Assembly: GCA_015665415.1 (NCBI GenBank)
Contig: JADFAE010000013.1
Coordinates: 62,001 to 126,000 of the forward strand
Source: Roseobacter sp.
Lineage (GTDB): Bacteria; Pseudomonadota; Alphaproteobacteria; Rhodobacterales; Rhodobacteraceae
DNA length: 64,000 nucleotides
Reading direction: 5' to 3'
The notes beneath the pieces are model-generated. The model had not been told where the DNA came from. It made no database searches and saw only the letters and a program-made list of their open reading frames with translations. Of the stretch, positions 1 to 64,000 are shown one piece after another; the first letter of the stretch is position 1; each line of letters begins with the position of its first letter. The position numbers and the translations under genes were made by a program.

Positions 1-611
1 TCAGAAAGGCCAGCTCACGCAGGCGCTTTTCCAATGTCTCAAAGGAGTATTCCAGGTTCGAAAACGTATCGGTTGAAGCCATGAACCGCACCTCGGTTCC
101 GGTTTGCTCGCCACATTCCTGCACCACTTTCAGATGCTCAGCGGTATCGCCACGCTCAAAGCGGGCGACGTGTTCCTTGCCTTCGCGCCAGATCCGCAGC
201 TCCAGCCAGTCGGACAGCGCGTTCACCACCGAAACACCGACCCCATGCAGACCACCGGATACCTTGTAGGAGTTGCTGTCGAATTTGCCGCCGGCATGCA
301 GCTGGGTCATGATGACCTCGGCCGCCGAAACGCCTTCTTCCTCATGGATGCCTACCGGAATACCGCGCCCGTTGTCGCTGACGGAAACGCTGGAATCGGC
401 GTGAATTTTCACCGTCACCGCATCGGCATGACCGGCCAAGGCCTCATCAATACCATTGTCCACAACCTCATAGACCATGTGATGCAGACCAGAGCCGTCA
501 TCGGTGTCACCGATATACATGCCAGGACGTTTGCGAACTGCCTCCAACCCCTTGAGAACCTTGATGGAATCCGCACCATATTCCGCTGGGGTTTGTTCGT
601 TCTCAGACATT
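1..611 (-). CDS. gyrB: DNA gyrase subunit B, N-terminal part (runs off left edge)
   Basis: ATPase subunit of DNA gyrase, which introduces negative supercoils using ATP. Only the first 203 codons are in the window. The translation begins [20 protein letters not shown] and shows the GHKL ATPase signatures [10 protein letters not shown], the metal/ATP-binding [19 protein letters not shown], and the ATP-lid [15 protein letters not shown]. This is the gyrB/parE fold; position beside recF-dnaN-dnaA favours gyrB over parE. The ATG at 609-611 has an AGGA ribosome site eight bases upstream. It is separated by 144 bp from the exporter gene on the same strand, so it may be read from its own promoter. 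Confidence 0.96.
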
Positions 612-755
612 CGCAACTTCCTGTATTTACTTTCGGATTTTATACGCGGATCGCAGGGGAATGTCACCCGCGGAGCCCTGCTTTTCTTGCCCGTCAGACC
701 TCGCCGACACCATCGGCTTTGGCCCCTGTCTCACCGCCCTCATCAGGACCCACGA

Positions 756-1376
756 TCAGGTAAAGGGCAACATCACACCTACGCCTATCAACAGGCTGCC
801 AGAGGTCAGATTAAGCCGCCGCATCGCCCGGGAGGAGGAGATCATGCTGCGCAATTGATGCACCAGCCCGGCCATGACCAGATTGCCAATCAGCGGCACC
901 GCAAAGGAGAGGCAGATGATCGCAACGACATCCTCCCAGCTGATTGCGCTCAGGTCAAAAAAGCCCGGCAACAGCCCCATGTAGAACAGGATCGCCTTGG
1001 GGTTTCCAAGGATCACCGCCACCCCGGCGACAAAGCCCGCCCAGGCCCCTGGACGGGTCAAGGCCCGGTTTTCTTCGACCCGGCGATCGGCATTGCGGAT
1101 CACCAAGGCTCCCATGATGACAAACATCAGGCAAGCCCCCCAGCGCAGCACCAGCATCACCTCGCCCAGACTGGAGGCCAGCCAGGACATGCCGCCGATA
1201 GCCAGCAAGGGCCAGAACAGATCACCACAGGCCACCCCCAGCGCCAGCGGCCAGGCCGCATGAAACCCGCCCGAAACCGCGCGCGCCATCAAGGCGAGCC
1301 AGACCGGCCCCGGCGTCAGGAACAGCACAAACAAGGCACCGGCATAGAGCGCCAGATCCCAAAACGAGAGGGTCAT
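756..1376 (-). CDS. LysE/RhtB family amino-acid exporter
   Basis: Probable inner-membrane exporter of amino acids or derivatives; the substrate cannot be told. The 206-residue product has the LysE hallmarks: an N-terminal hydrophobic helix followed by the motif TPGPVWLALMARAVSGG, about six hydrophobic segments, and GNPKAILFYMGLLPGFFDL in the middle, characteristic of the family. The ATG at 1374-1376 overlaps the recF stop as ATGA, so translation is probably coupled to recF. A longer frame exists upstream but lies inside recF and is not needed. An exporter coupled to recF and placed before gyrB is a departure from the simple recF-gyrB order. Confidence 0.88.
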   Translation of the reverse strand: MTLSFWDLALYAGALFVLFLTPGPVWLALMARAVSGGFHAAWPLALGVACGDLFWPLLAIGGMSWLASSLGEVMLVLRWGACLMFVIMGALVIRNADRRVEENRALTRPGAWAGFVAGVAVILGNPKAILFYMGLLPGFFDLSAISWEDVVAIICLSFAVPLIGNLVMAGLVHQLRSMISSSRAMRRLNLTSGSLLIGVGVMLPFT

Positions 1377-2470
1377 GACAGGCGCAGCTCCGAAATACCC
1401 CCGGACTCGGTGACCTCCAACATCTGAGCGCGACCGCCCAGCTCGGCAAACAGCTCCGCCCCGGTGCCGGTCATCCAGGCCTGCGCACCAAGGGCACAAA
1501 TTTCATCATAAAGCGCGGCGCGACGACCTGCATCCAAATGCGCCGCCACCTCATCCAGAAGCAGAATCGGAGGGGCCCCTTCGCTGGCAGCCAGAGCTCT
1601 TGCATTGGCCAGAATCAGCGACACCAAAAGCGCCTTCTGCTCGCCGGTGGAACAGTCCTTGGCAGCGATCCCCTTGGCCGCGTAGTGGCCAACAAGATCG
1701 CTGCGATGCGGTCCGATCAAAGTCCGCCCCGCCGCCAGATCCCGCCCCCGCCCCGCCGCCAGAGCCGCGATATATTCGACTTCGCTTGCAGGCATGTCGC
1801 CTTCGGACTGCACCAGCTCCAACTGCGCCGTGGGAAAGGCGGTCTCTGCCCCCTCCTGCGCTGCAGCCAGCCGCTGCACGGTCTCAGCCCGCGCCGCATG
1901 GATGCGATGCCCTGCCGCGCCCATCTGCGCCTCCAGAACCCGATACCAGGCCGCATCCCGGATCTGCTCTTTCAGCAACCGGTTGCGCTCGCGCATGGCC
2001 TTTTCAAATGCAAGCGTCGCCTCTGCATGGGTAGGATCAAAGCTGAGCACAATCCGGTCCAGAAACCGCCGCCGCCCTTCGGCAGCCTCGACCCAAAGCC
2101 GATCCATCACCGGCACCAGCCAGACCACCCGGCAGATCTGACCCAGGGCAATCTGGTTCGAGGCCTTGTTGTCGATCCGCACCTGACGGGCCCCACCGTT
2201 CTCGGACCAGGTCTCCACCTCGTAGGCCTGATCGGGGGTTTTCAATACCCCCTTCAGCTTCCAGCCAAGCTCCTGGGGACGTCGTGCCATCTCAGCGGCA
2301 CTGGCGCGGCGCAATCCACGCCCGGGCGAAAACAAGGAAACCGCCTCCAGGATATTGGTCTTGCCCGCACCATTGTTGCCATAGATGCCGACTGGCCGCC
2401 CATCCAAATGCAATTCCGCCCGCAAATGCGAGCGGAAATGAGACAGTGTAAGGGAGGTCAAGGCCAGCAT
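1373..2470 (-). CDS. recF: DNA replication and repair protein RecF
   Basis: SMC-like ATPase that loads RecA at single-strand gaps with RecO and RecR. The 365-residue length is normal for the family. Walker A is GNNGAGKTN at residues 31-39, the ABC-type signature region is STGEQKALLVSLILANA, and Walker B is PILLLDEVAAHLD near residue 300. The start chosen is the ATG giving MLALTSLTLSHFRSH, matching the usual RecF beginning; an in-frame ATG ten codons earlier adds a non-conserved stretch. It lies 78 bp downstream of dnaN on the same strand and overlaps the exporter gene by four bases. Confidence 0.96.
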   Translation of the reverse strand: MLALTSLTLSHFRSHLRAELHLDGRPVGIYGNNGAGKTNILEAVSLFSPGRGLRRASAAEMARRPQELGWKLKGVLKTPDQAYEVETWSENGGARQVRIDNKASNQIALGQICRVVWLVPVMDRLWVEAAEGRRRFLDRIVLSFDPTHAEATLAFEKAMRERNRLLKEQIRDAAWYRVLEAQMGAAGHRIHAARAETVQRLAAAQEGAETAFPTAQLELVQSEGDMPASEVEYIAALAAGRGRDLAAGRTLIGPHRSDLVGHYAAKGIAAKDCSTGEQKALLVSLILANARALAASEGAPPILLLDEVAAHLDAGRRAALYDEICALGAQAWMTGTGAELFAELGGRAQMLEVTESGGISELRLS

Positions 2471-2548
2471 GGGGCAGGTTCCGGTTTCATCTTTCCCCAA
2501 ATACTTCCGCCGGAGGCAGGGCCGTCAGGCCCCTCAGTCCCCGCAGAG

Positions 2549-3670
2549 TCAAACCCGCATCGGCATGACAACAAAAACCGCGCTTTCATCATTGCCTTCG
2601 CGCATCAAGGTCGGATCCCCGGAGGAATTGAACAAAAAGACGGCGTTTTCTCGGTCGACCTGATTGGCAATTTCCAGCAGGTATTTGGCGTTGAACCCAA
2701 TTTCCAGCCGCTCATCACCGTAGGCCACCGCCAGCTCTTCTTCGGCGGCACCGCTGTCCGGTGCATTCACGGAAAGGATCAGACGATCCTCTTCCAGCTG
2801 CAGCTTGACCGCACGAGAGCGCTCTGACGACACAGTGGCAACCCGATCCACCGCACTGGCAAATTCTGAGGCATCCACTTCCAGGCGACGAGTGTTGCCC
2901 ACCGGAATGACCCGGGTGTAATCGGGGAAGGTGCCATCAATGACCTTGGAGGTCAGGGTGATATTAGGAGTGGCAAAGCGTACTTTGGTTTCCGACACAG
3001 AAACCGCGATGTCCATCTCGTCATCATCCAAAAGCTTGCGCATCTCGCCCACGGTCTTGCGCGGCACGATCACCCCCGGCATATCCTCGGCACCCATCGG
3101 CAGAGGTGCATCAATGCGCGCCAGCCGGTGACCATCCGTGGCCACACAGCGCAGCGCCTTGCCCCCCTCGGAAGCATCAGAGACATGCATGTAGACACCA
3201 TTGAGATAATAGCGGGTCTCTTCGGTGGAGATGGCAAATTTCGACTTGTCGAACAGCCGCCGCAGCATCGCCGCATTGGCAGTGAAATTGGAGTGATATT
3301 CCGAACTCGCCATGACCGGGAAATCTTCACGTGGCAGGGTCGCCAGGGAAAAGTTGGAACGCCCGGCCTCAACGGTCAGCCGACCGGTGGCGGCATCCGC
3401 AGTCAGCGTCACCAACGCACCATCGGGCAGTTTGCGCACAATTTCATGCAGCGTGGTCGCCGCTACGGTGGTGGCACCTGAACGTTCAACCTGGGCCGGG
3501 GCCTTGTCGACCACCTCGATATCAAGATCGGTGGCGCGAAACTGGGCCACATCGCCCTCAGCTTCGATCAGAACATTGGCCAGAATTGGAATGGTATTGC
3601 GGCGCTCTACCACCGATTGGGCCTGCGCAACGGCCTTCAGGAGTGTGCCGCGTTCAATGCTGATCTTCAT
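2549..3670 (-). CDS. dnaN: DNA polymerase III beta subunit (sliding clamp)
   Basis: Ring-shaped processivity clamp for DNA polymerase III. The 373-residue product begins MKISIERGTLLKAVAQAQSV and ends in the canonical VFVVMPMRV, the C-terminal signature of beta clamps. Three repeated clamp domains are expected at about residues 1-120, 130-245 and 246-373. The typical NGVYMHV and FPDYTRVIP segments are present. The start codon has an AGGA ribosome site. It lies between dnaA and recF on the same strand. A 338 bp gap with a strong dnaA terminator separates it from dnaA, so dnaN-recF is probably transcribed separately. Confidence 0.98.
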   Translation of the reverse strand: MKISIERGTLLKAVAQAQSVVERRNTIPILANVLIEAEGDVAQFRATDLDIEVVDKAPAQVERSGATTVAATTLHEIVRKLPDGALVTLTADAATGRLTVEAGRSNFSLATLPREDFPVMASSEYHSNFTANAAMLRRLFDKSKFAISTEETRYYLNGVYMHVSDASEGGKALRCVATDGHRLARIDAPLPMGAEDMPGVIVPRKTVGEMRKLLDDDEMDIAVSVSETKVRFATPNITLTSKVIDGTFPDYTRVIPVGNTRRLEVDASEFASAVDRVATVSSERSRAVKLQLEEDRLILSVNAPDSGAAEEELAVAYGDERLEIGFNAKYLLEIANQVDRENAVFLFNSSGDPTLMREGNDESAVFVVMPMRV

Positions 3671-4008
3671 GTCGCTTATCCTCTTCGTCGCGCCTAGCGC
3701 TGCTGTCGGCCCCGGGCGCCACTGTCAAACCTGAGCGCTGCCGCCAGGCCATGACAAAGCAATGGTCGGGATAGGCAAAGTAGCGGTTTACCCCCCATGC
3801 ACAAGGCTTTTTATCTAGTTTTCCAAGGGAAATTTGGCAGCGTCAAGACCCCATAGCCCCCTGCAGAGCGAAACCACCCAAACCGTTGCGGCTTGGCAAT
3901 TTCAACGCAGCTCCCAGCGCTGTCACGGCCACCGGCTGGTCGCGCCACTCAGAAAAACGGCCCCGGAAAACCAGGGCCGAAAGATTGGAGGCATCGGGCT
4001 GCGCTGCC
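3671..4008. other. Intergenic region between dnaA and dnaN
   Basis: 338 bp without a supportable gene. The dnaA-proximal end holds the dnaA terminator (listed separately). The rest must carry the promoter of the minus-strand dnaN-recF transcript. I looked for DnaA boxes close to TTATCCACA and found only weak partial matches (for example TTATCCTCT near 3676), so I do not call a replication origin here. Confidence 0.5.
3953..3979 (-). terminator. Intrinsic terminator of dnaA
   Basis: On the minus strand a 9-bp stem (CGGCCCTGG with CCGGGGCCG, one G-U pair) closes a TTTT loop and is followed directly by TTTTT. It lies 30 bases past the dnaA stop codon, as expected for a Rho-independent terminator. 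Confidence 0.85.
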
Positions 4009-5469
4009 TTATGATTCCAAGGCGCGGCGCAGCATTTCCACATCTTCGGCGATCTGACCGTCAGTGGATTTCAGCTCTTCGATGCGACGCACCCCGTGCA
4101 TGACGGTGGTGTGATCGCGACCACCAAAGCGTCGGCCGATCTCTGGCAGGCTGCGGCTGGTCAGCTTTTTGCACAGATACATCGCCACTTGGCGCGGCCG
4201 GGCGTAAGAGCGCAGCCGCTTGGGGCCGATGATGTCGGACATCCGAATGTTGTAATACTCTGAGACTTTGCGTTGAATTTCCTCAACGGTGATCTTGCGC
4301 TCAGAGGCGCGCAGAACATCCGCCAGGCAATCCTGGGTCAGGTCCATGTCGATTTCGCGCCCAACCAGCGAGGCAAAGGCAAACAGTCGGGTCAATGCGC
4401 CCTCAAGCACGCGCACATTGGTCGAGATCCGATGCGCCAGGAACTCCAGCACCCCATCGGCGATCTGAAGATCCGGATAGGTGGCGCGCTGCAACTGCAC
4501 CTTGGTTTGCAAAATGCCCAAGCGCAGCTCGTAGTCGGTTGGATGCAGATCCACCACCAGTCCACATTGCAGACGCGACTTGACCCGCTCCTCGAGATCC
4601 TTGATCTCACCCGGAGCGCGATCTGCAGAGATGATGATCTGCTTGTTCTGGTCCACCAGCGCATTGAAGGTGTGGAAGAATTCCTCTTGGGTTGAATCCT
4701 TGCCGGCGATGAACTGCACATCATCCACCATCAGCACATCCACCGAGCGGAACAGATGTTTGAAATCCATCATCTTGCGCTCACGCAGGGCCTGCACGAA
4801 TCGATACATGAACTGTTCAGCCGAGAGATACAGCACGTTGAGGCCGGGATTCTGCTCGGTGAGCTCCCAGGCGATGGCATGCATCAGGTGGGTTTTGCCC
4901 AGACCAACACCCCCATAGAGCACCAGCGGATTGAAGGTCACCGGACCGCCCTCGGCAACCCGACGCGCAGCGGCATGCGCCAGCTCGTTTGGCTTGCCGA
5001 CGACAAAATTGTCGAAGGTAAAGCGCGGATCCAATGGTGCCGCCTGCAGCGCCTCCACCGGAGCGGCGGCAGCTGCCTTGCTCGACAGAGATTTCCCAGC
5101 CGGGGTGCGACGCGTCGGCGCTTCGTCCCACTGACTGTCTGCCGCATGATGATCCTCTGGCCGCGCCTGCATTTCAGCAAAGGGTTCGGCAGGCTGTTCA
5201 CTCTGGCGCACCGGACGTGCAGGCGAATTGGCAGCGACCCGAAAGGCGAGCCGTTGCACCGGTTCACCAGAGAGATTGAATTCATGCAGAATCAGATCCG
5301 CAAAGTTCTGACTGACATAATTGCCCATGAAATTGGTTGGCACATGAAACACCGCCACCCCATCATCGACAGAATTGAACTCCAGCGGTTCAATCCAAGT
5401 TGTAAAGTTGTTTTGCCCAACAGTCTTCAGAAGTCGCGTTCTGAGCTGTCCCCATTTTTCTTCCGTCAT
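4009..5469 (-). CDS. dnaA: Chromosomal replication initiator DnaA
   Basis: AAA+ initiator that binds DnaA boxes and opens oriC. The 486-residue product has an N-terminal domain I (MTEEKWGQLRTRLLKTVGQ), a linker rich in Ala, Pro and charged residues at about 85-145, the AAA+ core with Walker A GGVGLGKT at 186-193 and Walker B VLMVDDVQF near 245-253, and a C-terminal DNA-binding domain with the DnaA signature GGRDHTTVMHGVRRI. I chose the ATG giving MTEEKWG because it has GAGG six bases upstream and matches the family start; ATGs 12 and 60 bases upstream are less well placed. The linker is fairly long. Confidence 0.97.
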   Translation of the reverse strand: MTEEKWGQLRTRLLKTVGQNNFTTWIEPLEFNSVDDGVAVFHVPTNFMGNYVSQNFADLILHEFNLSGEPVQRLAFRVAANSPARPVRQSEQPAEPFAEMQARPEDHHAADSQWDEAPTRRTPAGKSLSSKAAAAAPVEALQAAPLDPRFTFDNFVVGKPNELAHAAARRVAEGGPVTFNPLVLYGGVGLGKTHLMHAIAWELTEQNPGLNVLYLSAEQFMYRFVQALRERKMMDFKHLFRSVDVLMVDDVQFIAGKDSTQEEFFHTFNALVDQNKQIIISADRAPGEIKDLEERVKSRLQCGLVVDLHPTDYELRLGILQTKVQLQRATYPDLQIADGVLEFLAHRISTNVRVLEGALTRLFAFASLVGREIDMDLTQDCLADVLRASERKITVEEIQRKVSEYYNIRMSDIIGPKRLRSYARPRQVAMYLCKKLTSRSLPEIGRRFGGRDHTTVMHGVRRIEELKSTDGQIAEDVEMLRRALES

Positions 5470-5946
5470 GCTGCGCCTCATGTGTCCCCAAACAAGCAGC
5501 GGCCATTGTTCTTTGGCCTGTCGTTTCATCTTACCCCGTTACCAGAGCAGTTCTTCACCCACAGCTTCTGCGTCTGCGGCCGGGATATTCCTGACCACAT
5601 TCCAGTTCCGAACTTCGGCGCTCCGCAAAAACCCCTCCGGTAGACGAAGAGATTTCGCTGGCGACAAAGGAATCGTTTCTGCACACAAATGGAACGAAGC
5701 TGCTGATTGGATATCCAACACAGCAGCACGCTAGCCCGCTGAACGCCATACGACATTCATCAAACCCTGCGTGTCCAGTGACCTAGATGCCCGTCTAGGT
5801 CACCTCAAGCAGCCTGTCCCCCAGCGAGTGAATCGCTGTATATGTGGTAGCAATTTGGATAGGGCAGCGGCAATGAAACTCTGATGTTGACTCGGGCTTT
5901 GCCGAGAAAGAATCTCTCGCACCTGCAGAAGATCCCACTCACATAA
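5470..5946. other. Non-coding region upstream of dnaA; possible cell-cycle control region
   Basis: About 480 bp without a convincing gene between the dnaA start and the rpsT terminator; short open frames here look random. It contains a perfect 10-bp dyad (5778-5803) and four GANTC sites, the target of CcrM methylase in alphaproteobacteria, at 5670, 5830, 5889 and 5910. Only imperfect DnaA-box matches are seen (for example TTCTGCACA near 5678), so an oriC assignment is not supported by what I can see. It must hold the dnaA promoter. Confidence 0.45.
5778..5803. promoter_or_regulatory. Perfect 10-bp inverted repeat upstream of dnaA
   Basis: GTGACCTAGA, a six-base spacer, then TCTAGGTCAC. There is no T-run on either side, so a protein-binding dyad is more likely than a terminator. 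It lies about 310 bp upstream of the dnaA start. The binding protein is unknown. Confidence 0.45.
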
Positions 5947-5950
5947 GGAC

Positions 5951-5983
5951 AAAACAAAAGGACGCCGCAAAAATGCGACGTCC
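5951..5983 (-). terminator. Intrinsic terminator of rpsT
   Basis: A 10-bp stem with one mismatch (GGACGCCGCA and TGCGACGTCC) around an AAAA loop at 5960-5983. Read on the minus strand it is followed by TTTTGTTTT. It lies about 45 bases past the rpsT stop. The plus-strand side is followed by a TATTTTTTC stretch, so it could work in both directions. Confidence 0.85.
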
Positions 5984-6029
5984 TCCTATTTTTTCACAAT
6001 CTCGCTTGCGCGAGTTTCCAGGCAGGGAA

Positions 6030-6293
6030 TCAGCCCAGCGCTTTAACGCGGGCGGCCAGACGGGAAACTTTCCGCGATGCAGTATTCTTGTGGTAGACGC
6101 CTTTGGTCACGCCACGCATGATTTCGGGCTGTGCTGCGCGCAGAGCCTCTGTGGCCGCAGCCTTATCGCCGGACTCGAGAGCTTCTTCTACTTTACGCAG
6201 GTAGGTGCGGATGCGCGAACGACGGGCTTTGTTTACTGCAAAGCGCTTTTCGTTCTGACGTGCGCGCTTCTTTGCCTGGGGGCTATTTGCCAT
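6030..6293 (-). CDS. rpsT: 30S ribosomal protein S20
   Basis: Small-subunit protein that binds 16S rRNA early in assembly. The 87-residue basic product begins [17 protein letters not shown], the S20 signature, and includes [14 protein letters not shown] and [19 protein letters not shown]. Length and helical, Lys/Arg-rich character fit the family. It is monocistronic by context: a terminator lies downstream, and the next gene upstream on the strand is 260 bp away and carries its own terminator. rpsT upstream of dnaA is a common alphaproteobacterial arrangement. Confidence 0.98.
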
Positions 6294-6488
6294 GTCTCTG
6301 TGACCTTATCTTCGGGTTCAAGTGTTTATATCGGCGCAAGCCAGCCAAACCCGGATCGGATCTCGAGGTGATTCTAGCCAAGCGGGCTGCACGCGCATGT
6401 ATGGCAGTGGTCTTTATAGGCAGTTCTGCAAAGATGCAAGGGACATGCGACGCAGCCCTGCGGCCCAAACCAAAGGAGCTTCTCCACC

Positions 6489-6514
6489 AAAAAGGCCCCG
6501 ATCCAATCGGGGCC
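6489..6514 (-). terminator. Intrinsic terminator of the enoyl-CoA hydratase gene
   Basis: A perfect 9-bp stem (GGCCCCGAT and ATCGGGGCC) with a three-base loop at 6494-6514. On the minus strand it runs into TTTTT (6489-6493). It lies 40 bases past the stop codon of the upstream gene. Confidence 0.88.
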
Positions 6515-6553
6515 TGACAAGGACACAACAGCCGTGCCTGTGAAGGTCCGACC

Positions 6554-7330
6554 TTACTTGTCGCGAAACTGGGCTTCGCGTTTTTCCAGGAAAGCGGCCA
6601 TGCCCTCTTTCTGATCTTCGGTGGCAAACATCGAGTGGAACACACGACGCTCAAACAGCATACCTTCGCTCAGGGTCATCTCGTAGCTGCGATTGACGGT
6701 TTCCTTGACCGCCATAGCCGTCAGCTGGGATTTCTCGGCAATCTTCTGCGCCGCGCCCATGGCCTCTTCGATCAGCTTCTTGGCAGGGACAACGCGCGAC
6801 ACCAGCCCTGCACGTTCGGCCTCTTCCGCGCCCATGAACCGACCGGTCAAGTTCATGTCCATGGATTTCGACTTGCCGACAAAGCGCGTCAGACGCTGGG
6901 TACCACCGATACCAGCCACAACGCCGAGGTTGATTTCGGGCTGGCCAAACTTCGCCGTCTCAGCCGCAATCACAAAGTCACAGAGCATCGCCAGCTCGCA
7001 ACCACCGCCCAGCGCATAGCCGGCAACGGCCGCGATGATCGGTTTGCGGATTGCGGTAATGCGGTCATTGACCTGCGCAAAGAGATTGTTGGTGAAAACA
7101 TCGGTAAAGCTCATCTCCGACATCTCTTTGATGTCGGCGCCGGCCGCAAAAGCCTTTTCCGACCCGGTCAACACGATGCAGCGTACTTTGTCGCTGGCAT
7201 CGGCCTCTTCAAAGGCGTCGCAAAGTTCTTTTACAAGTTCCGCATTGAGCGCGTTCAACGCCTCGGGGCGATGCAGTTTGATGAGGCAAACGTGGTCCTG
7301 CACATCGACGTTGATCGTCTCATAGGCCAT
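6554..7330 (-). CDS. Enoyl-CoA hydratase (crotonase family)
   Basis: Adds water across the double bond of trans-2-enoyl-CoA in fatty-acid or related acyl-CoA breakdown. The 258-residue length is typical of short-chain crotonases. The oxyanion-hole segment [11 protein letters not shown] (about 60-70) and [16 protein letters not shown] (about 105-120), with the first catalytic Glu, are clear; the second Glu lies in [20 protein letters not shown]. Both glutamates and the glycine motif suggest a true hydratase. The exact chain-length preference cannot be told. It lies 63 bp downstream of mutM on the same strand and ends at a strong terminator. Confidence 0.92.
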
Positions 7331-7393
7331 TATTTCTGCTTTCGTTGTTCCGTTCAGAAACGAGTCATTACCACGAGAAAGATCGCATTCAAG

Positions 7394-8245
7394 CTATCTT
7401 TGACACTTGCCACAGTAGAAGGAGGATCGCCCGGATTGGGTGATTCTGGCAATGGAGCCACCGCAGCCCTCCCGTCGACAGGGATCTCCCTCGCGCCCAT
7501 AGACGTCAAAACTGTGTTGAAAATACCCAAGTTCACCAGAGGCTTGGCGGAAATCCTTCAGCGAAGATCCGCCCGCTTTGATGGCATCCTCCAGCACCTG
7601 GCGAATGATCGGAACCAGCGCTGCGACCCGGCTCGCGGAAACTTGCCCGGCTTTGCGTTTTGGTGACACTTGGCCGCGAAATAGCGCCTCGCAGACGTAA
7701 ATGTTTCCCAGACCGGCGATGATTCCCTGATCCAGTAACGCTGATTTGATCGGGGTGTTCTTACCTTTCAGAGCTGCGATCAGATGGTCCTCATGAAAGT
7801 CATTGCCCAAGGGTTCCGGCCCCAGCACCCGCAGCAGCTTGTGCTCTGCCAAACCGGCGGTGTCGATCAGATCCATGGCGCCAAAGCGACGTGGATCATT
7901 AAAGGTCACACGCGCGCCGTTCTCCATATCAAAGACAACATGGTCATGTTTCTCCGCCTTTGGGTGGTCATGCACGAATTGTCCCAGGGGATCGCCCGAG
8001 ACCGTCATCCGCCCCGACATACCCAAATGCACCAGCAGGGTTTCGCCCCGGTCCAGCTCCGCCAGGATGTATTTGGACCGCCGCCGCAGCGCCATCACCC
8101 GCGCCCCGGTCAGCCGCTCTGCCATACGATCCGGAAAGGGCCAGCGCAGGTCGGGGCGGTTCACATGTGCCTGCGCAATCACCGCCCCCTCCATCGAGGG
8201 CTGCAACCCCCGCATCACGGTCTCGACCTCGGGCAGTTCTGGCAT
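7394..8245 (-). CDS. mutM: Formamidopyrimidine-DNA glycosylase
   Basis: Bifunctional base-excision enzyme that removes 8-oxoguanine and cuts the abasic site. The 283-residue product starts [14 protein letters not shown]; after Met removal Pro becomes the N-terminal nucleophile and the next Glu is catalytic. The helix-two-turn-helix part contains [17 protein letters not shown]. The C-terminal zinc finger has cysteines in CRREGC and YCGKC, so the first pair is spaced CX4C rather than the usual CX2C. The start was chosen because the N-terminal proline is essential; a longer frame upstream cannot be functional as MutM. It diverges from ubiE with 96 bp between. Confidence 0.96.
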
Positions 8246-8341
8246 TACAGGGCTCCTTACATGACAGTGACATAAGGGCCGCATTGTGCCTGCCCTCCAA
8301 GGCCCTATAAGTGGGGCGATCATCAAAAAACGGCAAGTCCC

Positions 8342-9094
8342 ATGGCAGACAGATCAAACAGCACCACCCATTTTGGCTTTGAAACTGTTCCCGAACACGA
8401 AAAAGCGGGCCGGGTTCAGGGAGTCTTCAATTCCGTAGCTTCGAAATATGACGTCATGAATGATGTCATGAGTATGGGTATTCATCGCATCTGGAAAGAC
8501 GCGATGATGGATTGGCTGGCGCCCCGCCCCGGTCAACGGCTGCTGGATGTGGCAGGTGGTACAGGGGATATCTCCTTCCGCTTCCTCAAACGCGCCGGGT
8601 CTGGCCACTCGACCGTGCTGGATCTCACCGCGCCGATGCTGATTGAGGGACGCAAACGCGCCGAGGCCGAGCAGATGGCCGAAAGCCTGGATTGGGTCAC
8701 CGGCGACGCCATGGCCCTGCCCTTCAAGGACAATACCTTTGATGTCTATACCATCTCCTTTGGCATCCGGAACGTCACCCGCCCGCAGGAAGCCCTGAAC
8801 GAGGCCTACCGCGTGCTCAAGCCCGGCGGCCGTCTGATGGTGCTGGAGTTCTCGCAGCTCCCCAATGACGGCATGCAGAAACTCTATGATCTCTACAGTT
8901 TCAACGTGATCCCGCGCATGGGAAAACTGATCGCTGACGATTACGACAGCTATCAATATCTGGTGGAATCGATCCGCAATTTCCCCGACCAGGAGACCTT
9001 TTTGGACATGGTGAAAACCGCAGGCTTTGCCAATGCCAAATACCGCAATCTGTCGCTGGGCATTGCCGCCCTGCATTCGGGCTGGAAAATCTGA
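8342..9094 (+). CDS. ubiE: Demethylmenaquinol/2-polyprenyl-1,4-benzoquinol C-methyltransferase
   Basis: SAM-dependent C-methylation step of ubiquinone (and, where present, menaquinone) synthesis. The 250-residue product has the UbiE opening [23 protein letters not shown] motif [14 protein letters not shown] at about 68-80, and the family motifs [17 protein letters not shown] and [19 protein letters not shown]. It ends [10 protein letters not shown], typical for UbiE. It is followed after three bases by ubiB, an operon pair seen widely in alphaproteobacteria. It shares a 96 bp divergent promoter region with mutM. Confidence 0.97.
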
Positions 9095-9097
9095 TAG

Positions 9098-10624
9098 ATG
9101 CGCGGACCTCACAATATCATTCGCCTGATCCGCACCGGCGCCACCATGGTGCGCACCGGCGCCATGAACGTGGTGCTGGATGCCTTTGACGCCCCGGCTC
9201 CGCTGCGCATCCTCGCCTACACGCTGGGTTGGCCCTTTCAATGGCTGGGCTACAAGGGTGATCCCAACATGCCGCCCGCCACCCGCGCCCTGACCGCGCT
9301 GGGCCCCGCCTATATCAAATTCGGCCAGGTGCTCTCCACCCGCCCCGATGTGGTCGGCGACGAGATGGCGCAGCAGCTGCGCGTGCTTCAGGACCAGCTG
9401 CCGCCCTTTTCCCGCGCCGAAGCCATGGCCGAGGTAGAGCGCGAGCTGGGCCGCCCTGTGTCGCAGGTCTTCTCCGAGTTCAGCGAGCCCATCGCTGCCG
9501 CCTCCATCGCCCAGGTGCACCGCGCCCGCCTGACCGAAACCGGCGAGGATGTCGCGGTGAAGGTGCTGCGCCCGGGCATCGAGCGCGCCTTCAACAAGGA
9601 TGTGGACGCCTTCTACTTTGCCGCCCGTATCGTCGATCTTTTTGCCCCCGGCGCGCGCCGCCTGCGCCCGATGGAGGTGATCGAACATTTTGACGGCGTG
9701 GTGCAGGGCGAGCTGGATCTGCGCCTGGAGAGTTCCGCGGCATCAGAGTTTGCCGCCAACACGGCCCAGGACGCGGGCTTTCAGCTGCCCGAGATCCGCT
9801 GGCAGGCCTCGGCACGCCGGGTGATGACCCTGGGCTGGGCAGATGGGGTGGCCTTAGGCGACAATGACGCCCTGGACGCTGCTGGCCATGATCGTCGCAT
9901 TCTGGGCGAACGGGTTCTGTCCCTGTTCTTGCGTCATGCACTGCGTGATGGCTATTTCCACGCCGACATGCATCAGGGCAACCTCAAGGTCGCCGCCAAT
10001 GGCGATGTCATCGCCTATGATTTTGGCATCATGGGCCATATCGACGAATACACCCGCCGGGTCTACGCCGAGATCCTCTTTGGCTTCATCCAGCGCGATT
10101 ACAAACGCGTCGCCGAAGTCCATTTCGAGGCCGGATATGTCCCCGCCGACCGCGATGTGGATGAATTTGCCCGCGCCATCCGCGCCGTGGGAGAGCCGAT
10201 CTTTGGCATGGATGCCAGCCATATCTCCATGGGCAACCTGCTGAATTACCTGTTTGAGGTGACCGAACGCTTTGGCATGGAGACGCGCACCGAACTCATT
10301 CTGCTGCAACGCACCATGGTGGTGGTCGAAGGCGTGGCCCGCTCGCTGGATCCCCATATCAATATCTGGGAAGTGGCCCATCCGGTGGTCGAGGACTATA
10401 TCAAGAAAAGCATCGGCCCGCGTGCCATAGCCTCGGATCTGATGAAAACCGCCAAAGTGCTGGCCCGGTTTGGCCCCCGTCTGCCCGCCCTGATGGAGCA
10501 GGCCCTGATTGCGCAGAGTCAGGACCCAGCGGCACCCAACCCCCCACGCCCCTGGAGACGCGCCGCGGCCTTGGGTGCCCTTGTCGGAGTCTTGGCCACT
10601 CTGTTGGTCACCCAACTGGTCTGA
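9098..10624 (+). CDS. ubiB: Ubiquinone biosynthesis regulatory protein kinase-like UbiB
   Basis: Atypical ABC1/ADCK-family kinase-like ATPase needed for ubiquinone synthesis at the inner membrane. The 508-residue product carries the defining KxGQ motif as KFGQ at residues 74-77, the Ala-rich nucleotide loop AAASIAQVH, the VAVKVLRPGI strand with the conserved Lys, ADMHQGNLKV in the catalytic loop and YDFGIMG for metal binding. A hydrophobic C-terminal segment (GALVGVLATLLVTQLV) is the likely membrane anchor. Its ATG lies just past the ubiE stop. Transcription meets the opposing thiolase gene at a shared hairpin region. Confidence 0.95.
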   Translation: MRGPHNIIRLIRTGATMVRTGAMNVVLDAFDAPAPLRILAYTLGWPFQWLGYKGDPNMPPATRALTALGPAYIKFGQVLSTRPDVVGDEMAQQLRVLQDQLPPFSRAEAMAEVERELGRPVSQVFSEFSEPIAAASIAQVHRARLTETGEDVAVKVLRPGIERAFNKDVDAFYFAARIVDLFAPGARRLRPMEVIEHFDGVVQGELDLRLESSAASEFAANTAQDAGFQLPEIRWQASARRVMTLGWADGVALGDNDALDAAGHDRRILGERVLSLFLRHALRDGYFHADMHQGNLKVAANGDVIAYDFGIMGHIDEYTRRVYAEILFGFIQRDYKRVAEVHFEAGYVPADRDVDEFARAIRAVGEPIFGMDASHISMGNLLNYLFEVTERFGMETRTELILLQRTMVVVEGVARSLDPHINIWEVAHPVVEDYIKKSIGPRAIASDLMKTAKVLARFGPRLPALMEQALIAQSQDPAAPNPPRPWRRAAALGALVGVLATLLVTQLV

Positions 10625-10690
10625 ACACAAACAGGGCCACCAAGCACAACACCCCTCTTCAATTGGCTGAAAATATCCTCAGGGGGTGAA

Positions 10691-10725
10691 TGCCCCAATT
10701 GGGGCAGAGGGGGCTGACAGCCCCC
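10691..10725. terminator. Two adjacent hairpins between convergent genes
   Basis: A 16-bp perfect palindrome (TGCCCCAATTGGGGCA, 10691-10706) is followed by a 7-bp stem GGGGGCT-GAC-AGCCCCC (10709-10725). They lie between the convergent ubiB and thiolase genes. No long T-run is present, so termination strength is uncertain. The palindrome core recurs near 24921. Confidence 0.55.
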
Positions 10726-10738
10726 TCCCTGGTTCACT

Positions 10739-11914
10739 TCAGAGCCGTTCGATTGCCAGGGCAATGCCCTGACCGCCGCCGATGCACATGGTGATCAGCG
10801 CTTTGGAGCCCCCGGTGCGCTCCAGCTCATACAGGGCCTTCAGGGTGATGATGGCTCCGGTCGCACCGACGGGATGGCCCAGCGCGATGGCCCCGCCATT
10901 GGGATTCACCTTGGCCGGATCCAGGCCCAGTTCCTTGTTGACCGCCAAGGCCTGCGAGGCAAAGGCCTCATTGCTCTCGACAACGTCAAAATCGCTGGCC
11001 TTCAGGCCGGTCTTAGCCAACAGGTTTTGAACTGCAGGCACCGGTCCGATGCCCATGACCTCTGGGCGCACACCGGCATGGGCGTAGCCCAAGATGCGTG
11101 CCTTGGGTTTCAGACCAGCTTTCTCAGCCGCTTCGCTCCGCGCCAAAACCAGTGCTGCAGCGCCATCATTGATGCCCGAAGCATTGCCCGCAGTCACACG
11201 CCCATCTTTCTGAAACACCGCCCGCAGACCCGCCAGTGCCTCCATCGAAGTACCCTTGGGATGCTCATCCACCTCAAAGGGCACCATGTCGCGTTTGACC
11301 TTCACCTCGACCGGCGTGATCTGGCTTTGAAAATACCCCGATTCAATCGCGGCTGCGGCGCGAGTCTGGCTGGCCAGCGAAAATTCATCCATCTGTTCGC
11401 GGGTGATCTCATGCTCATCAGCGACATTCTCTGCCGTCACCCCCATATGGCCGGTGCCAAAGGGACAGTTGAGCGCGCCCAGCATCATGTCCAGAGATTT
11501 GACATCGCCCATCTTGGCGCCCCAGCGCTGCTGCTGCATGATGAAGGGGCTGCGCGACATGTTCTCGGCACCGCCGGTCAGCGCGTAATCCGCATCCTTC
11601 AGCATCAAGGACTGAATGCCCGACACCAAGGCCTGCGCTCCGGATCCACAGAGCCGGTTCACGTTCATTGCAGGCGTTGCATTGGGCACGCCCGCCTGCA
11701 TCGCCGCCACCCGGGACAGATACATGTCGCGCGGCTCGGTGTTGATCACATGACCAAAGACCACATGGCCGATCTGCTCAGGCGCCACCCCAGAGCGTTC
11801 AATCGCCGCTTTCGAGGCCACTGTGGCCAGGTCGATAGGGCTGGTATTGGCCAGCGCGCCGCCAAAGGTACCAATTGCGGTGCGGGCACCGTCCAGAATG
11901 ACGATATCAGTCAT
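10739..11914 (-). CDS. Acetyl-CoA C-acyltransferase (thiolase)
   Basis: Condenses two acyl-CoA units or cleaves 3-ketoacyl-CoA. The 391-residue product has the three thiolase signatures: the nucleophile in NRLCGSGAQALVSG (Cys near 89), NGGAIALGHPVGATGA with the catalytic His, and the final Cys in CIGGGQGIALAIERL. Sequence style (MTDIVILDGARTAIGTFGGA) is that of the acetoacetyl-CoA/3-ketothiolase group (PhaA/BktB-like). The ATG has a GGAGAGAG ribosome site; an upstream ATG five codons earlier is less likely. It is divergent from an XRE-cupin regulator, which may control it. Confidence 0.93.
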   Translation of the reverse strand: MTDIVILDGARTAIGTFGGALANTSPIDLATVASKAAIERSGVAPEQIGHVVFGHVINTEPRDMYLSRVAAMQAGVPNATPAMNVNRLCGSGAQALVSGIQSLMLKDADYALTGGAENMSRSPFIMQQQRWGAKMGDVKSLDMMLGALNCPFGTGHMGVTAENVADEHEITREQMDEFSLASQTRAAAAIESGYFQSQITPVEVKVKRDMVPFEVDEHPKGTSMEALAGLRAVFQKDGRVTAGNASGINDGAAALVLARSEAAEKAGLKPKARILGYAHAGVRPEVMGIGPVPAVQNLLAKTGLKASDFDVVESNEAFASQALAVNKELGLDPAKVNPNGGAIALGHPVGATGAIITLKALYELERTGGSKALITMCIGGGQGIALAIERL

Positions 11915-11986
11915 GATCTCTCTCCTCATGAGTCAGTTGCCCTTATTATGCAGCTGCAGCATCTCCCTGTCTGCCCCCGCGTCCTT

Positions 11987-12013
11987 GGGACGTCCCGTCA
12001 TTGACAAATTGTC
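11987..12013. promoter_or_regulatory. Candidate operator between thiolase and XRE-cupin genes
   Basis: Two short dyads lie in the 122 bp divergent region: GGGACGTCCC (11987-11996, perfect) and GACAAATTGTC (12003-12013, perfect around one central base). TTGACA at 12001-12006 overlaps the second and could be a -35 box for the regulator gene. The adjacent XRE regulator is the obvious candidate to bind here; this is inference. Confidence 0.4.
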
Positions 12014-12036
12014 CCATAACACGCAGGACATCTGTT

Positions 12037-12603
12037 ATGACGGAAAACACAGACGAAATCCTGACATTGCTCCCCGCCCGCCTGAAAGAGGCGCGCCGTG
12101 CCCAGGGGCTCAGCCTCGAGGCGGTGGCCAATCTCTCCGGCGTCAGCCGCTCGATGGTGAGCCAGATCGAACGCGGCGAAAGCTCTCCTACCATCGCGAC
12201 CCTGTGGAACCTCACCCGCGCGCTGCAGGTGGATTTTGCCGGTTTGCTGGAAGCTGGCGACCTGCAGGACCGGATCGAAGTGCTGCGCGCCGTCGATGTG
12301 CCCAAGATCGAAAACATCGGTGAAGGCTGCCGCATCCGCATCCTGTCGCCACCAGAAGAGGCTGGCGGTCATGAGGTCTATGACATCCGGTTTGACAAAG
12401 GCGGTGCCCTGACCAGCCAGCCCCATACCCGCGGCGCAATGGAACAGCTGACGGTTCTGGAAGGCGAGATCGAGGTCACCTCCGGCAGTGCTAAGGATCA
12501 CCTGCAGGCCGGTGACACTGCCCGCTATGCCGCCGATGTGGGGCATGCGATCACCTCGCCGGGTGGGGCAGCACGGGTGTTTTTGATCGTAAAGAACGCT
12601 TGA
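12037..12603 (+). CDS. XRE-family regulator with C-terminal cupin domain
   Basis: Transcriptional regulator of 188 residues. An N-terminal helix-turn-helix of the XRE type (about residues 14-68) includes LKEARRAQGLSLEAVANLSG and VSRSMVSQIERGESSPTIATL. The C-terminal half is a single cupin barrel (about 110-188) with SQPHTRGAMEQLTVLEGEIEV and LQAGDTARYAADVGHAI, which may bind a small ligand. The start at MTENTDEIL was preferred over an in-frame ATG 12 codons upstream because the earlier one would sit within the candidate operator. The divergent thiolase is the likely target; ligand unknown. Confidence 0.88.
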   Translation: MTENTDEILTLLPARLKEARRAQGLSLEAVANLSGVSRSMVSQIERGESSPTIATLWNLTRALQVDFAGLLEAGDLQDRIEVLRAVDVPKIENIGEGCRIRILSPPEEAGGHEVYDIRFDKGGALTSQPHTRGAMEQLTVLEGEIEVTSGSAKDHLQAGDTARYAADVGHAITSPGGAARVFLIVKNA

Positions 12604-12635
12604 AAAAGAACTCTGATTGTTCCCTGTTGTTTCGT

Positions 12636-13172
12636 CTACATCAAGAAAACAAGCACGCCACGCCACAGCATATGGAAAGCGTAGGCCGCCCAGAAGTATA
12701 GTGAAAACAACCCAAAACGCAGCCATCTCCGTTGAAAGGTATGGCGCTGAATCATTGCGGCCAGGGGGTAGGCCATCAAACAAAGCCCGCCCAAAAGCAA
12801 CGCACCTGAAATGCTATGAAAAAAAGTAGGCACTATTCCAAGCACAATCCAAGGTACCCAACTGAAAACAACAAAGGGTGTGATCAACACCAAGCATATC
12901 GTCGAAATAAGGCGTCCCCGCGTCGGACGAAAGGTGTCCAAAACCTGCCCTCGTGTCTGCTGAGTCAGCCACCAAACCATGGCTAGAGCGTACCCAAGTA
13001 TCAATGCAAATCCGATTGCTACGAGAAGCGGTATTGGATCTCCCAACCTCATAGAAGGCTCCAATAGGATTGGCCTCCAAATCCATTGGTAGATCACAAA
13101 GATTCCCAATCCCAAAGTCAGAGCCAAGACCCGAGGTGGTCTATATGATTGTCCACCTGGTTCCACGCACAC
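12636..13172 (-). CDS. Predicted membrane protein of unknown function
   Basis: I do not recognise this 178-residue protein. It has about five hydrophobic segments: near 15-35 (VLALTLGLGIFVIYQWIW), 48-68 (LLVAIGFALILGYALAMVWW), 88-110 (LISTICLVLITPFVVFSWVP), 115-138 and 155-178. Several Trp and aromatic residues lie at segment ends. The start is GTG with only a weak ribosome site (AAGGG close to the codon). Codon use is less GC-rich than its neighbours. It converges with the XRE-cupin gene and diverges from kbl; no functional clue comes from context. Confidence 0.6.
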   Translation of the reverse strand: MCVEPGGQSYRPPRVLALTLGLGIFVIYQWIWRPILLEPSMRLGDPIPLLVAIGFALILGYALAMVWWLTQQTRGQVLDTFRPTRGRLISTICLVLITPFVVFSWVPWIVLGIVPTFFHSISGALLLGGLCLMAYPLAAMIQRHTFQRRWLRFGLFSLYFWAAYAFHMLWRGVLVFLM

Positions 13173-13387
13173 ACCCTTTAAGAGAAGATTTTCTATTTAC
13201 TCACCTTTAAACAGCACCCCCATGGCAAAACAAGGAAAATCCTATGGAGGCGGATCCAGCGCCCTGTAAGACCTCGTGGCAGCCAATGTCCACCTTCACG
13301 GATTTTTTTCCGGGATAATGAAATCTCCTATTTGGGAATTCTATCCGTTATGGTAGATGCGATTCCACGGATAAGGAGTTTCCCGCT

Positions 13388-14575
13388 ATGAGCACTGCAT
13401 TTCTGAACGACATCTCTGAGACGCTCACCCAGATCGAGGCCGATGGCCTCTATAAGCGGGAACGAATGATAACCTCCCCGCAGGGGGGGGAGATCACGGT
13501 TGGCGACCGAGAGGTCATCAACCTTTGTGCCAATAACTACCTTGGTCTGGCCGATCACCCCGATCTGATCAAAGCGGCGCGTAGTGTCATGGACGACAAG
13601 GGGTTCGGCATGGCCTCGGTCCGCTTCATCTGCGGCACGCAAGACATCCACCGGGAGCTGGAACAGCGCCTCGCCAAATTCCTGGGCAAGGATGACGCCA
13701 TCCTGTTCGCAGCCTGTTTTGACGCCAATGGCGGGCTGTTCGAGCCGCTTCTGGGGCCAGAGGACGCCATCATCTCCGATAGTCTCAACCATGCCTCGAT
13801 CATTGACGGGGTGCGCCTGTGCAAGGCCAAACGCTATCGCTACCTCAACAGCGATATGAACGACCTGGAAGCCTGGCTGAAGCAGGCCCGCGAAGACGGT
13901 GCCCGCCATATCATGATCGCCACCGACGGGGTCTTCTCGATGGATGGCTATCTGGCGAAACTGCCGGAAATCCGCGCCCTGGCCGACAAATACGACGCCG
14001 TGGTCATGGTGGATGATTGCCACGCCACCGGCTTTATGGGGCCAAAGGGCGCTGGCACGCCGGATCACTTTGGGGTGGATGTGGATATCCTCACCGGGAC
14101 TTTGGGCAAGGCACTGGGGGGGGCTATCGGCGGTTACATCGCCGGGCCGCAGCCAGTGATCGACCTGCTGCGGCAGCGGGCGCGGCCCTATCTGTTCTCC
14201 AATTCGCTGCCGCCATCCATCGTAGCTGCCGGGCTTGAGGCCATCCGTCTGGTCGAACAAGGCGCAGAGTTGCGCGCGCAACTGTTTGAAAACACCAGGT
14301 TCTGGCGCGCTGGCCTGACGGAACTGGGCTTTGATCTCTTGCCCGGTGAGCACCCCATCGTGCCTGTGATGCTGGGGGAAGCGCAACTGGCGCAGGATAT
14401 GGCCGCCAAGCTGTTTGACGAGGGCGTCTATGTCTCGGGCTTTTTCTTTCCGGTGGTGCCACGCGGCCAGGCCCGCATCCGCACCCAGATGAATGCCGCG
14501 CTCAGCCGCGATGACCTGAGCCGCGCGCTGGCAGCCTTTGGCAAGGTCGGCAAAGATTTGGGGATCATCACATGA
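13388..14575 (+). CDS. kbl: Glycine C-acetyltransferase (2-amino-3-ketobutyrate CoA ligase)
   Basis: PLP enzyme that cleaves 2-amino-3-ketobutyrate with CoA into glycine and acetyl-CoA, the second step of threonine breakdown. The 395-residue product belongs to the alpha-oxoamine synthase family: [53 protein letters not shown], and the PLP-lysine motif [18 protein letters not shown]. Ribosome site AAGGAG lies nine bases before the ATG. It overlaps tdh by four bases (ATGA), so the two enzymes of the pathway are translationally coupled. Confidence 0.97.
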
Positions 14576-15615
14576 CCAGACCAAACACCATGAAAGCGCT
14601 GGAGAAGTCCCACCCCAAGGAAGGCCTGTGGATGGTGCAGGCGCCGGTGCCTGAGATCGGCCCGGACGAGGTGCTGATCAAGATCAACAAGACCGGCATC
14701 TGCGGTACCGATGTGCATATCTGGAACTGGGACGCCTGGGCGCAGAAAACCGTGCCGGTGCCGCTGATCACCGGGCATGAGTTTGCCGGCGAAATCGTTG
14801 AGCTGGGCCGCAATGTCAGCGAGCTCGCGATTGGCCAGCGCTGCAGCGGCGAGGGCCATCTGATCGGCCATCAATCCCGCCAGAGCCGCGCTGGCAAGTT
14901 TCACCTCGATCCCGAAACCCGCGGCATCGGCGTCAACGAACAGGGGGCCTTTGCGCAATACCTGCGCCTGCCCGCCTTTAATGTGGTGCCGCTGCCAGAT
15001 GAGATCCCGGATGAGATCGGCGCCATTCTCGATCCGCTTGGCAATGCGGTGCATACCGCGCTCAGCTTTGATCTGGTGGGCGAGGACGTGTTGATCACCG
15101 GTGCCGGCCCCATCGGCATCATGGCCGCAGCGGTGGCGCGTCATGTCGGCGCGCGCCATGTGGCGATCACCGATGTGAACCCCGGGCGGCTAGAGCTGGC
15201 CGCAAAGGTCGCCAATGTGCGTCCGGTCAATGTGGCAGAGGAAGACCTGAAGGACGTGGTTCACGAGTTGGGCATGACCCAGGGCTTTGACGTCGGCCTC
15301 GAGATGTCGGGCAATCAGATGGCACTGGATCAGATGGTCGAAGCGCTGGTGATGGGCGGCCGGATCGCGCTGCTGGGCATTCCCCCCGGTAAATCTCCGG
15401 TGGACTGGAGCCGTATCGTTTTCAAGGCGCTAACCATCAAGGGCGTCTATGGGCGGGAAATCTTTGAAACCTGGTACAAGATGATCGCCATGCTGCAAAA
15501 CGGTCTGGATGTCAGCCGGGTCATCACCCACAGGTTTCCTGTAGGTGGGTTTGCGGATGGGTTTGCCGCGATGAAATCTGGCAACAGCGGCAAAGTGGTT
15601 CTCGATTGGTCATGA
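14572..15615 (+). CDS. tdh: L-threonine 3-dehydrogenase, lacking structural-zinc cysteines
   Basis: NAD-dependent zinc MDR dehydrogenase that oxidises threonine to 2-amino-3-ketobutyrate. The 347-residue product has the catalytic zinc ligands in [13 protein letters not shown] and [13 protein letters not shown], and the Rossmann motif [22 protein letters not shown]. Oddly, the four cysteines of the structural zinc lobe are all replaced: by alignment with the E. coli enzyme from memory they fall at Gly99, Ser102, Ser105 and Asp113 in [20 protein letters not shown]. The rest of the gene is intact and the partner gene kbl overlaps it, so I expect an active enzyme without the structural zinc. A later ATG (14590) is an alternative start. 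Confidence 0.94.
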
Positions 15616-15929
15616 GGCAGGAGCTGGCACGCTCCCTGCCCTCTGCTCCCTCTAGCCAACCCTGCGCCTGCCCCAAGAAGCGCCCGCAGGCCAGGCCCAG
15701 CCTGGTCTGTTTTCCGCCCTGCGTGCCCAGAACCGGTCACACTGTCAGATTTTTTTGGAGTTTTTTGCATCAGATGTGATCAGCGACCAAACAGACCGCC
15801 AACAGGCAGTATTACCAAGAGTACTAATCACCAAGTCGCCAACCACTTCTTGATGCTAAAGAAAATTGGTTAGCCAATCATCGTTAAATCGCAAACTTCC
15901 GGGCAATTTTATGATGTTTTTACCATATA
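15616..15929. other. Intergenic region between convergent tdh and phosphatase genes
   Basis: 314 bp with no supportable gene. A bulged stem (GGCAGGAG with CTCCCTGCC, about 15616-15642) just after tdh may end its transcript. The second half (15740-15929) is clearly more AT-rich than the surroundings and contains runs of T at 15751 and 15762 and the short dyad ATTGG-TTAG-CCAAT near 15866. Nothing else recognisable. Confidence 0.4.
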
Positions 15930-16661
15930 TCAATTGGGTGTCAGAGCCCTTCGGCCCTCGGGCTCGAGGACCCAACACTCGCGCCCCTCGAACACCGCTG
16001 CGGTCAGCGGGCGATCATATCCAGCGCCGGAATCCAGGTTGATCCGGTTGCCGTAATGGCTGGGCTGTTTCACCACCGTATGCCCATGCACGATCAGTTT
16101 GGGATGTGGTGTGGTAACCTCATGAAAGCTCTGGCGGATCCAAATCAGATCATTTTCCTGCTGCTCTGCCAGGGGCACGCCGGGTTTGATGCCGGCATGA
16201 ACAAAGGCGATCTCTTCGGTTTCATACATCGGGCGCAGGGCACCCAGAAAGTCCACATGCGCCTGCGGGACCAGTCGCTTGGCCTCGGCATGCAGATCTT
16301 CCAGCCGGGTGCGGTCCTTATAGGTAGCCCCATAGTTGGCCAGGGTATCGCTGCCGCCCAGCTTTTCATGCAGCCAATGGTAGCCGATCAGCAGATGCGG
16401 ATCATGGCGCGGCACCTCTTCCATGAACCAGGAAAACATGCGGTCATGATTGCCCAACAGGGTGATCCAATCGCGCCCGGCCTGTTGCCCGGCGATCAGA
16501 CGATCGATCACCCCGGGGCTGTCCGGCCCGCGGTCGGTGTAGTCGCCCAGGAACACAATCCGCGCGTCTTTGCCGCCATCCGCCTCGATCCGCGCAAGGG
16601 CCTCATCCAGCATCTCAAGCTGGCCGTGAATATCACCAATGGCATAGATCGGGCTGGGCAT
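15930..16661 (-). CDS. Metallophosphoesterase / serine-threonine protein phosphatase family
   Basis: Calcineurin-type phosphatase of 243 residues. The dinuclear-metal motifs are complete and in order: GDIHGQ near residue 9, GDYTDRG near 40, GNHD near 70, FVHAG near 160, and HGHT near 200. This is the bacterial group that includes PrpE/PphA-like protein phosphatases and diadenosine tetraphosphatases; the sequence does not decide between protein and nucleotide substrates. The ATG giving MPSPIYAIGDIHG was chosen because upstream sequence is low-complexity and unlike a protein start. It diverges from the beta-helix membrane protein gene. Confidence 0.88.
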   Translation of the reverse strand: MPSPIYAIGDIHGQLEMLDEALARIEADGGKDARIVFLGDYTDRGPDSPGVIDRLIAGQQAGRDWITLLGNHDRMFSWFMEEVPRHDPHLLIGYHWLHEKLGGSDTLANYGATYKDRTRLEDLHAEAKRLVPQAHVDFLGALRPMYETEEIAFVHAGIKPGVPLAEQQENDLIWIRQSFHEVTTPHPKLIVHGHTVVKQPSHYGNRINLDSGAGYDRPLTAAVFEGRECWVLEPEGRRALTPN

Positions 16662-16836
16662 CTGAGGTCTCCTGCAGCGTCGGGTCAAACGTGAATCTGG
16701 CGCGCGCACTTGATGGCGCAAAGGGCGCGGCACCACAAGGCCCGGCCCCGCAATTCGCAAATGTGCGCCGCTTGCCCCTTGCTTGCGTCCGCGCGATCCC
16801 GTCTCTAGGTTTGCAACCATTGGTTAAGGGGGCCTC

Positions 16837-18288
16837 ATGCGCAACATTCGAACCTACGAGGATATTAAGACGGCACGCGCCGCGGGAGAGCTGACCGCGG
16901 CTGAGGAGAAGTTGATTGAATGCTGCAAGGAAGGGCGGTTCTGCAAACTGGGCGATGGCACCCGGCCTGATGCGCCAAGCGATGAGCGCACCATTGGCGC
17001 AGATCTGCTGCGCTATCTGATACTGGGTGGCTGCTCTCTGTTTCGTCCGCATGAAGGCGGAATTCGGTTGATCGGAGCATATATTGCGAGGAAGTTGGTT
17101 TTGGAATTTTCCTCCGCAAAGGGCGCGACTTCACTTATGAATTGCTTTTTTCAGCAAGAAATCAAAGCGATGAACGCCACATTTGAAATGTTGAACCTTC
17201 GCGGAAGCCACCTTCAACAGGGGTTGATGGCGCAAGGGGCCAAAATTTCAGGAAGCCTTTTCCTGAGTGACAAGTTTTTTTCCAATGGAACAATAAGTCT
17301 CAAAAGCGCCAAAATAGGCGGGCACATCACGTGTCAGAAAGGCAGTTTTTTTGCAAGTCGAGGCGTTGCCATTTCCTTTCAAGACTCAACCGCCACCGGA
17401 TTTTTCTGGCGGCGAGTAAAGGAATTCCAGGGTGCGCTTGATCTCAATAACGCGTATTTCTCCGTACTAGCCGACGATCTAAGTAGTTGGGAGAAAGCAC
17501 AAGACATCAAGATAAGTGGCTTTAAATACGACCATATCATCAATCCAGGGAACATTTCCAATCGTCTAAATTGGTTGCGCAATAGTGATGAAGTAAACGA
17601 TGAATTCTCCCCCCAACCCTACACCCAACTGGCCAAGGTATTGCGCGACATGGGCCATGATCATGGTGCGCGGCAGGTTTTGTTTGAGAAGGAAAAGCGC
17701 CTTGCCAAAGCTGAGAAACAGCGCAGCTTAGATCGCATCGCGGCACTGAAGGATGCACAAAGCGCGCCAGACTTTCACCAGCAGTCTCAGCAGGCGCAGC
17801 AGAATGGGCAGGTTGAGTTGACCAAACTGCAAGAAGAGCAGTTTTTCTCAACCCTCTGGAGCGCCCTTTTGCGCAGGTTGGTGGGATATGGCTATAGGCC
17901 AAGGCTGATCTTCTATTGGACCGGGGGCATTATTCTGGCGATGGCGGTGCTGTCTTCGCTCACCTACAGGCTAGGCGGCATGGTGCCAAACTCCCCGGTG
18001 GTCCTGCTCTCGGATGAATGGGCCGGGGCCGTTGCACACTTCAACCCGGCAGAGGCTTGGGTGGCGACCAAGGCGGGAGAACACTACGAGACCTTCAGCG
18101 CGCTGGCCTATGCCGCAGATGTCTTCATCCCGCTGGTTCCTTTGGGCCAAGAGGTGGCCTGGGCCCCGACAACCGCAACCAGGTTGGGCGGCGCCCTTTG
18201 GGCGCTGAATTGGCTGGTCAAACTCTCGGGCTGGTTCATCACCGCCCTGGGTGCGGCGGCAATTGCCGGGGTTATTCGGCGGGAGTGA
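16837..18288 (+). CDS. Membrane protein with beta-helix-like N-terminal repeats, unknown function
   Basis: No family name is certain for this 483-residue protein. Residues about 75-230 show a loose repeat of alternating hydrophobic positions (GIRLIGAYIARKLVLE, MLNLRGSHLQQGLMAQGAKI, TISLKSAKIGGHITCQKGS), resembling pentapeptide-like right-handed beta-helices. Residues about 265-340 are charged and probably coiled (EKEKRLAKAEKQRSLDRIAAL). The end has a hydrophobic segment near 360-380 and another near 455-478, so the C-terminus is probably in the membrane. Ribosome site AAGGGGG precedes the ATG. The middle third is markedly AT-richer than both ends, suggesting a mosaic gene. Confidence 0.7.
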   Translation: MRNIRTYEDIKTARAAGELTAAEEKLIECCKEGRFCKLGDGTRPDAPSDERTIGADLLRYLILGGCSLFRPHEGGIRLIGAYIARKLVLEFSSAKGATSLMNCFFQQEIKAMNATFEMLNLRGSHLQQGLMAQGAKISGSLFLSDKFFSNGTISLKSAKIGGHITCQKGSFFASRGVAISFQDSTATGFFWRRVKEFQGALDLNNAYFSVLADDLSSWEKAQDIKISGFKYDHIINPGNISNRLNWLRNSDEVNDEFSPQPYTQLAKVLRDMGHDHGARQVLFEKEKRLAKAEKQRSLDRIAALKDAQSAPDFHQQSQQAQQNGQVELTKLQEEQFFSTLWSALLRRLVGYGYRPRLIFYWTGGIILAMAVLSSLTYRLGGMVPNSPVVLLSDEWAGAVAHFNPAEAWVATKAGEHYETFSALAYAADVFIPLVPLGQEVAWAPTTATRLGGALWALNWLVKLSGWFITALGAAAIAGVIRRE

Positions 18289-18352
18289 GCGGCCCAGCGG
18301 CCAAGAGGAATGTGACGCAATTTACCCGTCGCGCCAGCGGCGGGGACGCGTC

Positions 18353-18372
18353 CGCCCGCCCCACGGCGGGCG
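18353..18372. terminator. GC-rich hairpin between convergent genes
   Basis: Perfect 8-bp stem CGCCCGCC-CCAC-GGCGGGCG between the convergent membrane-protein and serA genes. There is no T-run, so it may be a transcript-end stabiliser rather than a classic terminator. Confidence 0.4.
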
Positions 18373-18499
18373 CGTTCCGCACCCACCCGGGCAGACGCTC
18401 AGCATAAACTGAGCCGCCGTCGTGTAGGTGCCAAGGATTTTTCGTGCGCACTGCCCAACCCTGCGGTCGCGCAGCGCCAATTCTTAAGCGCAAGCCGCC

Positions 18500-20095
18500 T
18501 CAGACGACGTCGAATTGCAGCGGCTTGATCTGGTTGAACATGTCGGTCTCGGCCAGCTTGGCGCGGGCATCTGCGGGCACGGGTTCATCCACATACAAGA
18601 GCGCAATCGCCTCACCGCCGGCACCGGCGCGACCCAGGGTAAAGTTGGCGATATTGACGCCATGCGCGCCCATGGTCTGACCCAGGGTGCCGATGATGCC
18701 GGGCACATCGTTGTTGGTGGTATAGAGCATATGCGCGCCGACCTCGGCGTCGATGTTGATGCCCTTGATCTGGATGAAGCGTGGTTTGCCATCCGAGAAC
18801 ACAGTGCCAGCCACCGAACGCTCGCGCTTTTCGGTCACCGCCGTCACCTTGATATAGCCGTCAAAAGTGCCGGATTTATCCTGGTTGGTGGTAGAGATCT
18901 TGATGCCACGTTCCTTGGCCACAACGGGCGCAGAGACCATGTTCACGTCCGGGTTCACCTTTTTCATGATGCCCGCAACCACGGCGCAGTTCAGCGCATC
19001 GAGATTCAGCTCTGCCGCGACACCATCATAGAGGATATTGATCGCCTTGATCGGCTCGTCGGTCATCTGGCCAACAAAGGCACCCAGGTGATCGGCCAGC
19101 TTGATCCAGGGGCCCATGACCTTGGCTTCTTCGGCGGTAACGCTTGGCATGTTCAGCGCGTTCTCGACGGCACCGGTCAGCAGATAGTTCGACATCTGCT
19201 CTGCCACCTGCAGGGCGACGTTTTCCTGCGCCTCGGTGGTGGCCGCGCCCAGATGCGGCGTGCAGACCACGTTGGGCAGGTTGAACAGGGCGTTCTCGCG
19301 GGCGGGCTCTTCGCTGAAGACATCAAAGGCGGCACCGGCGACATGGCCGGATTGCAGCGCTTCGGCCAGGGCCTCCTCATCCACCAGACCACCGCGGGCA
19401 CAGTTGATGATGCGCACGCCTTTCTTGGTCTTGGCCAGGTTTTCGCGGCTTAGGATATTGGCGGTGGCATCGGTAAAGGGCACGTGCAGGGTGATAAAAT
19501 CGGCGCGCGCCAGCAGCTCATCCAGCTCGACCTTTTCCACGCCCATCTTGTCGGCCTTTTCCTGACCCAGGAAGGGGTCATAGGCCACCACTTTCATCTT
19601 GAGACCGCGGGCACGGTCGCAGACGATGCCACCGATATTGCCAGCACCAATGACGCCCAGCGTCTTGTTTGTAAGCTCTGTGCCCATGAATTTGGACTTT
19701 TCCCATTTGCCCGCATGGGTGGAGGCAGAGGCCTCGGGGATCTGACGCGCCACGGCAAACATCATCGCGATGGCGTGCTCGGCGGTGGTGATCATGTTGC
19801 CAAAGGGCGTGTTCATCACGATCACACCGCGTTTGGAGGCGGCTTCCTTGTCGATATTGTCGGTGCCGATACCAGCGCGGGCGATGACCTTGAGGTTGGT
19901 GGCATTGGCAAGGATCTTTTCCGTCACCTTGGTGGCAGAGCGGATGGCGAGACCATCGTATTGGCCGATCACTTCGGCCAGCTTGTCCTTGTCCTTGCCG
20001 AGGTCCGGCTGAAAGTCGACATCAATACCGCGATCACGAAAGATCTGTACAGCGGCTTCGGAGAGTTTGTCGGAGATGAGTACCTTGGGAGCCAT
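18500..20095 (-). CDS. serA: D-3-phosphoglycerate dehydrogenase
   Basis: First step of serine synthesis: NAD-dependent oxidation of 3-phosphoglycerate. The 531-residue product is the long form. The catalytic and cofactor domains contain VIARAGIGTDNID, the Rossmann motif LGVIGAGNIGGIVCDRARGL, INCARGGLVDEEALAEAL and the Glu/His pair in FSEEP and TPHLGAAT. A regulatory ASB domain spans about 320-450, and a C-terminal ACT domain (from about 455, MLYTTNNDVPGIIGTLGQTM) probably senses serine. It lies 101 bp after serC on the same strand with a hairpin between; serB is nearby on the other strand. Confidence 0.97.
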   Translation of the reverse strand: MAPKVLISDKLSEAAVQIFRDRGIDVDFQPDLGKDKDKLAEVIGQYDGLAIRSATKVTEKILANATNLKVIARAGIGTDNIDKEAASKRGVIVMNTPFGNMITTAEHAIAMMFAVARQIPEASASTHAGKWEKSKFMGTELTNKTLGVIGAGNIGGIVCDRARGLKMKVVAYDPFLGQEKADKMGVEKVELDELLARADFITLHVPFTDATANILSRENLAKTKKGVRIINCARGGLVDEEALAEALQSGHVAGAAFDVFSEEPARENALFNLPNVVCTPHLGAATTEAQENVALQVAEQMSNYLLTGAVENALNMPSVTAEEAKVMGPWIKLADHLGAFVGQMTDEPIKAINILYDGVAAELNLDALNCAVVAGIMKKVNPDVNMVSAPVVAKERGIKISTTNQDKSGTFDGYIKVTAVTEKRERSVAGTVFSDGKPRFIQIKGINIDAEVGAHMLYTTNNDVPGIIGTLGQTMGAHGVNIANFTLGRAGAGGEAIALLYVDEPVPADARAKLAETDMFNQIKPLQFDVV

Positions 20096-20157
20096 GTTTT
20101 TGGTCCTTTATACGGGGGCCACAGGGGCCTGAATGAGAAAGATGCGAGGAGAGCACT

Positions 20158-20177
20158 GCCCGGCGTCACCGCCGGGC
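20158..20177 (-). repeat. Hairpin between serC and serA
   Basis: Perfect 7-bp stem GCCCGGC and GCCGGGC with a six-base loop in the serC-serA spacer. There is no T-run on the minus strand, so read-through to serA is likely; it may stabilise the upstream message or reduce serA expression. Confidence 0.4.
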
Positions 20178-20196
20178 GAAAGGATCACACCAGGAC

Positions 20197-21342
20197 TTAA
20201 CCCTGTGCGGCGATCTCGGCCTCAAAGGCCCAGGTGAGCCATGGCAGCATGGCTTCGATGTCCGAAGTCTCAACCGTGCCACCACACCAGATCCGCAGAC
20301 CGGCAGGCGCGTCGCGATAGGCACCGATATCCAGCGCGATGTTTTCCGCTTCCAGACGCTTGGCCACGGCTTTGGCAAATGCGGCACCATCCTGGATGCG
20401 ATCATCGGTGAATTTGAGGCACACAGAGGTGTTTGAGCGCGTGGCGTCATCCTCGGCCAGGTTGGCGATCCAATCATTGGCCGCGCAGAAATCAAACACG
20501 GCTTTGGCATTGGCATCGGCGCGTGCAATCAACCCTTCCAGACCACCAACGGAGCGCGCCCAGTTCAGCGCAAAAAGGTAGTCTTCGACCGCCAGCATCG
20601 AGGGCGTGTTGATGGTGGCACCGGTAAAGATACCCTCAATGAGCTTACCGCCCTTGGTCATGCGGAAGATCTTGGGCAGGGGCCAGGCCGGGGTGTAGCT
20701 CTCGAGCCGTTCGACGGCGCGGGGCGACAGCACGATCACGCCATGGGCCGCTTCACCGCCCAGAACCTTTTGCCAGCTGAAGGTGGTGACATCCAACTTG
20801 TCCCAAGGCAGGTCCATGGCAAAGGCTGCGGAGGTCGCATCGCAGATGGTCAAACCATCGCGGTCATCGGCAATCCAATCGGCATTGGGCACCCGCACAC
20901 CAGCGGTGGTGCCGTTCCAGGTAAAGACAACATCGTTGTTGCAATCCACGGAGGCCAGATCAACGATCTGACCGTAATCAGCAGTTTTCACCTCGGCGTC
21001 GATCTTCAGCTGTTTCACCACATCGGTGACCCAACCGGAACCAAAGCTTTCCCAGGCCAGCATCTCGACCTTGCGTTGGCCCAGTAGCGACCAGAGCGCC
21101 ATCTCAACCGCGCCGGTGTCCGAGGCAGGCACGATACCAATGCGATAATCGGCAGGGATGCCCAGAACCTCGCGGGTGCCTTCAATCGCGGCCTTCAGCT
21201 TGTCCTTGCCTACGGCAGCACGGTGGCTGCGGCCCAGAGCGGCACCAGCAAGTTTTGCGACATCAAATGTGGGGGGTTTGGCACAGGGGCCAGAGGAAAA
21301 ACGCGGATTGGCCGGCCGCGTAGCCGGGTGTTGAGTAGCCAT
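20197..21342 (-). CDS. serC: Phosphoserine aminotransferase
   Basis: PLP enzyme of serine synthesis, converting 3-phosphohydroxypyruvate to phosphoserine with glutamate. The 381-residue product matches the alphaproteobacterial form: [49 protein letters not shown] and the PLP-lysine segment [18 protein letters not shown]. The start at [13 protein letters not shown] has AAGGA nine bases upstream. The longer open frame upstream overlaps a structured leader and is not conserved-looking. It precedes serA. Confidence 0.96.
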
Positions 21343-21420
21343 CAATGCTATCCTTGCAGATATCTGCCCCTCGTTGGGGAGGGGTGTCCCACCGACAGAG
21401 CTAGGGTGCAAGTAGCCATG
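21343..21420 (-). promoter_or_regulatory. Structured 5' leader of serC, candidate serC leader RNA
   Basis: On the minus strand the leader can form in order GGTG-GGA-CACC, CCCCTC-N6-GAGGGG (from 21384 to 21367) and the self-complementary GCAGATATCTGC, which ends directly at the AAGGA ribosome site of serC. A conserved serC leader RNA is described in alphaproteobacteria in which the last stem touches the ribosome site; this layout agrees, but I could not compare it with the Rfam model. Confidence 0.4.
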
Positions 21421-21598
21421 CCGCAAGTGCAAAAATCGCCACCCAGCGCCGCTTTGTCCGATTTTTGCGACACATCCCGACGCCTTTCGGAAACTTTTGG
21501 CCCCACCTGCTTTTGTGTTAAGCTGCTGTAAATTGTGACTGCACCGCCTTCATGGCATCGACTGGATGCCCAAAGCCTTTGATTCTGGAGTTTTGAAA

Positions 21599-22060
21599 AT
21601 GATCCGTTTTATCTATGTTCTTTGCCTCGGACTTGGCCTCGCTCTTGTCGGCAAAACCGCCTCGGCCCAGAACTACCCAACCTGCTTCAACGCCCTGAAT
21701 GTTCCGGTCAGCTATTTTCCAGACCCAACGATTCCCGATATTGCAATTGCCAGGAATGCGCCAAACGGGCAGCCTATTGTGCTGTGGAATCCCAATGTCA
21801 CCGCCTCGATGCATCCGGCAACTGTCGAGTTCTTCTACTACCATGAATGTGCCCATCACGCCCTGGCCCATACCCTGGGAAACTATATCCCCGGTGCCGA
21901 AGCGCAGGCCGACTGCTGGGCCAAGCAGACCATGATTGGTCTTGGCGTGCTGACCCCTCAAAAGTACCAGATTATCACCCAGCAACTGTTCCAGAATTCC
22001 AAGCCGGGGATGGATTGGCCCAACGGGGCGGTCAGGCTTCAGTTTCTCAACAATTGCTGA
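21599..22060 (+). CDS. Small exported putative zinc metallopeptidase (HExxH)
   Basis: A 153-residue protein with a clear signal peptide (MIRFIYVLCLGLGLALVG, cleavage after TASAQ near residue 24), so it acts outside the cytoplasm. The key segment is YYHECAHHALAH: His82-Glu83-x-x-His86 is the HExxH zinc/catalytic motif, and EAQAD at 101-105 fits a third ligand in the ExxxD style of M48-like peptidases. Four Cys residues (29, 84, 106, 153) could pair. The whole protein is far smaller than classic M48 peptidases. I do not know a characterised member. Ribosome site GGAG lies eight bases before the ATG. Confidence 0.7.
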   Translation: MIRFIYVLCLGLGLALVGKTASAQNYPTCFNALNVPVSYFPDPTIPDIAIARNAPNGQPIVLWNPNVTASMHPATVEFFYYHECAHHALAHTLGNYIPGAEAQADCWAKQTMIGLGVLTPQKYQIITQQLFQNSKPGMDWPNGAVRLQFLNNC

Positions 22061-22128
22061 GGCGTTTCTTTGGTTGACCAAGTAAGAATGCCCGTCGTGT
22101 CAGATCCTCTTTGGAGTTCTTCCACATC

Positions 22129-23169
22129 ATGAGCCGCCTTGCCCAAGTCACTTACTCTCTGGCATTATTGCTGATGCTGGGATGGCTCTTGGTGGCCGGA
22201 CAGTCCATTTTGCTGCCGGTTCTGGTCGGGGTCATTGCAGTCTATATTCTGACCTCAGCAGCAGAGGCAATGGTGCCGGTGCCGATCATAGGCAGGCTGC
22301 CGCGCCGCTGGCGTCGGCTTCTGGCGCTGGTGTTTGTCACTCTGGGATTTCTGATCTTGGCCAGTTTCATTACCAGCAGTGCCACCTCCCTCTCTGCTGC
22401 GCTGCCCCGATACGCTGAGAATTTTGACGCTCTGCAGCTCAAATTTCTCAACGGGCTTGGCATCAAGCATCAGCCCAATTGGGGGGAACTCAGCCAGAAG
22501 CTGGTGAATATGGTGGATGCGACCACGCTTATGCCCATCGCATTGAGCACCATCAGCAATGGTGGCTCCGTTCTTCTGGCCGCCACGCTCTATGCGGTAT
22601 TCCTGCTGGCAGAACTGGACAGCCTGCCAGACAAGACCCGCCGCGCCATGAAAGACCACGCCCAAGCCGAGCACACATTGGAACTGGCACGCCAGATCAA
22701 TGACAAGATCGGCAGCTATCTGGCTGCAAAAACCCTGGTCAATGTGATCCTGGCCCTGGTCTCCTATGCCATTCTGCTGATGCTGGGCATTGCCCATCCC
22801 GCCTTTTGGGCCATCATCATCGGGTTGCTGAACTACATTCCCTATATCGGGTCGATCATTGCCGTGGTGTTTCCGGTCACCATGAGCCTGATCCAGTTCA
22901 CCTCCTTTGCCCATGCCGGCCTTGCTTTGGTCCTGCTGATGATCCCACAGCTGGCTGTCGGCTACTATATCGAGCCCAAGTTTCTGGGTCGCTCCGTCAA
23001 CCTCAGTCCCTTTACGGTGCTTTTGGCCCTGGCGGTCTGGAGTGCGCTTTGGGGCATGACCGGCGCCATCCTGGCGGTGCCGCTGACCGCCATGGTCATG
23101 ATCATCCTGGCTCAGATCCCCACCACCCGCTGGATCGCGGTGATGATGTCGGAAACCGGCGATCTGTAG
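22129..23169 (+). CDS. AI-2E family transporter (PerM-like permease)
   Basis: Polytopic inner-membrane protein of 346 residues in the AI-2E/PerM exporter family; substrates range from autoinducer-2 to Na+/H+ in characterised members, so function is open. Pairs of hydrophobic segments lie at about 8-45 and 60-85, a soluble loop at about 90-140, then about four to five more helices. The family motif GLLNYIPYIGSIIAVV and the segment YIEPKFLGRSVNLSPFTVLL are clear. The ATG at 22129 is preferred; an in-frame TTG 18 bases upstream overlaps the GGAG ribosome site. It lies upstream of serB. Confidence 0.88.
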   Translation: MSRLAQVTYSLALLLMLGWLLVAGQSILLPVLVGVIAVYILTSAAEAMVPVPIIGRLPRRWRRLLALVFVTLGFLILASFITSSATSLSAALPRYAENFDALQLKFLNGLGIKHQPNWGELSQKLVNMVDATTLMPIALSTISNGGSVLLAATLYAVFLLAELDSLPDKTRRAMKDHAQAEHTLELARQINDKIGSYLAAKTLVNVILALVSYAILLMLGIAHPAFWAIIIGLLNYIPYIGSIIAVVFPVTMSLIQFTSFAHAGLALVLLMIPQLAVGYYIEPKFLGRSVNLSPFTVLLALAVWSALWGMTGAILAVPLTAMVMIILAQIPTTRWIAVMMSETGDL

Positions 23170-23263
23170 TCGCGTTTCATCCAGCTGGTGACCGTGGGGG
23201 CTGGTTCCTGCGCCGCCTTGCAGCTATGAGGGCGCAACTCAAGCGCCAGACGGAACCTGTCCC

Positions 23264-24151
23264 ATGTTTATTGCCACGCTTCTTTGCAATCCGGCCACCC
23301 CCTGTGTCGACCCCGCCCTGGTCGACTCCCTGCGCAATGCCTGGGGCGGCGGTGAAGCGCTGTGGCTCTGCCCGGATGTCGCCGCAGAATTCCCGCTGGA
23401 GGCCCTGCCAGAAAACCAGTGGCAAGTCTGGGAAGATCTGCAAAGCCTAGGGGTTGATCTGATTGTGCAGCCCGCCGCAACCCGGCGTAAAAAGATGCTG
23501 CTGGCCGATATGGACAGCACCATGATCGAACAGGAATGCATCGACGAGCTGGCAGAAGAGGCCGGGGTTGGCCCCCGCGTCAAAGAGATCACCGCCCGCG
23601 CCATGAACGGTGAGCTGGATTTTGACGGTGCCCTGACCGAACGGGTCGGCCTGCTGGCGGGCTTGCCTGAAACGGTCATCACCCAGGTGCTCGACAATCG
23701 CATCACCCTGATGCCGGGCGGGCGGCAGCTCTTGGCAACGATGAAGGCCAATGGAGCCTATGCGGCGCTGGTCTCCGGGGGCTTCACCGCCTTCACGGCC
23801 CGTATCGCCGCTGAGCTGGGCTTTGACGAAAACCGCGCCAACACGCTGCTGGTGCAGGATGGCAAGCTGACGGGCAAGCCCTCCCTGCCAATCCTGGGTC
23901 GCGAAGCCAAGGTCGAGACCCTGGAGCAGATCACCGCCCGGTTGGGCATTTCCGAGGCGGATGTCATTGCGGTGGGCGATGGGGCCAATGATCTGGGCAT
24001 GCTGCTGCGCGCCGGATCAGGCGTTGCCCTGCATGCCAAACCCTCTGTGGCGGCCCAATGCGAGATCCGCATCAACCATGGCGACCTCACCGCCCTGCTG
24101 TATCTGCAGGGCTACGCCCAGGATGCGTTCCAGCACACTCTCAAAGGATAG
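23264..24151 (+). CDS. serB: Phosphoserine phosphatase
   Basis: Last step of serine synthesis, hydrolysing phosphoserine. The 295-residue HAD-family product has the nucleophile motif LLADMDSTMIEQECIDELA (DxDST, about 81-85), motif II ALVSGGFTAFTARIA, the motif III Lys near KPSLPILG, and motif IV VIAVGDGANDLGML. An N-terminal 75-residue region precedes the HAD domain. Together with serC and serA 2-4 kb away, the whole phosphorylated serine pathway is local, but serB is on the opposite strand and must be transcribed separately. A TSUP permease gene follows after only four bases. Confidence 0.96.
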   Translation: MFIATLLCNPATPCVDPALVDSLRNAWGGGEALWLCPDVAAEFPLEALPENQWQVWEDLQSLGVDLIVQPAATRRKKMLLADMDSTMIEQECIDELAEEAGVGPRVKEITARAMNGELDFDGALTERVGLLAGLPETVITQVLDNRITLMPGGRQLLATMKANGAYAALVSGGFTAFTARIAAELGFDENRANTLLVQDGKLTGKPSLPILGREAKVETLEQITARLGISEADVIAVGDGANDLGMLLRAGSGVALHAKPSVAAQCEIRINHGDLTALLYLQGYAQDAFQHTLKG

Positions 24152-24155
24152 TTCC

Positions 24156-24914
24156 ATGCTCGAAGTGGGTGTTGAAACCCTGCTGCTTTTGATGGCGGCG
24201 GGGTTTGTTGCCGGGTTCATTGACGCGCTTGCTGGCGGGGGTGGGCTGATCACCGTGCCCGTGTTGCTGCTGGCCGGGGCCAACCCGGTGACGGCCCTTG
24301 CCACCAACAAGATCCAGGGGTTGTTTGGATCCGCCACTGCGGCGCTGGCCTATGCCAGAGGCGGACATGTGAACCTGCGCGAACAGGCGGGATCGGCGCT
24401 CATCGCCTTTGTGGCCTCCATCGCTGGTGCCCTGCTTATCACCGTGCTGCCCACCGACTGGATAGAACTGATCCTGCCAGTGCTCCTCATCGGGATTGCT
24501 CTGTTTTTCGCTGTCAAGAAAGGCTTGGGCGATCTGGACCGCGCCCGCCGCCTCAGCCCTGCTCTTTTTGCTGCAACCATGGTGCCGCTTTGTGGCGCCT
24601 ATGACGGGCTGCTTGGCCCTGGGGCCGGCAGTTTCTACATGCTCGCCTTTGTCTCCCTGGCCGGCTACGGCGTGCTCAAGGCCACGGCCCATACCAAACT
24701 GCTGAACTTCGCCTCCAATGCGGGCGCGCTCTGTGCCTTTGCTCTGGTGGCTACGCCTTGGTGGATCACCGGGTTGGCCATGGGGCTGGCGCAGATTGTC
24801 GGCGCCCAGGCCGGCGCTTCGCTGGCGCAAAGCAAGGGGGCCCGTCTGATCAAACCGCTGCTGGTTCTGACCTCACTCCTGCTGGCGGCCAAGCTGATCT
24901 GGGACATGCTGTAG
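24156..24914 (+). CDS. TSUP (TauE/SafE) family permease
   Basis: Predicted inner-membrane transporter of 252 residues. About seven to eight hydrophobic segments are spread over the chain; the family signatures AGFVAGFIDALAGGGGLITV near the start and NKIQGLFGSATAALAY, with a second GPGAGSFYML repeat half, are clear. Family members move sulfite, sulfonates or other small anions, and the substrate here is unknown. The ATG lies four bases past the serB stop, so the two are probably co-transcribed. Confidence 0.88.
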   Translation: MLEVGVETLLLLMAAGFVAGFIDALAGGGGLITVPVLLLAGANPVTALATNKIQGLFGSATAALAYARGGHVNLREQAGSALIAFVASIAGALLITVLPTDWIELILPVLLIGIALFFAVKKGLGDLDRARRLSPALFAATMVPLCGAYDGLLGPGAGSFYMLAFVSLAGYGVLKATAHTKLLNFASNAGALCAFALVATPWWITGLAMGLAQIVGAQAGASLAQSKGARLIKPLLVLTSLLLAAKLIWDML

Positions 24915-24920
24915 GGCAGC

Positions 24921-24979
24921 CCCCAATTGGGGCGCTTTACCGGCTGCCTCCCCCTCCTTCGCCGCGCGACAGCGCGGCG
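24921..24979. terminator. Palindrome and GC-rich hairpin after the TSUP gene
   Basis: CCCCAATTGGGG (24921-24932) shares its core with the palindrome at 10691. Downstream lies a perfect 8-bp stem CGCCGCGC-GACA-GCGCGGCG (24960-24979). No T-run follows. It probably marks the end of the serB-TSUP transcript. Confidence 0.5.
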
Positions 24980-25134
24980 CCCGGCCCAACGGGAGAGGGC
25001 CAATCTGTGATTGACCCGATCCGGGCGGGAGCTCCACCTGCGTTTTTCCTATTATATCAATATATTGCCACCCTCACTCTTCACGCCCCAAATTAACACT
25101 TCCCTTAATTAACAAATTGGCTAATATAAGAATC

Positions 25135-25470
25135 ATGAAACCCCTGCTCAAAACTTTTTCCGCCCTCGCTGATGAGACCCGCATGGCGATCGTGGAACAG
25201 CTGATGGATCACGGTGAGCTCGCCGCCGGGGATCTGGTGCGCGGCGCCAGCATCACCGCACCCGCTATTTCACGCCATCTCAAGGTGCTGCGCGAGGCCG
25301 GGCTGATCGCTCAGCGCGCCGAGGGCACCAAACGACTGTATTCGGCGCGCCCCGAAAGCCTGCAGTTGATCGCCGATTGGACCCAGTCCCGCCGCACCTT
25401 CTGGGACAGCAGCCTGGACCGGCTCGAGGCCGCGCTACTTGAAGATACAGAACCGGAGGATTTTGAATGA
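25135..25470 (+). CDS. ArsR-family winged-helix transcriptional regulator
   Basis: Repressor of 111 residues of the ArsR/SmtB fold. It starts MKPLLKTFSALADETRMAIV and has the recognition helix ITAPAISRHLKVLREAGLIA, followed by the wing RAEGTKRLYSARPESL. No cysteine pair for metal binding is present, so it is not a metal sensor of the ArsR type proper. ArsR genes paired with SRPBCC genes are a recurrent group. The stop overlaps the next gene as ATGA. Upstream DNA is AT-rich (25085-25134) with no clear ribosome site, so the transcript might be leaderless. Confidence 0.9.
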   Translation: MKPLLKTFSALADETRMAIVEQLMDHGELAAGDLVRGASITAPAISRHLKVLREAGLIAQRAEGTKRLYSARPESLQLIADWTQSRRTFWDSSLDRLEAALLEDTEPEDFE

Positions 25471-25907
25471 GTGACGTATTGAACGATCTGCAACTGGACC
25501 GCAGCTTTGCAGTCTCCCCCGAACGTCTGTTTGCCTGGGTGACCCAGGCCGACAAGCTGATGCAGTGGTGGGGCCCCGAGGGGATCGATGTCTTTGACCA
25601 TGCGCTGGATCTGACCCAGACCGGCAGCTATTTCGCCAGGATGCGCGGCGCTGAGGGCCAAGAGTATCACGTCTCAGGACAGGTCACCCATGTGCGCCCG
25701 CCGCGCTCGGTCGGCTTCACCTGGGCCTGGCATGACGAGAGTGGCAATCGCGGCCCCGAAAGCCATGTCACCTTTACCATCGAACCCGCAGACCATGGCG
25801 CGCGACTGGTGATCAACCACCGTGACCTGCCAACGCCAGAATTGGCGGAGAGCCACGCCAAGGGCTGGACCTCCACTCTCAACAAGCTCACCGCCAAAAT
25901 TCACTAG
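25467..25907 (+). CDS. SRPBCC/AHSA1-domain protein
   Basis: A 146-residue single-domain START-like protein. The segment LDRSFAVSPERLFAWVTQADKLMQWWGPEG and the central WAWHDESGNRGPESHVTFTIEP are typical of the activator-of-Hsp90-ATPase homology (AHSA1) group. Such proteins form a hydrophobic cavity that binds lipid-like ligands; no catalytic residues are evident. It is translationally coupled to the ArsR gene and followed after 31 bp by the YCII-domain gene, so the three form an operon. Confidence 0.86.
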   Translation: MSDVLNDLQLDRSFAVSPERLFAWVTQADKLMQWWGPEGIDVFDHALDLTQTGSYFARMRGAEGQEYHVSGQVTHVRPPRSVGFTWAWHDESGNRGPESHVTFTIEPADHGARLVINHRDLPTPELAESHAKGWTSTLNKLTAKIH

Positions 25908-25938
25908 CCCAGCCATCACAACCAGAAGGGAGAAGACC

Positions 25939-26253
25939 ATGCCACAGTTCATTTTCGCCTATCACGGCGGCAAGACCCCCGAAAGCGCCGAGGAAGGTGC
26001 AGCCGTCATGGAAGCCTGGAAGAGCTGGATGGGCTCCATGGGCACCGCGCTGGTGGTACCTGGAAATCCGGTCGGCCTGTCCAAAACCGTCAGCACTGCA
26101 GGCATCGCAGATGATGGCGGCGCCAACCCGCTGTCAGGATACTCTGTGGTCGAGGCAACCGATCAGGCCACCGCCTGCGACATGGCCAAGGGCTGCCCGA
26201 TGGTTGTCAGCGGTCATGGATCAGTCGAGGTTGCCGAACTGGTCTCGATGTAA
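25939..26253 (+). CDS. YCII/DGPF-domain protein
   Basis: A 104-residue protein starting MPQFIFAYHGGKTPESAEEG. The YCII-like fold is suggested by the short ferredoxin-like pattern with PLSGYSVVEATDQATACDMA and the ending GHGSVEVAELVSM. Family members are small dimeric proteins often encoded beside SRPBCC proteins and ECF sigma or ArsR regulators; no reaction is established for this one. Ribosome site AAGGGAG lies eight bases before the ATG. Confidence 0.85.
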   Translation: MPQFIFAYHGGKTPESAEEGAAVMEAWKSWMGSMGTALVVPGNPVGLSKTVSTAGIADDGGANPLSGYSVVEATDQATACDMAKGCPMVVSGHGSVEVAELVSM

Positions 26254-26276
26254 CAGGGATCCCCACACCATGACGC

Positions 26277-26311
26277 AAAACGCCCGCCTCTGATCCGAGA
26301 GCGGGCGTTTT
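26277..26311. terminator. Strong bidirectional intrinsic terminator
   Basis: Perfect 11-bp stem AAAACGCCCGC and GCGGGCGTTTT with a 13-base loop. A-run on one side and T-run on the other make it work for both the YCII gene (plus) and the asparaginase gene (minus), which converge here. Confidence 0.92.
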
Positions 26312-26332
26312 CTGTTCCAGCCAGTGCAGGTC

Positions 26333-27334
26333 TTATCCGAACAGCATCTCGGGACTGGGGCGCACAGACCCACAGTCAATGCCACGCCGATTGATCAGTG
26401 GCGCGTACATGTATTTGCGAGCCTCCGGATGGTCCGCCGCCAACACGCCCAACCCTACCAGGATCGAAGCAATGGCACATTCGCTGGCGCGGGTGCCACC
26501 ATCGACAACTTTTAGGGCAACACCCAGTTTCTTTTCCGGAATGATCGCCACAAAGACCGCCTCCGCCCCGGTCTTGATTGCCACCTTGCCATCCATGGCG
26601 CGCATCAAATTGGTGCAGGCGCGTTTTTCACCCGCAACCAGCTCGGGATGGGTTGCCATCGCAGTGGTCAACTGCGCTGCAGCCTCGGAAGCGCGATCAG
26701 AGCGTTCATGGGCAGAGGCAAACCAGGACATCGCCCGCGCCAGCCCATGCACCGAGGTGGAGAAATTCGGCGCTGAGCAACCGTCAATTCCATAGCCCGG
26801 GCTCTCCATGCCGGTCACCTCCTCAAAGGCGGCCAGGCAGGCCTGCTGCACTGGGTGGTCGATATCGACATAGTCAGGCCCCGCTCCCAAGTGCTGCGAA
26901 AGGGTCAGAAACCCAGCATGTTTGCCAGAGCAATTGTTATGGACCTGACAGGGGCTGCTATCGGTCTTGATCAGCTCAACGCGGGCAGGGCGATCATCGG
27001 GCTCTTGCGGACCGCAGCGAAAATCATCGTCGCCCAGCCCCAGTTGCCGCAACCAGGCATTGACGCGATCCGTGTGGATATGGGCCCCATTATGAGAAGC
27101 ACAGGCCAGCGCCAGCTGCTCTGAATTGAGACCATATTTGGCGGCAGCGCCCGAAGTAATCAGCGGCAGCGCCTGGATCATTTTGGCAGAGCTGCGCGGA
27201 TAGATCACCGCATCCGGATCCCCCCAGCTGCGCACAATCTGCCCTTTGTCATCACAGATCACCGCGTGCCCCTGATGCAGGCTCTCCAACAGGGAGCCAC
27301 GCCAAACTTCTGCAAATGGAACCGGTCTTGTCAT
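26333..27334 (-). CDS. L-asparaginase II, Rhizobium-type (AnsA family)
   Basis: Hydrolyses asparagine to aspartate and ammonia. The 333-residue product belongs to the asparaginase II family (PF06089), unrelated to E. coli types. Residues that match the reported active site of the Rhizobium etli enzyme occur at the same numbers: Ser48 and Lys51 in RSSAKMIQ, Cys135 and Lys138 in NNCSGKHAG; a further Cys in GIDGCSAPN is the probable zinc ligand. The ATG giving MTRPVPFAEVWRG has GAGG upstream; about 100 codons of open frame before it look non-coding. It is convergent with the YCII gene. Confidence 0.9.
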   Translation of the reverse strand: MTRPVPFAEVWRGSLLESLHQGHAVICDDKGQIVRSWGDPDAVIYPRSSAKMIQALPLITSGAAAKYGLNSEQLALACASHNGAHIHTDRVNAWLRQLGLGDDDFRCGPQEPDDRPARVELIKTDSSPCQVHNNCSGKHAGFLTLSQHLGAGPDYVDIDHPVQQACLAAFEEVTGMESPGYGIDGCSAPNFSTSVHGLARAMSWFASAHERSDRASEAAAQLTTAMATHPELVAGEKRACTNLMRAMDGKVAIKTGAEAVFVAIIPEKKLGVALKVVDGGTRASECAIASILVGLGVLAADHPEARKYMYAPLINRRGIDCGSVRPSPEMLFG

Positions 27335-27504
27335 CGTTTCAGCCTCTTTTCTTGGCGATTTCCTGCCAAACACACTTTCGCCCGTAGCGCTTGTTACGTT
27401 AGTGTGCTTGTGTATGGCAAGCGAGAGCAACAGGCACAGACGGCGGTCTAAACGCCGCCCGCTCTCAGTCACTTGAGGTAAAGATAGTCTTGGAGTCGGG
27501 ACAA

Positions 27505-28038
27505 ATGGCATCGAAATTCGCTCGCACGGTCGCGGGCCTGTGTCTGGCAGCATTGGCCACATCAGCAACCGCGCAACAAACCACAACTGACAACCGTGTC
27601 GGTGCCAATGTGGATTGGAGCGTCTTTCAGGGTGAAAGCCCAAAGGAATGCTGGGGGGTCTCTGCTCCCAAGGAAAGCGTCAACACCCGCGATGGCCGCG
27701 TGGTTGCCGTGCGCCGCAGTGAAATCCAGCTTTTTGTGTTCTTCCGCCCCGACAGCGGCGGCAAGGGTCAGGTCACCTTTACCGGCGGCTATCCCTTTGC
27801 CCCGGGATCGACCGTCAACATGTCCATCGGCGAGAGCGAGTTTGAACTCTTCAGTGAGGGCGAATGGGCTTGGCCTGCCACGGCTGCCGATGACGCCAAA
27901 ATCATCACCTCAATGAAACGCGGCGCAGGGGCTGTACTGACCGCCCGTTCGGCGCGGGGCACCCAGACCAAAGATACCTTCTCGCTGCTGGGCTTTACCG
28001 CCGCCATTGAAGATGCGGAAAAACGCTGTAGCCCGTGA
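27505..28038 (+). CDS. Exported IalB-family (invasion-associated locus B) protein
   Basis: A 177-residue protein with a signal peptide (FARTVAGLCLAALATSATAQ, cleavage near residue 24). The rest resembles the IalB family (PF06776): NVDWSVFQGESPKECWGVSA, a central beta-rich part with GYPFAPGSTVNMSIG, and an ending DTFSLLGFTAAIEDAEKRC. Two cysteines may form a disulfide. The family is named from Bartonella but is common in free-living alphaproteobacteria, where its role is unclear. The ATG was chosen over an upstream TTG because GGAG lies nine bases before it. A strong terminator follows. Confidence 0.82.
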   Translation: MASKFARTVAGLCLAALATSATAQQTTTDNRVGANVDWSVFQGESPKECWGVSAPKESVNTRDGRVVAVRRSEIQLFVFFRPDSGGKGQVTFTGGYPFAPGSTVNMSIGESEFELFSEGEWAWPATAADDAKIITSMKRGAGAVLTARSARGTQTKDTFSLLGFTAAIEDAEKRCSP

Positions 28039-28070
28039 CTTCGGCCCCTCTCTGACGCAGCACCACGTTG

Positions 28071-28097
28071 CCCCGGCCATCGGCCGGGGTTTTCTTT
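28071..28097 (+). terminator. Intrinsic terminator of the IalB-like gene
   Basis: Perfect 8-bp stem CCCCGGCC-ATC-GGCCGGGG followed by TTTTCTTTT, 33 bases past the stop codon. Confidence 0.92.
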
Positions 28098-28219
28098 TGC
28101 GGCAAGCGCTGCCCCCCGTTCACTGCAGGGGGCAAAAACCTGGCAATGAATTCTTTTGATCTTTGCATTTTCTCCTATATAGAGCCCCATCCAGCCTCAA
28201 ACAGTCGAGACGATCAGCC

Positions 28220-29407
28220 ATGACCGCCAATGCGCCAATCACCCCAGATATTCTGACCGTCCCCCGCAAAAAGGCCGAGGGCGGCAAGACCAATCTTGTG
28301 GGCATGACCCGCGACCAGATGCGTCAGGCCCTGATCGATATTGGCACCCCGGAAAAACAGGCCAAGATGCGCGTTGGCCAAATCTGGCAGTGGATCTATC
28401 AATGGGGCAAGCGCGATTTTGCTGAGATGACCAATCTCTCAAAGGCCCTGCGTGCCCAGCTGGCCGAAAGCTTTGAGGTCGCCATTCCGGAGATGATCAG
28501 CCGCCAGATCTCTGAAGACGGCACCCGTAAATACCTGGTGCGCATCGCCGGTGGCCACGAGGTCGAGGTGGTCTACATTCCCGAGACCGACCGCGGTACG
28601 CTGTGCATTTCCAGCCAGGTTGGCTGCACGCTGACCTGTTCCTTCTGTCACACTGGCACCCAAAAGCTGGTGCGCAATCTGACAGCTGGTGAAATCATCG
28701 GCCAGGTGATGATGGCGCGTGACGATCTGGACGAATGGCCCACCCCTGGCACCCGCAACCCCGACGAAGCGCGGTTGCTGTCCAACATCGTGCTGATGGG
28801 CATGGGTGAGCCGCTGTATAACTTTGACAACGTGCGGGATGCGATGAAGATCGCCATGGACCCCGAAGGGATCCAGCTCAGCCGACGCCGCATCACCCTA
28901 TCAACCTCTGGCGTGGTACCGGAAATCGCCCGCACCGCCGAGGAAATCGGCTGCCTGCTGGCGGTCTCCTTTCATGCCACCACCGACGAGGTTCGCGACA
29001 AGCTGGTGCCGATCAACAAGCGCTGGAACATCGAGGCCCTGCTGGAGGCCCTGCGCGCTTATCCCCGCCTGGCCAATTCCGAGCGGATCACCTTTGAATA
29101 TGTGATGCTGGATCATGTGAACGACAGCAAGGAAGACGCCCACCGTCTGGTCAAGCTGATCGAGGGCATCCCCGCCAAGATCAACCTCATTCCCTTTAAC
29201 GAATGGCCCGGCGCGCCCTACAAGCGCTCCTCCGGCAATCGCATCCATGCCTTTGCCGATATCATCCACGATGCCGGCTATGCCTCGCCGATCCGCAGAC
29301 CGCGCGGCGAAGACATCATGGCCGCCTGCGGTCAGCTGAAATCCGCAACCGAACGCGCCCGCAAAAGCCGCAAACAGATCGAGGCCGAGGCCGGGGTGAA
29401 GTCCTGA
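28220..29407 (+). CDS. rlmN: Dual-specificity 23S rRNA/tRNA adenine C2-methyltransferase RlmN
   Basis: Radical-SAM enzyme that methylates A2503 of 23S rRNA and A37 of some tRNAs. The 395-residue product has an N-terminal accessory domain ([20 protein letters not shown]), the 4Fe-4S motif CTLTCSFC, and both catalytic cysteines: one in [11 protein letters not shown] and the other in DIMAACGQL near the C-terminus. [12 protein letters not shown] and [12 protein letters not shown] are family signatures. The ATG at 28220 follows a region unlike coding sequence. A hairpin ends the gene. Confidence 0.97.
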
Positions 29408-29441
29408 CCCAAAGACAAATCGGCATTGCCCCCTACTGATC

Positions 29442-29473
29442 AGACGCCTCGGACCGCATGTTCCGGGGCGTCT
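29442..29473 (+). terminator. Hairpin after rlmN
   Basis: A 12-bp stem with one G-U pair (AGACGCCTCGGA and TCCGGGGCGTCT) and an eight-base loop, 34 bases past the rlmN stop. The T-run is short (TCTTG), so termination may be partial. Confidence 0.65.
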
Positions 29474-29601
29474 TGCTGTGTGACCTCTGGGTTACAGGCC
29501 GCAGCCTGCCACAATCTTTCCTCAAACAAGATATAATCCGGCCACAGGGCGCTATCAGTTTCCAATTCATAAACAATAATCAGAATCTATGAGGAAAGAG
29601 C

Positions 29602-29823
29602 ATGACACCGGAATTTCACCAGCCCCAAGCCGCCAACAGCAACCTGGAACCCTATGTTCTGGATCTGATCCGCGAAGAACGTGAAAAAGCGCTGAGCCCG
29701 CGTGAATGGCAGTTCCGCCTGCGTGGCTATGGCTATGCAATCAAACAAATCGATGGTGCCCAGATCGTGACCCGCCTGCCCAAAGGCATCGAGATTGGCG
29801 TGCTGCCACCCGAATTCGCCTGA
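29602..29823 (+). CDS. Small conserved-looking protein of unknown function
   Basis: A 73-residue protein beginning MTPEFHQPQAANSNLEPYVL. It has good coding character and the ribosome site GAGGAAAG six bases before the ATG. The central part (ALSPREWQFRLRGYGYAIKQ, then VTRLPKGIEIGVLPPEF) could be a small mixed alpha-beta fold. There is no signal peptide, membrane segment or known motif. It stands alone between rlmN and a convergent LOG-family gene, with a hairpin just after it. Confidence 0.7.
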   Translation: MTPEFHQPQAANSNLEPYVLDLIREEREKALSPREWQFRLRGYGYAIKQIDGAQIVTRLPKGIEIGVLPPEFA

Positions 29824-29830
29824 GGCGCGC

Positions 29831-29848
29831 GCCCCCAATCAAGGGGGC
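29831..29848. terminator. Short hairpin between convergent genes
   Basis: A 6-bp stem GCCCCC-AATCAA-GGGGGC between the 73-residue gene and the LOG-family gene. No strong T-run, though TTATTTC follows. Confidence 0.45.
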
Positions 29849-29874
29849 TGCCATTATTTCAAAGCTATTTTTGT

Positions 29875-30723
29875 CTATTGCTCGCGGCCCGGCAGGCTGT
29901 CGCGGGCCGGCGCGGGCGACCAATTGTGGATGATCTCGGCGGCCTCTTCCGCGGTCTCGACAAATCTGAACAGATCAAGATCCTGCTCAGAGATGGTGCC
30001 GGCATCTGCCAGGGCCTCCCAATTGATGATCTTGTCCCAGAAAGCCCGCCCAAACAGGATGAACGGCACCCGCTCCATGCGGCCGGTCTGAATCAGCGTC
30101 AGGCTCTCAAACAGCTCATCCAGGGTGCCAAAGCCGCCCGGAAACACAGTAATCGCCGCCGCCCGCATCAGGAAATGCATCTTGCGGATGGCAAAATAGT
30201 GAAAGTTGAAGCTCAGCTCCGGTGTCACGAACTCATTCGGAGCCTGCTCATGCGGCAATACAATTGACAGTCCAACCGATTTACCGCCCGCGTCCAGCGC
30301 GCCGCGATTGCCAGCCTCCATCACCCCAGGCCCGCCCCCGGTGACGATGACATTCTTGCGCCCTCCATCAGCCATCGAACGTTCCGTGATGACACGCGCG
30401 AATTCGCGCGCCTCATCGTAGAAATGTGACAGATCCGCCAGTGTCTGGGTGCGGGCGCTACCCTTGTTGGCGGGACTGGGAATACGCGCGCCCCCAAACA
30501 TCACGATGGTGCTTTCGATCTGTTGCTCATCCAGCATCAGCTGCGGTTTCAACAGCTCCAGCTGCAGACGCACGGGGCGCAATTCGTCACGGCACAGGAA
30601 ATCCTCATCCGCAAAAGCAAGCTTATAGGCCGGAGAGGCGGATTGCGGGGTCTGCTGTACATGTTCGGCGCGGCTCCGATCGGAATGGGCATCCGGAAAG
30701 CGGCTATGGCGGTCATCATTCAT
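29875..30723 (-). CDS. LOG-family protein (Rossmann-fold nucleotide-binding)
   Basis: A 282-residue member of the LOG/lysine-decarboxylase-like family, whose characterised enzymes cleave nucleoside 5'-monophosphates (cytokinin-activating phosphoribohydrolase). The motif PGGFGTLDELFE (PGGxGTxxE) with the catalytic Glu and the Rossmann segment VIVTGGGPGVMEAGNRGAL are clear. An N-terminal extension of about 100 residues before the Rossmann core is longer than in plant LOG. The start MNDDRHSRFPDAH has an AGGAG site at a rather long spacing. It diverges from the threonine dehydratase gene. Confidence 0.88.
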   Translation of the reverse strand: MNDDRHSRFPDAHSDRSRAEHVQQTPQSASPAYKLAFADEDFLCRDELRPVRLQLELLKPQLMLDEQQIESTIVMFGGARIPSPANKGSARTQTLADLSHFYDEAREFARVITERSMADGGRKNVIVTGGGPGVMEAGNRGALDAGGKSVGLSIVLPHEQAPNEFVTPELSFNFHYFAIRKMHFLMRAAAITVFPGGFGTLDELFESLTLIQTGRMERVPFILFGRAFWDKIINWEALADAGTISEQDLDLFRFVETAEEAAEIIHNWSPAPARDSLPGREQ

Positions 30724-30896
30724 GGCGTCTCGAACACTCCTACGTAAACAATCACAAGGCCAGCTTAACCGCCTTAAGCGCTGACATACCAGCCCTGCTG
30801 TCCCTTCCTTGACCAGAATTGATGTCATCTTTCAGGGGCTTGTGTCGCAGGGCCCAGCCGCTAAGGTCTGACCGCTGCAACAAGGAGACTGCGCCG

Positions 30897-31817
30897 ATGG
30901 ACTGGACCCGCGAAATCAAATCCGCCGAAGCCCGCATTGCAGGCCACATTCAGGTGACCCCGGTGATGCAGAGCCTTGGATTTGGTCTGGATCTGCCAAT
31001 CGAGATCAAGCTGGAGCAGCTGCAGCACACCGGCAGCTTCAAGGCGCGCGGTGCCTTCAACACCCTGCTGAGCCAGGACGTCCCGGCCGCCGGTCTGGTG
31101 GCGGCATCTGGTGGCAATCATGGCGCGGCCGTGGCCTATGCGGCGAACCAGCTGGGTCACAAGGCACGGATCTACGTGCCTGAAATGGCTGGCCCGGCCA
31201 AGATTGAGCTGATCCGCGACAGTGGCGCTGATTTGCAGGTGGTGCCCGGTGCCTATGCCAATGCGCTGGAACAGGCCCGTGCCTATGAGGCAGAGACCGG
31301 TGCAGCGCAGGTCCATGCCTATGATGCCCCCGCAACCGTGATTGGCCAGGGCACATGCTTTTCCGAATGGCAGGCCCAGGGGCTGGAGGCCGACACGGTG
31401 ATCATCGCCGTGGGCGGCGGCGGTCTGATTTCAGGCGCGCTGGCCTGGTTTCAGGGCACCAAGAAAATCATCGCGGTTGAGCCGGAAACCTCTTGTGCCC
31501 TGCATGCGGCCCTGGCGGCAGGCGCGCCGTTGGACGTCGAGGTCTCTGGTGTGGCGGCCAATGCGCTGGGGGCAAAGCGGATCGGCTCCATCTGTTTTGA
31601 TTTGGCCCGGGCCCAGGGGGTGACCGCACTGACCGTCAGCGATGCGGCAATCACCGCAGCCCAAAACGCGCTGTGGCGCGAACGCCGCCTGTTGGTTGAA
31701 CCCGCCGGGGCCACCGCGCTGGCGGCGCTGACTTCGGGCGTATACCGACCGGCAAGAGGTGAAAAAGTGGCTGTTCTGCTATGCGGCGGCAATATCACCC
31801 CTGACCCATTGGCCTAA
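30897..31817 (+). CDS. Threonine/serine dehydratase (PLP fold type II)
   Basis: PLP enzyme of 306 residues that probably deaminates threonine or serine to a keto acid. The lysine motif is HTGSFKARGAFNTL (about residues 45-55), the substrate-phosphate loop is SGGNHGAAVAYAAN and the glycine loop is AVGGGGLISGALAWF. There is no C-terminal ACT domain, so it is the catabolic or short form, not a full IlvA; serine racemase activity is also possible. Ribosome site AAGGAG precedes the ATG. A GntR regulator gene follows after 38 bp on the same strand and may regulate it. Confidence 0.87.
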   Translation: MDWTREIKSAEARIAGHIQVTPVMQSLGFGLDLPIEIKLEQLQHTGSFKARGAFNTLLSQDVPAAGLVAASGGNHGAAVAYAANQLGHKARIYVPEMAGPAKIELIRDSGADLQVVPGAYANALEQARAYEAETGAAQVHAYDAPATVIGQGTCFSEWQAQGLEADTVIIAVGGGGLISGALAWFQGTKKIIAVEPETSCALHAALAAGAPLDVEVSGVAANALGAKRIGSICFDLARAQGVTALTVSDAAITAAQNALWRERRLLVEPAGATALAALTSGVYRPARGEKVAVLLCGGNITPDPLA

Positions 31818-31855
31818 GGCTTGCGCCACAGCAAACCGCGCCCTATCGAGCCCTC

Positions 31856-32455
31856 ATGAGCACAACGATCGCAGATAGCATCTACCAGGCCCTGAGCGAG
31901 CAGATCGTGCGCGGTGAGCTGGAAGCCGGAGAAAAACTGCGCCAAGACCATATCGCGCGGGAGTTCAACACCAGCCATGTGCCGGTGCGCGAAGCCCTGT
32001 TGCAGCTAGAGGCCCATGGGCTTGCCAAATCCGAACCACGCCGCGGCACCCGAGTCAGCGCCCTGAACCCGGCTGAGATCCGCGAAGTGATCGAGATGCG
32101 GGTCTCGCTGGAGCTTCTAGCCTTGACCCATGCCTTTCCCCGGTTTGACGCCCAGGCTCTCGCTGCTGCCGAAGCCGCGCGGCTGACCTGCGACGCCGCC
32201 CCCGATATGGCCAGCTGGGAGCGCAGCAACCGGGATTTTCACCGGGTGATCCTGGCGCCTTGTCAGATGCCCCGGCTGCTGGCGGCAATCGATGATCTGC
32301 ATATTGCCTCGGCGCGGCATCTTTTTGCCAATTGGCAGGACCAGTGGCGTCCCCGTGTGGATCAGGATCACGCCGCAATTCTGCAGGCAATTGCCCGAGC
32401 CGATGCCCCCGCCGCCTGCGAAATCCTGCGCCGCCACCTGCGCCGGGTCGCCTAA
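31856..32455 (+). CDS. GntR-family regulator, FadR (FCD) subfamily
   Basis: A 199-residue regulator. The N-terminal winged helix (about 5-70) includes LEAGEKLRQDHIAREFNTSH and VPVREALLQLEAHGL, the GntR signature. The C-terminal FCD all-helical ligand domain (about 80-199) carries the metal-binding pattern with SNRDFHRVIL, and DQDHAAILQAIARADAPAA with the final HLRR. Ligands of FCD proteins are usually carboxylic or amino acids. It is probably co-transcribed with the dehydratase. Confidence 0.9.
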   Translation: MSTTIADSIYQALSEQIVRGELEAGEKLRQDHIAREFNTSHVPVREALLQLEAHGLAKSEPRRGTRVSALNPAEIREVIEMRVSLELLALTHAFPRFDAQALAAAEAARLTCDAAPDMASWERSNRDFHRVILAPCQMPRLLAAIDDLHIASARHLFANWQDQWRPRVDQDHAAILQAIARADAPAACEILRRHLRRVA

Positions 32456-32573
32456 AGGCGTCAAAACGCCGGGCAAGACGTCATTTAGGCCGCAATCCGG
32501 GCATGACCTGCGGACAGATTGCCGTTAGAAAGCTGCGAATCCTTTTGCACGTCAATCACGCCGGAGTACCCCC

Positions 32574-33401
32574 ATGTCCAACGCACAGCTGGAAACCGCG
32601 ATCGAGGCCGCCTGGGAGGCCCGTGACACCATCACCCCCGCCACCAAAGGCGAGCAGCGCGAAGCCATCGAAGCCACATTGCATGCGTTGGACAGCGGCA
32701 GCCTGCGGGTGGCCGAAAAACAGGACAGCGGCGACTGGCACGTCAACCAATGGGCCAAAAAGGCCGTGCTGCTGGGGTTCCGCATCAAGGACATGGAAAT
32801 GCAGTCCGGTGGTCCGCAGGGCTCTGGCTGGTGGGACAAGGTCGACAGCAAATTCCTGGGCTGGGGCGAAGCGGAATGGAAAGACGCGGGTTTTCGCGCC
32901 GTTCCCAACTGCGTGGTCCGCAAATCCGCCTATATCGCCCCCGGCGTGGTGCTGATGCCTTCTTTTGTGAACCTGGGTGCCCATGTTGACGAAGGCACCA
33001 TGGTTGACACCTGGGCCACCGTTGGCTCTTGCGCGCAGATCGGCAAAAACGTGCATCTCTCGGGTGGCGTTGGCATTGGCGGCGTGCTGGAACCCATGCA
33101 GGCTGGCCCCACCATCATCGAAGACAATTGCTTTATCGGTGCCCGGTCCGAAGTGGTCGAAGGCTGCATCGTGCGCGAAGGTTCGGTTTTGGGCATGGGC
33201 GTCTACATCGGCCAATCCACCAAGATCGTCGACCGCGAAACCGGCGAAGTGATGTATGGCGAAGTGCCGCCCTATTCGGTGGTTGTCTCCGGCTCGATGC
33301 CCTCCAAGAACAACGTCAGCCTTTACTGCGCCGTGATCGTCAAGCGCGTCGACGCCAAGACCCGCTCCAAGACCGGCATCAACGAGCTGCTGCGCGACTG
33401 A
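32574..33401 (+). CDS. dapD: 2,3,4,5-tetrahydropyridine-2,6-dicarboxylate N-succinyltransferase
   Basis: Step of the succinylase branch of diaminopimelate/lysine synthesis. The 275-residue length is normal. The N-terminal helical part is followed by a left-handed beta-helix of hexapeptide repeats from about residue 110 to 220 ([59 protein letters not shown]). The end [20 protein letters not shown] is typical. Its pathway partner dapE is 7.1 kb downstream, beyond the Hint block. A strong terminator follows. Confidence 0.97.
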
Positions 33402-33438
33402 GTTATCAAGCCTGAATTGGTCTGATACTTGAAAAATG

Positions 33439-33475
33439 AACACGCGTCTCTGACTGGAGGCGCGTGTTTTTCTTT
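33439..33475 (+). terminator. Intrinsic terminator of dapD
   Basis: A 12-bp stem with one G-U pair (AACACGCGTCTC and GAGGCGCGTGTT would be the fully paired form; one wobble is present) with a six-base loop, followed by TTTTTCTTT. It lies 37 bases past the stop. Confidence 0.9.
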
Positions 33476-33489
33476 GCCAGGTTAGACTG

Positions 33490-34026
33490 TTATTGGGACT
33501 TCAACGCCAGAGAAACGACCTGACTGCCCACTGAAATCCCCAGGGTTTGGCCCGCGCCAACCAGGCAGCCCTCACCCGCGGCAAAGGGATCGTCCTCCCC
33601 CTCCAGCTTGGCCTGACCCGACAGCACAAAGATCACGTAGTCGCCTGCGCCAAGCATGTGCTCACCGGCGCCAAGGATCTGCATATCGGCGCTGATCCGC
33701 GCCGGGTCATAGATCAGGTTAAACGCCTGACAGGGCCCGTCATTGAGGCGGGCGTCCAGCAGCAGACCACCATCAAAATGCAAGGGCTGCAAGGGTCTGG
33801 CCTCAAGATGGGTATCTGCATTGAACAGACGCAACCCGGCACCAGAGACAATGCAGTGAATGCGCGCCAGGCCGGGAAAAGCGGAAAAGGCACCGTCGTG
33901 ATCAATCTGGGCCAGGCTGACCCGCCAGGTCATCTTGCCAGCCTCTTGCTGCAAGGCCAGCTCACGGGTTGATCCGCCCCCGTTCTTCCAAGGTTGCGAC
34001 GCAATATCTGCCAATGAAAACCGCAT
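33490..34026 (-). CDS. HutD/Ves-family cupin protein
   Basis: A 178-residue protein starting MRFSLADIASQPWKNGGGST; WKNGGGSTREL is the HutD signature, and the double-cupin pattern (WRVSLAQIDHDGAFSAFPG, then DYVIFVLSGQAKLEG) agrees. HutD is linked with histidine utilisation, where it is proposed to limit the pathway, but no hut genes lie in this window. The start chosen has AGGGGGTG upstream. It lies on the same strand 98 bp downstream of the first Hint gene and at the edge of the accessory block. Confidence 0.83.
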   Translation of the reverse strand: MRFSLADIASQPWKNGGGSTRELALQQEAGKMTWRVSLAQIDHDGAFSAFPGLARIHCIVSGAGLRLFNADTHLEARPLQPLHFDGGLLLDARLNDGPCQAFNLIYDPARISADMQILGAGEHMLGAGDYVIFVLSGQAKLEGEDDPFAAGEGCLVGAGQTLGISVGSQVVSLALKSQ

Positions 34027-34124
34027 CCGGCACCCCCTGTCATTTTGAACAGACAGAGCTTCTATTGGATTTTGATCAGCTACAAGCCTCAACCTGCAGA
34101 TGCCACATCAGAAATCCGTCCGGC

Positions 34125-35714
34125 TCAGACCTGGCCCTGTTGGAGGCTGGCAGACAGCAAAGCGCGGGCCTCAAAAGACTTCAGCGACAGGCGCGCACTG
34201 GCCCCGTAGGATGTGGGATCGCCTCCCATCAGCTCCAACACTTCCTGCCGGGTTTCGCCATCAAAACTGTCGAGAGTTTCGACCCCGGGATGGTAACTCT
34301 CGCTTTCCAGCCCATTGCCGCAAATGATCTCATGCTGATCAAACAGCAGATGGACATAGACCACCGGGGCACCATTCTCACGACGCTGAATGCTGTGACC
34401 ATTGACCAGATCACGGGCCTTGATCAAAATTTCGGCGGTGCCAAACAGCACCTCGGCCCATTTGTCTGTCAGCAACACACGGTGGCAAGGAGACAGCTCC
34501 AGCTCCTGATGTGCGCCCAGGGCTCCGGCGGCAAAACGCACCGGCGCGTCTGCCGCTTCGGCCCGACGTCGCGAGCGACCGATCCAACGCAGCGGCTGTG
34601 CCCCATGATCGCGGGTCATCACCATGTCGCCCGGCTCCAGCTCTTCGACGGCAACTGGCCCGGAAGCAGTATCGATCAAAGTCCCTGCAACAAAACAGGG
34701 CGTCGTGGTCATCTCGACAAAGGCCGTATCTGTATTGCCGCTGTCATCCGCGACGGTATAGGAAAATACCGTTTCCTCGTCGTCATCCACATCATCCTTG
34801 CCGGTGACCGTAAAGGTACCATCGTCATTCAGGGTGACTTCTTCCCCACCCGCCAAAGTAACGGTAGAACCGGCCACGACGGGTTGGTTGTTGATATGGG
34901 TGATTGTCAGCGTTGCGCCGTCGCCATGTTCATCATTGGCCAACACATCCAGGACGGCACTGTCACCTTCTTGAACGGTAACCTCGTCATCTTCGGCCAC
35001 AAGGGCTGTCTGAATGGAATCGCCTGCAATCAAGAGGTTTGAATCATAGACGGCGTCGCCCTGGTCCGCGATGCCGATTTTGATGGTGTTGATCTCGCCA
35101 GGATTGACCGGAGCCGTCAAGGTCAGGGTAATAGTGAACCCGTCCATTTCGGTATTGTAGGTGTCATCCGTTTGGGCATTGTCGACATAGAGGTTTTCGT
35201 TGGACTCGTCGTTGATGTTGTCAATCGAGATGTCACCTGTGCCGATGGTCATTTCCGCCTGAACACCGTTGACCCATACCCCAACCACATCGTTGAAACC
35301 GGCATCGACATATTCGAGGTATTCTTCGGATGAGAACACGAACTGCATGGTCAGGGTCGACCCGTCCGGAATGAATTCCGCCTCAAACACAGCGGCGTCG
35401 TAGGTTTGCCCACCAGCCAAAGTGGACAGATCGGAATCACCTGCTGTTCCCTGGTTCGTTGAGGTCCCAGCTCTGACGTTCACATCACCGCTGCTGTTGG
35501 TGACATCCTCTGCATTGCCTGTGGACAGGATAACCCCAGTGTCTGAGGGTGTGATGGCATCCGCTGTACTATCACCATCAGTATATATTCCAGATGCGCT
35601 GGTTGCACCGGTGTAGCTGGCGCTCTCAATAGTGATACCATTGCCAAACATGGCCTCAGCCATTTCTGCTGCCGTAGCAGACGTATCGATAGGCAACTCA
35701 GACGCAGTGGGCAT
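34125..35714 (-). CDS. Large Hint-domain protein with choice-of-anchor-L and cadherin-like domains (paralogue 1)
   Basis: A 529-residue, acidic protein. Residues about 20-235 match a choice-of-anchor L-like domain (SDTGVILSTGNAED, MQFVFSSEEYLEYV, DGFTITLTL, YDSNLLIAGDSIQT). About 240-335 is a cadherin/VCBS-like domain (VLDVLANDEHGDGATLTITH, LNDDGTFTVTG, VFSYTVADDSGNTD). From Cys340 a Hint domain of the bacterial Hint_2 type follows (PCFVAGTLIDTASG, GAQPLRWIGR, SPCHRVLL with His411, VYVHLLFDQHEII). Cys and His needed for an N-S shift are present, so self-cleavage is plausible. There is no Sec signal; secretion may be by a type I system not seen here. Paralogue of the gene at 38548. Confidence 0.85.
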   Translation of the reverse strand: MPTASELPIDTSATAAEMAEAMFGNGITIESASYTGATSASGIYTDGDSTADAITPSDTGVILSTGNAEDVTNSSGDVNVRAGTSTNQGTAGDSDLSTLAGGQTYDAAVFEAEFIPDGSTLTMQFVFSSEEYLEYVDAGFNDVVGVWVNGVQAEMTIGTGDISIDNINDESNENLYVDNAQTDDTYNTEMDGFTITLTLTAPVNPGEINTIKIGIADQGDAVYDSNLLIAGDSIQTALVAEDDEVTVQEGDSAVLDVLANDEHGDGATLTITHINNQPVVAGSTVTLAGGEEVTLNDDGTFTVTGKDDVDDDEETVFSYTVADDSGNTDTAFVEMTTTPCFVAGTLIDTASGPVAVEELEPGDMVMTRDHGAQPLRWIGRSRRRAEAADAPVRFAAGALGAHQELELSPCHRVLLTDKWAEVLFGTAEILIKARDLVNGHSIQRRENGAPVVYVHLLFDQHEIICGNGLESESYHPGVETLDSFDGETRQEVLELMGGDPTSYGASARLSLKSFEARALLSASLQQGQV

Positions 35715-35907
35715 TTTTTGTCTCCAAAATCCGAAATATGTGGGCGCTGTCCCTAAACGGAGCTCTGCCAGAATCGTCCTACAACCTAAGCGACAACCCA
35801 TTGATGCCACGTAAACATGACCAAATTTTCAGACAATTGCGCCCAAACAAGGGTATTCTCGGGGAATTGGATTGACCCAGACGCTTTGCCAAGGATAAGG
35901 CGAGGCC

Positions 35908-36255
35908 ATGGAAAAGAAGAAAATATCCCGCCAGCAGGTCTATACGCTCCTGGTTCAGATTGGCCGCAAAGATGGCGATGGTCTGCCCGATGGGGCCACG
36001 GGGGCCGCGCTGATGATCTATGCCTCCGGCGTGGACGAAGCCGAGGCCGTGCGCGAGACCGTTGCCATCCTGAAACAGGCAGACACCGCACCCCTGGATG
36101 TCACCGGCTATGGCACCCTGAAAGAACGGGAAGAAGAAGGCCACGACATCGGCGAGGAAGAACGCGCTCTGATGCAGCGTGCGCTGGAGGAAAATGCTGT
36201 TATCGTTGCTCAGATGACACCCTTCTTTGAAGGCGACACACCCACCGTCCATTAA
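35908..36255 (+). CDS. Small protein of unknown function in the Hint block
   Basis: A 115-residue, acidic protein (MEKKKISRQQVYTLLVQIGR at the start). It looks mostly helical, with a Glu-rich stretch LKEREEEGHDIGEEERALMQ near 80-100, and contains ASGVDEAEAVRETVAILKQA in the middle. No signal peptide, membrane segment or recognised domain. The plus-strand gene sits inside a block otherwise read on the minus strand, diverging from paralogue 1 and converging with the channel gene. Its coding character is good, but its role is unknown. Confidence 0.65.
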   Translation: MEKKKISRQQVYTLLVQIGRKDGDGLPDGATGAALMIYASGVDEAEAVRETVAILKQADTAPLDVTGYGTLKEREEEGHDIGEEERALMQRALEENAVIVAQMTPFFEGDTPTVH

Positions 36256-36256
36256 G

Positions 36257-36281
36257 GCCCAAGGACCGAGAGGCCCTTGGC
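36257..36281. terminator. Imperfect hairpin between convergent genes
   Basis: GCCCAAGG and CCCTTGGC pair with one bulge on each side between the 115-residue gene and the channel gene. There is no T-run; a weak call. Confidence 0.35.
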
Positions 36282-36300
36282 TTGAACACCTGATCCAGTG

Positions 36301-37422
36301 TTAGTTCAATCGCCCAAACCAGCTGTGATAGATCGCTTCATAGCTGCCGTCTTCCTGCATCTCCAGAAGGGTGCGATTGACCTCTTCGGTGTGATCCGAC
36401 CCCTGCGGGAAGACAAATCCGTAATACTCACGCAGGAAAGCCGGCCCGATGGTGCGGCCATGGTTCTTGCCCTCATGCTGCACATAATAGTTCAACACCG
36501 GTGCATCAAAAACCACGGCGCGGATTTCGCCTGCTTCAAAGGCTGCTAGCATCTCTTCGAGATCATGATAGGCATAAAAGTCGATCTCGCGGCGCTCCAG
36601 AAAACCTGCAGCCGTTGAGCCGTCAATTGTCCCGGTGCGCTTGCCGTATAGGTCATTCACCGAAGTCACCGATGCGCTGATCGCCTCAACTGTCATAACG
36701 GCCGTGATCTTGGCCACGAAGATCGAGACAATAAACAGCGAGGACAGCACCAAAATCACGCCAAACATCCGGCCGATCGCCGTACGGGGCACCCGTTCTT
36801 CAAAACCGCCATTGACCACCAGGTTCAGGGCCCACCAGAAAGACGGGAACCAGGCCTCTTTTAGGGGGCGGTCAAAATAGGGCTGCGCGCGACGCTCAAG
36901 CGCCCACATGAACATGCCGCCCACCAGCAACAACAAAAAGGCCAGCCCAATGGCCAGCGCCAGATCCCAGGACAGAAGCGCATGCAGCAAGGATGGCTCG
37001 CGCACATCGTCCGCCTGCACCATGATCTGCAAGCCGCTTTCGAATACAGGCTGGCTAAAATCCATTACTGCTTCGCGTTTGGCAGTGATCGAGATATTGG
37101 CTGCTGCCAGATCCACCTGGGCAGTACGCACCCCCTCCAACATCTCCGCAAAGCTGTCCAGGCGGTTAATTTCAAGCGTCCAATTCAGACGTTTTGCAAT
37201 CTCCTGCAACAGTTCCAGAGAGAATCCGGTCTCTTTCCCATTTTCAAACATCGAAAAAGGCGGGCGGGTCACTGTATTCACGCTGATCACCTGCGCCGAC
37301 AGCGCAGTGCTCCACAGCAGAAGCAAAAGCGGGGAAAGGAGCCGAAGTGGGCGCAACAGAAAACCTAAAGACAAATGCATAATTTCAGAATTGGGTTTAG
37401 GAGGTTCGAATTGAGCACGCAA
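36301..37422 (-). CDS. Ionotropic glutamate receptor-like channel with atypical pore filter
   Basis: A 373-residue membrane protein with the bacterial iGluR layout. A hydrophobic N-terminal segment (about 22-43) looks like a signal peptide. The amino-acid-binding domain is split: lobe 1 at about 45-140 (VTRPPFSMFENGKETGFSLE, ANISITAKREAVMDFSQPVF with the likely carboxylate-binding Arg116), then helix M1 (152-173), a pore loop (192-210), helix M2 (218-245), and lobe 2 to the end with VVFDAPVLNYYV, whose Asp should hold the ligand amino group. The filter reads NGGFEE at 204-209 where K+-type relatives have TVGYGD. Start: TTG at 37420-37422 with AAGGA six bases before; the ATG at 37380 lacks a ribosome site. 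The degenerate Hint gene ends 11 bp upstream. Confidence 0.82.
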   Translation of the reverse strand: MRAQFEPPKPNSEIMHLSLGFLLRPLRLLSPLLLLLWSTALSAQVISVNTVTRPPFSMFENGKETGFSLELLQEIAKRLNWTLEINRLDSFAEMLEGVRTAQVDLAAANISITAKREAVMDFSQPVFESGLQIMVQADDVREPSLLHALLSWDLALAIGLAFLLLLVGGMFMWALERRAQPYFDRPLKEAWFPSFWWALNLVVNGGFEERVPRTAIGRMFGVILVLSSLFIVSIFVAKITAVMTVEAISASVTSVNDLYGKRTGTIDGSTAAGFLERREIDFYAYHDLEEMLAAFEAGEIRAVVFDAPVLNYYVQHEGKNHGRTIGPAFLREYYGFVFPQGSDHTEEVNRTLLEMQEDGSYEAIYHSWFGRLN

Positions 37423-37433
37423 GCTTGATCCTT

Positions 37434-38543
37434 TCAGGCGACCCGACGTTCGGCCAATATTGCGGCATCAAACGCACAAAGAACCGGGTATCGGGGAGGC
37501 CCGTGTTCCGGCAGAGAGCTGCGCTCGACCACCGCCAGTTGACTGGCCCCAAGCCGGATCGAATCCCGTCGCAGACTTCCCAGATACAGACTTTCCAACA
37601 CCCCTCCGGCAGCGCGCAACGGCATGTGGTCGGGCAAAACAAGCTGGCAGTAACACACCCGCAGCCCCGGATTTATCGCCGATGCCTCTGCGAGCCCCCC
37701 TCCGGCGGTGGCAACCGAGGTCCCCAGCAAATGCCGGGCTGGCACCAATACCGCAGGCTGGCCAAACATATACTCCACCTCGCTTCCGCGCAGCACCAGG
37801 CGCTGTGACGCCGAGACCTGAATATCCTGCTGCAACCCAAAAAAGGGAGCCCGCAGACGCACCGGTCGAAAGACACCCAAAGCCGGGAGTTCACGGTGCA
37901 ACACGTGCAGAACCGGTTGGCTGGCCCCGGTCTCGTCCAGCACCAGATCACCACGCCGCAGCGTGCCTGCTGCCCGATACCCCAGCGGGGTCGCCACCGG
38001 CGTCGAAGGGTCCAGCCCCGGCGTGGGCCCAACCGGCTCCAGTTGGTCCGACAACGCCAGATAGGTCAGCGCCGGGGACAGAAACCGCAAGGGACCGGGG
38101 CTCAGCAAGGTCATGAGATCGCGGTAACGCCAGGGCCGGGGTGGCGGCAGCGCGGTGATCTGCACCCGATCACTGTCGGCCCGTTCAAGGGTCAGACGGG
38201 CATATCCCGCCAGACTGTCCCAGGCATAGGTCAATCGGATTTGACCAGTACGGCCTGATTTACTGGGATTGAGCGTTGCATGAGACACTTGCCCGGACTG
38301 CTGCAATACCAGGCTCAGCCCTCCGCCCGGCACCGCCTGCAGCCCCAGCTCGATCGGCCAGTCGCCATCCTGGGCAAACAACAGCAGAGGTTCCGGACGC
38401 GCACTGTCGGGCAGCGTCATCTCTGCCACCAGGGTTCCCCGCAGCATAAGCGCATCCCCGCCGCCAGCTGAGGCCTGGGCCAGAGTCAGCCCCGCAAGGT
38501 CCCTTGTCCCGTCCGTAAGATCGATGATGCCCAGCCAGCGCAT
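37434..38543 (-). CDS. Degenerate Hint-domain protein
   Basis: A 369-residue protein. Residues 1-165 look beta-rich and jelly-roll-like (GGDALMLRGTLVAEMTLPD, LTYAWDSLAGYARLTLERAD). From about 175 the sequence follows the Hint domains of its neighbours: DPSTPVATPLG, LRRGDLVLDETGASQPVL, SASQRLVLRGSEVEYMFGQP, LVLPDHMPLRAAGGVLESLY. The nucleophilic Cys position is Gly176 and the SPxHR histidine is Gln247, so autoproteolysis should be lost. The ATG lies four bases after the stop of paralogue 2, implying one operon. No signal peptide. The name rests on pattern matching to the neighbours. Confidence 0.72.
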   Translation of the reverse strand: MRWLGIIDLTDGTRDLAGLTLAQASAGGGDALMLRGTLVAEMTLPDSARPEPLLLFAQDGDWPIELGLQAVPGGGLSLVLQQSGQVSHATLNPSKSGRTGQIRLTYAWDSLAGYARLTLERADSDRVQITALPPPRPWRYRDLMTLLSPGPLRFLSPALTYLALSDQLEPVGPTPGLDPSTPVATPLGYRAAGTLRRGDLVLDETGASQPVLHVLHRELPALGVFRPVRLRAPFFGLQQDIQVSASQRLVLRGSEVEYMFGQPAVLVPARHLLGTSVATAGGGLAEASAINPGLRVCYCQLVLPDHMPLRAAGGVLESLYLGSLRRDSIRLGASQLAVVERSSLPEHGPPRYPVLCAFDAAILAERRVA

Positions 38544-38547
38544 GGGA

Positions 38548-40119
38548 TCAGGCGGCCTGCATCGCCGCAAGCAACTGACCCTCATAGGCCTTGAGCGCGG
38601 GCCGTGCAGCAGGCCCATAGCCAAGCCCGGTTTCCGGGTCCAGCTCAGGGAACAGCGCATAGATCTCTTGCAGCACCGCTTGTTCAAACAGCCCATTGGT
38701 CTGCGGCCCCGGCAAGAAACTCTCGGTGGCCAGCCCTTCGGAATAGATCACCTGATGGCGGTCAAACAGCAGGTGCACATAGGTGACCTCACCGCCGATG
38801 CAGCGGCAAATACTGTGCCCATTGATCAGATCCTTTGCCGCCACCAAAACCTCGCCTTCGCCAAAAAACAGCTCTGCATAGGCGTCCCGCAGCAAAACCC
38901 GATGTTGCGGCGACACCCTCAGATCCCGATGCTGGCCCAGGCTGCCTGCCCGGATCAGGATTGGCGCGAAATCGCCCTCGGCGGCGACACTGCGTGACCC
39001 AATCCAGCGCAGAGGCTGCGGGCCATCGTCCCGCGTCATGACCATATCGCCGAGCTGCAGATCCTCGACCGGAACCTCACCGTCCGGTGTCTGAATCAGG
39101 GTGCCCGCGACGAAACAAGGGATCGAGCTGGCGTTGACAAAACCGGTATCGCTGTTGGCACCATTATCGGCGATATAGGTGAAGTTGAAATCTTCGATGT
39201 CCCCATCGCCATAGAGCGTCAGGGTGCCATCGGCATTAACTTCGACCTGCTGACCGGTGGGCAGCGTCACGATCGATCCAGATGTCACGGCCACCCCGTT
39301 GATATGGGTAACGGTGAGCACCCCTCCGGATGTGTTTTCATCATTGCTCAGCACATCGATGGTCTTGCTGCCATCCGCGGCTACATGGGCCTCATCGGTA
39401 ATTGCCACCAGATCGGTCTGCACCGAATCTGCGGCAATCAACAGGTTGCTGTCATAGCTACTGTCGCCGACATCGGCGATGCCGATGCGAATATCGTTCA
39501 CCACGCCAGGATTGACCGTCATGGTCAGCGTCATGGTGACGGTAAAGCCGTCCATCTCGGTGTTGTAATCGTCGCCGGTGTTGTCGACGTAGAGGTTTTC
39601 GTTGATCGAAGCACTGATATTGCCCGGATTCGCCGTCCCGCCGCTGACATCCATCTCAACGACTTCGCCATTGACCCAGACTGACACCACATCCTGATAG
39701 ATCGAATTTTGGTATTCCGGGAATTCCTCGGATGAAAACACAAATTCGATCGTCATGGTGGAGCTGTCCGGAATGAAGCTCACATCCAGATAGGAGGCAT
39801 CATAGGTATTGGTGCCAGCCACGGCATTGAAATCGGAATTATTGTTCTCACCCGTGGTATTGGTTGAGGTGCTGGTTGATCGGTTGGGATCCCCGCCTGA
39901 ATTGGTGAATTTGTTGACCCGCCCAGTGGACAGAATCACCCCCGTGTCGCCCGGAGTGGCCCCCGGTGCCAAAGCATCCCCGTTTGAATAGATCCCCGAA
40001 GATCTGCTGTCGCCAGTGTAATCCGCACTGACCACCGTGACGCCATCACCAAAGATGGTCTCAGCCATCTCGGTCGCGCTTGCACCGGAATCATATCCCA
40101 GCTCTGCTGCTGTTGCCAT
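38548..40119 (-). CDS. Large Hint-domain protein with choice-of-anchor-L and cadherin-like domains (paralogue 2)
   Basis: A 523-residue acidic protein with the same architecture as the gene at 34125: a choice-of-anchor L-like region (about 20-235; GDTGVILSTGRVNKFTNSGG, IEFVFSSEEFPEYQ, YDSNLLIAADSVQT), a cadherin-like region (about 240-330; IDVLSNDENTSGGVLTVTHI), and a Hint domain from Cys335 (PCFVAGTLIQTPDG, GPQPLRWIGSR, SPQHRVLL with His406, VTYVHLLFDRHQVI). Its active-site residues are intact. It is the first gene of a probable operon with the degenerate Hint gene and the channel gene. A CtrA-like box lies 159 bp upstream. Thr/Ser/Asn-rich stretches suggest a surface protein. Confidence 0.85.
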   Translation of the reverse strand: MATAAELGYDSGASATEMAETIFGDGVTVVSADYTGDSRSSGIYSNGDALAPGATPGDTGVILSTGRVNKFTNSGGDPNRSTSTSTNTTGENNNSDFNAVAGTNTYDASYLDVSFIPDSSTMTIEFVFSSEEFPEYQNSIYQDVVSVWVNGEVVEMDVSGGTANPGNISASINENLYVDNTGDDYNTEMDGFTVTMTLTMTVNPGVVNDIRIGIADVGDSSYDSNLLIAADSVQTDLVAITDEAHVAADGSKTIDVLSNDENTSGGVLTVTHINGVAVTSGSIVTLPTGQQVEVNADGTLTLYGDGDIEDFNFTYIADNGANSDTGFVNASSIPCFVAGTLIQTPDGEVPVEDLQLGDMVMTRDDGPQPLRWIGSRSVAAEGDFAPILIRAGSLGQHRDLRVSPQHRVLLRDAYAELFFGEGEVLVAAKDLINGHSICRCIGGEVTYVHLLFDRHQVIYSEGLATESFLPGPQTNGLFEQAVLQEIYALFPELDPETGLGYGPAARPALKAYEGQLLAAMQAA

Positions 40120-40500
40120 TTGCCTGCCCCAATCCTCAATTGGAGAGACACATCACCCGTCGAGGCACAGCGGGACACCGGCTGCGCTGCCTGGACCTTT
40201 GTGGCCCTTTTTTGATGTGGCAAAATCCACGCGCTGGTGGTTCCGCTCTCTGGATGACCTGCCTCTGGTCTTTTTTATTAACTTTTTCTTAACATGCGTT
40301 TCCCGCCAGAGTCATTACGGAAGTTTTGCCCCGCACCAATCGCAGCTTTTGCGCCACAAGCCCGGTGCCCGCCGGGGCTGGGGTTTATGCCGGGATCAAG
40401 TGAAGTCACGGTGGTTTGCACGGGCTTTGAAAGCAGGCTAGATCAATGCGCAATCACCATCGAGACGCGCCAGGTCCCGGCGCCACACAGGAGCAAAGAC
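40120..40500. other. Divergent intergenic region between Hint operon and dapE
   Basis: 381 bp without a gene. It holds the CtrA-like box at 40278 (listed separately) in an AT-rich patch (40268-40295), within otherwise ordinary GC-rich sequence. Promoters for both the minus-strand Hint operon and plus-strand dapE must lie here. An open frame continuing upstream of dapE through this region has no conserved-looking sequence. Confidence 0.5.
40278..40292. promoter_or_regulatory. Perfect CtrA-type box (TTAA-N7-TTAA)
   Basis: TTAA-CTTTTTC-TTAA matches the full CtrA consensus TTAA-N7-TTAA, with an extra C after each half-site. It lies 159 bp upstream of the Hint operon and 209 bp upstream of dapE. 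CtrA is the conserved alphaproteobacterial response regulator of cell cycle, motility and related traits. Binding is inferred from sequence only. Confidence 0.5.
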
Positions 40501-41646
40501 ATGTCCCCCATCGACCCGGTTCGCCTGACAGCGGATCTGATCCGCTGCCCTTCGGTCACCCCTGTCGAGGGCGGCGCACTGCAGTTGCTGGAGGATCTAC
40601 TGACTGATGCGGGCTTTGTCTGCAGCCGGGTGGATCGTGGAGGCATCGCCAATCTCTTTGCCCGCTGGGGCGACAAGGGCCATGGCCGCAGCTTTGGCTT
40701 CAATGGCCACACGGACGTGGTGCCGCTGGGGGATGAGGCCGCCTGGACCATGCCGCCTTTTGGTGCCGAGGTGAAAGACGGGGTGATGTATGGCCGCGGT
40801 GCCACCGACATGAAATCCGGTGTCGCCGCCTTTGCCGCCGCCGCCATTGATTTTGTCCGACAGACCCCTCCGGATGGCGCCGTGATCCTGACCATCACCG
40901 GCGACGAAGAAGGCGACGCAATCGACGGCACCACCGCCCTGCTGGACTATATTGAGACCAATGGCGAGAAGATGGACGTCTGCTTGGTCGGGGAACCCAC
41001 CTGCCCCAATACCATGGGCGAGATGATCAAGATCGGCCGTCGCGGCTCGATGACCGCCTGGTTCACGGTGACCGGTAAACAAGGACATTCGGCCTATCCC
41101 CACCGCGCCAACAACCCGCTCAATGCCATGGCGCGGCTGATGGACCGCCTCGCCAGCCACGAGCTGGACCAGGGTACCGACCATTTTGACGCGTCAACTT
41201 TGGCGGTGGTCACCATCGACACCGGCAATCTCGCCACCAATGTGATCCCGGCCCAAAGCACAGCCACGGTGAACATCCGCTTTAATGACAGCCACAGCGG
41301 TGCCAGCCTCAGCAGCTGGCTGCAGCAGGAGGTCGACAAGGTGGCGCAGGAATTTGGCGTCGAGATCGAGACCAAAATCAAGATCTCCGGCGAGAGCTTC
41401 ATCACTCCGCCCGGTGCTCTGTCGGATCTGGTCGCAGCGGCAGTCGAGGCGGAAACCGGCATCCGGCCAGAGCTGTCGACCACCGGTGGCACCTCAGATG
41501 CGCGTTTTGTGAAAAACCATTGCCCCGTTGTCGAATTTGGTCTGGTCGGCAAGACCATGCATCAGGTCGATGAAAACGTGCCGGTTGCGCAGATCACCCA
41601 GCTCAAATCGATCTACACCCGTATTCTGAAGGATTATTTCGCATGA
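40501..41646 (+). CDS. dapE: Succinyl-diaminopimelate desuccinylase
   Basis: Zinc M20 amidohydrolase that removes succinate in the DAP/lysine pathway. The 381-residue product shows [19 protein letters not shown] with the first metal His/Asp, [20 protein letters not shown] with the catalytic Glu pair, and [20 protein letters not shown] and [13 protein letters not shown] at the end. The dimerisation domain is about residues 180-295. GGAG precedes the ATG by seven bases. It overlaps the next gene by four bases. It belongs to the same pathway as dapD at 32574. Confidence 0.96.
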
Positions 41647-42068
41647 GCATCGATATTTCTGTCACCCAGGATCTCGCCGCTTGTTTTGCCCTGCGCCACG
41701 AAGTTTTTGTTGTCGAGCAGGGCGTCCCCATCGAGGAAGAGCAGGATGCGCTGGACGAGAGCGCGACCCATCTACTGGCCGTCGACAATGGCACCCCGGT
41801 TGGGGCGGCCCGCATGTTGTTTCAGCAAGATCTGGCCAAGGTCGGTCGGGTCTGCGTGGTGAAACCCGCCCGGGGCACCGGGCTTGGTGCAGACATAATC
41901 CGCGCCGCCGTTGCCATCGCCGCAGAGACCCCCGGTATCACCAAGGTCAAACTGGGCGCGCAGACCCATGCGCTTGGCTTTTATGAAAAGCTTGGGTTTG
42001 AGGCCTTTGGCCCGGTCTATCTCGACGCCGGGATCGACCACCAGGATATGGTGCTGGAGCTCAAGTGA
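41643..42068 (+). CDS. GNAT-family N-acetyltransferase
   Basis: A 141-residue acetyl-CoA-dependent acyltransferase of unknown substrate. It begins [20 protein letters not shown] and has [22 protein letters not shown] in the ElaA-like style, then the acetyl-CoA loop [18 protein letters not shown] and the final [20 protein letters not shown]. Translation is coupled to dapE (ATGA overlap) and to the next gene (GTGA overlap), so dapE and two small genes form one operon. Confidence 0.9.
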
Positions 42069-42640
42069 GACGCACTCTGGTCCTCATGATCAAGGAACCA
42101 CGCGCCGGGCGGGTCAAAACCCGCCTTGGGCGCGATATCGGCATCATTCCAGCCACCTGGTGGTTTCGACACCAGTCGGCACGACTGATCCGCCGTTTGC
42201 GCGATCCCCGCTGGCAGCTGGTTCTGGCCGTGGCTCCGGATCTGGCTGTGGCCTCACCTGTCTGGCCTGCGGATTTGCCACGCCGTCCCCAGGGTCGCGG
42301 TGATCTGGGTCAGCGCATGGGGGCCATGCTGCGGGGCTTTGGGCCTGGGCCCGTCTGCCTGATCGGGGCAGATATTCCCGACATCAGCCGCGCCCATATC
42401 GCCCGCGCCTTTGCCGCGCTTGGCAGCCACGATCTGGTCTTTGGCCCGGCCTTGGATGGGGGTTACTGGCTGGTCGGGGCCAAACACCCCAAACGCTTGC
42501 CGCGTTGCCTGTTTGCAGATGTGCGTTGGTCCAGCAAACACGCCCTGTCGGATACTCTGCGCGGGATGCCCGACCACCGGATCGCGCGGATCGATACCCT
42601 GCGGGATGTGGACACCTGCACCGACCTGCGCCCGCGCTGA
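42065..42640 (+). CDS. DUF2064 glycosyltransferase-like protein
   Basis: A 191-residue protein of the DUF2064 (TIGR04282-type) family, with a nucleotide-sugar-transferase-like fold. MIKEPRAGRVKTRLGRDIG near the start, GADIPDISRAHIARAFAAL in the middle and FGPALDGGYWLVGAKHP are its hallmarks. No reaction is established. The GTG start overlaps the stop of the acetyltransferase gene (GTGA), which supports the GTG as the true start. It is the last gene of the dapE operon; rnr starts 69 bp later. Confidence 0.88.
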   Translation: MRRTLVLMIKEPRAGRVKTRLGRDIGIIPATWWFRHQSARLIRRLRDPRWQLVLAVAPDLAVASPVWPADLPRRPQGRGDLGQRMGAMLRGFGPGPVCLIGADIPDISRAHIARAFAALGSHDLVFGPALDGGYWLVGAKHPKRLPRCLFADVRWSSKHALSDTLRGMPDHRIARIDTLRDVDTCTDLRPR

Positions 42641-42709
42641 TATCCGGGTTGCATATTCCGCCGCGCTTTTCATCATGACCTCCCCCGCCAGTCATGCTAG
42701 GCGGGAAGG

Positions 42710-44986
42710 ATGACCCGTATTCCCTCCAAGGCAGAGATCCTCGACTGGATCAGCGCCCACCCGACCCAGACCTCGAAACGCGACATCGCCAAGGCCTTTG
42801 GCATCAAGGGCGCCGATCGCATCGACCTCAAGCGCCTGCTCAAGGAGCTGGAGGCGGAGGGACATCTGCAAAAGCGCAACAAGACCTACCGTGACCCGGA
42901 GCAATTGCCACCGGTGACAGTGCTGCTGATCAAAGCACCAGACGACAATGGTGACCTTTATGCCCAGCCGCTGGAATGGCACGGTGAGGGGGTTGAGCCG
43001 ATCGTTCTGGTGGTGACCTCTGCTTCGGGCCCTGCTTTGGGTCAGGGCGACCGTATTCTGGCCCGGCTCAGCAAGGTTGCAGGATCGGATCACCACTATG
43101 AGGCCCGCCTCATTCGCCGCATCGGGGTCAATCCCAAACGGGTGATTGGCATCTTCCGCAAAGGCGCGGAGGGCGGCCGTATCGTGCCCATCGACAAAGC
43201 CTCGTCATCAGAATGGATCGTGATGGGTGACGCCATGCAGGGTGCGCGCGATGGCGAGTTGGTCGAGGCGGAACAGGCCGGGCCCAAGGGACGCATGGGC
43301 CTGCCCAAAGCCCGCATCATCACCCGGTTGGGCGATCCTTCTGCGCCCAAGGCCGTGTCGCTGATCGCCATCCACCAGCATGGCATCCCCGATGATTTCC
43401 CCGATCAGGTCGTGGCTGAGGCCGACGCCGCCAAACCCATGGGCCTGTCGGGACGCGAAGACCTGCGCGACATGCCGCTGATCACCATCGATCCAGCTGA
43501 TGCGCGCGACCACGACGACGCCTGCTACGCCGAAGCAGACAGCGATCCCAAAAACCCTGGCGGCCATGTCGTCTGGGTCGCCATCGCTGATGTTGCATCC
43601 TACGTGACAACCGGCAGCGAGCTGGACCGTGAGGCCCGCAAGCGTGGCAATTCCTCCTATTTCCCCGATCGGGTGGTGCCGATGCTGCCGGACCGGCTGT
43701 CGGGGGATCTGTGTTCGTTGCACGAGGGCGTGCCGCGTCCCTGTCTGGCGGTGCGGATGCAGATCGACGCCGAGGGCAACAAGATCGCCCATCGATTTGT
43801 GCGCGGATTGATGCGCTCTGCGGCCTCCCTGCATTACGGCGAGGTACAGGAGGCCATGGACGGCCAGGTCACGGATCGCACCGAACCCTTTCTGGAACCG
43901 GTGATCAAGCCGCTCTATGCCGCCTATGAAGCCCTGAAAAAGGCCCGTGTCGAGCGCGCACCGCTGGATCTCGACCTGCCGGAGCGCCGCATTATCCTCA
44001 GCGATACCGGTGAAGTGACCTCTGTGGCCTTCCGCGACCGCCTAGACGCGCACCGGCTGATCGAGGAATTCATGATCCTCGCCAATGTCGCCGCCGCCGA
44101 GACCCTGATCAAGAAACGCTCCCCACTGTTGTTTCGGGTGCACGAAGAACCCGCCCCGGAAAAACTGGAATCCCTGCGCGAAACTGCCATGGCGGCGGGC
44201 TTTCCCCTGGCCAAGGGGCAGGTGCTGCAGACCAAACACCTCAATGCGCTGCTCAATGGGGCGGCGGGCACCGATGATGCCGAGCTGATCAATATCTCCA
44301 CGCTGCGGTCGATGCAGCAGGCCTATTACACGCCGGAGAACTTTGGGCATTTTGGATTGGCGCTGCGCAACTACGCGCATTTCACCTCACCGATTCGCCG
44401 CTACGCCGATCTCATCGTGCACCGCTCGCTGGTCTCTGCCCATGGCTGGGGCGAGGACGGGCTGGTGCAGACAGAGATCGACCGGCTGGAGGAAACCGCC
44501 AAACATATCTCTGACACCGAACGTCGCTCGATGATCGCCGAGCGCGACACCACCGACCGTTACCTGGCCTCCTATCTGTCAGAGCGGGTCGGGAATGAAT
44601 TTTCGGGTCGGATCAGCGGTATCGCGCGCTTTGGGGCATTTGTGAAAATGGATGAAACCGGCGCCGACGGGCTGGTGCCGGTGCGCACCATCGGGCGTGA
44701 GTTTTTCCACTTTGACGCCGAGGCCGGTACCCTGATGGGGGCCGACACAGGGCTGATCATCTCGATTGGCCAACGCGTCACCGTACGCCTGACACAGGCC
44801 GCGCCGGTCACCGGCGGGTTGGAGCTGGAACTGCTGGCAATCGAAGATGAAGGCCTGCCCAAGGGCGGCCATGGTGGTGGCGGTCGGCGCAGCCCGGCGG
44901 GGCGCAATGTCAAACGCAAGAGCGGCAAGGCCAAGCACAAATCAGCCAAGCTCAAACGCAAGGTGGAGCGTAAACGGCGCTCTTGA
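42710..44986 (+). CDS. rnr: Ribonuclease R
   Basis: Processive 3'-5' exoribonuclease that digests structured RNA. The 758-residue product has an N-terminal winged helix (about 1-65, TSKRDIAKAFGIKGADRIDL), cold-shock-like domains, the RNB catalytic core with acidic metal ligands in TIDPADARDHDDACYAE (about 260-276), and FAHFTSPIRRYADLIVHR-like sequence (YAHFTSPIRRYADLIVHRS). An S1 domain spans about 625-705 (GRISGIARFGAFVKMDETGA). The tail is strongly basic (KRKSGKAKHKSAKLKRKVER), as usual for RNase R. GGAAGG precedes the ATG. Confidence 0.97.
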   Translation: MTRIPSKAEILDWISAHPTQTSKRDIAKAFGIKGADRIDLKRLLKELEAEGHLQKRNKTYRDPEQLPPVTVLLIKAPDDNGDLYAQPLEWHGEGVEPIVLVVTSASGPALGQGDRILARLSKVAGSDHHYEARLIRRIGVNPKRVIGIFRKGAEGGRIVPIDKASSSEWIVMGDAMQGARDGELVEAEQAGPKGRMGLPKARIITRLGDPSAPKAVSLIAIHQHGIPDDFPDQVVAEADAAKPMGLSGREDLRDMPLITIDPADARDHDDACYAEADSDPKNPGGHVVWVAIADVASYVTTGSELDREARKRGNSSYFPDRVVPMLPDRLSGDLCSLHEGVPRPCLAVRMQIDAEGNKIAHRFVRGLMRSAASLHYGEVQEAMDGQVTDRTEPFLEPVIKPLYAAYEALKKARVERAPLDLDLPERRIILSDTGEVTSVAFRDRLDAHRLIEEFMILANVAAAETLIKKRSPLLFRVHEEPAPEKLESLRETAMAAGFPLAKGQVLQTKHLNALLNGAAGTDDAELINISTLRSMQQAYYTPENFGHFGLALRNYAHFTSPIRRYADLIVHRSLVSAHGWGEDGLVQTEIDRLEETAKHISDTERRSMIAERDTTDRYLASYLSERVGNEFSGRISGIARFGAFVKMDETGADGLVPVRTIGREFFHFDAEAGTLMGADTGLIISIGQRVTVRLTQAAPVTGGLELELLAIEDEGLPKGGHGGGGRRSPAGRNVKRKSGKAKHKSAKLKRKVERKRRS

Positions 44987-45054
44987 TAGCGAATCCTGGG
45001 CAGGTCAAACTGCAGACCCAGACGATTCCCTATTTACGGTATCCCGGATTGGAT

Positions 45055-45486
45055 TTATTTTCCCGAAGCCTGTTTCTTAGCCGTCTTGTGCAGATGATAG
45101 GTTAGCGCCCGCTCAATCAACCAACCGTGGCGTATGGGGTCAATCTCACTGACATCATCAAACAACAGCGCGCGGGTGCCCTCCACCCGGTCCCAGGCAG
45201 GAAAGGCCTGCAGGTAGTCCGGGATCAGGGTGCTTTGACAATGCACAAACAAGGCAAAGCACCCACCTTTTGGTTGGCCCAATCTCAGGGTAGAGCCGGA
45301 TTTGGTCTTGGGCGTCAGATAAGAGGGCTGACCCCACCGCAGCGCCTCTTCTACCGGTCCAACCTGAGGCAACCGCGCGGCTGTGACCAGGATCAGATCA
45401 CGCAGCGCCAGCATACCGGCACGGGCCTTTGGATCCTCAACCGCAAAGGCGGCTTTGATCTCATCATTGGCAAAAGGCTGGGTCAT
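45055..45486 (-). CDS. DUF1801-domain protein
   Basis: A 143-residue small soluble protein. The pattern VEEALRWGQPSYLTPKTKSG, then LRLGQPKGGCFALFVHCQS, belongs to the DUF1801 (YdhG-like) family of compact alpha-beta proteins without established activity. A Lys-rich C-terminus (LHKTAKKQASGK) ends the chain. It is convergent with rnr; downstream of it on the minus strand 68 bp separate the stops. Confidence 0.85.
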   Translation of the reverse strand: MTQPFANDEIKAAFAVEDPKARAGMLALRDLILVTAARLPQVGPVEEALRWGQPSYLTPKTKSGSTLRLGQPKGGCFALFVHCQSTLIPDYLQAFPAWDRVEGTRALLFDDVSEIDPIRHGWLIERALTYHLHKTAKKQASGK

Positions 45487-45535
45487 TTCTCACGTGGCTC
45501 CTTTTCCACAGATCACATTCCATACCTCAAATTAG

Positions 45536-45565
45536 AACAGGCCCCGGAATGTTCCGAGGCCTGTT
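45536..45565. terminator. Hairpin after the first polyamine ABC operon
   Basis: A 14-bp stem with one mismatch (AACAGGCCcCGGAA and TTCCGaGGCCTGTT) and a very short loop, 27 bases past the last permease gene on the minus strand. The minus-strand side continues CTAATTT, a weak T-run. Confidence 0.65.
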
Positions 45566-45591
45566 TGCATGCTTATGTTTGGACAGCTTGT

Positions 45592-46446
45592 TTAGCTTGG
45601 GCTCATGCCGCGCAGGCGTTCAGAGCGACGGCGCAGCATCTCGACGGTTGCCAACAGCATGATCGAAATCGCCACCAGGATCGTTGCCACCGCCAGAATG
45701 GTGGGCGAGATCTGTTCGCGCAACCCGATGAACATCTGCCAAGGCAGCGTCTTTTGACCGGCCGAACCGACAAAGAGCACCACCACAACCTCATCAAACG
45801 ACGTGATGAAGGCAAAAAGACCACCGGAGATAACGCCGGGCAGAATCAATGGCATCTGAATGCGGAAGAAGGTGGTAACCGGATCGGCTCCCATATTCGC
45901 CGCCGCGCGGGTCAGTGAACGGTCAAACCCAACCAGCGTTGCCGTCACAGTGATGATTACAAAGGGAATGCCCAGCGCCGCATGGGCCAGAACCACACCA
46001 AAGTAAGTACCCTGCAGGCCAATCCGGCTGTAGAAGAAATACATGCCAGCCGCAGAGATGATCAGCGGAACAATCATCGGCGAGATCAGGATCGCCATGA
46101 TGGCCCGCCGGAAGGGCACATGTGGCTGGCTGAGGCCGATCGCCGCCAAGGTCCCGAAGGTCACAGAGACAATCGTCGCCATGGGGGCAATCTTCAGCGA
46201 GTTCCACATCGAACTCTGCCAGGAATCATTGCTGAAGAAGTCCCGATAGTGTTTCAGCGAAAACCCTTCCGGATCCAGCCGCAGCATTTCCGGCGTGAAG
46301 GTAAAGAAGTCCTGCGCGTTAAAGCTCAGCGGGATGATCACCACGATCGGTGCGATCAGGAAGAAGAAGATCAACCCGCAGATCACCCGAAAGGAGTAGT
46401 ACCAGACCCGCTGGCCCGTCGTTGCATATGGAGGAAGTGCACTCAT
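45592..46446 (-). CDS. Polyamine ABC transporter permease (PotC-like)
   Basis: Second inner-membrane permease of the first polyamine-type ABC importer, 284 residues. Six hydrophobic segments are visible (first: VICGLIFFFLIAPIVVIIPLSF). The coupling-helix EAA motif reads NMGADPVTTFFRIQMPLILPGV. Sequence style agrees with PotC/PotI. It follows the PotB-like gene by six bases and is the last gene of the minus-strand operon potA-SBP-potB-potC. The substrate group (spermidine/putrescine) is inferred from the family and neighbours. Confidence 0.92.
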   Translation of the reverse strand: MSALPPYATTGQRVWYYSFRVICGLIFFFLIAPIVVIIPLSFNAQDFFTFTPEMLRLDPEGFSLKHYRDFFSNDSWQSSMWNSLKIAPMATIVSVTFGTLAAIGLSQPHVPFRRAIMAILISPMIVPLIISAAGMYFFYSRIGLQGTYFGVVLAHAALGIPFVIITVTATLVGFDRSLTRAAANMGADPVTTFFRIQMPLILPGVISGGLFAFITSFDEVVVVLFVGSAGQKTLPWQMFIGLREQISPTILAVATILVAISIMLLATVEMLRRRSERLRGMSPS

Positions 46447-46452
46447 TGTCGG

Positions 46453-47724
46453 TTACCCCAGCTTCACGTTGTCGATGCCGACAATCTTGTCATAGACCCA
46501 GTACAGCAGCAGAACCACCGCCAGAAGGATGGCACCCAGTGCCGCGCCCAAGCCCCAGTTGCCCGATGTCGAGATGTGATAGGCAATCAGGTTGGAGATG
46601 AAGGTCCCTTTGGTACCGCCCACCAAGGCAGGGGTGATGTAGTAGCCAACCGCCAGAATGAAGACGAGGATTGAGCCCGCGCCAATTCCGGGCACCGATT
46701 GGGGGAAATACACCCGCCAGAAGGCCGTCCAGTTGGTGGCACCCAGCGATTTGGCCGCCCGCAGATAGGTGGGCTGGATTGTCTGCATCACCGAATACAT
46801 CGGCAGGATCATAAAGGGCAGCAGGATATGGGTCATCGCGATGATGGTGCCCAGCTCATTGTTGATCAACACCAATCGGTTGTCATCGCCAACGATCCCT
46901 ATCCAGACCAGCACGTCATTGATGACGCCTTGTTGTTGCAGCAGGATCTTCCAGGACGATGTTCGCACCAGCAAAGAGGTCCAGAAGGGCAGCAGTACCA
47001 GAATCATCAGCATATTGGCGGTTCGGGTCGGCAGATTGGCCAGCAACCAGGCCACCGGATAGCCCAGCAGGATACAGCTGAAGGTGATGATCAGGGACAT
47101 CCGCATGGTCCGGATCAACATGGTGTTGTAGATCCGCTCGTTCTCGGGGCGAACTGTCACGCCCTCGGCGCCCAGCTTCATGTCCACCGCGTTGAGGAAG
47201 TAGCCCATGGTGCGGCGACCGGAATAGGTCTTGATGGTGCGCCACAGCTCGATATCGGCCCAGCCATCGTTGAGCTCGATCAGGCGCTCCTTGTAGGGGC
47301 CTTCGTTTTCGACATCCCATTTTCGAATTTTGCGCCCTGACTTGCGGAAAATCGAGGCAAGGCCGGGATTTTCATAGTTCAGGCGTTTGGCCACTTTGGT
47401 GTGAACCTTGATTTCCGCTGCCGCCTTCATGTCGACTGCCAATGCAGCAAAGACAGCTTCTCCGGGAATTTCCGTGGAGGCGGGATCCCAGCTTTCCAGC
47501 GCGATAACCGTGTTTGGCAAAACATTCTGCACGATGCGGTTATCCACCGACCGGAACAGCATATCGCCAACTGGCAGGATGAAAGTCACAAGGATAAACA
47601 AGAGCAATGGCGCGATCAGCATCAAAGCCCGCATCTTTTGCATCCGCAGTGCTTTGGCGAGGCTACGCTTCAGAGGCGTGCCATCAGCAGCCAGCACCGG
47701 GCCGTTTTGGGTGGTATCACTCAT
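46453..47724 (-). CDS. Polyamine ABC transporter permease (PotB-like) with large periplasmic loop
   Basis: First permease of the minus-strand importer. The 423-residue chain is longer than usual for PotB (about 280-300). The extra length is a hydrophilic stretch of about 150 residues (about 58-205) between the first hydrophobic helix (LIAPLLLFILVTFILPVG) and the second (SLIITFSCILLGYPVAWLL), which should lie in the periplasm. The later part has LLPFWTSLLVRTSSWKILLQ and the EAA motif SLGATNWTAFWRVYFPQSVP. The start at MSDTTQNGP is inferred. Such a loop might touch the binding protein. Confidence 0.9.
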   Translation of the reverse strand: MSDTTQNGPVLAADGTPLKRSLAKALRMQKMRALMLIAPLLLFILVTFILPVGDMLFRSVDNRIVQNVLPNTVIALESWDPASTEIPGEAVFAALAVDMKAAAEIKVHTKVAKRLNYENPGLASIFRKSGRKIRKWDVENEGPYKERLIELNDGWADIELWRTIKTYSGRRTMGYFLNAVDMKLGAEGVTVRPENERIYNTMLIRTMRMSLIITFSCILLGYPVAWLLANLPTRTANMLMILVLLPFWTSLLVRTSSWKILLQQQGVINDVLVWIGIVGDDNRLVLINNELGTIIAMTHILLPFMILPMYSVMQTIQPTYLRAAKSLGATNWTAFWRVYFPQSVPGIGAGSILVFILAVGYYITPALVGGTKGTFISNLIAYHISTSGNWGLGAALGAILLAVVLLLYWVYDKIVGIDNVKLG

Positions 47725-47759
47725 GGTGGGGGTCCCCGTCGGGTCTTTTTGTTGGTGGA

Positions 47760-47792
47760 GAAAGGGCCCTGGCGTTGGGACCGGGCCCTTTC
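47760..47792 (-). repeat. Hairpin between binding-protein gene and PotB-like gene
   Basis: Perfect 10-bp stem GAAAGGGCCC and GGGCCCTTTC with a 13-base loop in the 90 bp spacer. There is no T-run, so it probably protects the binding-protein message or lowers permease expression instead of ending transcription fully. Confidence 0.6.
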
Positions 47793-47814
47793 CCGTTTTC
47801 ACAACGAGGTCAGA

Positions 47815-48921
47815 TTACTTGACCAACCAGGCCTGGAATTTTGCGTCCAGATCGTCGCGGTTGTCTGCCCACCACTCATAGTCGTAGGTGTGCACGTTAC
47901 CAGCGTTGGCGGGATCGGTTGGCATGTGAGGTGCCATTTCGATGCCCAGCTCGGCGTGCTTGCCAACCAGCGGTGCCGAAGAGGCACGGGCCGGACCGTA
48001 GGAGATGTAAGCCGCCTGATCAGCCAGACGCTGGGTGTCGGTTGCGAACTTCAGGAAGTCCATCGCACGGGCCTTGCGGTCCGCAGGCAGACCAGCGGGA
48101 ACAATCCAGCCGTCCAGGTCAAAGGACTGCATGTCCCAGAGCATACCAATCGGCTGGTTCTGTTCGGCAATCGCCGAGAACAGACGGCCGTTGTAGGTCG
48201 AACCCATCACAACTTCGCCATCAGCCAGCAGCTGGGGTGTTTCTGCACCAGCAGACCACCAGACAACGCTGTCCTTGATCGAATCGAGCTTGGCCAGGGC
48301 CTGGCTCACGCCTTCGTCGGTGCCCAGAACGTCATAGATGTCGTCCTTGGCCACGCCATCGCAGTACAGAGCCCATTCCATGTTGTCGATTGGGCGCTTC
48401 TGCAGCGAACGCTTGCCCGGGAATTTTGCCAGGTCAAAGATGTCGCAAACGGAGGTTGGTGCTTCGGCGCCAACCAGGTCGGTGCGGTAGCCAAAGGTGG
48501 TCGAATACACGATCTGAGGCACGAAGCAGTCGGAAACCAGCAGGTCGCCAAAGTCTTCGGAGGCCGAAGTGCCATCGGGGGCAGCGGCCAGATCTTCGTC
48601 GTGGTTGATTTCTTCGGCCAGGCCTTCATCACAGAGACGCATCGCATCCGAAGCAACAACGTCAACCAGATCCCAGGTCACATTGCCGGCTTCGTTCATG
48701 GCGCGCAGCTTGGCAACCGCTTCAGCAGAGCTTTCGTCCCAAACGGCTTTGACACCTTCGTTTGCAGCAACATAGGGCTCAACATAGGCTTTGTGCTGGC
48801 TGGACTGATAGGCCCCACCCCAGGACACCAGGGTCATTTCGTTGGCCATGTCTTCGGCAAATGCCGCAGGCGCGATCAGCGCTGTTGTCATCGCCAATGC
48901 TGACAGTTTTGTCATTTTCAT
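47815..48921 (-). CDS. Polyamine ABC transporter periplasmic substrate-binding protein
   Basis: A 368-residue periplasmic binding protein with a signal peptide (MKMTKLSALAMTTALIAPAA, cleavage after AFA near 22). LVSWGGAYQSSQHKAYVEPY at the start of the mature chain, LVDVVASDAMRLCDEGL and STTFGYRTDLVG belong to the spermidine/putrescine-binding family. Ribosome site AAGGAGA precedes the ATG. The gene lies between the ATPase and permease genes with hairpins on both sides, a layout often giving higher binding-protein expression. The precise ligand cannot be read from sequence. Confidence 0.91.
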   Translation of the reverse strand: MKMTKLSALAMTTALIAPAAFAEDMANEMTLVSWGGAYQSSQHKAYVEPYVAANEGVKAVWDESSAEAVAKLRAMNEAGNVTWDLVDVVASDAMRLCDEGLAEEINHDEDLAAAPDGTSASEDFGDLLVSDCFVPQIVYSTTFGYRTDLVGAEAPTSVCDIFDLAKFPGKRSLQKRPIDNMEWALYCDGVAKDDIYDVLGTDEGVSQALAKLDSIKDSVVWWSAGAETPQLLADGEVVMGSTYNGRLFSAIAEQNQPIGMLWDMQSFDLDGWIVPAGLPADRKARAMDFLKFATDTQRLADQAAYISYGPARASSAPLVGKHAELGIEMAPHMPTDPANAGNVHTYDYEWWADNRDDLDAKFQAWLVK

Positions 48922-48959
48922 GAGATATCTCTCCTTGTTGAAATTCGTAAGTTTCTTGC

Positions 48960-48982
48960 CCCCCGGTCATGAGCGCCGGGGG
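48960..48982 (-). repeat. Hairpin between ATPase gene and binding-protein gene
   Basis: Perfect 7-bp stem CCCCCGG and CCGGGGG with a nine-base loop in the spacer. No T-run on the minus strand. Confidence 0.5.
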
Positions 48983-48997
48983 TTTGCGTGAGTGGAC

Positions 48998-50098
48998 TTA
49001 GGCGTCCAGCGCGCGACAATCTTCGGGCAGCCAACCGATTTCGATCTGCGTTCCTGGCTTCAGGCGCACCTGATCGGGGGCGTTCCGAGTCTTGATGATA
49101 AACTCATCATTTCCAGCCACCCGCAGACGGGTGCGGAAGATGTCACCCATGTAGATGAACTCGAGCACCTCGGCCTTGAGGGTATGAGCGCCTTCACTGA
49201 GGCGCTCCTTGTTGTATTCAACCCGCTCAGGACGGATCGAAACACGCGTACGTTCACCGGGCTTGCTGACATTGACTGGCTTACAATCGATCAGCTCACC
49301 ATCATCCAGCTGAACCAGGGCAACGCCGTTGTTGATCTCTTTGACGGTGCCTTCCAGCGTGTTGTTCTCGCCGATGAACTGCGCCACAAAGCTGTTTTGC
49401 GGCTCTTCATACAGCTTGTCTGGCGGGGCCAGCTGCTGAATGCGGCCATCCTCAAACACGGCAACCCGATCCGACATGGTCAGAGCTTCGGTCTGGTCGT
49501 GGGTCACATAGACCACGGTGATACCCAGACGATGCGCCAGATGAGTGATTTCGAACTGCATCTTCTCGCGCAGCTGCTTGTCCAGCGCGCCAAGCGGTTC
49601 ATCCATCAAAACCAGTTCGGGTTCGAACACCAGCGCGCGTGCCAGGGCGATACGCTGCTGCTGACCGCCCGAAAGCTGCGAGGGACGACGGCCACCAAAG
49701 GCCCCCATTTCCACCATGTCCAATGCGCGCTTCACCTTTGCTTCACGCTCAGACTTGCCCATCTTGCGGACTTCCAGCGGGAAGGAGAGGTTTTCGGCAA
49801 TGGTCATATGCGGGAACAGCGCATAGTTCTGGAACACCATGCCGATGCCGCGTTTGTGCGGCGGAATATTATTGATCGAAGTGCCGCCAAGGCGAATGTC
49901 GCCGTGGGTTGCGGTCTCAAACCCTGCCAACATCATCAGGCAGGTCGTCTTGCCGGAGCCTGACGGCCCCAACATGGTCAGAAACTCGCCCTTTGGCATA
50001 ATGAGGTTCAAATCTTTTACGACAAGGTTTTCACCGTCGTAGCTCTTTTGCACGCGTTCGAATTCAACGAACGCGTCTGTATTTGACGCATCAGCCAA
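48998..50098 (-). CDS. Polyamine ABC transporter ATP-binding protein (PotA-like)
   Basis: ATPase of the minus-strand importer, 366 residues. Walker A GPSGSGKTT (about 45-53), Q-loop VFQNYALFPHMTIAEN, signature LSGGQQQR, Walker B LVLMDEPLGALD and switch His in VTHDQTEAL are intact; a TOBE domain occupies the last third (VSIRPERVEYN). I place the start at the TTG 50096-50098, which has GGGGAG six bases before it and gives MADASNTDAFVEFERVQ; a GTG 21 codons earlier (50161) is the alternative. It is the first gene of the operon. Confidence 0.9.
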   Translation of the reverse strand: MADASNTDAFVEFERVQKSYDGENLVVKDLNLIMPKGEFLTMLGPSGSGKTTCLMMLAGFETATHGDIRLGGTSINNIPPHKRGIGMVFQNYALFPHMTIAENLSFPLEVRKMGKSEREAKVKRALDMVEMGAFGGRRPSQLSGGQQQRIALARALVFEPELVLMDEPLGALDKQLREKMQFEITHLAHRLGITVVYVTHDQTEALTMSDRVAVFEDGRIQQLAPPDKLYEEPQNSFVAQFIGENNTLEGTVKEINNGVALVQLDDGELIDCKPVNVSKPGERTRVSIRPERVEYNKERLSEGAHTLKAEVLEFIYMGDIFRTRLRVAGNDEFIIKTRNAPDQVRLKPGTQIEIGWLPEDCRALDA

Positions 50099-50456
50099 AG
50101 CAGGCTCCCCGTGTTTTTCAGTCGGCAGATTGTTTCTGCACTTCTGGGTAGATGTAAGCACACCAAGCGTATCAAGCGCTAGGTATGAAAAAAATATTCT
50201 TTTCCGTTCCCAAGCTCATTGAACATCAGCGAAGCTGTCTGAGAGTCCGAAAAAGATCATCTTCCCCAAAGTAAACCCTGCCATCAAGACGTGAATGAGA
50301 CTTTTTTCGACACCTCACGACCCTTTTGCGACATCAGCGTACAACACTTGCGTGGCAATTACAGAAAAAGCCCCCGGCAAGAACGCTCACCGAAGGCTGA
50401 CACTTAGATAGGATTAGGAAAAGCTGATGCCAAAGCTGATGCCTGAGAGCTCAAAA
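50099..50456. other. Intergenic region upstream of the first polyamine ABC operon
   Basis: 358 bp holding the aminotransferase terminator at one end and, presumably, the promoter of the minus-strand ABC operon. An AT-rich stretch at 50186-50202 (runs of A and T) may be part of it. No gene is supported, apart from the possible 21-codon extension of the ATPase gene. Confidence 0.45.
50365..50398 (-). terminator. Intrinsic terminator of the aminotransferase gene
   Basis: On the minus strand a 9-bp stem with two G-U pairs (AGCCTTCGG and CCGGGGGCT) and a 12-base loop is followed by TTTTTCTG. It separates the aminotransferase transcript from the ABC operon further along the strand. Confidence 0.75.
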
Positions 50457-51839
50457 TTACAGCAACCCCTTGTCCTGCAGGATGGCATGGCATTCATCCA
50501 GCGAGGTACGGGCACGCGCGATCAGCAGGTCGATCTCAGTTGGCGTGATCACCAGCGGCGGGGAGATGATCATCCGATCGCCCACGTGACGCATCACCAG
50601 ATTATTGGCAAAACAACGCTCGCGGCAGATATAGCCAACGGTTCCGGGTTCTTCAAACGCGGCACGTGTGGCTTTGTTTGGGGTCAGCGCGATCGAACCC
50701 ATCATGCCGACGATCTTGGCCTCGCCCACCAGAGGGTGATCCGTCAGGGCTTCCCATTTTTCTTTCAGATGGGGGCCTGCAACATCCCGGACATGGCCAA
50801 TGACGTCTTCCTCCTCGAGGATGCGCAGGTTTTCCAGCGCCACCGCCGCCGCCACCGGGTGACCTGAATAGGTGTAACCGTGGTTGAACTCATCGCCACC
50901 AATCACCGCTGCGATCTCATCCGTCACAATCGAGCCGCCAATCGGCGCGTAGCCAGAGCTGAGCCCCTTGGCGATGGTCATGATATCCGGGCGGATGCCC
51001 TGGGTTTCGCTGCCAAACCAATTTCCGGTCCGGCCAAAGCCACAGATGACCTCATCCGCGATCAGGAGGATCTCGTATTTGTCGCAGATCCGCTGGATTT
51101 CCGGCCAGTAGCTTGCCGGTGGCACAATAACACCCCCCGCACCCTGCACAGGTTCGGCGATAAAGGCGGCAACACGGTCTTCGCCCAATTCCAGGATAGC
51201 GGCTTCCAGCTCTTGTGCGCGCGCCAGGCCAAATTCGTCCTCAGGCGTGTCGCCGCCTTCAGCCCACCAATGGGGCTGGTTGATGTGGTGGATATCCGGG
51301 ATCGGCAGCCCGCCCTGCTCGTGCATGGCGCTCATACCACCCAGCGAGCCACTGCCCACCGAGGAGCCATGATAAGCGTTTTTACGGCTGATGATGATGG
51401 ATTTACTCGGCTTGCCTTTCAACGCCCAATAATGCCGCACCATGCGGATATTGGTGTCATTGGCCTCAGAACCGGAGCCGGCAAAGAACACGTGGTTCAG
51501 ATCACCCGGCGCCAGTTCAGCTATTTTTGCGGCCAGGGCAATGGCGGGCACATGGGTGGTTTGAAAGAAGGTGTTGTAATAGGGCAGTTCGCGCATCTGG
51601 CGCGCGGCCACCTCGGCCAGCTCATCGCGGCCATAGCCGATATTGACGCACCACAGGCCCGCCATGGCATCGAGGATCTCGTTGCCCTCGCTGTCGGTCA
51701 GGGTGACACCAGTGGCGCGGGTGATGATGCGGCTGCCTTTTTCGGCCAACTCCCCGTTGGCTGTGAAAGGATGTATGTGATGCGCGGCATCCAAGGCCTG
51801 CAATTCGGCTGTGGGCAGATGATTGGTGATCGCAGTCAT
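50457..51839 (-). CDS. Class III aminotransferase, probably putrescine/polyamine-pyruvate
   Basis: PLP enzyme of 460 residues in the omega-amino acid/putrescine-pyruvate (SpuC-like) group. HPFTANGELAEKGSRIITRA near the start, VFFAGSGSEANDTNIRMVRH for phosphate binding, EPVQGAGGVIVPP, ILLIADEVICGFGRTGNWFG with the cofactor Asp, and the lysine segment IMTIAKGLSSGYAPIGGS are all present. Placed between polyamine importers and a regulator, putrescine is the likely amine donor; taurine or beta-alanine are alternatives. A TGATCAAAT motif lies 39-47 bp upstream of the ATG. Confidence 0.9.
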   Translation of the reverse strand: MTAITNHLPTAELQALDAAHHIHPFTANGELAEKGSRIITRATGVTLTDSEGNEILDAMAGLWCVNIGYGRDELAEVAARQMRELPYYNTFFQTTHVPAIALAAKIAELAPGDLNHVFFAGSGSEANDTNIRMVRHYWALKGKPSKSIIISRKNAYHGSSVGSGSLGGMSAMHEQGGLPIPDIHHINQPHWWAEGGDTPEDEFGLARAQELEAAILELGEDRVAAFIAEPVQGAGGVIVPPASYWPEIQRICDKYEILLIADEVICGFGRTGNWFGSETQGIRPDIMTIAKGLSSGYAPIGGSIVTDEIAAVIGGDEFNHGYTYSGHPVAAAVALENLRILEEEDVIGHVRDVAGPHLKEKWEALTDHPLVGEAKIVGMMGSIALTPNKATRAAFEEPGTVGYICRERCFANNLVMRHVGDRMIISPPLVITPTEIDLLIARARTSLDECHAILQDKGLL

Positions 51840-51877
51840 GGGACAGACTCCAGCGTGAAAAGATTGCCCCTAGAATA

Positions 51878-51886
51878 TGATCAAAT
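51878..51886. promoter_or_regulatory. Candidate GntR operator, aminotransferase promoter
   Basis: TGATCAAAT in the aminotransferase upstream region; the same nine bases occur at 52679-52687 in the divergent promoter of the second importer. TGATCA is self-complementary, as expected for a dimer-binding site. The nearby GntR protein is the candidate binder. Confidence 0.4.
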
Positions 51887-51904
51887 TTCACCTTGTCAAT
51901 CGAA

Positions 51905-52591
51905 TCAGTTGGCGTCTCCGAGTCCCTGACTGACCTGTTCCATGCCTTGTTCGACGTCTTTTTCCATCGCACGTGCCACTTTTTCCGGCTCCCTTTGCCG
52001 CATGGATTCAATGATATCCTTATGGCGGTCCGGGAAGCTCTGGGTACCAAAGCGTCCGCAGACCACCCGCAGCGAGGGTCCAAAGCGCAGCCAGAGCCGG
52101 TCTGCAAGGTCCGCCATGATCGGCGCATCGGCATAGGCGTAGAGCTCGGAATGGAAGCTGTAGTTCTGCACCAGATAGCCGGCAACATCACCGGTGTTGA
52201 TTGCCTGATCCAGGGCAATATCGATGGCCTCGAGCCGTGAAATCTGGGCCGGTGTCACACGCAGTGCAGCCCTGCGCGCAAGCTCAGACTCTATTGATTT
52301 TCTTACATAACTCAGTTCATCTATGTCTTGTGGCCGCAGCAATGGGACCGACACGCGCCGGTTCCCCTGAAACACCAGGGCCCCGTCCGAAATCAGGCGG
52401 CGAATGGCCTCGCGCACCGGTGTCATCCCGGCATTCAGAGACTCGGTCAGCCCTTGGATTGTAACCGCCTGCCCTGGTGCCAATTCACCAAAGAGAATCT
52501 GCGCCCGCAGCTTCTGATAGACGGTCTCGTGGGCGGGCAATTTGGGCCCGTCACCTGGGGTCGTCTGGGCTGCTGATTTGGTCACCGTCAC
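51905..52591 (-). CDS. GntR-family regulator (FCD subfamily) of the polyamine locus
   Basis: A 228-residue regulator. The winged helix (about 20-85) contains VYQKLRAQILFGELAPGQAV and GMTPVREAIRRLISDGAL, the GntR signature; the FCD ligand domain follows (SYVRKSIESELARRAALRV, NYSFHSELYAY with a likely metal His, FPDRHKDIIESM). I choose the GTG at 52589-52591, which has GAAGGA nine bases upstream; a TTG 13 codons earlier lacks such a site. It diverges from the second importer (139 bp) and lies upstream of the aminotransferase, so it probably controls polyamine uptake and use. Confidence 0.9.
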   Translation of the reverse strand: MTVTKSAAQTTPGDGPKLPAHETVYQKLRAQILFGELAPGQAVTIQGLTESLNAGMTPVREAIRRLISDGALVFQGNRRVSVPLLRPQDIDELSYVRKSIESELARRAALRVTPAQISRLEAIDIALDQAINTGDVAGYLVQNYSFHSELYAYADAPIMADLADRLWLRFGPSLRVVCGRFGTQSFPDRHKDIIESMRQREPEKVARAMEKDVEQGMEQVSQGLGDAN

Positions 52592-52677
52592 TTGAGTTTT
52601 TCCTTCTAAATTTTGGGCAGCTTGCACCAAGTTTTACCCGCTGGAAACATAAACAGTATTGCCGAAAGAGACAAAAC

Positions 52678-52687
52678 TTGATCAAAT
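52678..52687. promoter_or_regulatory. Candidate GntR operator, second ABC operon promoter
   Basis: TTGATCAAAT, containing the perfect palindrome TTGATCAA, lies 44 bp upstream of the plus-strand binding-protein gene and 87 bp upstream of the GntR gene. It shares TGATCAAAT with the aminotransferase promoter. Confidence 0.45.
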
Positions 52688-52730
52688 CCAGCTCAGCCGG
52701 GCCAACACCGGTACCCACAGGGAGATAATC

Positions 52731-53816
52731 ATGACACTCAAAATGATGACAATGACCGCTGCCGTCGCCTTGCTAGGCTCTGTTGCCATGGCAGAAGAAG
52801 TGCGGGTCTACAACTGGTCCGATTATATCGACGAAGAGCTGCTGACCAAATTCGAAGCGGAAACCGGCATCAAATTGATCTACGACGTCTTTGACAGCAA
52901 CGAGGTTCTGGAAACCAAAATGCTTGCGGGTGGTTCGGGCTATGACGTGGTGGTTCCCACCGGCTCCTTTATGGCGCGCCAGATCGTGGCCGGGTCATTC
53001 CAGAAGCTGAACAAGGACGCCCTGCCCAACCTGTCGAACATGTGGGGGGCCATCGAGGAACGCACCAGTCTGTATGATCCCGGCAATGAATATTCGATCA
53101 ACTACATGTGGGGCACCACCGGCCTGGGGACCAATGTCGCAAAGGTTCAGGACGTTCTGGGGGCAGATGCGCCACTTGACTCGCTCGACCTGGTCTTCAA
53201 CCCCGCCAATATGGAAAAGCTGGCCGAATGCGGCGTCTATTTCCTCGACGCCCCTGATGAAATGATCCCCGCCGCCCTGAAATACATCGGCGAAGACCCC
53301 AACAGCATGGACCCCGATGTTATCGCCAAGGCCGAACCGGTGCTGATGGCCGTGCGCCCCTATATCAAGAAGTTCCACAGCTCCGAATATATCAACGCGC
53401 TGGCAAACGGTGACATCTGCGTCGCCTTTGGCTGGTCCGGCGATATCCTGCAGGCGCGTGACCGCGCTGCTGAGGCCGAGAACGGCGTCGAGATCGAATA
53501 TAATGCACCCAAGGAAGGTGCGCTGATGTGGTTCGACCAGATGACCATTCCGGTGGATGCCCCCAACCCCGAAGGCGCTCATAAGTTCCTGAACTTCATC
53601 ATGGACGCAAACAATATGGCGGCGGCGTCAAACTACGTCTATTATGCCAATGGCAACCAGGCGAGCCAGGAGTTCCTGGAAGCGGATGTGATCGACGATC
53701 CGGCCATCTACCCCAATGCTGAAACCGTCAAGAACCTCTACATCAAAGAGGCCTATCCAACCAAGGTTCAGCGCCGGGCCACCCGCATGTGGACCAAGAT
53801 CAAATCCGGCACCTGA
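52731..53816 (+). CDS. potF: Putrescine-type ABC transporter periplasmic substrate-binding protein (PotF-like)
   Basis: A 361-residue periplasmic binding protein. Signal peptide MTLKMMTMTAAVALLGSVAM with cleavage near residue 21. The mature start EEVRVYNWSDYIDEELLTKF is characteristic of PotD/PotF, whose Trp and Asp near there bind the amine; GYDVVVPTGSFMARQI and VAFGWSGDILQARDRA also fit. It is more PotF-like than the minus-strand binding protein. GGGAGA precedes the ATG. It is the first gene of a plus-strand operon potFGHI plus an oxidase. Confidence 0.93.
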   Translation: MTLKMMTMTAAVALLGSVAMAEEVRVYNWSDYIDEELLTKFEAETGIKLIYDVFDSNEVLETKMLAGGSGYDVVVPTGSFMARQIVAGSFQKLNKDALPNLSNMWGAIEERTSLYDPGNEYSINYMWGTTGLGTNVAKVQDVLGADAPLDSLDLVFNPANMEKLAECGVYFLDAPDEMIPAALKYIGEDPNSMDPDVIAKAEPVLMAVRPYIKKFHSSEYINALANGDICVAFGWSGDILQARDRAAEAENGVEIEYNAPKEGALMWFDQMTIPVDAPNPEGAHKFLNFIMDANNMAAASNYVYYANGNQASQEFLEADVIDDPAIYPNAETVKNLYIKEAYPTKVQRRATRMWTKIKSGT

Positions 53817-53834
53817 TTCAGGCCTGCCCGATCC

Positions 53835-53859
53835 GGTAGGGCGCCAGGCGCGCCCTGCC
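53835..53859 (+). repeat. Hairpin between potF and potG
   Basis: A 10-bp stem with one G-U pair (GGTAGGGCGC and GCGCCCTGCC) and a five-base loop in the 124 bp spacer after the binding-protein gene. No T-run; probably a stabilising or partial-attenuation element, like the one at 47760 in the other operon. Confidence 0.55.
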
Positions 53860-53940
53860 TATTTCCAATTTGCACCAAACTTTCTGATCTAACGCGGCCC
53901 ACCCGGGCTGCGATTTCAGAACCTGCGGGGGAACAGCAGC

Positions 53941-55064
<1,124 letters not shown>

Positions 55065-55068
<4 letters not shown>

Positions 55069-55949
55069 TGCGCCGCTTTTTCCTGATCTCCGTTCCCTAT
55101 GTCTGGCTGCTGGCACTCTTCTTGGTGCCCTTTGTCATCGTGTTGAAAATCTCGCTTTCGGACGTCGAGCTGGCCCGTCCGCCCTATACGCCGCATTTTG
55201 ACTGGGCCACCGGGGTCTGGGCTTTCTTGTCAGAGCTGGATTTTGAGAACTTCACCTGGCTTGCCGAGGACGATCTCTATTGGAAGGCCTACCTCAGCTC
55301 CTTCAAGATCGCCCTGATCTCGACCCTGCTGACCCTGCTGGTGGGCTATCCGATGGCCTATGCCATGGCCCGCGCCCCGTCAGAGTGGCGCGCGACCCTG
55401 ATGATGCTGGTAATTCTGCCGTTCTGGACCAGCTTTCTGATCCGGGTCTATGCCTGGATGGGGATCCTGTCGAACGAGGGGTTCCTGAACCAGTTCCTGA
55501 TGTGGACCGGGGTGATCTCGGAACCGCTGACCATCCTCAACACCAATACCGCGGTCTATATCGGCATCGTTTATACCTATCTTCCCTTCATGATTCTGCC
55601 GATCTATGCCGCGCTTGAACGGCTGGACGAATCCCTGATTGAGGCCGCCGAGGATCTGGGCTGTTCCCGCCTTTCGGCCTTTTGGCTGGTGACCATCCCG
55701 CTGTCGAAAACCGGCATCATTGCCGGCTCCTTCCTGGTTTTCATTCCGGTCTTGGGCGAATTCGTCATCCCGTCGCTGTTGGGTGGATCCGACACGCTGA
55801 TGATCGGCAAGGTCTTGTGGGAAGAGTTCTTCTCCAACCGCGATTGGCCGGTGGCCTCTGCCGTGGCAGTGGTTCTGTTGCTGCTGTTGATCATTCCCAT
55901 CGTGCTGTTCCAGCGCAATCAGCAAAAACAGCAGGAGGCCGAACAATGA
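55065..55949 (+). CDS. potH: Putrescine-type ABC transporter permease (PotH-like)
   Basis: A 294-residue inner-membrane permease. The first helix ISVPYVWLLALFLVPFVIVL is followed by the PotB/PotH-type periplasmic loop (YTPHFDWATGVWAFLSELDF), then five more helices. VILPFWTSFLIRVYAWMGIL and the EAA coupling motif DLGCSRLSAFWLVTIPLSKT are clear. It overlaps potG by four bases and potI by four bases, so translation is coupled along the operon. Confidence 0.94.
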
Positions 55950-56761
55950 GACGCATGAGTTGGTTCAATACCGTATCGCTGACCCTTGGCTTTGCCTTCC
56001 TTTACGTGCCGATGCTGATTCTGGTGATCTACAGTTTCAACGAAAGCAAACTGGTCACGGTCTGGGCCGGGTTCTCGACCAAATGGTACGGCGAGCTGCT
56101 GCAGAACGAGGCCTTCCTCAATGCCGCCTGGGTGACGCTCAAGGTGGCGGTGATGTCCTCGACCATTGCCACGGTGCTGGGCACCATGGCCGCCTATGTG
56201 CTGGTGCGCGGCGGGCGGTTCATGGGGCGCACGCTGTTCTCCGGCATGATTTACGCGCCCTTGGTGATGCCCGAAGTCATCACCGGTCTGTCGCTGCTGT
56301 TGCTGTTTATCGGCATTGGGCTGGACCGGGGTGTGATGACCATCGTGCTGGCCCATACTACCTTTTCGATGTGCTATGTCTCAGTGGTGGTCTCCTCGCG
56401 ACTGGTCACCTTTGACAAGTCCCTTGAGGAGGCGGCGCTGGATCTGGGCTGCTCTCCTTCCGAGGCCTTTCGGCTGGTCACCCTGCCAATCATTGCCCCT
56501 GCAGTGATTTCCGGCTGGCTTCTGGCCTTTACCCTGTCGCTGGATGATCTGGTGATTGCCTCTTTCACCTCGGGACCTGCGGCCACCACCCTGCCGATCA
56601 AGATCTATTCCGCAGTGCGCCTGGGGGTCAGCCCCGAAATCAACGCGCTGTCTACCCTGATGATTGCCATCGTCACCCTGGGCGTCATCACTGCATCGCT
56701 GGTCAACAAGCGCCAGATGGTGCGGCAGAAACGCGATGCTCAGGCGGCTGAGCGCGGCTGA
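55946..56761 (+). CDS. potI: Putrescine-type ABC transporter permease (PotI-like)
   Basis: A 271-residue inner-membrane permease and partner of PotH. Six hydrophobic segments start with LTLGFAFLYVPMLILVIYSF; the PotC/PotI signature YSFNESKLVTVWAGFSTKWY follows. The EAA motif reads DLGCSPSEAFRLVTLPIIAP. The ATG at 55946 overlaps the potH stop (ATGA); GGAGG lies nine bases before it inside potH. Its stop shares one base with the oxidase start (TGATG). Confidence 0.94.
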   Translation: MRRMSWFNTVSLTLGFAFLYVPMLILVIYSFNESKLVTVWAGFSTKWYGELLQNEAFLNAAWVTLKVAVMSSTIATVLGTMAAYVLVRGGRFMGRTLFSGMIYAPLVMPEVITGLSLLLLFIGIGLDRGVMTIVLAHTTFSMCYVSVVVSSRLVTFDKSLEEAALDLGCSPSEAFRLVTLPIIAPAVISGWLLAFTLSLDDLVIASFTSGPAATTLPIKIYSAVRLGVSPEINALSTLMIAIVTLGVITASLVNKRQMVRQKRDAQAAERG

Positions 56762-58092
56762 TGAAGCGGATCTTTTCCGACTATGCCTATGGTCCCGGCC
56801 CCCGCAACAATTGCTGGTGGGACGAGACCATAGCCACCCCGATCTGGCCTGAGCAGAGCGGAGAATTGCAGGTGGATGTTGCCGTCATTGGCGGAGGTTT
56901 CACCGGTCTGTCCGCAGCCCTGCATCTGGCAGAGGCTGGTGCTTCCGTTGCCCTGCTCGAGGCCGAATCCCCAGCCTGGGGGGCCTCTGGACGCAATGGT
57001 GGCTTTTGTTGCCTGGGGGGCTCCAAGCTCTCCGCGCAGGCTATGCGGCGCAAATACGGCACCCAGGCCACAGCCACTTATGAGGCAGGGGAAGAGGCCG
57101 CCGTGGCCCTGGTTGCGGATCTTTTGACAAAACATGGCATCCAGGCTGACACCCATTCCAAGGGAGAAACCCGGCTGGCCCATGGCCCCCGTGCCCTCAA
57201 GGCGATGGCGCGGGAAGCAGCGGCCCTGAAGGCAGCTGGTGAGGAGGTCGAATTCCTCCAGCGCCATCAACTGGCCGATGCCGGCTTGAATGGTGAGTTC
57301 CACGGCGCCCTGACCACGCCGGTCGGCTTTGGGCTCAACCCGCGCAAATACCTGTTTGGACTGGCGCAGGCTGCCAAAGACGCCGGGGCACAACTGTTTC
57401 AGAACAGTCCTGCGCTCAGGATCGAATCCCCAGGCAATCTCCTCCTTGTCACCACCCCCAAAGGCGCGGTTCGCAGCAATCAGGTCATCATTGCCACCAA
57501 TGGCTATTCCTCTGACGACCTGCCGCACTGGCTGTCGGCGCGCTATATGCCAACCCAATCCACCGCCATGGTGACCCGCCCCCTCAGCGAGGCAGAGCTG
57601 CAGGCACAGGGCTGGTTCAGCGATCAGATGGCCTATGACAGCCGCAACATGCTACACTATTTCCGCCTGATGCCGGACCGGCGGTTCCTGTTTGGCATGC
57701 GTGGCGGGCTGATTGCCTCGCCGCGCAATGAGGCTGCTATTCGCCGCAAACTGCGCGCCGATTTTGAATCGCTGTTCCCAAAGTGGAGCGAGGTCGAAAC
57801 CACCCATTGCTGGTCTGGCATGGTCAGCCTCTCGCGCGATCTGGTGCCCTTTGTTGGTGCCATCCCGGATCATCCCGGGTTGTTTGCCGGGCTTTGCTAT
57901 CATGGAAATGGCGTAGCCATGGGCAGCTATGCCGGTCGGTTACTGGCGGATCTGACGCTGGGCAAGACACCGGATCTGCCCTACTCAAAGGTGATGCAAC
58001 AGCTGCAAAAATTCCCGTTTGGCGCGGCGCGACGCCTGGTGATGCCGCCCGCCTATGCCCTGCTGGGGATGATCGACCGTCTGAGCGCCTGA
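56761..58092 (+). CDS. FAD-dependent oxidoreductase, gamma-glutamylputrescine oxidase-like
   Basis: Flavoprotein of 443 residues in the DAO/PuuB-like group. The dinucleotide fold is VDVAVIGGGFTGLSAALHLA near residue 39, followed by ESPAWGASGRNGGFCCLGGS, a typical FAD-site segment, and the C-terminal GLCYHGNGVAMGSYAGRLLA. It begins with SDYAYGPGPRNNCWWDETI, as PuuB-like proteins do. It is translationally coupled to potI, so it should act on an imported amine or its glutamyl conjugate. No gamma-glutamylputrescine synthetase is in the window. Its 3' end overlaps the opposing phosphotransferase gene by 40 bases. Confidence 0.88.
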   Translation: MKRIFSDYAYGPGPRNNCWWDETIATPIWPEQSGELQVDVAVIGGGFTGLSAALHLAEAGASVALLEAESPAWGASGRNGGFCCLGGSKLSAQAMRRKYGTQATATYEAGEEAAVALVADLLTKHGIQADTHSKGETRLAHGPRALKAMAREAAALKAAGEEVEFLQRHQLADAGLNGEFHGALTTPVGFGLNPRKYLFGLAQAAKDAGAQLFQNSPALRIESPGNLLLVTTPKGAVRSNQVIIATNGYSSDDLPHWLSARYMPTQSTAMVTRPLSEAELQAQGWFSDQMAYDSRNMLHYFRLMPDRRFLFGMRGGLIASPRNEAAIRRKLRADFESLFPKWSEVETTHCWSGMVSLSRDLVPFVGAIPDHPGLFAGLCYHGNGVAMGSYAGRLLADLTLGKTPDLPYSKVMQQLQKFPFGAARRLVMPPAYALLGMIDRLSA

Positions 58093-58895
58093 ACTTCCAG
58101 CTCCAGCGCACTGCGATCGAGCGGCGCGCCGCCCTGGCTGCGCCACAGGCAATAGGCCGCCATGCGCCAGTGAAACCAGGGCCTCAGCGCCAAATAGCGC
58201 CCAACAATGCGCGGGTCGGGATAGGCGGCAAGAAACGCCTCGCTCTCCTGGGGGGCAAGCACTGTGCCACGATAAAGAAATTGCATCGCCGGTGACAGGA
58301 ACAGCGCCAGATCCTCGGCCGGGTCCCCGTGCTGCGGACATTGCCAGTCAATCAGCGTGAGCGTGCCGTCATGGGCCAACAGATTACCGGGCACCGGGTC
58401 GCCATGGATCAGCACCCGCTGCCGATTGGGCGGCACCTGGCCAATAGGGCGCAAATCCTGCAGCAGCGCCAGCAAGGGTTCATCCTGCGGACAGCGCGCC
58501 AGAATCGCCGCGCTCTGCTGTTCCAGCTGGCGACTGCCGTTGCGGCCCATTGGCAGATCCGGCATCAACGACTGGTCGTGCAAGCGGCCCAACAGCTGCG
58601 CCACATGCGGGGTATCGCTCTGCCAGGGCGCGCCGGTGATGTGACTATAGGCCAACCAGCTGCACCCCTCGAACTGCCCAGAGGCCACCAAAGCAGGCAC
58701 CATGCCGGTTCCCGACAGCGCCTCGAGCGCAGAGATTTCGCGAGAGGGATCGTTGTCGAACAATGGGTTATCGGCCCGGTTCAGGTAGAGTTTCACCACC
58801 AGATCACCCGCGCGCCAGACCCGGTTGGAGCGCCCCCCCAACAATGGCAAGGGCGCAGGAACCTCTAGCCCCTGCGCCGCAAGCGATTGAAACAA
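58053..58895 (-). CDS. Aminoglycoside phosphotransferase-family kinase
   Basis: A 280-residue APH/choline-kinase-like protein. The catalytic loop is LIHGDPVPGNLLAHDG and the metal motif LIDWQCPQHGDPAEDLALFL; the ATP-lysine is in DLVVKLYLNRAD. The natural substrate is unknown; such genes often phosphorylate small metabolites. The first canonical start is the TTG at 58893-58895, but it has no ribosome site. The frame stays open upstream to a CTG at 58926-58928 that has AGGAGG seven to eight bases before it, so the real protein may start there with 11 more residues (PGQDFDFDQR). Confidence 0.82.
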   Translation of the reverse strand: MFQSLAAQGLEVPAPLPLLGGRSNRVWRAGDLVVKLYLNRADNPLFDNDPSREISALEALSGTGMVPALVASGQFEGCSWLAYSHITGAPWQSDTPHVAQLLGRLHDQSLMPDLPMGRNGSRQLEQQSAAILARCPQDEPLLALLQDLRPIGQVPPNRQRVLIHGDPVPGNLLAHDGTLTLIDWQCPQHGDPAEDLALFLSPAMQFLYRGTVLAPQESEAFLAAYPDPRIVGRYLALRPWFHWRMAAYCLWRSQGGAPLDRSALELEVQALRRSIIPSRA

Positions 58896-59013
58896 CCGCT
58901 GATCAAAATCAAAATCCTGGCCCGGCAGCTCTCTGCCCTCCTGTCAGCGCCTTCCGTAGACGAGGCTGACATCATTTTTGCCAAAGTCACAAGGCCGCAA
59001 AGCCACAACCTAT

Positions 59014-59706
59014 TTAGGTTGCGATCTCTTCCTCACCTTCAGCGTTTGGATCACGGAGCGCCGTGACAGAGGTCGCCAGGATCGGATTTCCGGTCTCGGT
59101 GATCAGGATCACTTCGCTGCCCTGCATCTGGGTCTCGTGAACATCCACATAGACTTCGGCCACTTCGCTCATGATGACCTCGCCATTCATCATGCTTTCA
59201 ACAACAAAGCTATAGGCACCGGCGGCCATGGTATCACCCTCGAAGTTGGTGCCGTCCCATTCATAGGGATCCGCCGAAACCGGCAAAGTGATCCGGTTCA
59301 CTTCGTCGCCCTCTTCGTCCCTGACAACCAAAGTTACATCATCAGAGGACGCCGCTGGATTTGGTGCGACAACAATCGGAGTACTGCCATCAAACTGGGC
59401 AGAAGTTGCGGCGCGGACTTCCATCCCGACCCAACCGGTCAGGGATGCCATGTTGCCAAGGTTGAGCTGCGCTTGCACCGTGCTCAGGTTGTCATTGGTC
59501 AGAACTTGCTGTTCCACCATGGAGAACTCGGCCAGCTGCGAGGCATATTCAGTGCCGTCCATCGGCTCCAGCGGATCCTGATGCGTCGCCTGTGCCGTGA
59601 GCAACTTGATAAATGTGTCAAAATCCGATGTCAAAGACGTGGAACCAGTCGAACCTGATGATGTTCCGGTTGCCGTCGTTCCAACGGAAGAAACTTCTGA
59701 AGTCAT
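59014..59706 (-). CDS. flgD: Flagellar hook capping protein FlgD
   Basis: Scaffold protein that caps the growing hook. The 230-residue product has the conserved N-terminal region FDTFIKLLTAQATHQDPLEP and MDGTEYASQLAEFSMVEQQV (about 30-68), then a beta-rich C-terminal part with the FLG-Ig-like segment YEWDGTNFEGDTMAAGAYSF. The N-terminus is Ser/Thr/Gly-rich, as usual. It follows fliK with two bases between stop and start, so the pair is co-translated. Confidence 0.95.
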   Translation of the reverse strand: MTSEVSSVGTTATGTSSGSTGSTSLTSDFDTFIKLLTAQATHQDPLEPMDGTEYASQLAEFSMVEQQVLTNDNLSTVQAQLNLGNMASLTGWVGMEVRAATSAQFDGSTPIVVAPNPAASSDDVTLVVRDEEGDEVNRITLPVSADPYEWDGTNFEGDTMAAGAYSFVVESMMNGEVIMSEVAEVYVDVHETQMQGSEVILITETGNPILATSVTALRDPNAEGEEEIAT

Positions 59707-59708
59707 TT

Positions 59709-61493
59709 CTAGACCCTCATATCCACCCCGGCACCGCCGAGGTTCAAATGTTGTATTGCGGTTTCGGCGACTTCAGCCGTCACCAGTTCTTCGGATGTAC
59801 CGGTCCCGGATTGACCGCTGCCAGCCGATGTCTCCGAATCCGCCATGCCACCTCCGGCCGCAGCACCTTCACCGCTGAATTCGAAGGAGATATTATCAAA
59901 ACCCATCTTGCGGAATTCATCTGCTAGCTCATTGATGTGCCGCCGCATCAGGTCTGCCGTCTCTGGCCGTTCCGTCTGAATCACCATGGTGATGCCAGAA
60001 TCACTGGTGCTCACCCGCATTTTGACCCGGCCCAGTTCTTCAGGGTTCAAGGCCACATCAACGTTGCGATCCCCCTTGGCCACAAAAGCCGCAGCCAGCT
60101 GGGCCCCGATTTGACGCGGAACCTCTGGGCGGTGCACCGTCCCGGGCTGCAAAGCCGCCTCAGTCAGGATCTGCGACAAGCCGCGCCAATCGGCACCCAG
60201 CTCTCCGCTGAGAAGCTGCGCATCACCCCGGGCACCCGCTGCGGAAACATCCGCCTCCAGAGCCTGGGCCACAAAGGCCTGCTGAACCGCACTCATCTGC
60301 GCTGTTGCCGTTGCTTTGGTGGCGGCTGTGGCCCCTGTTTCGGTGCGGGTCGCCGAAGTCGTACTCTCTATTTCCCGCGCTTCCATGGCGCGTCCCTGCG
60401 CCCGTCGGCCCGGCTCTGCCGCACCTGTGGCTCGGACCTGTCCTGCCACCGACGCTGCCACCTCAGCCGGGATGCCCGGCTTGCGGGTCCCGTCACGGAC
60501 AATCGCCTCGACATCCACTTCTGCCTCGGCTTCATCACTTTGCGGTACTTCGCTCAGCGCGACTGTCATCCCTTGGGATGTCTCGCCTGTCTTCGCCGTG
60601 ACAGCAGGCGCTGCAGATGCAATTGATCTGGCACCAGCGCGCTGCTGCGTGCCGTTTTGTACCTGCGCCGTGTCACCGTTGCGTGGGGCTACAACGCTCT
60701 CTGCGCGCTCTTCTTTCGTCAGCTGGGTGTCCAGCCCCTTGCCCTTGCCCGCATCTTCACCCACCAAAGCCCCTGCAGCGCCATTTGCGCTTGGGGTTTC
60801 AGCGGTGCGAGTCTTGGCCGGATCGACCTCCACTGCGGCGCGCCCGACAGGAGAATCGGTTGTTTCAGAAGCGCCCTCGGCAGAGCTCGCGATATGCTTT
60901 GTGCTCGCCGACGCGGAGCCATCTTCGACATTTGCTTGCAAAGAAGAGCCAGCTTCTGGGACCCCTGCAGCGGCTTTTTGCGCCGCTACGGTCAATTTGG
61001 GATCATCTCCTTGCGGCGCAGAAGCTGGTGTTGCCTCGCTCCGCATAGCCGCAATCGAACCAAGCTCGTCAGCGGCCTCAACCAAACCAGCTGCATCCTG
61101 CGACGCTTCGATCTCAGCGGGGAGAGCATCTGCCTCACTCTCTGTCTGCGTCTGCGCAGACTCGGTCGAAGCAACATCTGAACTGTCCGATTCGCTCTGC
61201 GTGGCATCACCTTCACCACCCGCGGCATCTGCCTGGACCTCCTCCTCTGGGGATTGGTCCTGTGCATTTTGCGCAGTGGCTTTGCTCTCGTCCACCTGAT
61301 CGGCCGCCTGGTCCGGCCGCTGGCTCGAATCATATTCTGAAGCTGAATTTTTCTCGTATTGCCTCGAACGATCATTGAGGTGATCGGAGAAACTGCGAGT
61401 GTCTTGCTGCCGCCCCGGGCCTTCTGTCGCCTTGGCGGGAAGCGGGTCAGCGGCGCTGCCGCTCGGCTGACCAAAGAGTACATTTGTAAGCAT
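59709..61493 (-). CDS. fliK: Flagellar hook-length control protein FliK
   Basis: Molecular ruler that stops hook growth and switches export to filament proteins. The 594-residue chain is mostly disordered and acidic (Ala, Glu, Ser, Thr, Gln-rich, about 1-430), as expected for a ruler. The folded C-terminal domain (about 455-545) has the family hallmark DVALNPEELGRVKMRVSTSD, and TERPETADLMRRHINELADE. It is the first gene of the minus-strand flagellar unit, diverging from the rod-binding gene with 129 bp between. Confidence 0.92.
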   Translation of the reverse strand: MLTNVLFGQPSGSAADPLPAKATEGPGRQQDTRSFSDHLNDRSRQYEKNSASEYDSSQRPDQAADQVDESKATAQNAQDQSPEEEVQADAAGGEGDATQSESDSSDVASTESAQTQTESEADALPAEIEASQDAAGLVEAADELGSIAAMRSEATPASAPQGDDPKLTVAAQKAAAGVPEAGSSLQANVEDGSASASTKHIASSAEGASETTDSPVGRAAVEVDPAKTRTAETPSANGAAGALVGEDAGKGKGLDTQLTKEERAESVVAPRNGDTAQVQNGTQQRAGARSIASAAPAVTAKTGETSQGMTVALSEVPQSDEAEAEVDVEAIVRDGTRKPGIPAEVAASVAGQVRATGAAEPGRRAQGRAMEAREIESTTSATRTETGATAATKATATAQMSAVQQAFVAQALEADVSAAGARGDAQLLSGELGADWRGLSQILTEAALQPGTVHRPEVPRQIGAQLAAAFVAKGDRNVDVALNPEELGRVKMRVSTSDSGITMVIQTERPETADLMRRHINELADEFRKMGFDNISFEFSGEGAAAGGGMADSETSAGSGQSGTGTSEELVTAEVAETAIQHLNLGGAGVDMRV

Positions 61494-61539
61494 AGGATTC
61501 CAGACATTCTATCTCGAGTATCCCGACCTCTACCCCAAA

Positions 61540-61562
61540 GCGGTTACGGTAATTTTAACCGC
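61540..61562. promoter_or_regulatory. Inverted repeat between divergent flagellar operons
   Basis: GCGGTTA-N9-TAACCGC, a perfect 7-bp dyad, in the 129 bp region between fliK and the rod-binding gene. The arm TTAACC resembles a CtrA half-site, here in inverted order. It is central enough to serve both directions. Confidence 0.45.
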
Positions 61563-61622
61563 TCCTGAGGCATTCTCTGAAAAATCAAAGCAATTCGAAA
61601 TGAAACTGAACAGAGGTGCAGG

Positions 61623-61919
61623 ATGCCCAATCTGACGACAGTTCAACACGCAACACCGCCCCCGCCCGACCTTCAAAATAAGTCGAGGGATGATGCCATG
61701 CGCGATGCAGCCTTCAAATTAGAGGCCTCATTTCTCACAGAAATGTTGAAATCGGCCGGGCTGGGAAAAAGCCGTGAAGGCCTGGGCGGCGGCGGTGCCG
61801 GAGAAGATCAGTTCAGCAGTTTTCTTGTTCGCGCGCAGGCCGAACAAATCACCGAAGCCGGCGGCATAGGCCTCGCCGAATCACTCTACAACGCATTGAA
61901 GGAATCCCAGAATGACTAA
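61623..61919 (+). CDS. Flagellar rod-binding protein (FlgJ N-terminal type)
   Basis: A 98-residue protein that helps rod assembly. It corresponds to the rod-binding domain of FlgJ alone: DAAFKLEASFLTEMLKSAGL and FSSFLVRAQAEQITEAGGIG, then LAESLYNAL, with no muramidase domain, as is normal in alphaproteobacteria. Glycine-rich linker GLGGGGAGED in the middle. The ATG follows GAGGTGCAGG. It overlaps flgN by eight bases. Confidence 0.9.
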   Translation: MPNLTTVQHATPPPPDLQNKSRDDAMRDAAFKLEASFLTEMLKSAGLGKSREGLGGGGAGEDQFSSFLVRAQAEQITEAGGIGLAESLYNALKESQND

Positions 61920-62271
61920 TCATGACCCCCAGAGCCTCATTGAAGAGCTCGATGAAATCCTTGACCAAGAGCGTCAGGCCCTAGTGCGCGGCGAGCTGGA
62001 TCAAATCGAAGCCCTGCTTAGCCGCAAGGAAGCCGCGATCAGCCGCCTCAATGCCTTTGAAGACTTGGAACGCGCGGCCCTGAACAAGGTGCAGACAAAA
62101 GTCTCTCGCAATCAGGAACTGCTCAACAGCGCAATGGAAGGCATTCGCAGTGTTGCCGCCCGCATGACAGAGCTGCGCCGGGTGAAAAAAGGTCTGGATG
62201 TCTATGACCGTACCGGTCGCAAAGCCCGCTATGGAACCACCATGGGGCAGCGCCTGGAAAAGCGGACCTGA
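61912..62271 (+). CDS. flgN: Flagellar export chaperone FlgN-like
   Basis: A 119-residue helical protein that in the family keeps hook-filament junction proteins FlgK and FlgL export-ready. The chain is almost all heptad-like (LIEELDEILDQERQALVRGE, EALLSRKEAAISRLNAFEDL, LNKVQTKVSRNQELLNSAME), as in FlgN. Overlap with the rod-binding gene implies co-translation. The C-terminal end (DRTGRKARYGTTMGQRLEKR) is basic. Identification rests on pattern and context rather than an invariant motif. Confidence 0.82.
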   Translation: MTNHDPQSLIEELDEILDQERQALVRGELDQIEALLSRKEAAISRLNAFEDLERAALNKVQTKVSRNQELLNSAMEGIRSVAARMTELRRVKKGLDVYDRTGRKARYGTTMGQRLEKRT

Positions 62272-62317
62272 GCCCGAGGCAATTTAGTGAAAATTCTAAG
62301 GAATGTGATTTTGGACA

Positions 62318-62332
62318 TTAGCACTCCCTTAG
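62318..62332. promoter_or_regulatory. CtrA-like box upstream of flagellin
   Basis: TTAG-CACTCCC-TTAG differs from TTAA-N7-TTAA by one base in each half-site and keeps the seven-base spacing. It lies about 155 bp upstream of the flagellin start, in the 215 bp gap after flgN. Confidence 0.35.
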
Positions 62333-62486
62333 CAACTTTGAACGCAATGTCTCCTTGCATCTCATCAATGAGGTGGCGCGGAAACCGACAGGTGGAACGC
62401 ATTGTCAGAAAGACGCCAAAGATCGCCCTTCGGGGCTGGGAAATCTAAGGGGCCAAAGTGCCTCTATCGCTAAAGGAATAAAAGCT

Positions 62487-63311
62487 ATGACCAGTATTCT
62501 GACAAACAACGGCGCAATGGTTGCTCTGCAGACCCTGTCGTCCATCAACAACGACCTGACCGATACCCAGAACCAGATTTCGACTGGCCTGGAAGTTGGT
62601 TCGGCCAAGGACAACTCGGCAATCTGGGCGATTTCCAAGGTTATGGAATCGGATGTTGCCGGTTTTGAAGCCGTTTCTGACTCTCTGTCCCTGGGTGAAT
62701 CGACTGTTGCTGTCGCAACCGCCGGTGCCGAGCAGATCCAGGAACTGCTTACACAGATGAAGGAAAAGGTTGTTGCCGGTACTGGCGAGAACGTTGACCA
62801 CGCCAAACTGACTGCAGACGTTGATGAGCTGAAAAACCAGATCACTTCGGTGATTGGTGCCTCCCAGTTCAATGGTGCCAACCTGCTGAACACTGCCGGT
62901 GGCGACATCACCGTTCTGTCTTCGCTTGACCGCGATGCTGCTGGTGCTGTGACCGCGTCGAACATCACCGTTGCCTCGGTGGATTTCGAAGCAGGCCTCG
63001 ACCTGACCACTGTCGTCGTGACCGACGCTACCAACGCCGAAGCTTCGATTGATGACATCGAAACTCTGATCCAGGCTGCGGTTGACGGTGCAGCGGCTCT
63101 TGGTGCGTCCGCAGCGCGTATCGAGCAGCAGTCCGAGTTTGTGGGCAAAGTGACCGACGCCATGAAGTCCGGCATCGGTTCGCTGGTGGATACCAACATG
63201 GAAGAGGCATCCGCTCGATTGAAGGCACTGCAGACACAGCAGCAGCTGGGCGTTCAGGCCCTTACCATTGCCAACTCGGCACCTGAAACCCTGCAGCAGC
63301 TGTTCCGCTAA
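62487..63311 (+). CDS. Flagellin
   Basis: Filament subunit of 274 residues, the short Caulobacter/Roseobacter form. Conserved terminal domains: MTSILTNNGAMVALQTLSSI, QISTGLEVGSAKDNSAIWAI at the N-terminus and EASARLKALQTQQQLGVQAL and SAPETLQQLFR at the C-terminus. The variable centre (about 145-200) is short and Ala/Val/Thr-rich. AAAGGA precedes the ATG by nine bases. A leader of up to about 200 bases precedes it, and the flagellin regulators flaF and flbT follow. Confidence 0.95.
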   Translation: MTSILTNNGAMVALQTLSSINNDLTDTQNQISTGLEVGSAKDNSAIWAISKVMESDVAGFEAVSDSLSLGESTVAVATAGAEQIQELLTQMKEKVVAGTGENVDHAKLTADVDELKNQITSVIGASQFNGANLLNTAGGDITVLSSLDRDAAGAVTASNITVASVDFEAGLDLTTVVVTDATNAEASIDDIETLIQAAVDGAAALGASAARIEQQSEFVGKVTDAMKSGIGSLVDTNMEEASARLKALQTQQQLGVQALTIANSAPETLQQLFR

Positions 63312-63321
63312 AGCACTTAAT

Positions 63322-63351
63322 CCGGGGCGTGCCATTCCTCGCGCGCCCCGG
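63322..63351 (+). terminator. Hairpin after flagellin
   Basis: Perfect 8-bp stem CCGGGGCG and CGCCCCGG with a 14-base loop, 11 bases past the flagellin stop. No T-run directly after it, so partial read-through to flaF is likely. Confidence 0.65.
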
Positions 63352-63397
63352 GTCCTACTTCACTAAGACCTAAAGAAATAATACGTTAGGATAACAC

Positions 63398-63784
63398 GTG
63401 AATGCCCTTCTGAAAGCGAAGAGTGCCTATTCGGCGGCAAAAGCCCCGACCCGTACGACCAAAGACCGGGAATATGATGTCATCGCGCGTGCGACGCATG
63501 GCCTGGCGGCCGCACACAAGACGGCCAGCCTCAATAAAGGCCCCGAAAGTTTCAGCATTTTGGCCGATGCCTTACACAAGAACCGAAAGATGTGGACGAT
63601 TTTCGAAGTGGATCTTGCTGCCAAGGAAAATGACTTGCCGCAAGACGTCAAAGAAAACCTGTTTTACCTAGCAGAATTTACCCGCCAACACACCAGCAAG
63701 GTCCTGTCGCGCAAAGCGAACGTGAGACCGCTGATCGAAGTCAACATGGCCATCATGCGTGGCCTCCGCAGCGGAGCGTCCTGA
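63398..63784 (+). CDS. flaF: Flagellar biosynthesis regulator FlaF
   Basis: A 128-residue helical protein needed in alphaproteobacteria for flagellin synthesis and secretion. Family segments are AYSAAKAPTRTTKDREYDVI, then NKGPESFSILADALHKNRKM and PQDVKENLFYLAEFTRQHTS. The start is GTG with TAGGAT seven bases upstream. flbT follows after two bases. In Caulobacter, FlaF and FlbT act in opposite ways on flagellin translation; the same arrangement here supports the call. Confidence 0.93.
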   Translation: MNALLKAKSAYSAAKAPTRTTKDREYDVIARATHGLAAAHKTASLNKGPESFSILADALHKNRKMWTIFEVDLAAKENDLPQDVKENLFYLAEFTRQHTSKVLSRKANVRPLIEVNMAIMRGLRSGAS

Positions 63785-63786
63785 AT

Positions 63787-64000
63787 ATGAGCGGACTTGT
63801 CCTGAAACTTGCCCCAAAAGAACGCGTTCTGGTCAACGGAGCGGTCATCGAGAACGGCGATCGACGCAGCCGTCTTTCCATTGTCACGCCTGATGCAAAT
63901 ATCCTGCGCCTGCGGGATGCCATCCATCCGGAAGAGGCCAATACTCCGGTACGTCGCGTCTGCTACGCCGCCCAATTGGTGCTGACCGGAGACACCGATC
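63787..64000 (+). CDS. flbT: Flagellar biosynthesis repressor FlbT, N-terminal part (runs off right edge)
   Basis: First 71 codons of FlbT, which binds the flagellin mRNA leader and shortens its life in Caulobacter. The translation MSGLVLKLAPKERVLVNGAV, IENGDRRSRLSIVTPDANIL and RLRDAIHPEEANTPVRRVCY fits the family, including the IENGDRRSRL segment. The ATG lies two bases past the flaF stop. The C-terminal part is outside the window. Confidence 0.92.
   Translation, partial: MSGLVLKLAPKERVLVNGAVIENGDRRSRLSIVTPDANILRLRDAIHPEEANTPVRRVCYAAQLVLTGDTD

What the first reader, a model, noticed from the sequence alone, without database searches (positions are those of the whole stretch)
36301..40119. 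Probable operon of Hint protein, degenerate Hint protein and glutamate-receptor-like channel
Seen: three minus-strand genes with gaps of 4 and 11 bp; the ribosome site of the channel gene starts on the last base of the degenerate Hint gene. Known: Hint domains self-cleave proteins, and bacterial iGluR-like proteins couple amino-acid binding to a pore. Inference: a secreted, self-processed surface protein made together with an inactive Hint-like partner and a ligand-gated channel could be an uncharacterised surface-signalling or sensing module. I know of no described system with this trio.
Basis: partly seen in the sequence, partly recalled or inferred. Interest (0 to 1): 0.75.

Follow-up and report, generated by a model that had tools for sequence, protein, structure and literature searches.

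The report
Surface-protein gene pair beside glutamate-receptor-like channel
A family of bacteria keeps two probable surface-protein genes tightly together, one with a self-cutting domain and one with a worn-out copy of that domain, next to a gene for a glutamate-receptor-like channel that looks like a looser neighbour.

Summary
The three minus-strand genes are real and lie as described, between dapE and dapD. Gene 1: choice-of-anchor-L domain plus a Hint_2 domain with its catalytic Cys and His, kept in 42 and 43 of 43 aligned sequences. Gene 2, the 'degenerate Hint', is not a pseudogene: one clade, frames open, predicted laminin-G-like N-domain and Hint fold, Cys lost in 43 of 46 and His in 38 of 46. 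Genes 1 and 2 are a tight pair: median gap 4 bp in 29 loci. Gene 3 is a bacterial glutamate-receptor-like channel with pore NGGFEE instead of TVGYGD in 33 of 34 sequences. It follows gene 2 directly in 15 of 34 channel-bearing genera (12 with gene 1 too); 5 have an opposite-strand gene between, 3 have the pair elsewhere, 11 have no gene 2 above my line. I read genes 1 and 2 as a co-made, exported surface module with an active and an inactive Hint domain, and the channel as a neighbour by position that may share the transcript. Function is inferred, not shown.

The parts
38548..40119 (-). Gene 1, Hint protein (P0001): choice-of-anchor-L domain (aa 17-233), Ig-like stretch below Pfam's cut-off, Hint_2 domain with Cys335 and block-B His406, C-terminal tail
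37434..38543 (-). Gene 2, degenerate-Hint protein (P0002): laminin-G-like N-domain (about aa 1-165, from the model), Hint fold with Gly in place of Cys1 and Gln in place of the block-B His, tail with the motif shared by other Hint_2 proteins
36301..37422 (-). Gene 3, glutamate-receptor-like channel (P0003): amino-acid-binding domain split by a two-helix pore with loop NGGFEE; start TTG 37422 or ATG 37380
34125..35714 (-). Second choice-of-anchor-L/Hint_2 protein (P0004), a relative of P0001, beyond the small + strand gene; such a gene is in 12 of 60 loci
35908..36255 (+). Small gene without a Pfam match, its family in 45 of 60 loci, each time on the strand opposite to the Hint/channel genes
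40510..41646 (+). dapE-like M20 peptidase, one border
32574..33401 (+). dapD-like tetrahydrodipicolinate N-succinyltransferase, other border

Best explanation
Genes 1 and 2 are a translationally coupled pair that makes two exported surface proteins. Gene 1's product carries a surface-protein-type domain and a working Hint_2 domain that I expect to cut (or transfer) the mature part at Cys335 after export. Gene 2's product carries a laminin-G-like domain on a Hint domain that kept its fold and tail but lost the catalytic pair, so it stays whole and serves as a non-cleaving partner or anchor of the first. Export by a type I system through the C-terminal part is the likeliest route. The channel behind them is an amino-acid-gated cation channel that is not a K+ channel; it is a neighbour by old position near dapE-dapD and only in some genera directly behind the pair. 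Shown: gene order, gaps, conservation, loss of catalytic residues, pore sequence; predicted: fold. Inferred: export, cleavage, partnership, ligand and ion.
For: Gap from gene 1 to gene 2 -4 to 40 bp in 27 of 29 relatives, median 4, eight with a 4-bp overlap. 46 of 70 gene 2 hits have a gene 1-type hit upstream on the same strand within 2.5 kb, 42 within 200 bp. In the 3 genera where pair and channel lie apart (G070, G052, G009) the pair is still together and the channel lies on the dapD side. Cys1 in 42 of 43 and His in 43 of 43 aligned gene 1-type sequences, two of which are other Hint_2 proteins of the same stretches; in gene 2 Cys1 is missing in 43 of 46 and His in 38 of 46 (window included in both). 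Gene 2 is one clade (SH-aLRT 100 and 97, quick trees). Model of P0002 pLDDT 90.5; Foldseek lists laminin-G, neurexin, thrombospondin N-domain and CBM40 folds and inteins/BIL domains. Tail core L...(E/D)(A/G)..L, by eye, in 8 of 12 Hint_2 proteins of this genome, P0002 among them; one of the 8 (L101) has RTX-type repeats by eye. No signal peptide by eye in P0001 and P0002; two PrtD-type export ATPases above the family cut-off in the genome. Pore NGGFEE in 33 of 34, NGSFEE in one; Arg116 and Asp306, by recall the amino-acid-binding pair, invariant in 29 of 29.
Against: 24 of 70 gene 2 hits have no gene 1-type hit within 2.5 kb, so the partnership is not obligate, though some of these hits are distant. 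Position 1 of gene 2 is Ser or Thr in 25 of 46, and Cys plus His remain in 2 of 46, so some relatives may be active. Other Cys1-less Hint_2 domains occur elsewhere in this genome. The laminin-G-like reading is fold-level only: TM-scores to such targets are at most about 0.5. The tail motif is short and may belong to the Hint fold. P0001 has no RTX repeats by eye. The model of P0001 is weak (pLDDT 68). No transcript, export or cleavage data.
Confidence: 0.5

Rival explanations
1. One three-gene sensing module: the channel reads amino acids in the periplasm and acts together with the two Hint proteins.
For: 12 genera have all three in a row and 15 have gene 2 directly before the channel; gene 1-type proteins are in 24 of 34 channel genera and 36 of 115 others (Fisher 6e-5), gene 2 in 23 of 34 and 46 of 115 (0.006), neither corrected for kinship.
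Against: 11 of 34 channel genera have no gene 2 above my line, 5 have an opposite-strand gene between, 3 have the pair elsewhere; dapE, dapD and the small + strand gene are conserved there too.
Confidence: 0.15
2. Plain vertical synteny: three genes held in an old dapE-dapD neighbourhood, gene 2 being a decayed Hint relative with no joint task.
For: dapE is in 56 and dapD in 45 of 60 loci, both in 42; P0004 shows that Hint proteins multiply here.
Against: Gene 2 keeps open frame, fold, tail and a tight gap to gene 1 over many genera and has its own N-domain.
Confidence: 0.25
3. Gene 2 is an active Hint enzyme with another nucleophile (Ser or Thr at position 1) in many genera.
For: Ser or Thr at position 1 in 25 of 46; Cys and His both kept in 2 of 46.
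Against: Gly in 15 of 46, the window among them; block-B His replaced in 38 of 46, by Gln in 32.
Confidence: 0.1

Closest known systems
Hint_2 (Pfam PF13403), Hedgehog/intein-type domain; bacterial intein-like domains
   Same: P0001 has the domain, Cys1 and the block-B His; P0002 has the predicted fold and 79.6 bits
   Different: P0002 lacks the catalytic pair and is coupled to an apparently active Hint gene; no description of such a pair turned up in the searches
Prokaryotic ionotropic glutamate receptors (GluR0; 'Group 2' of Ger et al. 2010, PMC2950845, passages and section 7 seen)
   Same: binding domain split by two membrane helices and a pore loop; Group 2 has no recognised K+ filter
   Different: neither the NGGFEE filter nor the gene neighbourhood is mentioned in what I saw of that paper; that its listed YP_168531.1 is from Ruegeria pomeroyi is recalled, not checked
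choice-of-anchor L domain (NCBIfam NF038133)
   Same: P0001 147.6 bits, P0004 185.6 bits
   Different: here joined to Hint_2; that other members carry other anchors is recalled
Laminin G-like / CBM40-type domains
   Same: N-domain of the P0002 model resembles them in Foldseek
   Different: no accepted match in Pfam or NCBIfam and none among PDB sequences; binding not tested

Membership tests
Hint_2 / Hedgehog-intein domain, P0001 | profile match and fold | tested here: met
   182.3 bits against cut-off 28.4; intein and BIL matches of the model
Hint_2 / Hedgehog-intein domain, P0001 | Cys1 and block-B His | tested here: met
   both in the window; 42 of 43 and 43 of 43 aligned sequences
Hint_2 / Hedgehog-intein domain, P0001 | self-cleavage | not testable with these tools
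   needs purified protein
Hint_2 / Hedgehog-intein domain, P0002 | profile match and fold | tested here: met
   79.6 bits; inteins 6riy, 6tmm, 2lwy among Foldseek rows
Hint_2 / Hedgehog-intein domain, P0002 | Cys1 and block-B His | tested here: not met
   Gly and Gln in the window; 43 of 46 without Cys, 38 of 46 without His
Prokaryotic ionotropic glutamate receptor | amino-acid-binding domain split by a two-helix pore | tested here: met
   SBP_bac_3 52-370 around Lig_chan 163-263
Prokaryotic ionotropic glutamate receptor, GluR0-type K+ channel | TVGYGD filter | tested here: not met
   NGGFEE in 33 of 34; TVGYGD or TIGYGD occurs in more distant relatives
Prokaryotic iGluR Group 2 (Ger 2010) | channel topology without a recognised K+ filter | tested here: inconclusive
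   criterion fits; the listed members were not compared directly
Type I secretion substrate, P0001 and P0002 | no N-terminal signal peptide, C-terminal export signal | tested here: inconclusive
   no signal peptide by eye; shared tail core; exporters in the genome
RTX type I substrate, P0001 | glycine-rich Ca2+ repeats | tested here: not met
   none seen by eye in P0001

The most novel reading that the evidence does not exclude
The active Hint domain of P0001 does not merely cut but hands its ectodomain, as a thioester, to the co-made inactive Hint partner P0002, giving a covalently joined two-protein surface fibre or tether; the dead Hint domain is the docking platform that orients the transfer.
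Probability: 0.08. Interest if true: 0.8.

Novelty: new variant of a known kind. Interest (0 to 1): 0.42.

Why it matters
This genome has 12 Hint_2 domains, yet the library holds only 2 papers that name PF13403. A conserved pair of an apparently active and a catalytically dead Hint protein is a natural handle for testing what the domain does at the bacterial surface. The channel clade, with its conserved non-K+ pore, offers a bacterial glutamate-receptor relative for asking when such channels lost K+ selectivity.

Tried and rejected
Rejected: gene 2 as a pseudogene (no stop inside any of the 70 hits used; aligned over 37 sequences; one clade). Rejected: a mobile or phage origin (dapE in 56 of 60 loci; in the class-wide search 3 of 240 genomes matched at E 1e-25, the window's own among them and all of its family). 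Rejected: K+ channel. Led nowhere: PDB sequence search with P0002 (0 matches); promoter scan; named-genome scan with P0002 (1 locus, Tateyamaria); paper searches on choice-of-anchor L (0), Hint domain with Roseobacter (0), Hint_2 with Rhodobacterales (0). A first tree held none of the other Hint_2 domains because my pattern found none; the second added 15: nine from this genome, four from two others and two that are the same gene fetched twice.

Rows dropped before counts: one search used 70 gene 2 hits in 69 genomes (down to E 6e-22) of the 121 of 149 genomes matched; weaker and Hint-only hits were left out, so 'no gene 2' means none above that line. It used 35 channel hits in 34 genomes and left out 9 weaker rows. 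Its 60 genomes with gene 1-type proteins include P0004-type hits. The 34 pores (window included, two from one genome) are those of fetched loci; the remaining hit, in G120, has another pore (NASFTI). The 60 loci include two each from genomes G052, G060 and G070. In one search the ORF picker took the antisense of gene 2 in L045; one search shows the gene there. Fisher tests are not corrected for kinship.
Full report
Observation. The channel's start is open: the TTG at 37422 has the AAAGGA, while the ATG at 37380 begins what looks by eye like a signal peptide and leaves 53 bp; 11 of 15 relatives with direct adjacency have gaps of 35-75 bp counted to the first start codon. The window is part of contig C5 of a 4.47-Mb genome.

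Parts. P0001: choice-of-anchor-L (147.6 bits) and Hint_2 (182.3 bits). P0002: Hint_2 at 79.6 bits over aa 178-322 and no other accepted domain. P0003: SBP_bac_3 wrapped around Lig_chan; best solved relatives by sequence are a bacterial glutamate-receptor homologue and amino-acid-binding proteins. P0004, beyond the channel and the small gene, is a relative of P0001 (54% identity).

Neighbourhood. I searched 149 genomes of the family, each of its own genus, and fetched 59 stretches around hits. With the window that makes 60 loci: dapE is in 56, dapD in 45, both in 42, and the small gene in 45, each time on the opposite strand (domains). Counts from typed hit coordinates: gene 2 in 69 of 149 genomes, gene 1-type proteins in 60, channel in 34. 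A gene 1-type hit lies upstream of gene 2 on the same strand within 2.5 kb for 46 of 70 gene 2 hits. With gene starts set by alignment the gap is -4 to 40 bp in 27 of 29 relatives, median 4. The channel follows gene 2 directly in 15 of 34 genera (16 loci), 12 of them with gene 1 too; 5 have an opposite-strand gene between; 3 have the pair elsewhere and the channel on the dapD side; 11 have no gene 2 above my line. So the pair is tight and the channel loose. None of these counts is corrected for kinship.

Gene 2 is a dead Hint, not a dead gene. Among 46 sequences position 1 is Thr 16, Gly 15, Ser 9, Cys 3, Ala 2, Trp 1; the block-B His place is Gln 32, His 8, others 6; Cys and His both remain in 2. 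Among 43 gene 1-type sequences (two are other Hint_2 proteins of the same stretches) Cys is kept in 42 and His in 43. Gene 2 forms one clade, SH-aLRT 100 and 97 when 15 further Hint_2 domains, two of them duplicates, are added; both are quick trees without bootstrap. The AlphaFold2 model (37 sequences) has pLDDT 90.5. Foldseek lists laminin-G, neurexin, thrombospondin and CBM40 folds and inteins and BIL domains at E 7e-5 to 7e-4 in the 50 rows shown; TM-scores by target length are at most about 0.5 for the former and up to 0.66 for the latter, so the N-domain reading is at fold level only. Class-wide, 3 of 240 genomes matched, all of the window's family. Dead-looking Hint_2 domains are not unique to this place: 5 of the 12 in this genome lack Cys1.

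Export. No signal peptide is visible by eye in P0001 or P0002. Eight of 12 Hint_2 proteins of this genome, P0002 among them, share a short tail core L...(E/D)(A/G)..L, and L101 among them has RTX-type repeats (by eye). Two type I export ATPases score above the family cut-off. This makes type I export likely but does not show it.

Channel. 33 of 34 sequences read NGGFEE where K+ channels read TVGYGD; one reads NGSFEE. More distant relatives read TVGYGD, TIGYGD or other sequences, so this is a property of the clade. Class-wide 4 of 230 genomes matched at E 1e-30, two of them outside the window's family and without the NGGFEE pore. Ger et al. 2010 (PMC2950845; passages and section 7 seen) already described bacterial channels of this topology without a K+ filter as Group 2.

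Literature. Searches of the held library: Hint domain + Rhodobacter + type I secretion (1 paper, a table row and a reference only), prokaryotic + ionotropic glutamate receptor + selectivity filter + GluR0 (7, one followed up), choice-of-anchor L (0), two of bacterial intein-like / Hint / alphaproteobacteria (980, 20 listed), Hint domain + Roseobacter (0), Hint domain + autoproteolytic + adhesin + secreted (2, listing only), PF13403 (2, listing), Hint_2 + Rhodobacterales (0). Passages of PMC3482391 on HINT in polymorphic toxins were seen; there it precedes a toxin domain. Most subscription papers are not held, so 'undescribed' is limited to these searches.

Verdict. A new variant of a known kind: a conserved active/inactive Hint protein pair beside dapE, with a known kind of channel as an optional neighbour.

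Noticed in passing
L106-L109 (the window's own genome): Four other Hint_2 proteins lack Cys at position 1 (Ser, Ala, Gly, Gly by eye); L108 and L109 also show Gln at the block-B His place, like P0002.
   Followed up: partly
35908-36255 (+): Small 115-aa gene with no Pfam match; its family is in 45 of 60 loci, each time on the strand opposite to the Hint/channel genes.
   Followed up: partly
L113-L115 (genome G282): Three matches to the channel profile close together on one contig of another family of the class, with pores that are neither TVGYGD nor NGGFEE.
   Followed up: no
L118, L119 (genomes G003, G103): Genomes with the dap-locus channel and a second, TVGYGD-type relative.
   Followed up: no
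L051, L054: The channel stands beside a P0004-type Hint gene although genes 1 and 2 are missing there; directly in L054, with the small gene between in L051.
   Followed up: no
L038:7905-9656 (+): An opposite-strand gene, by eye amidohydrolase-like, sits between gene 2 and the channel in genome G031.
   Followed up: partly
L050:7643-9259: The one gene 1-type sequence of 43 without Cys1 (Tyr instead), His kept.
   Followed up: no
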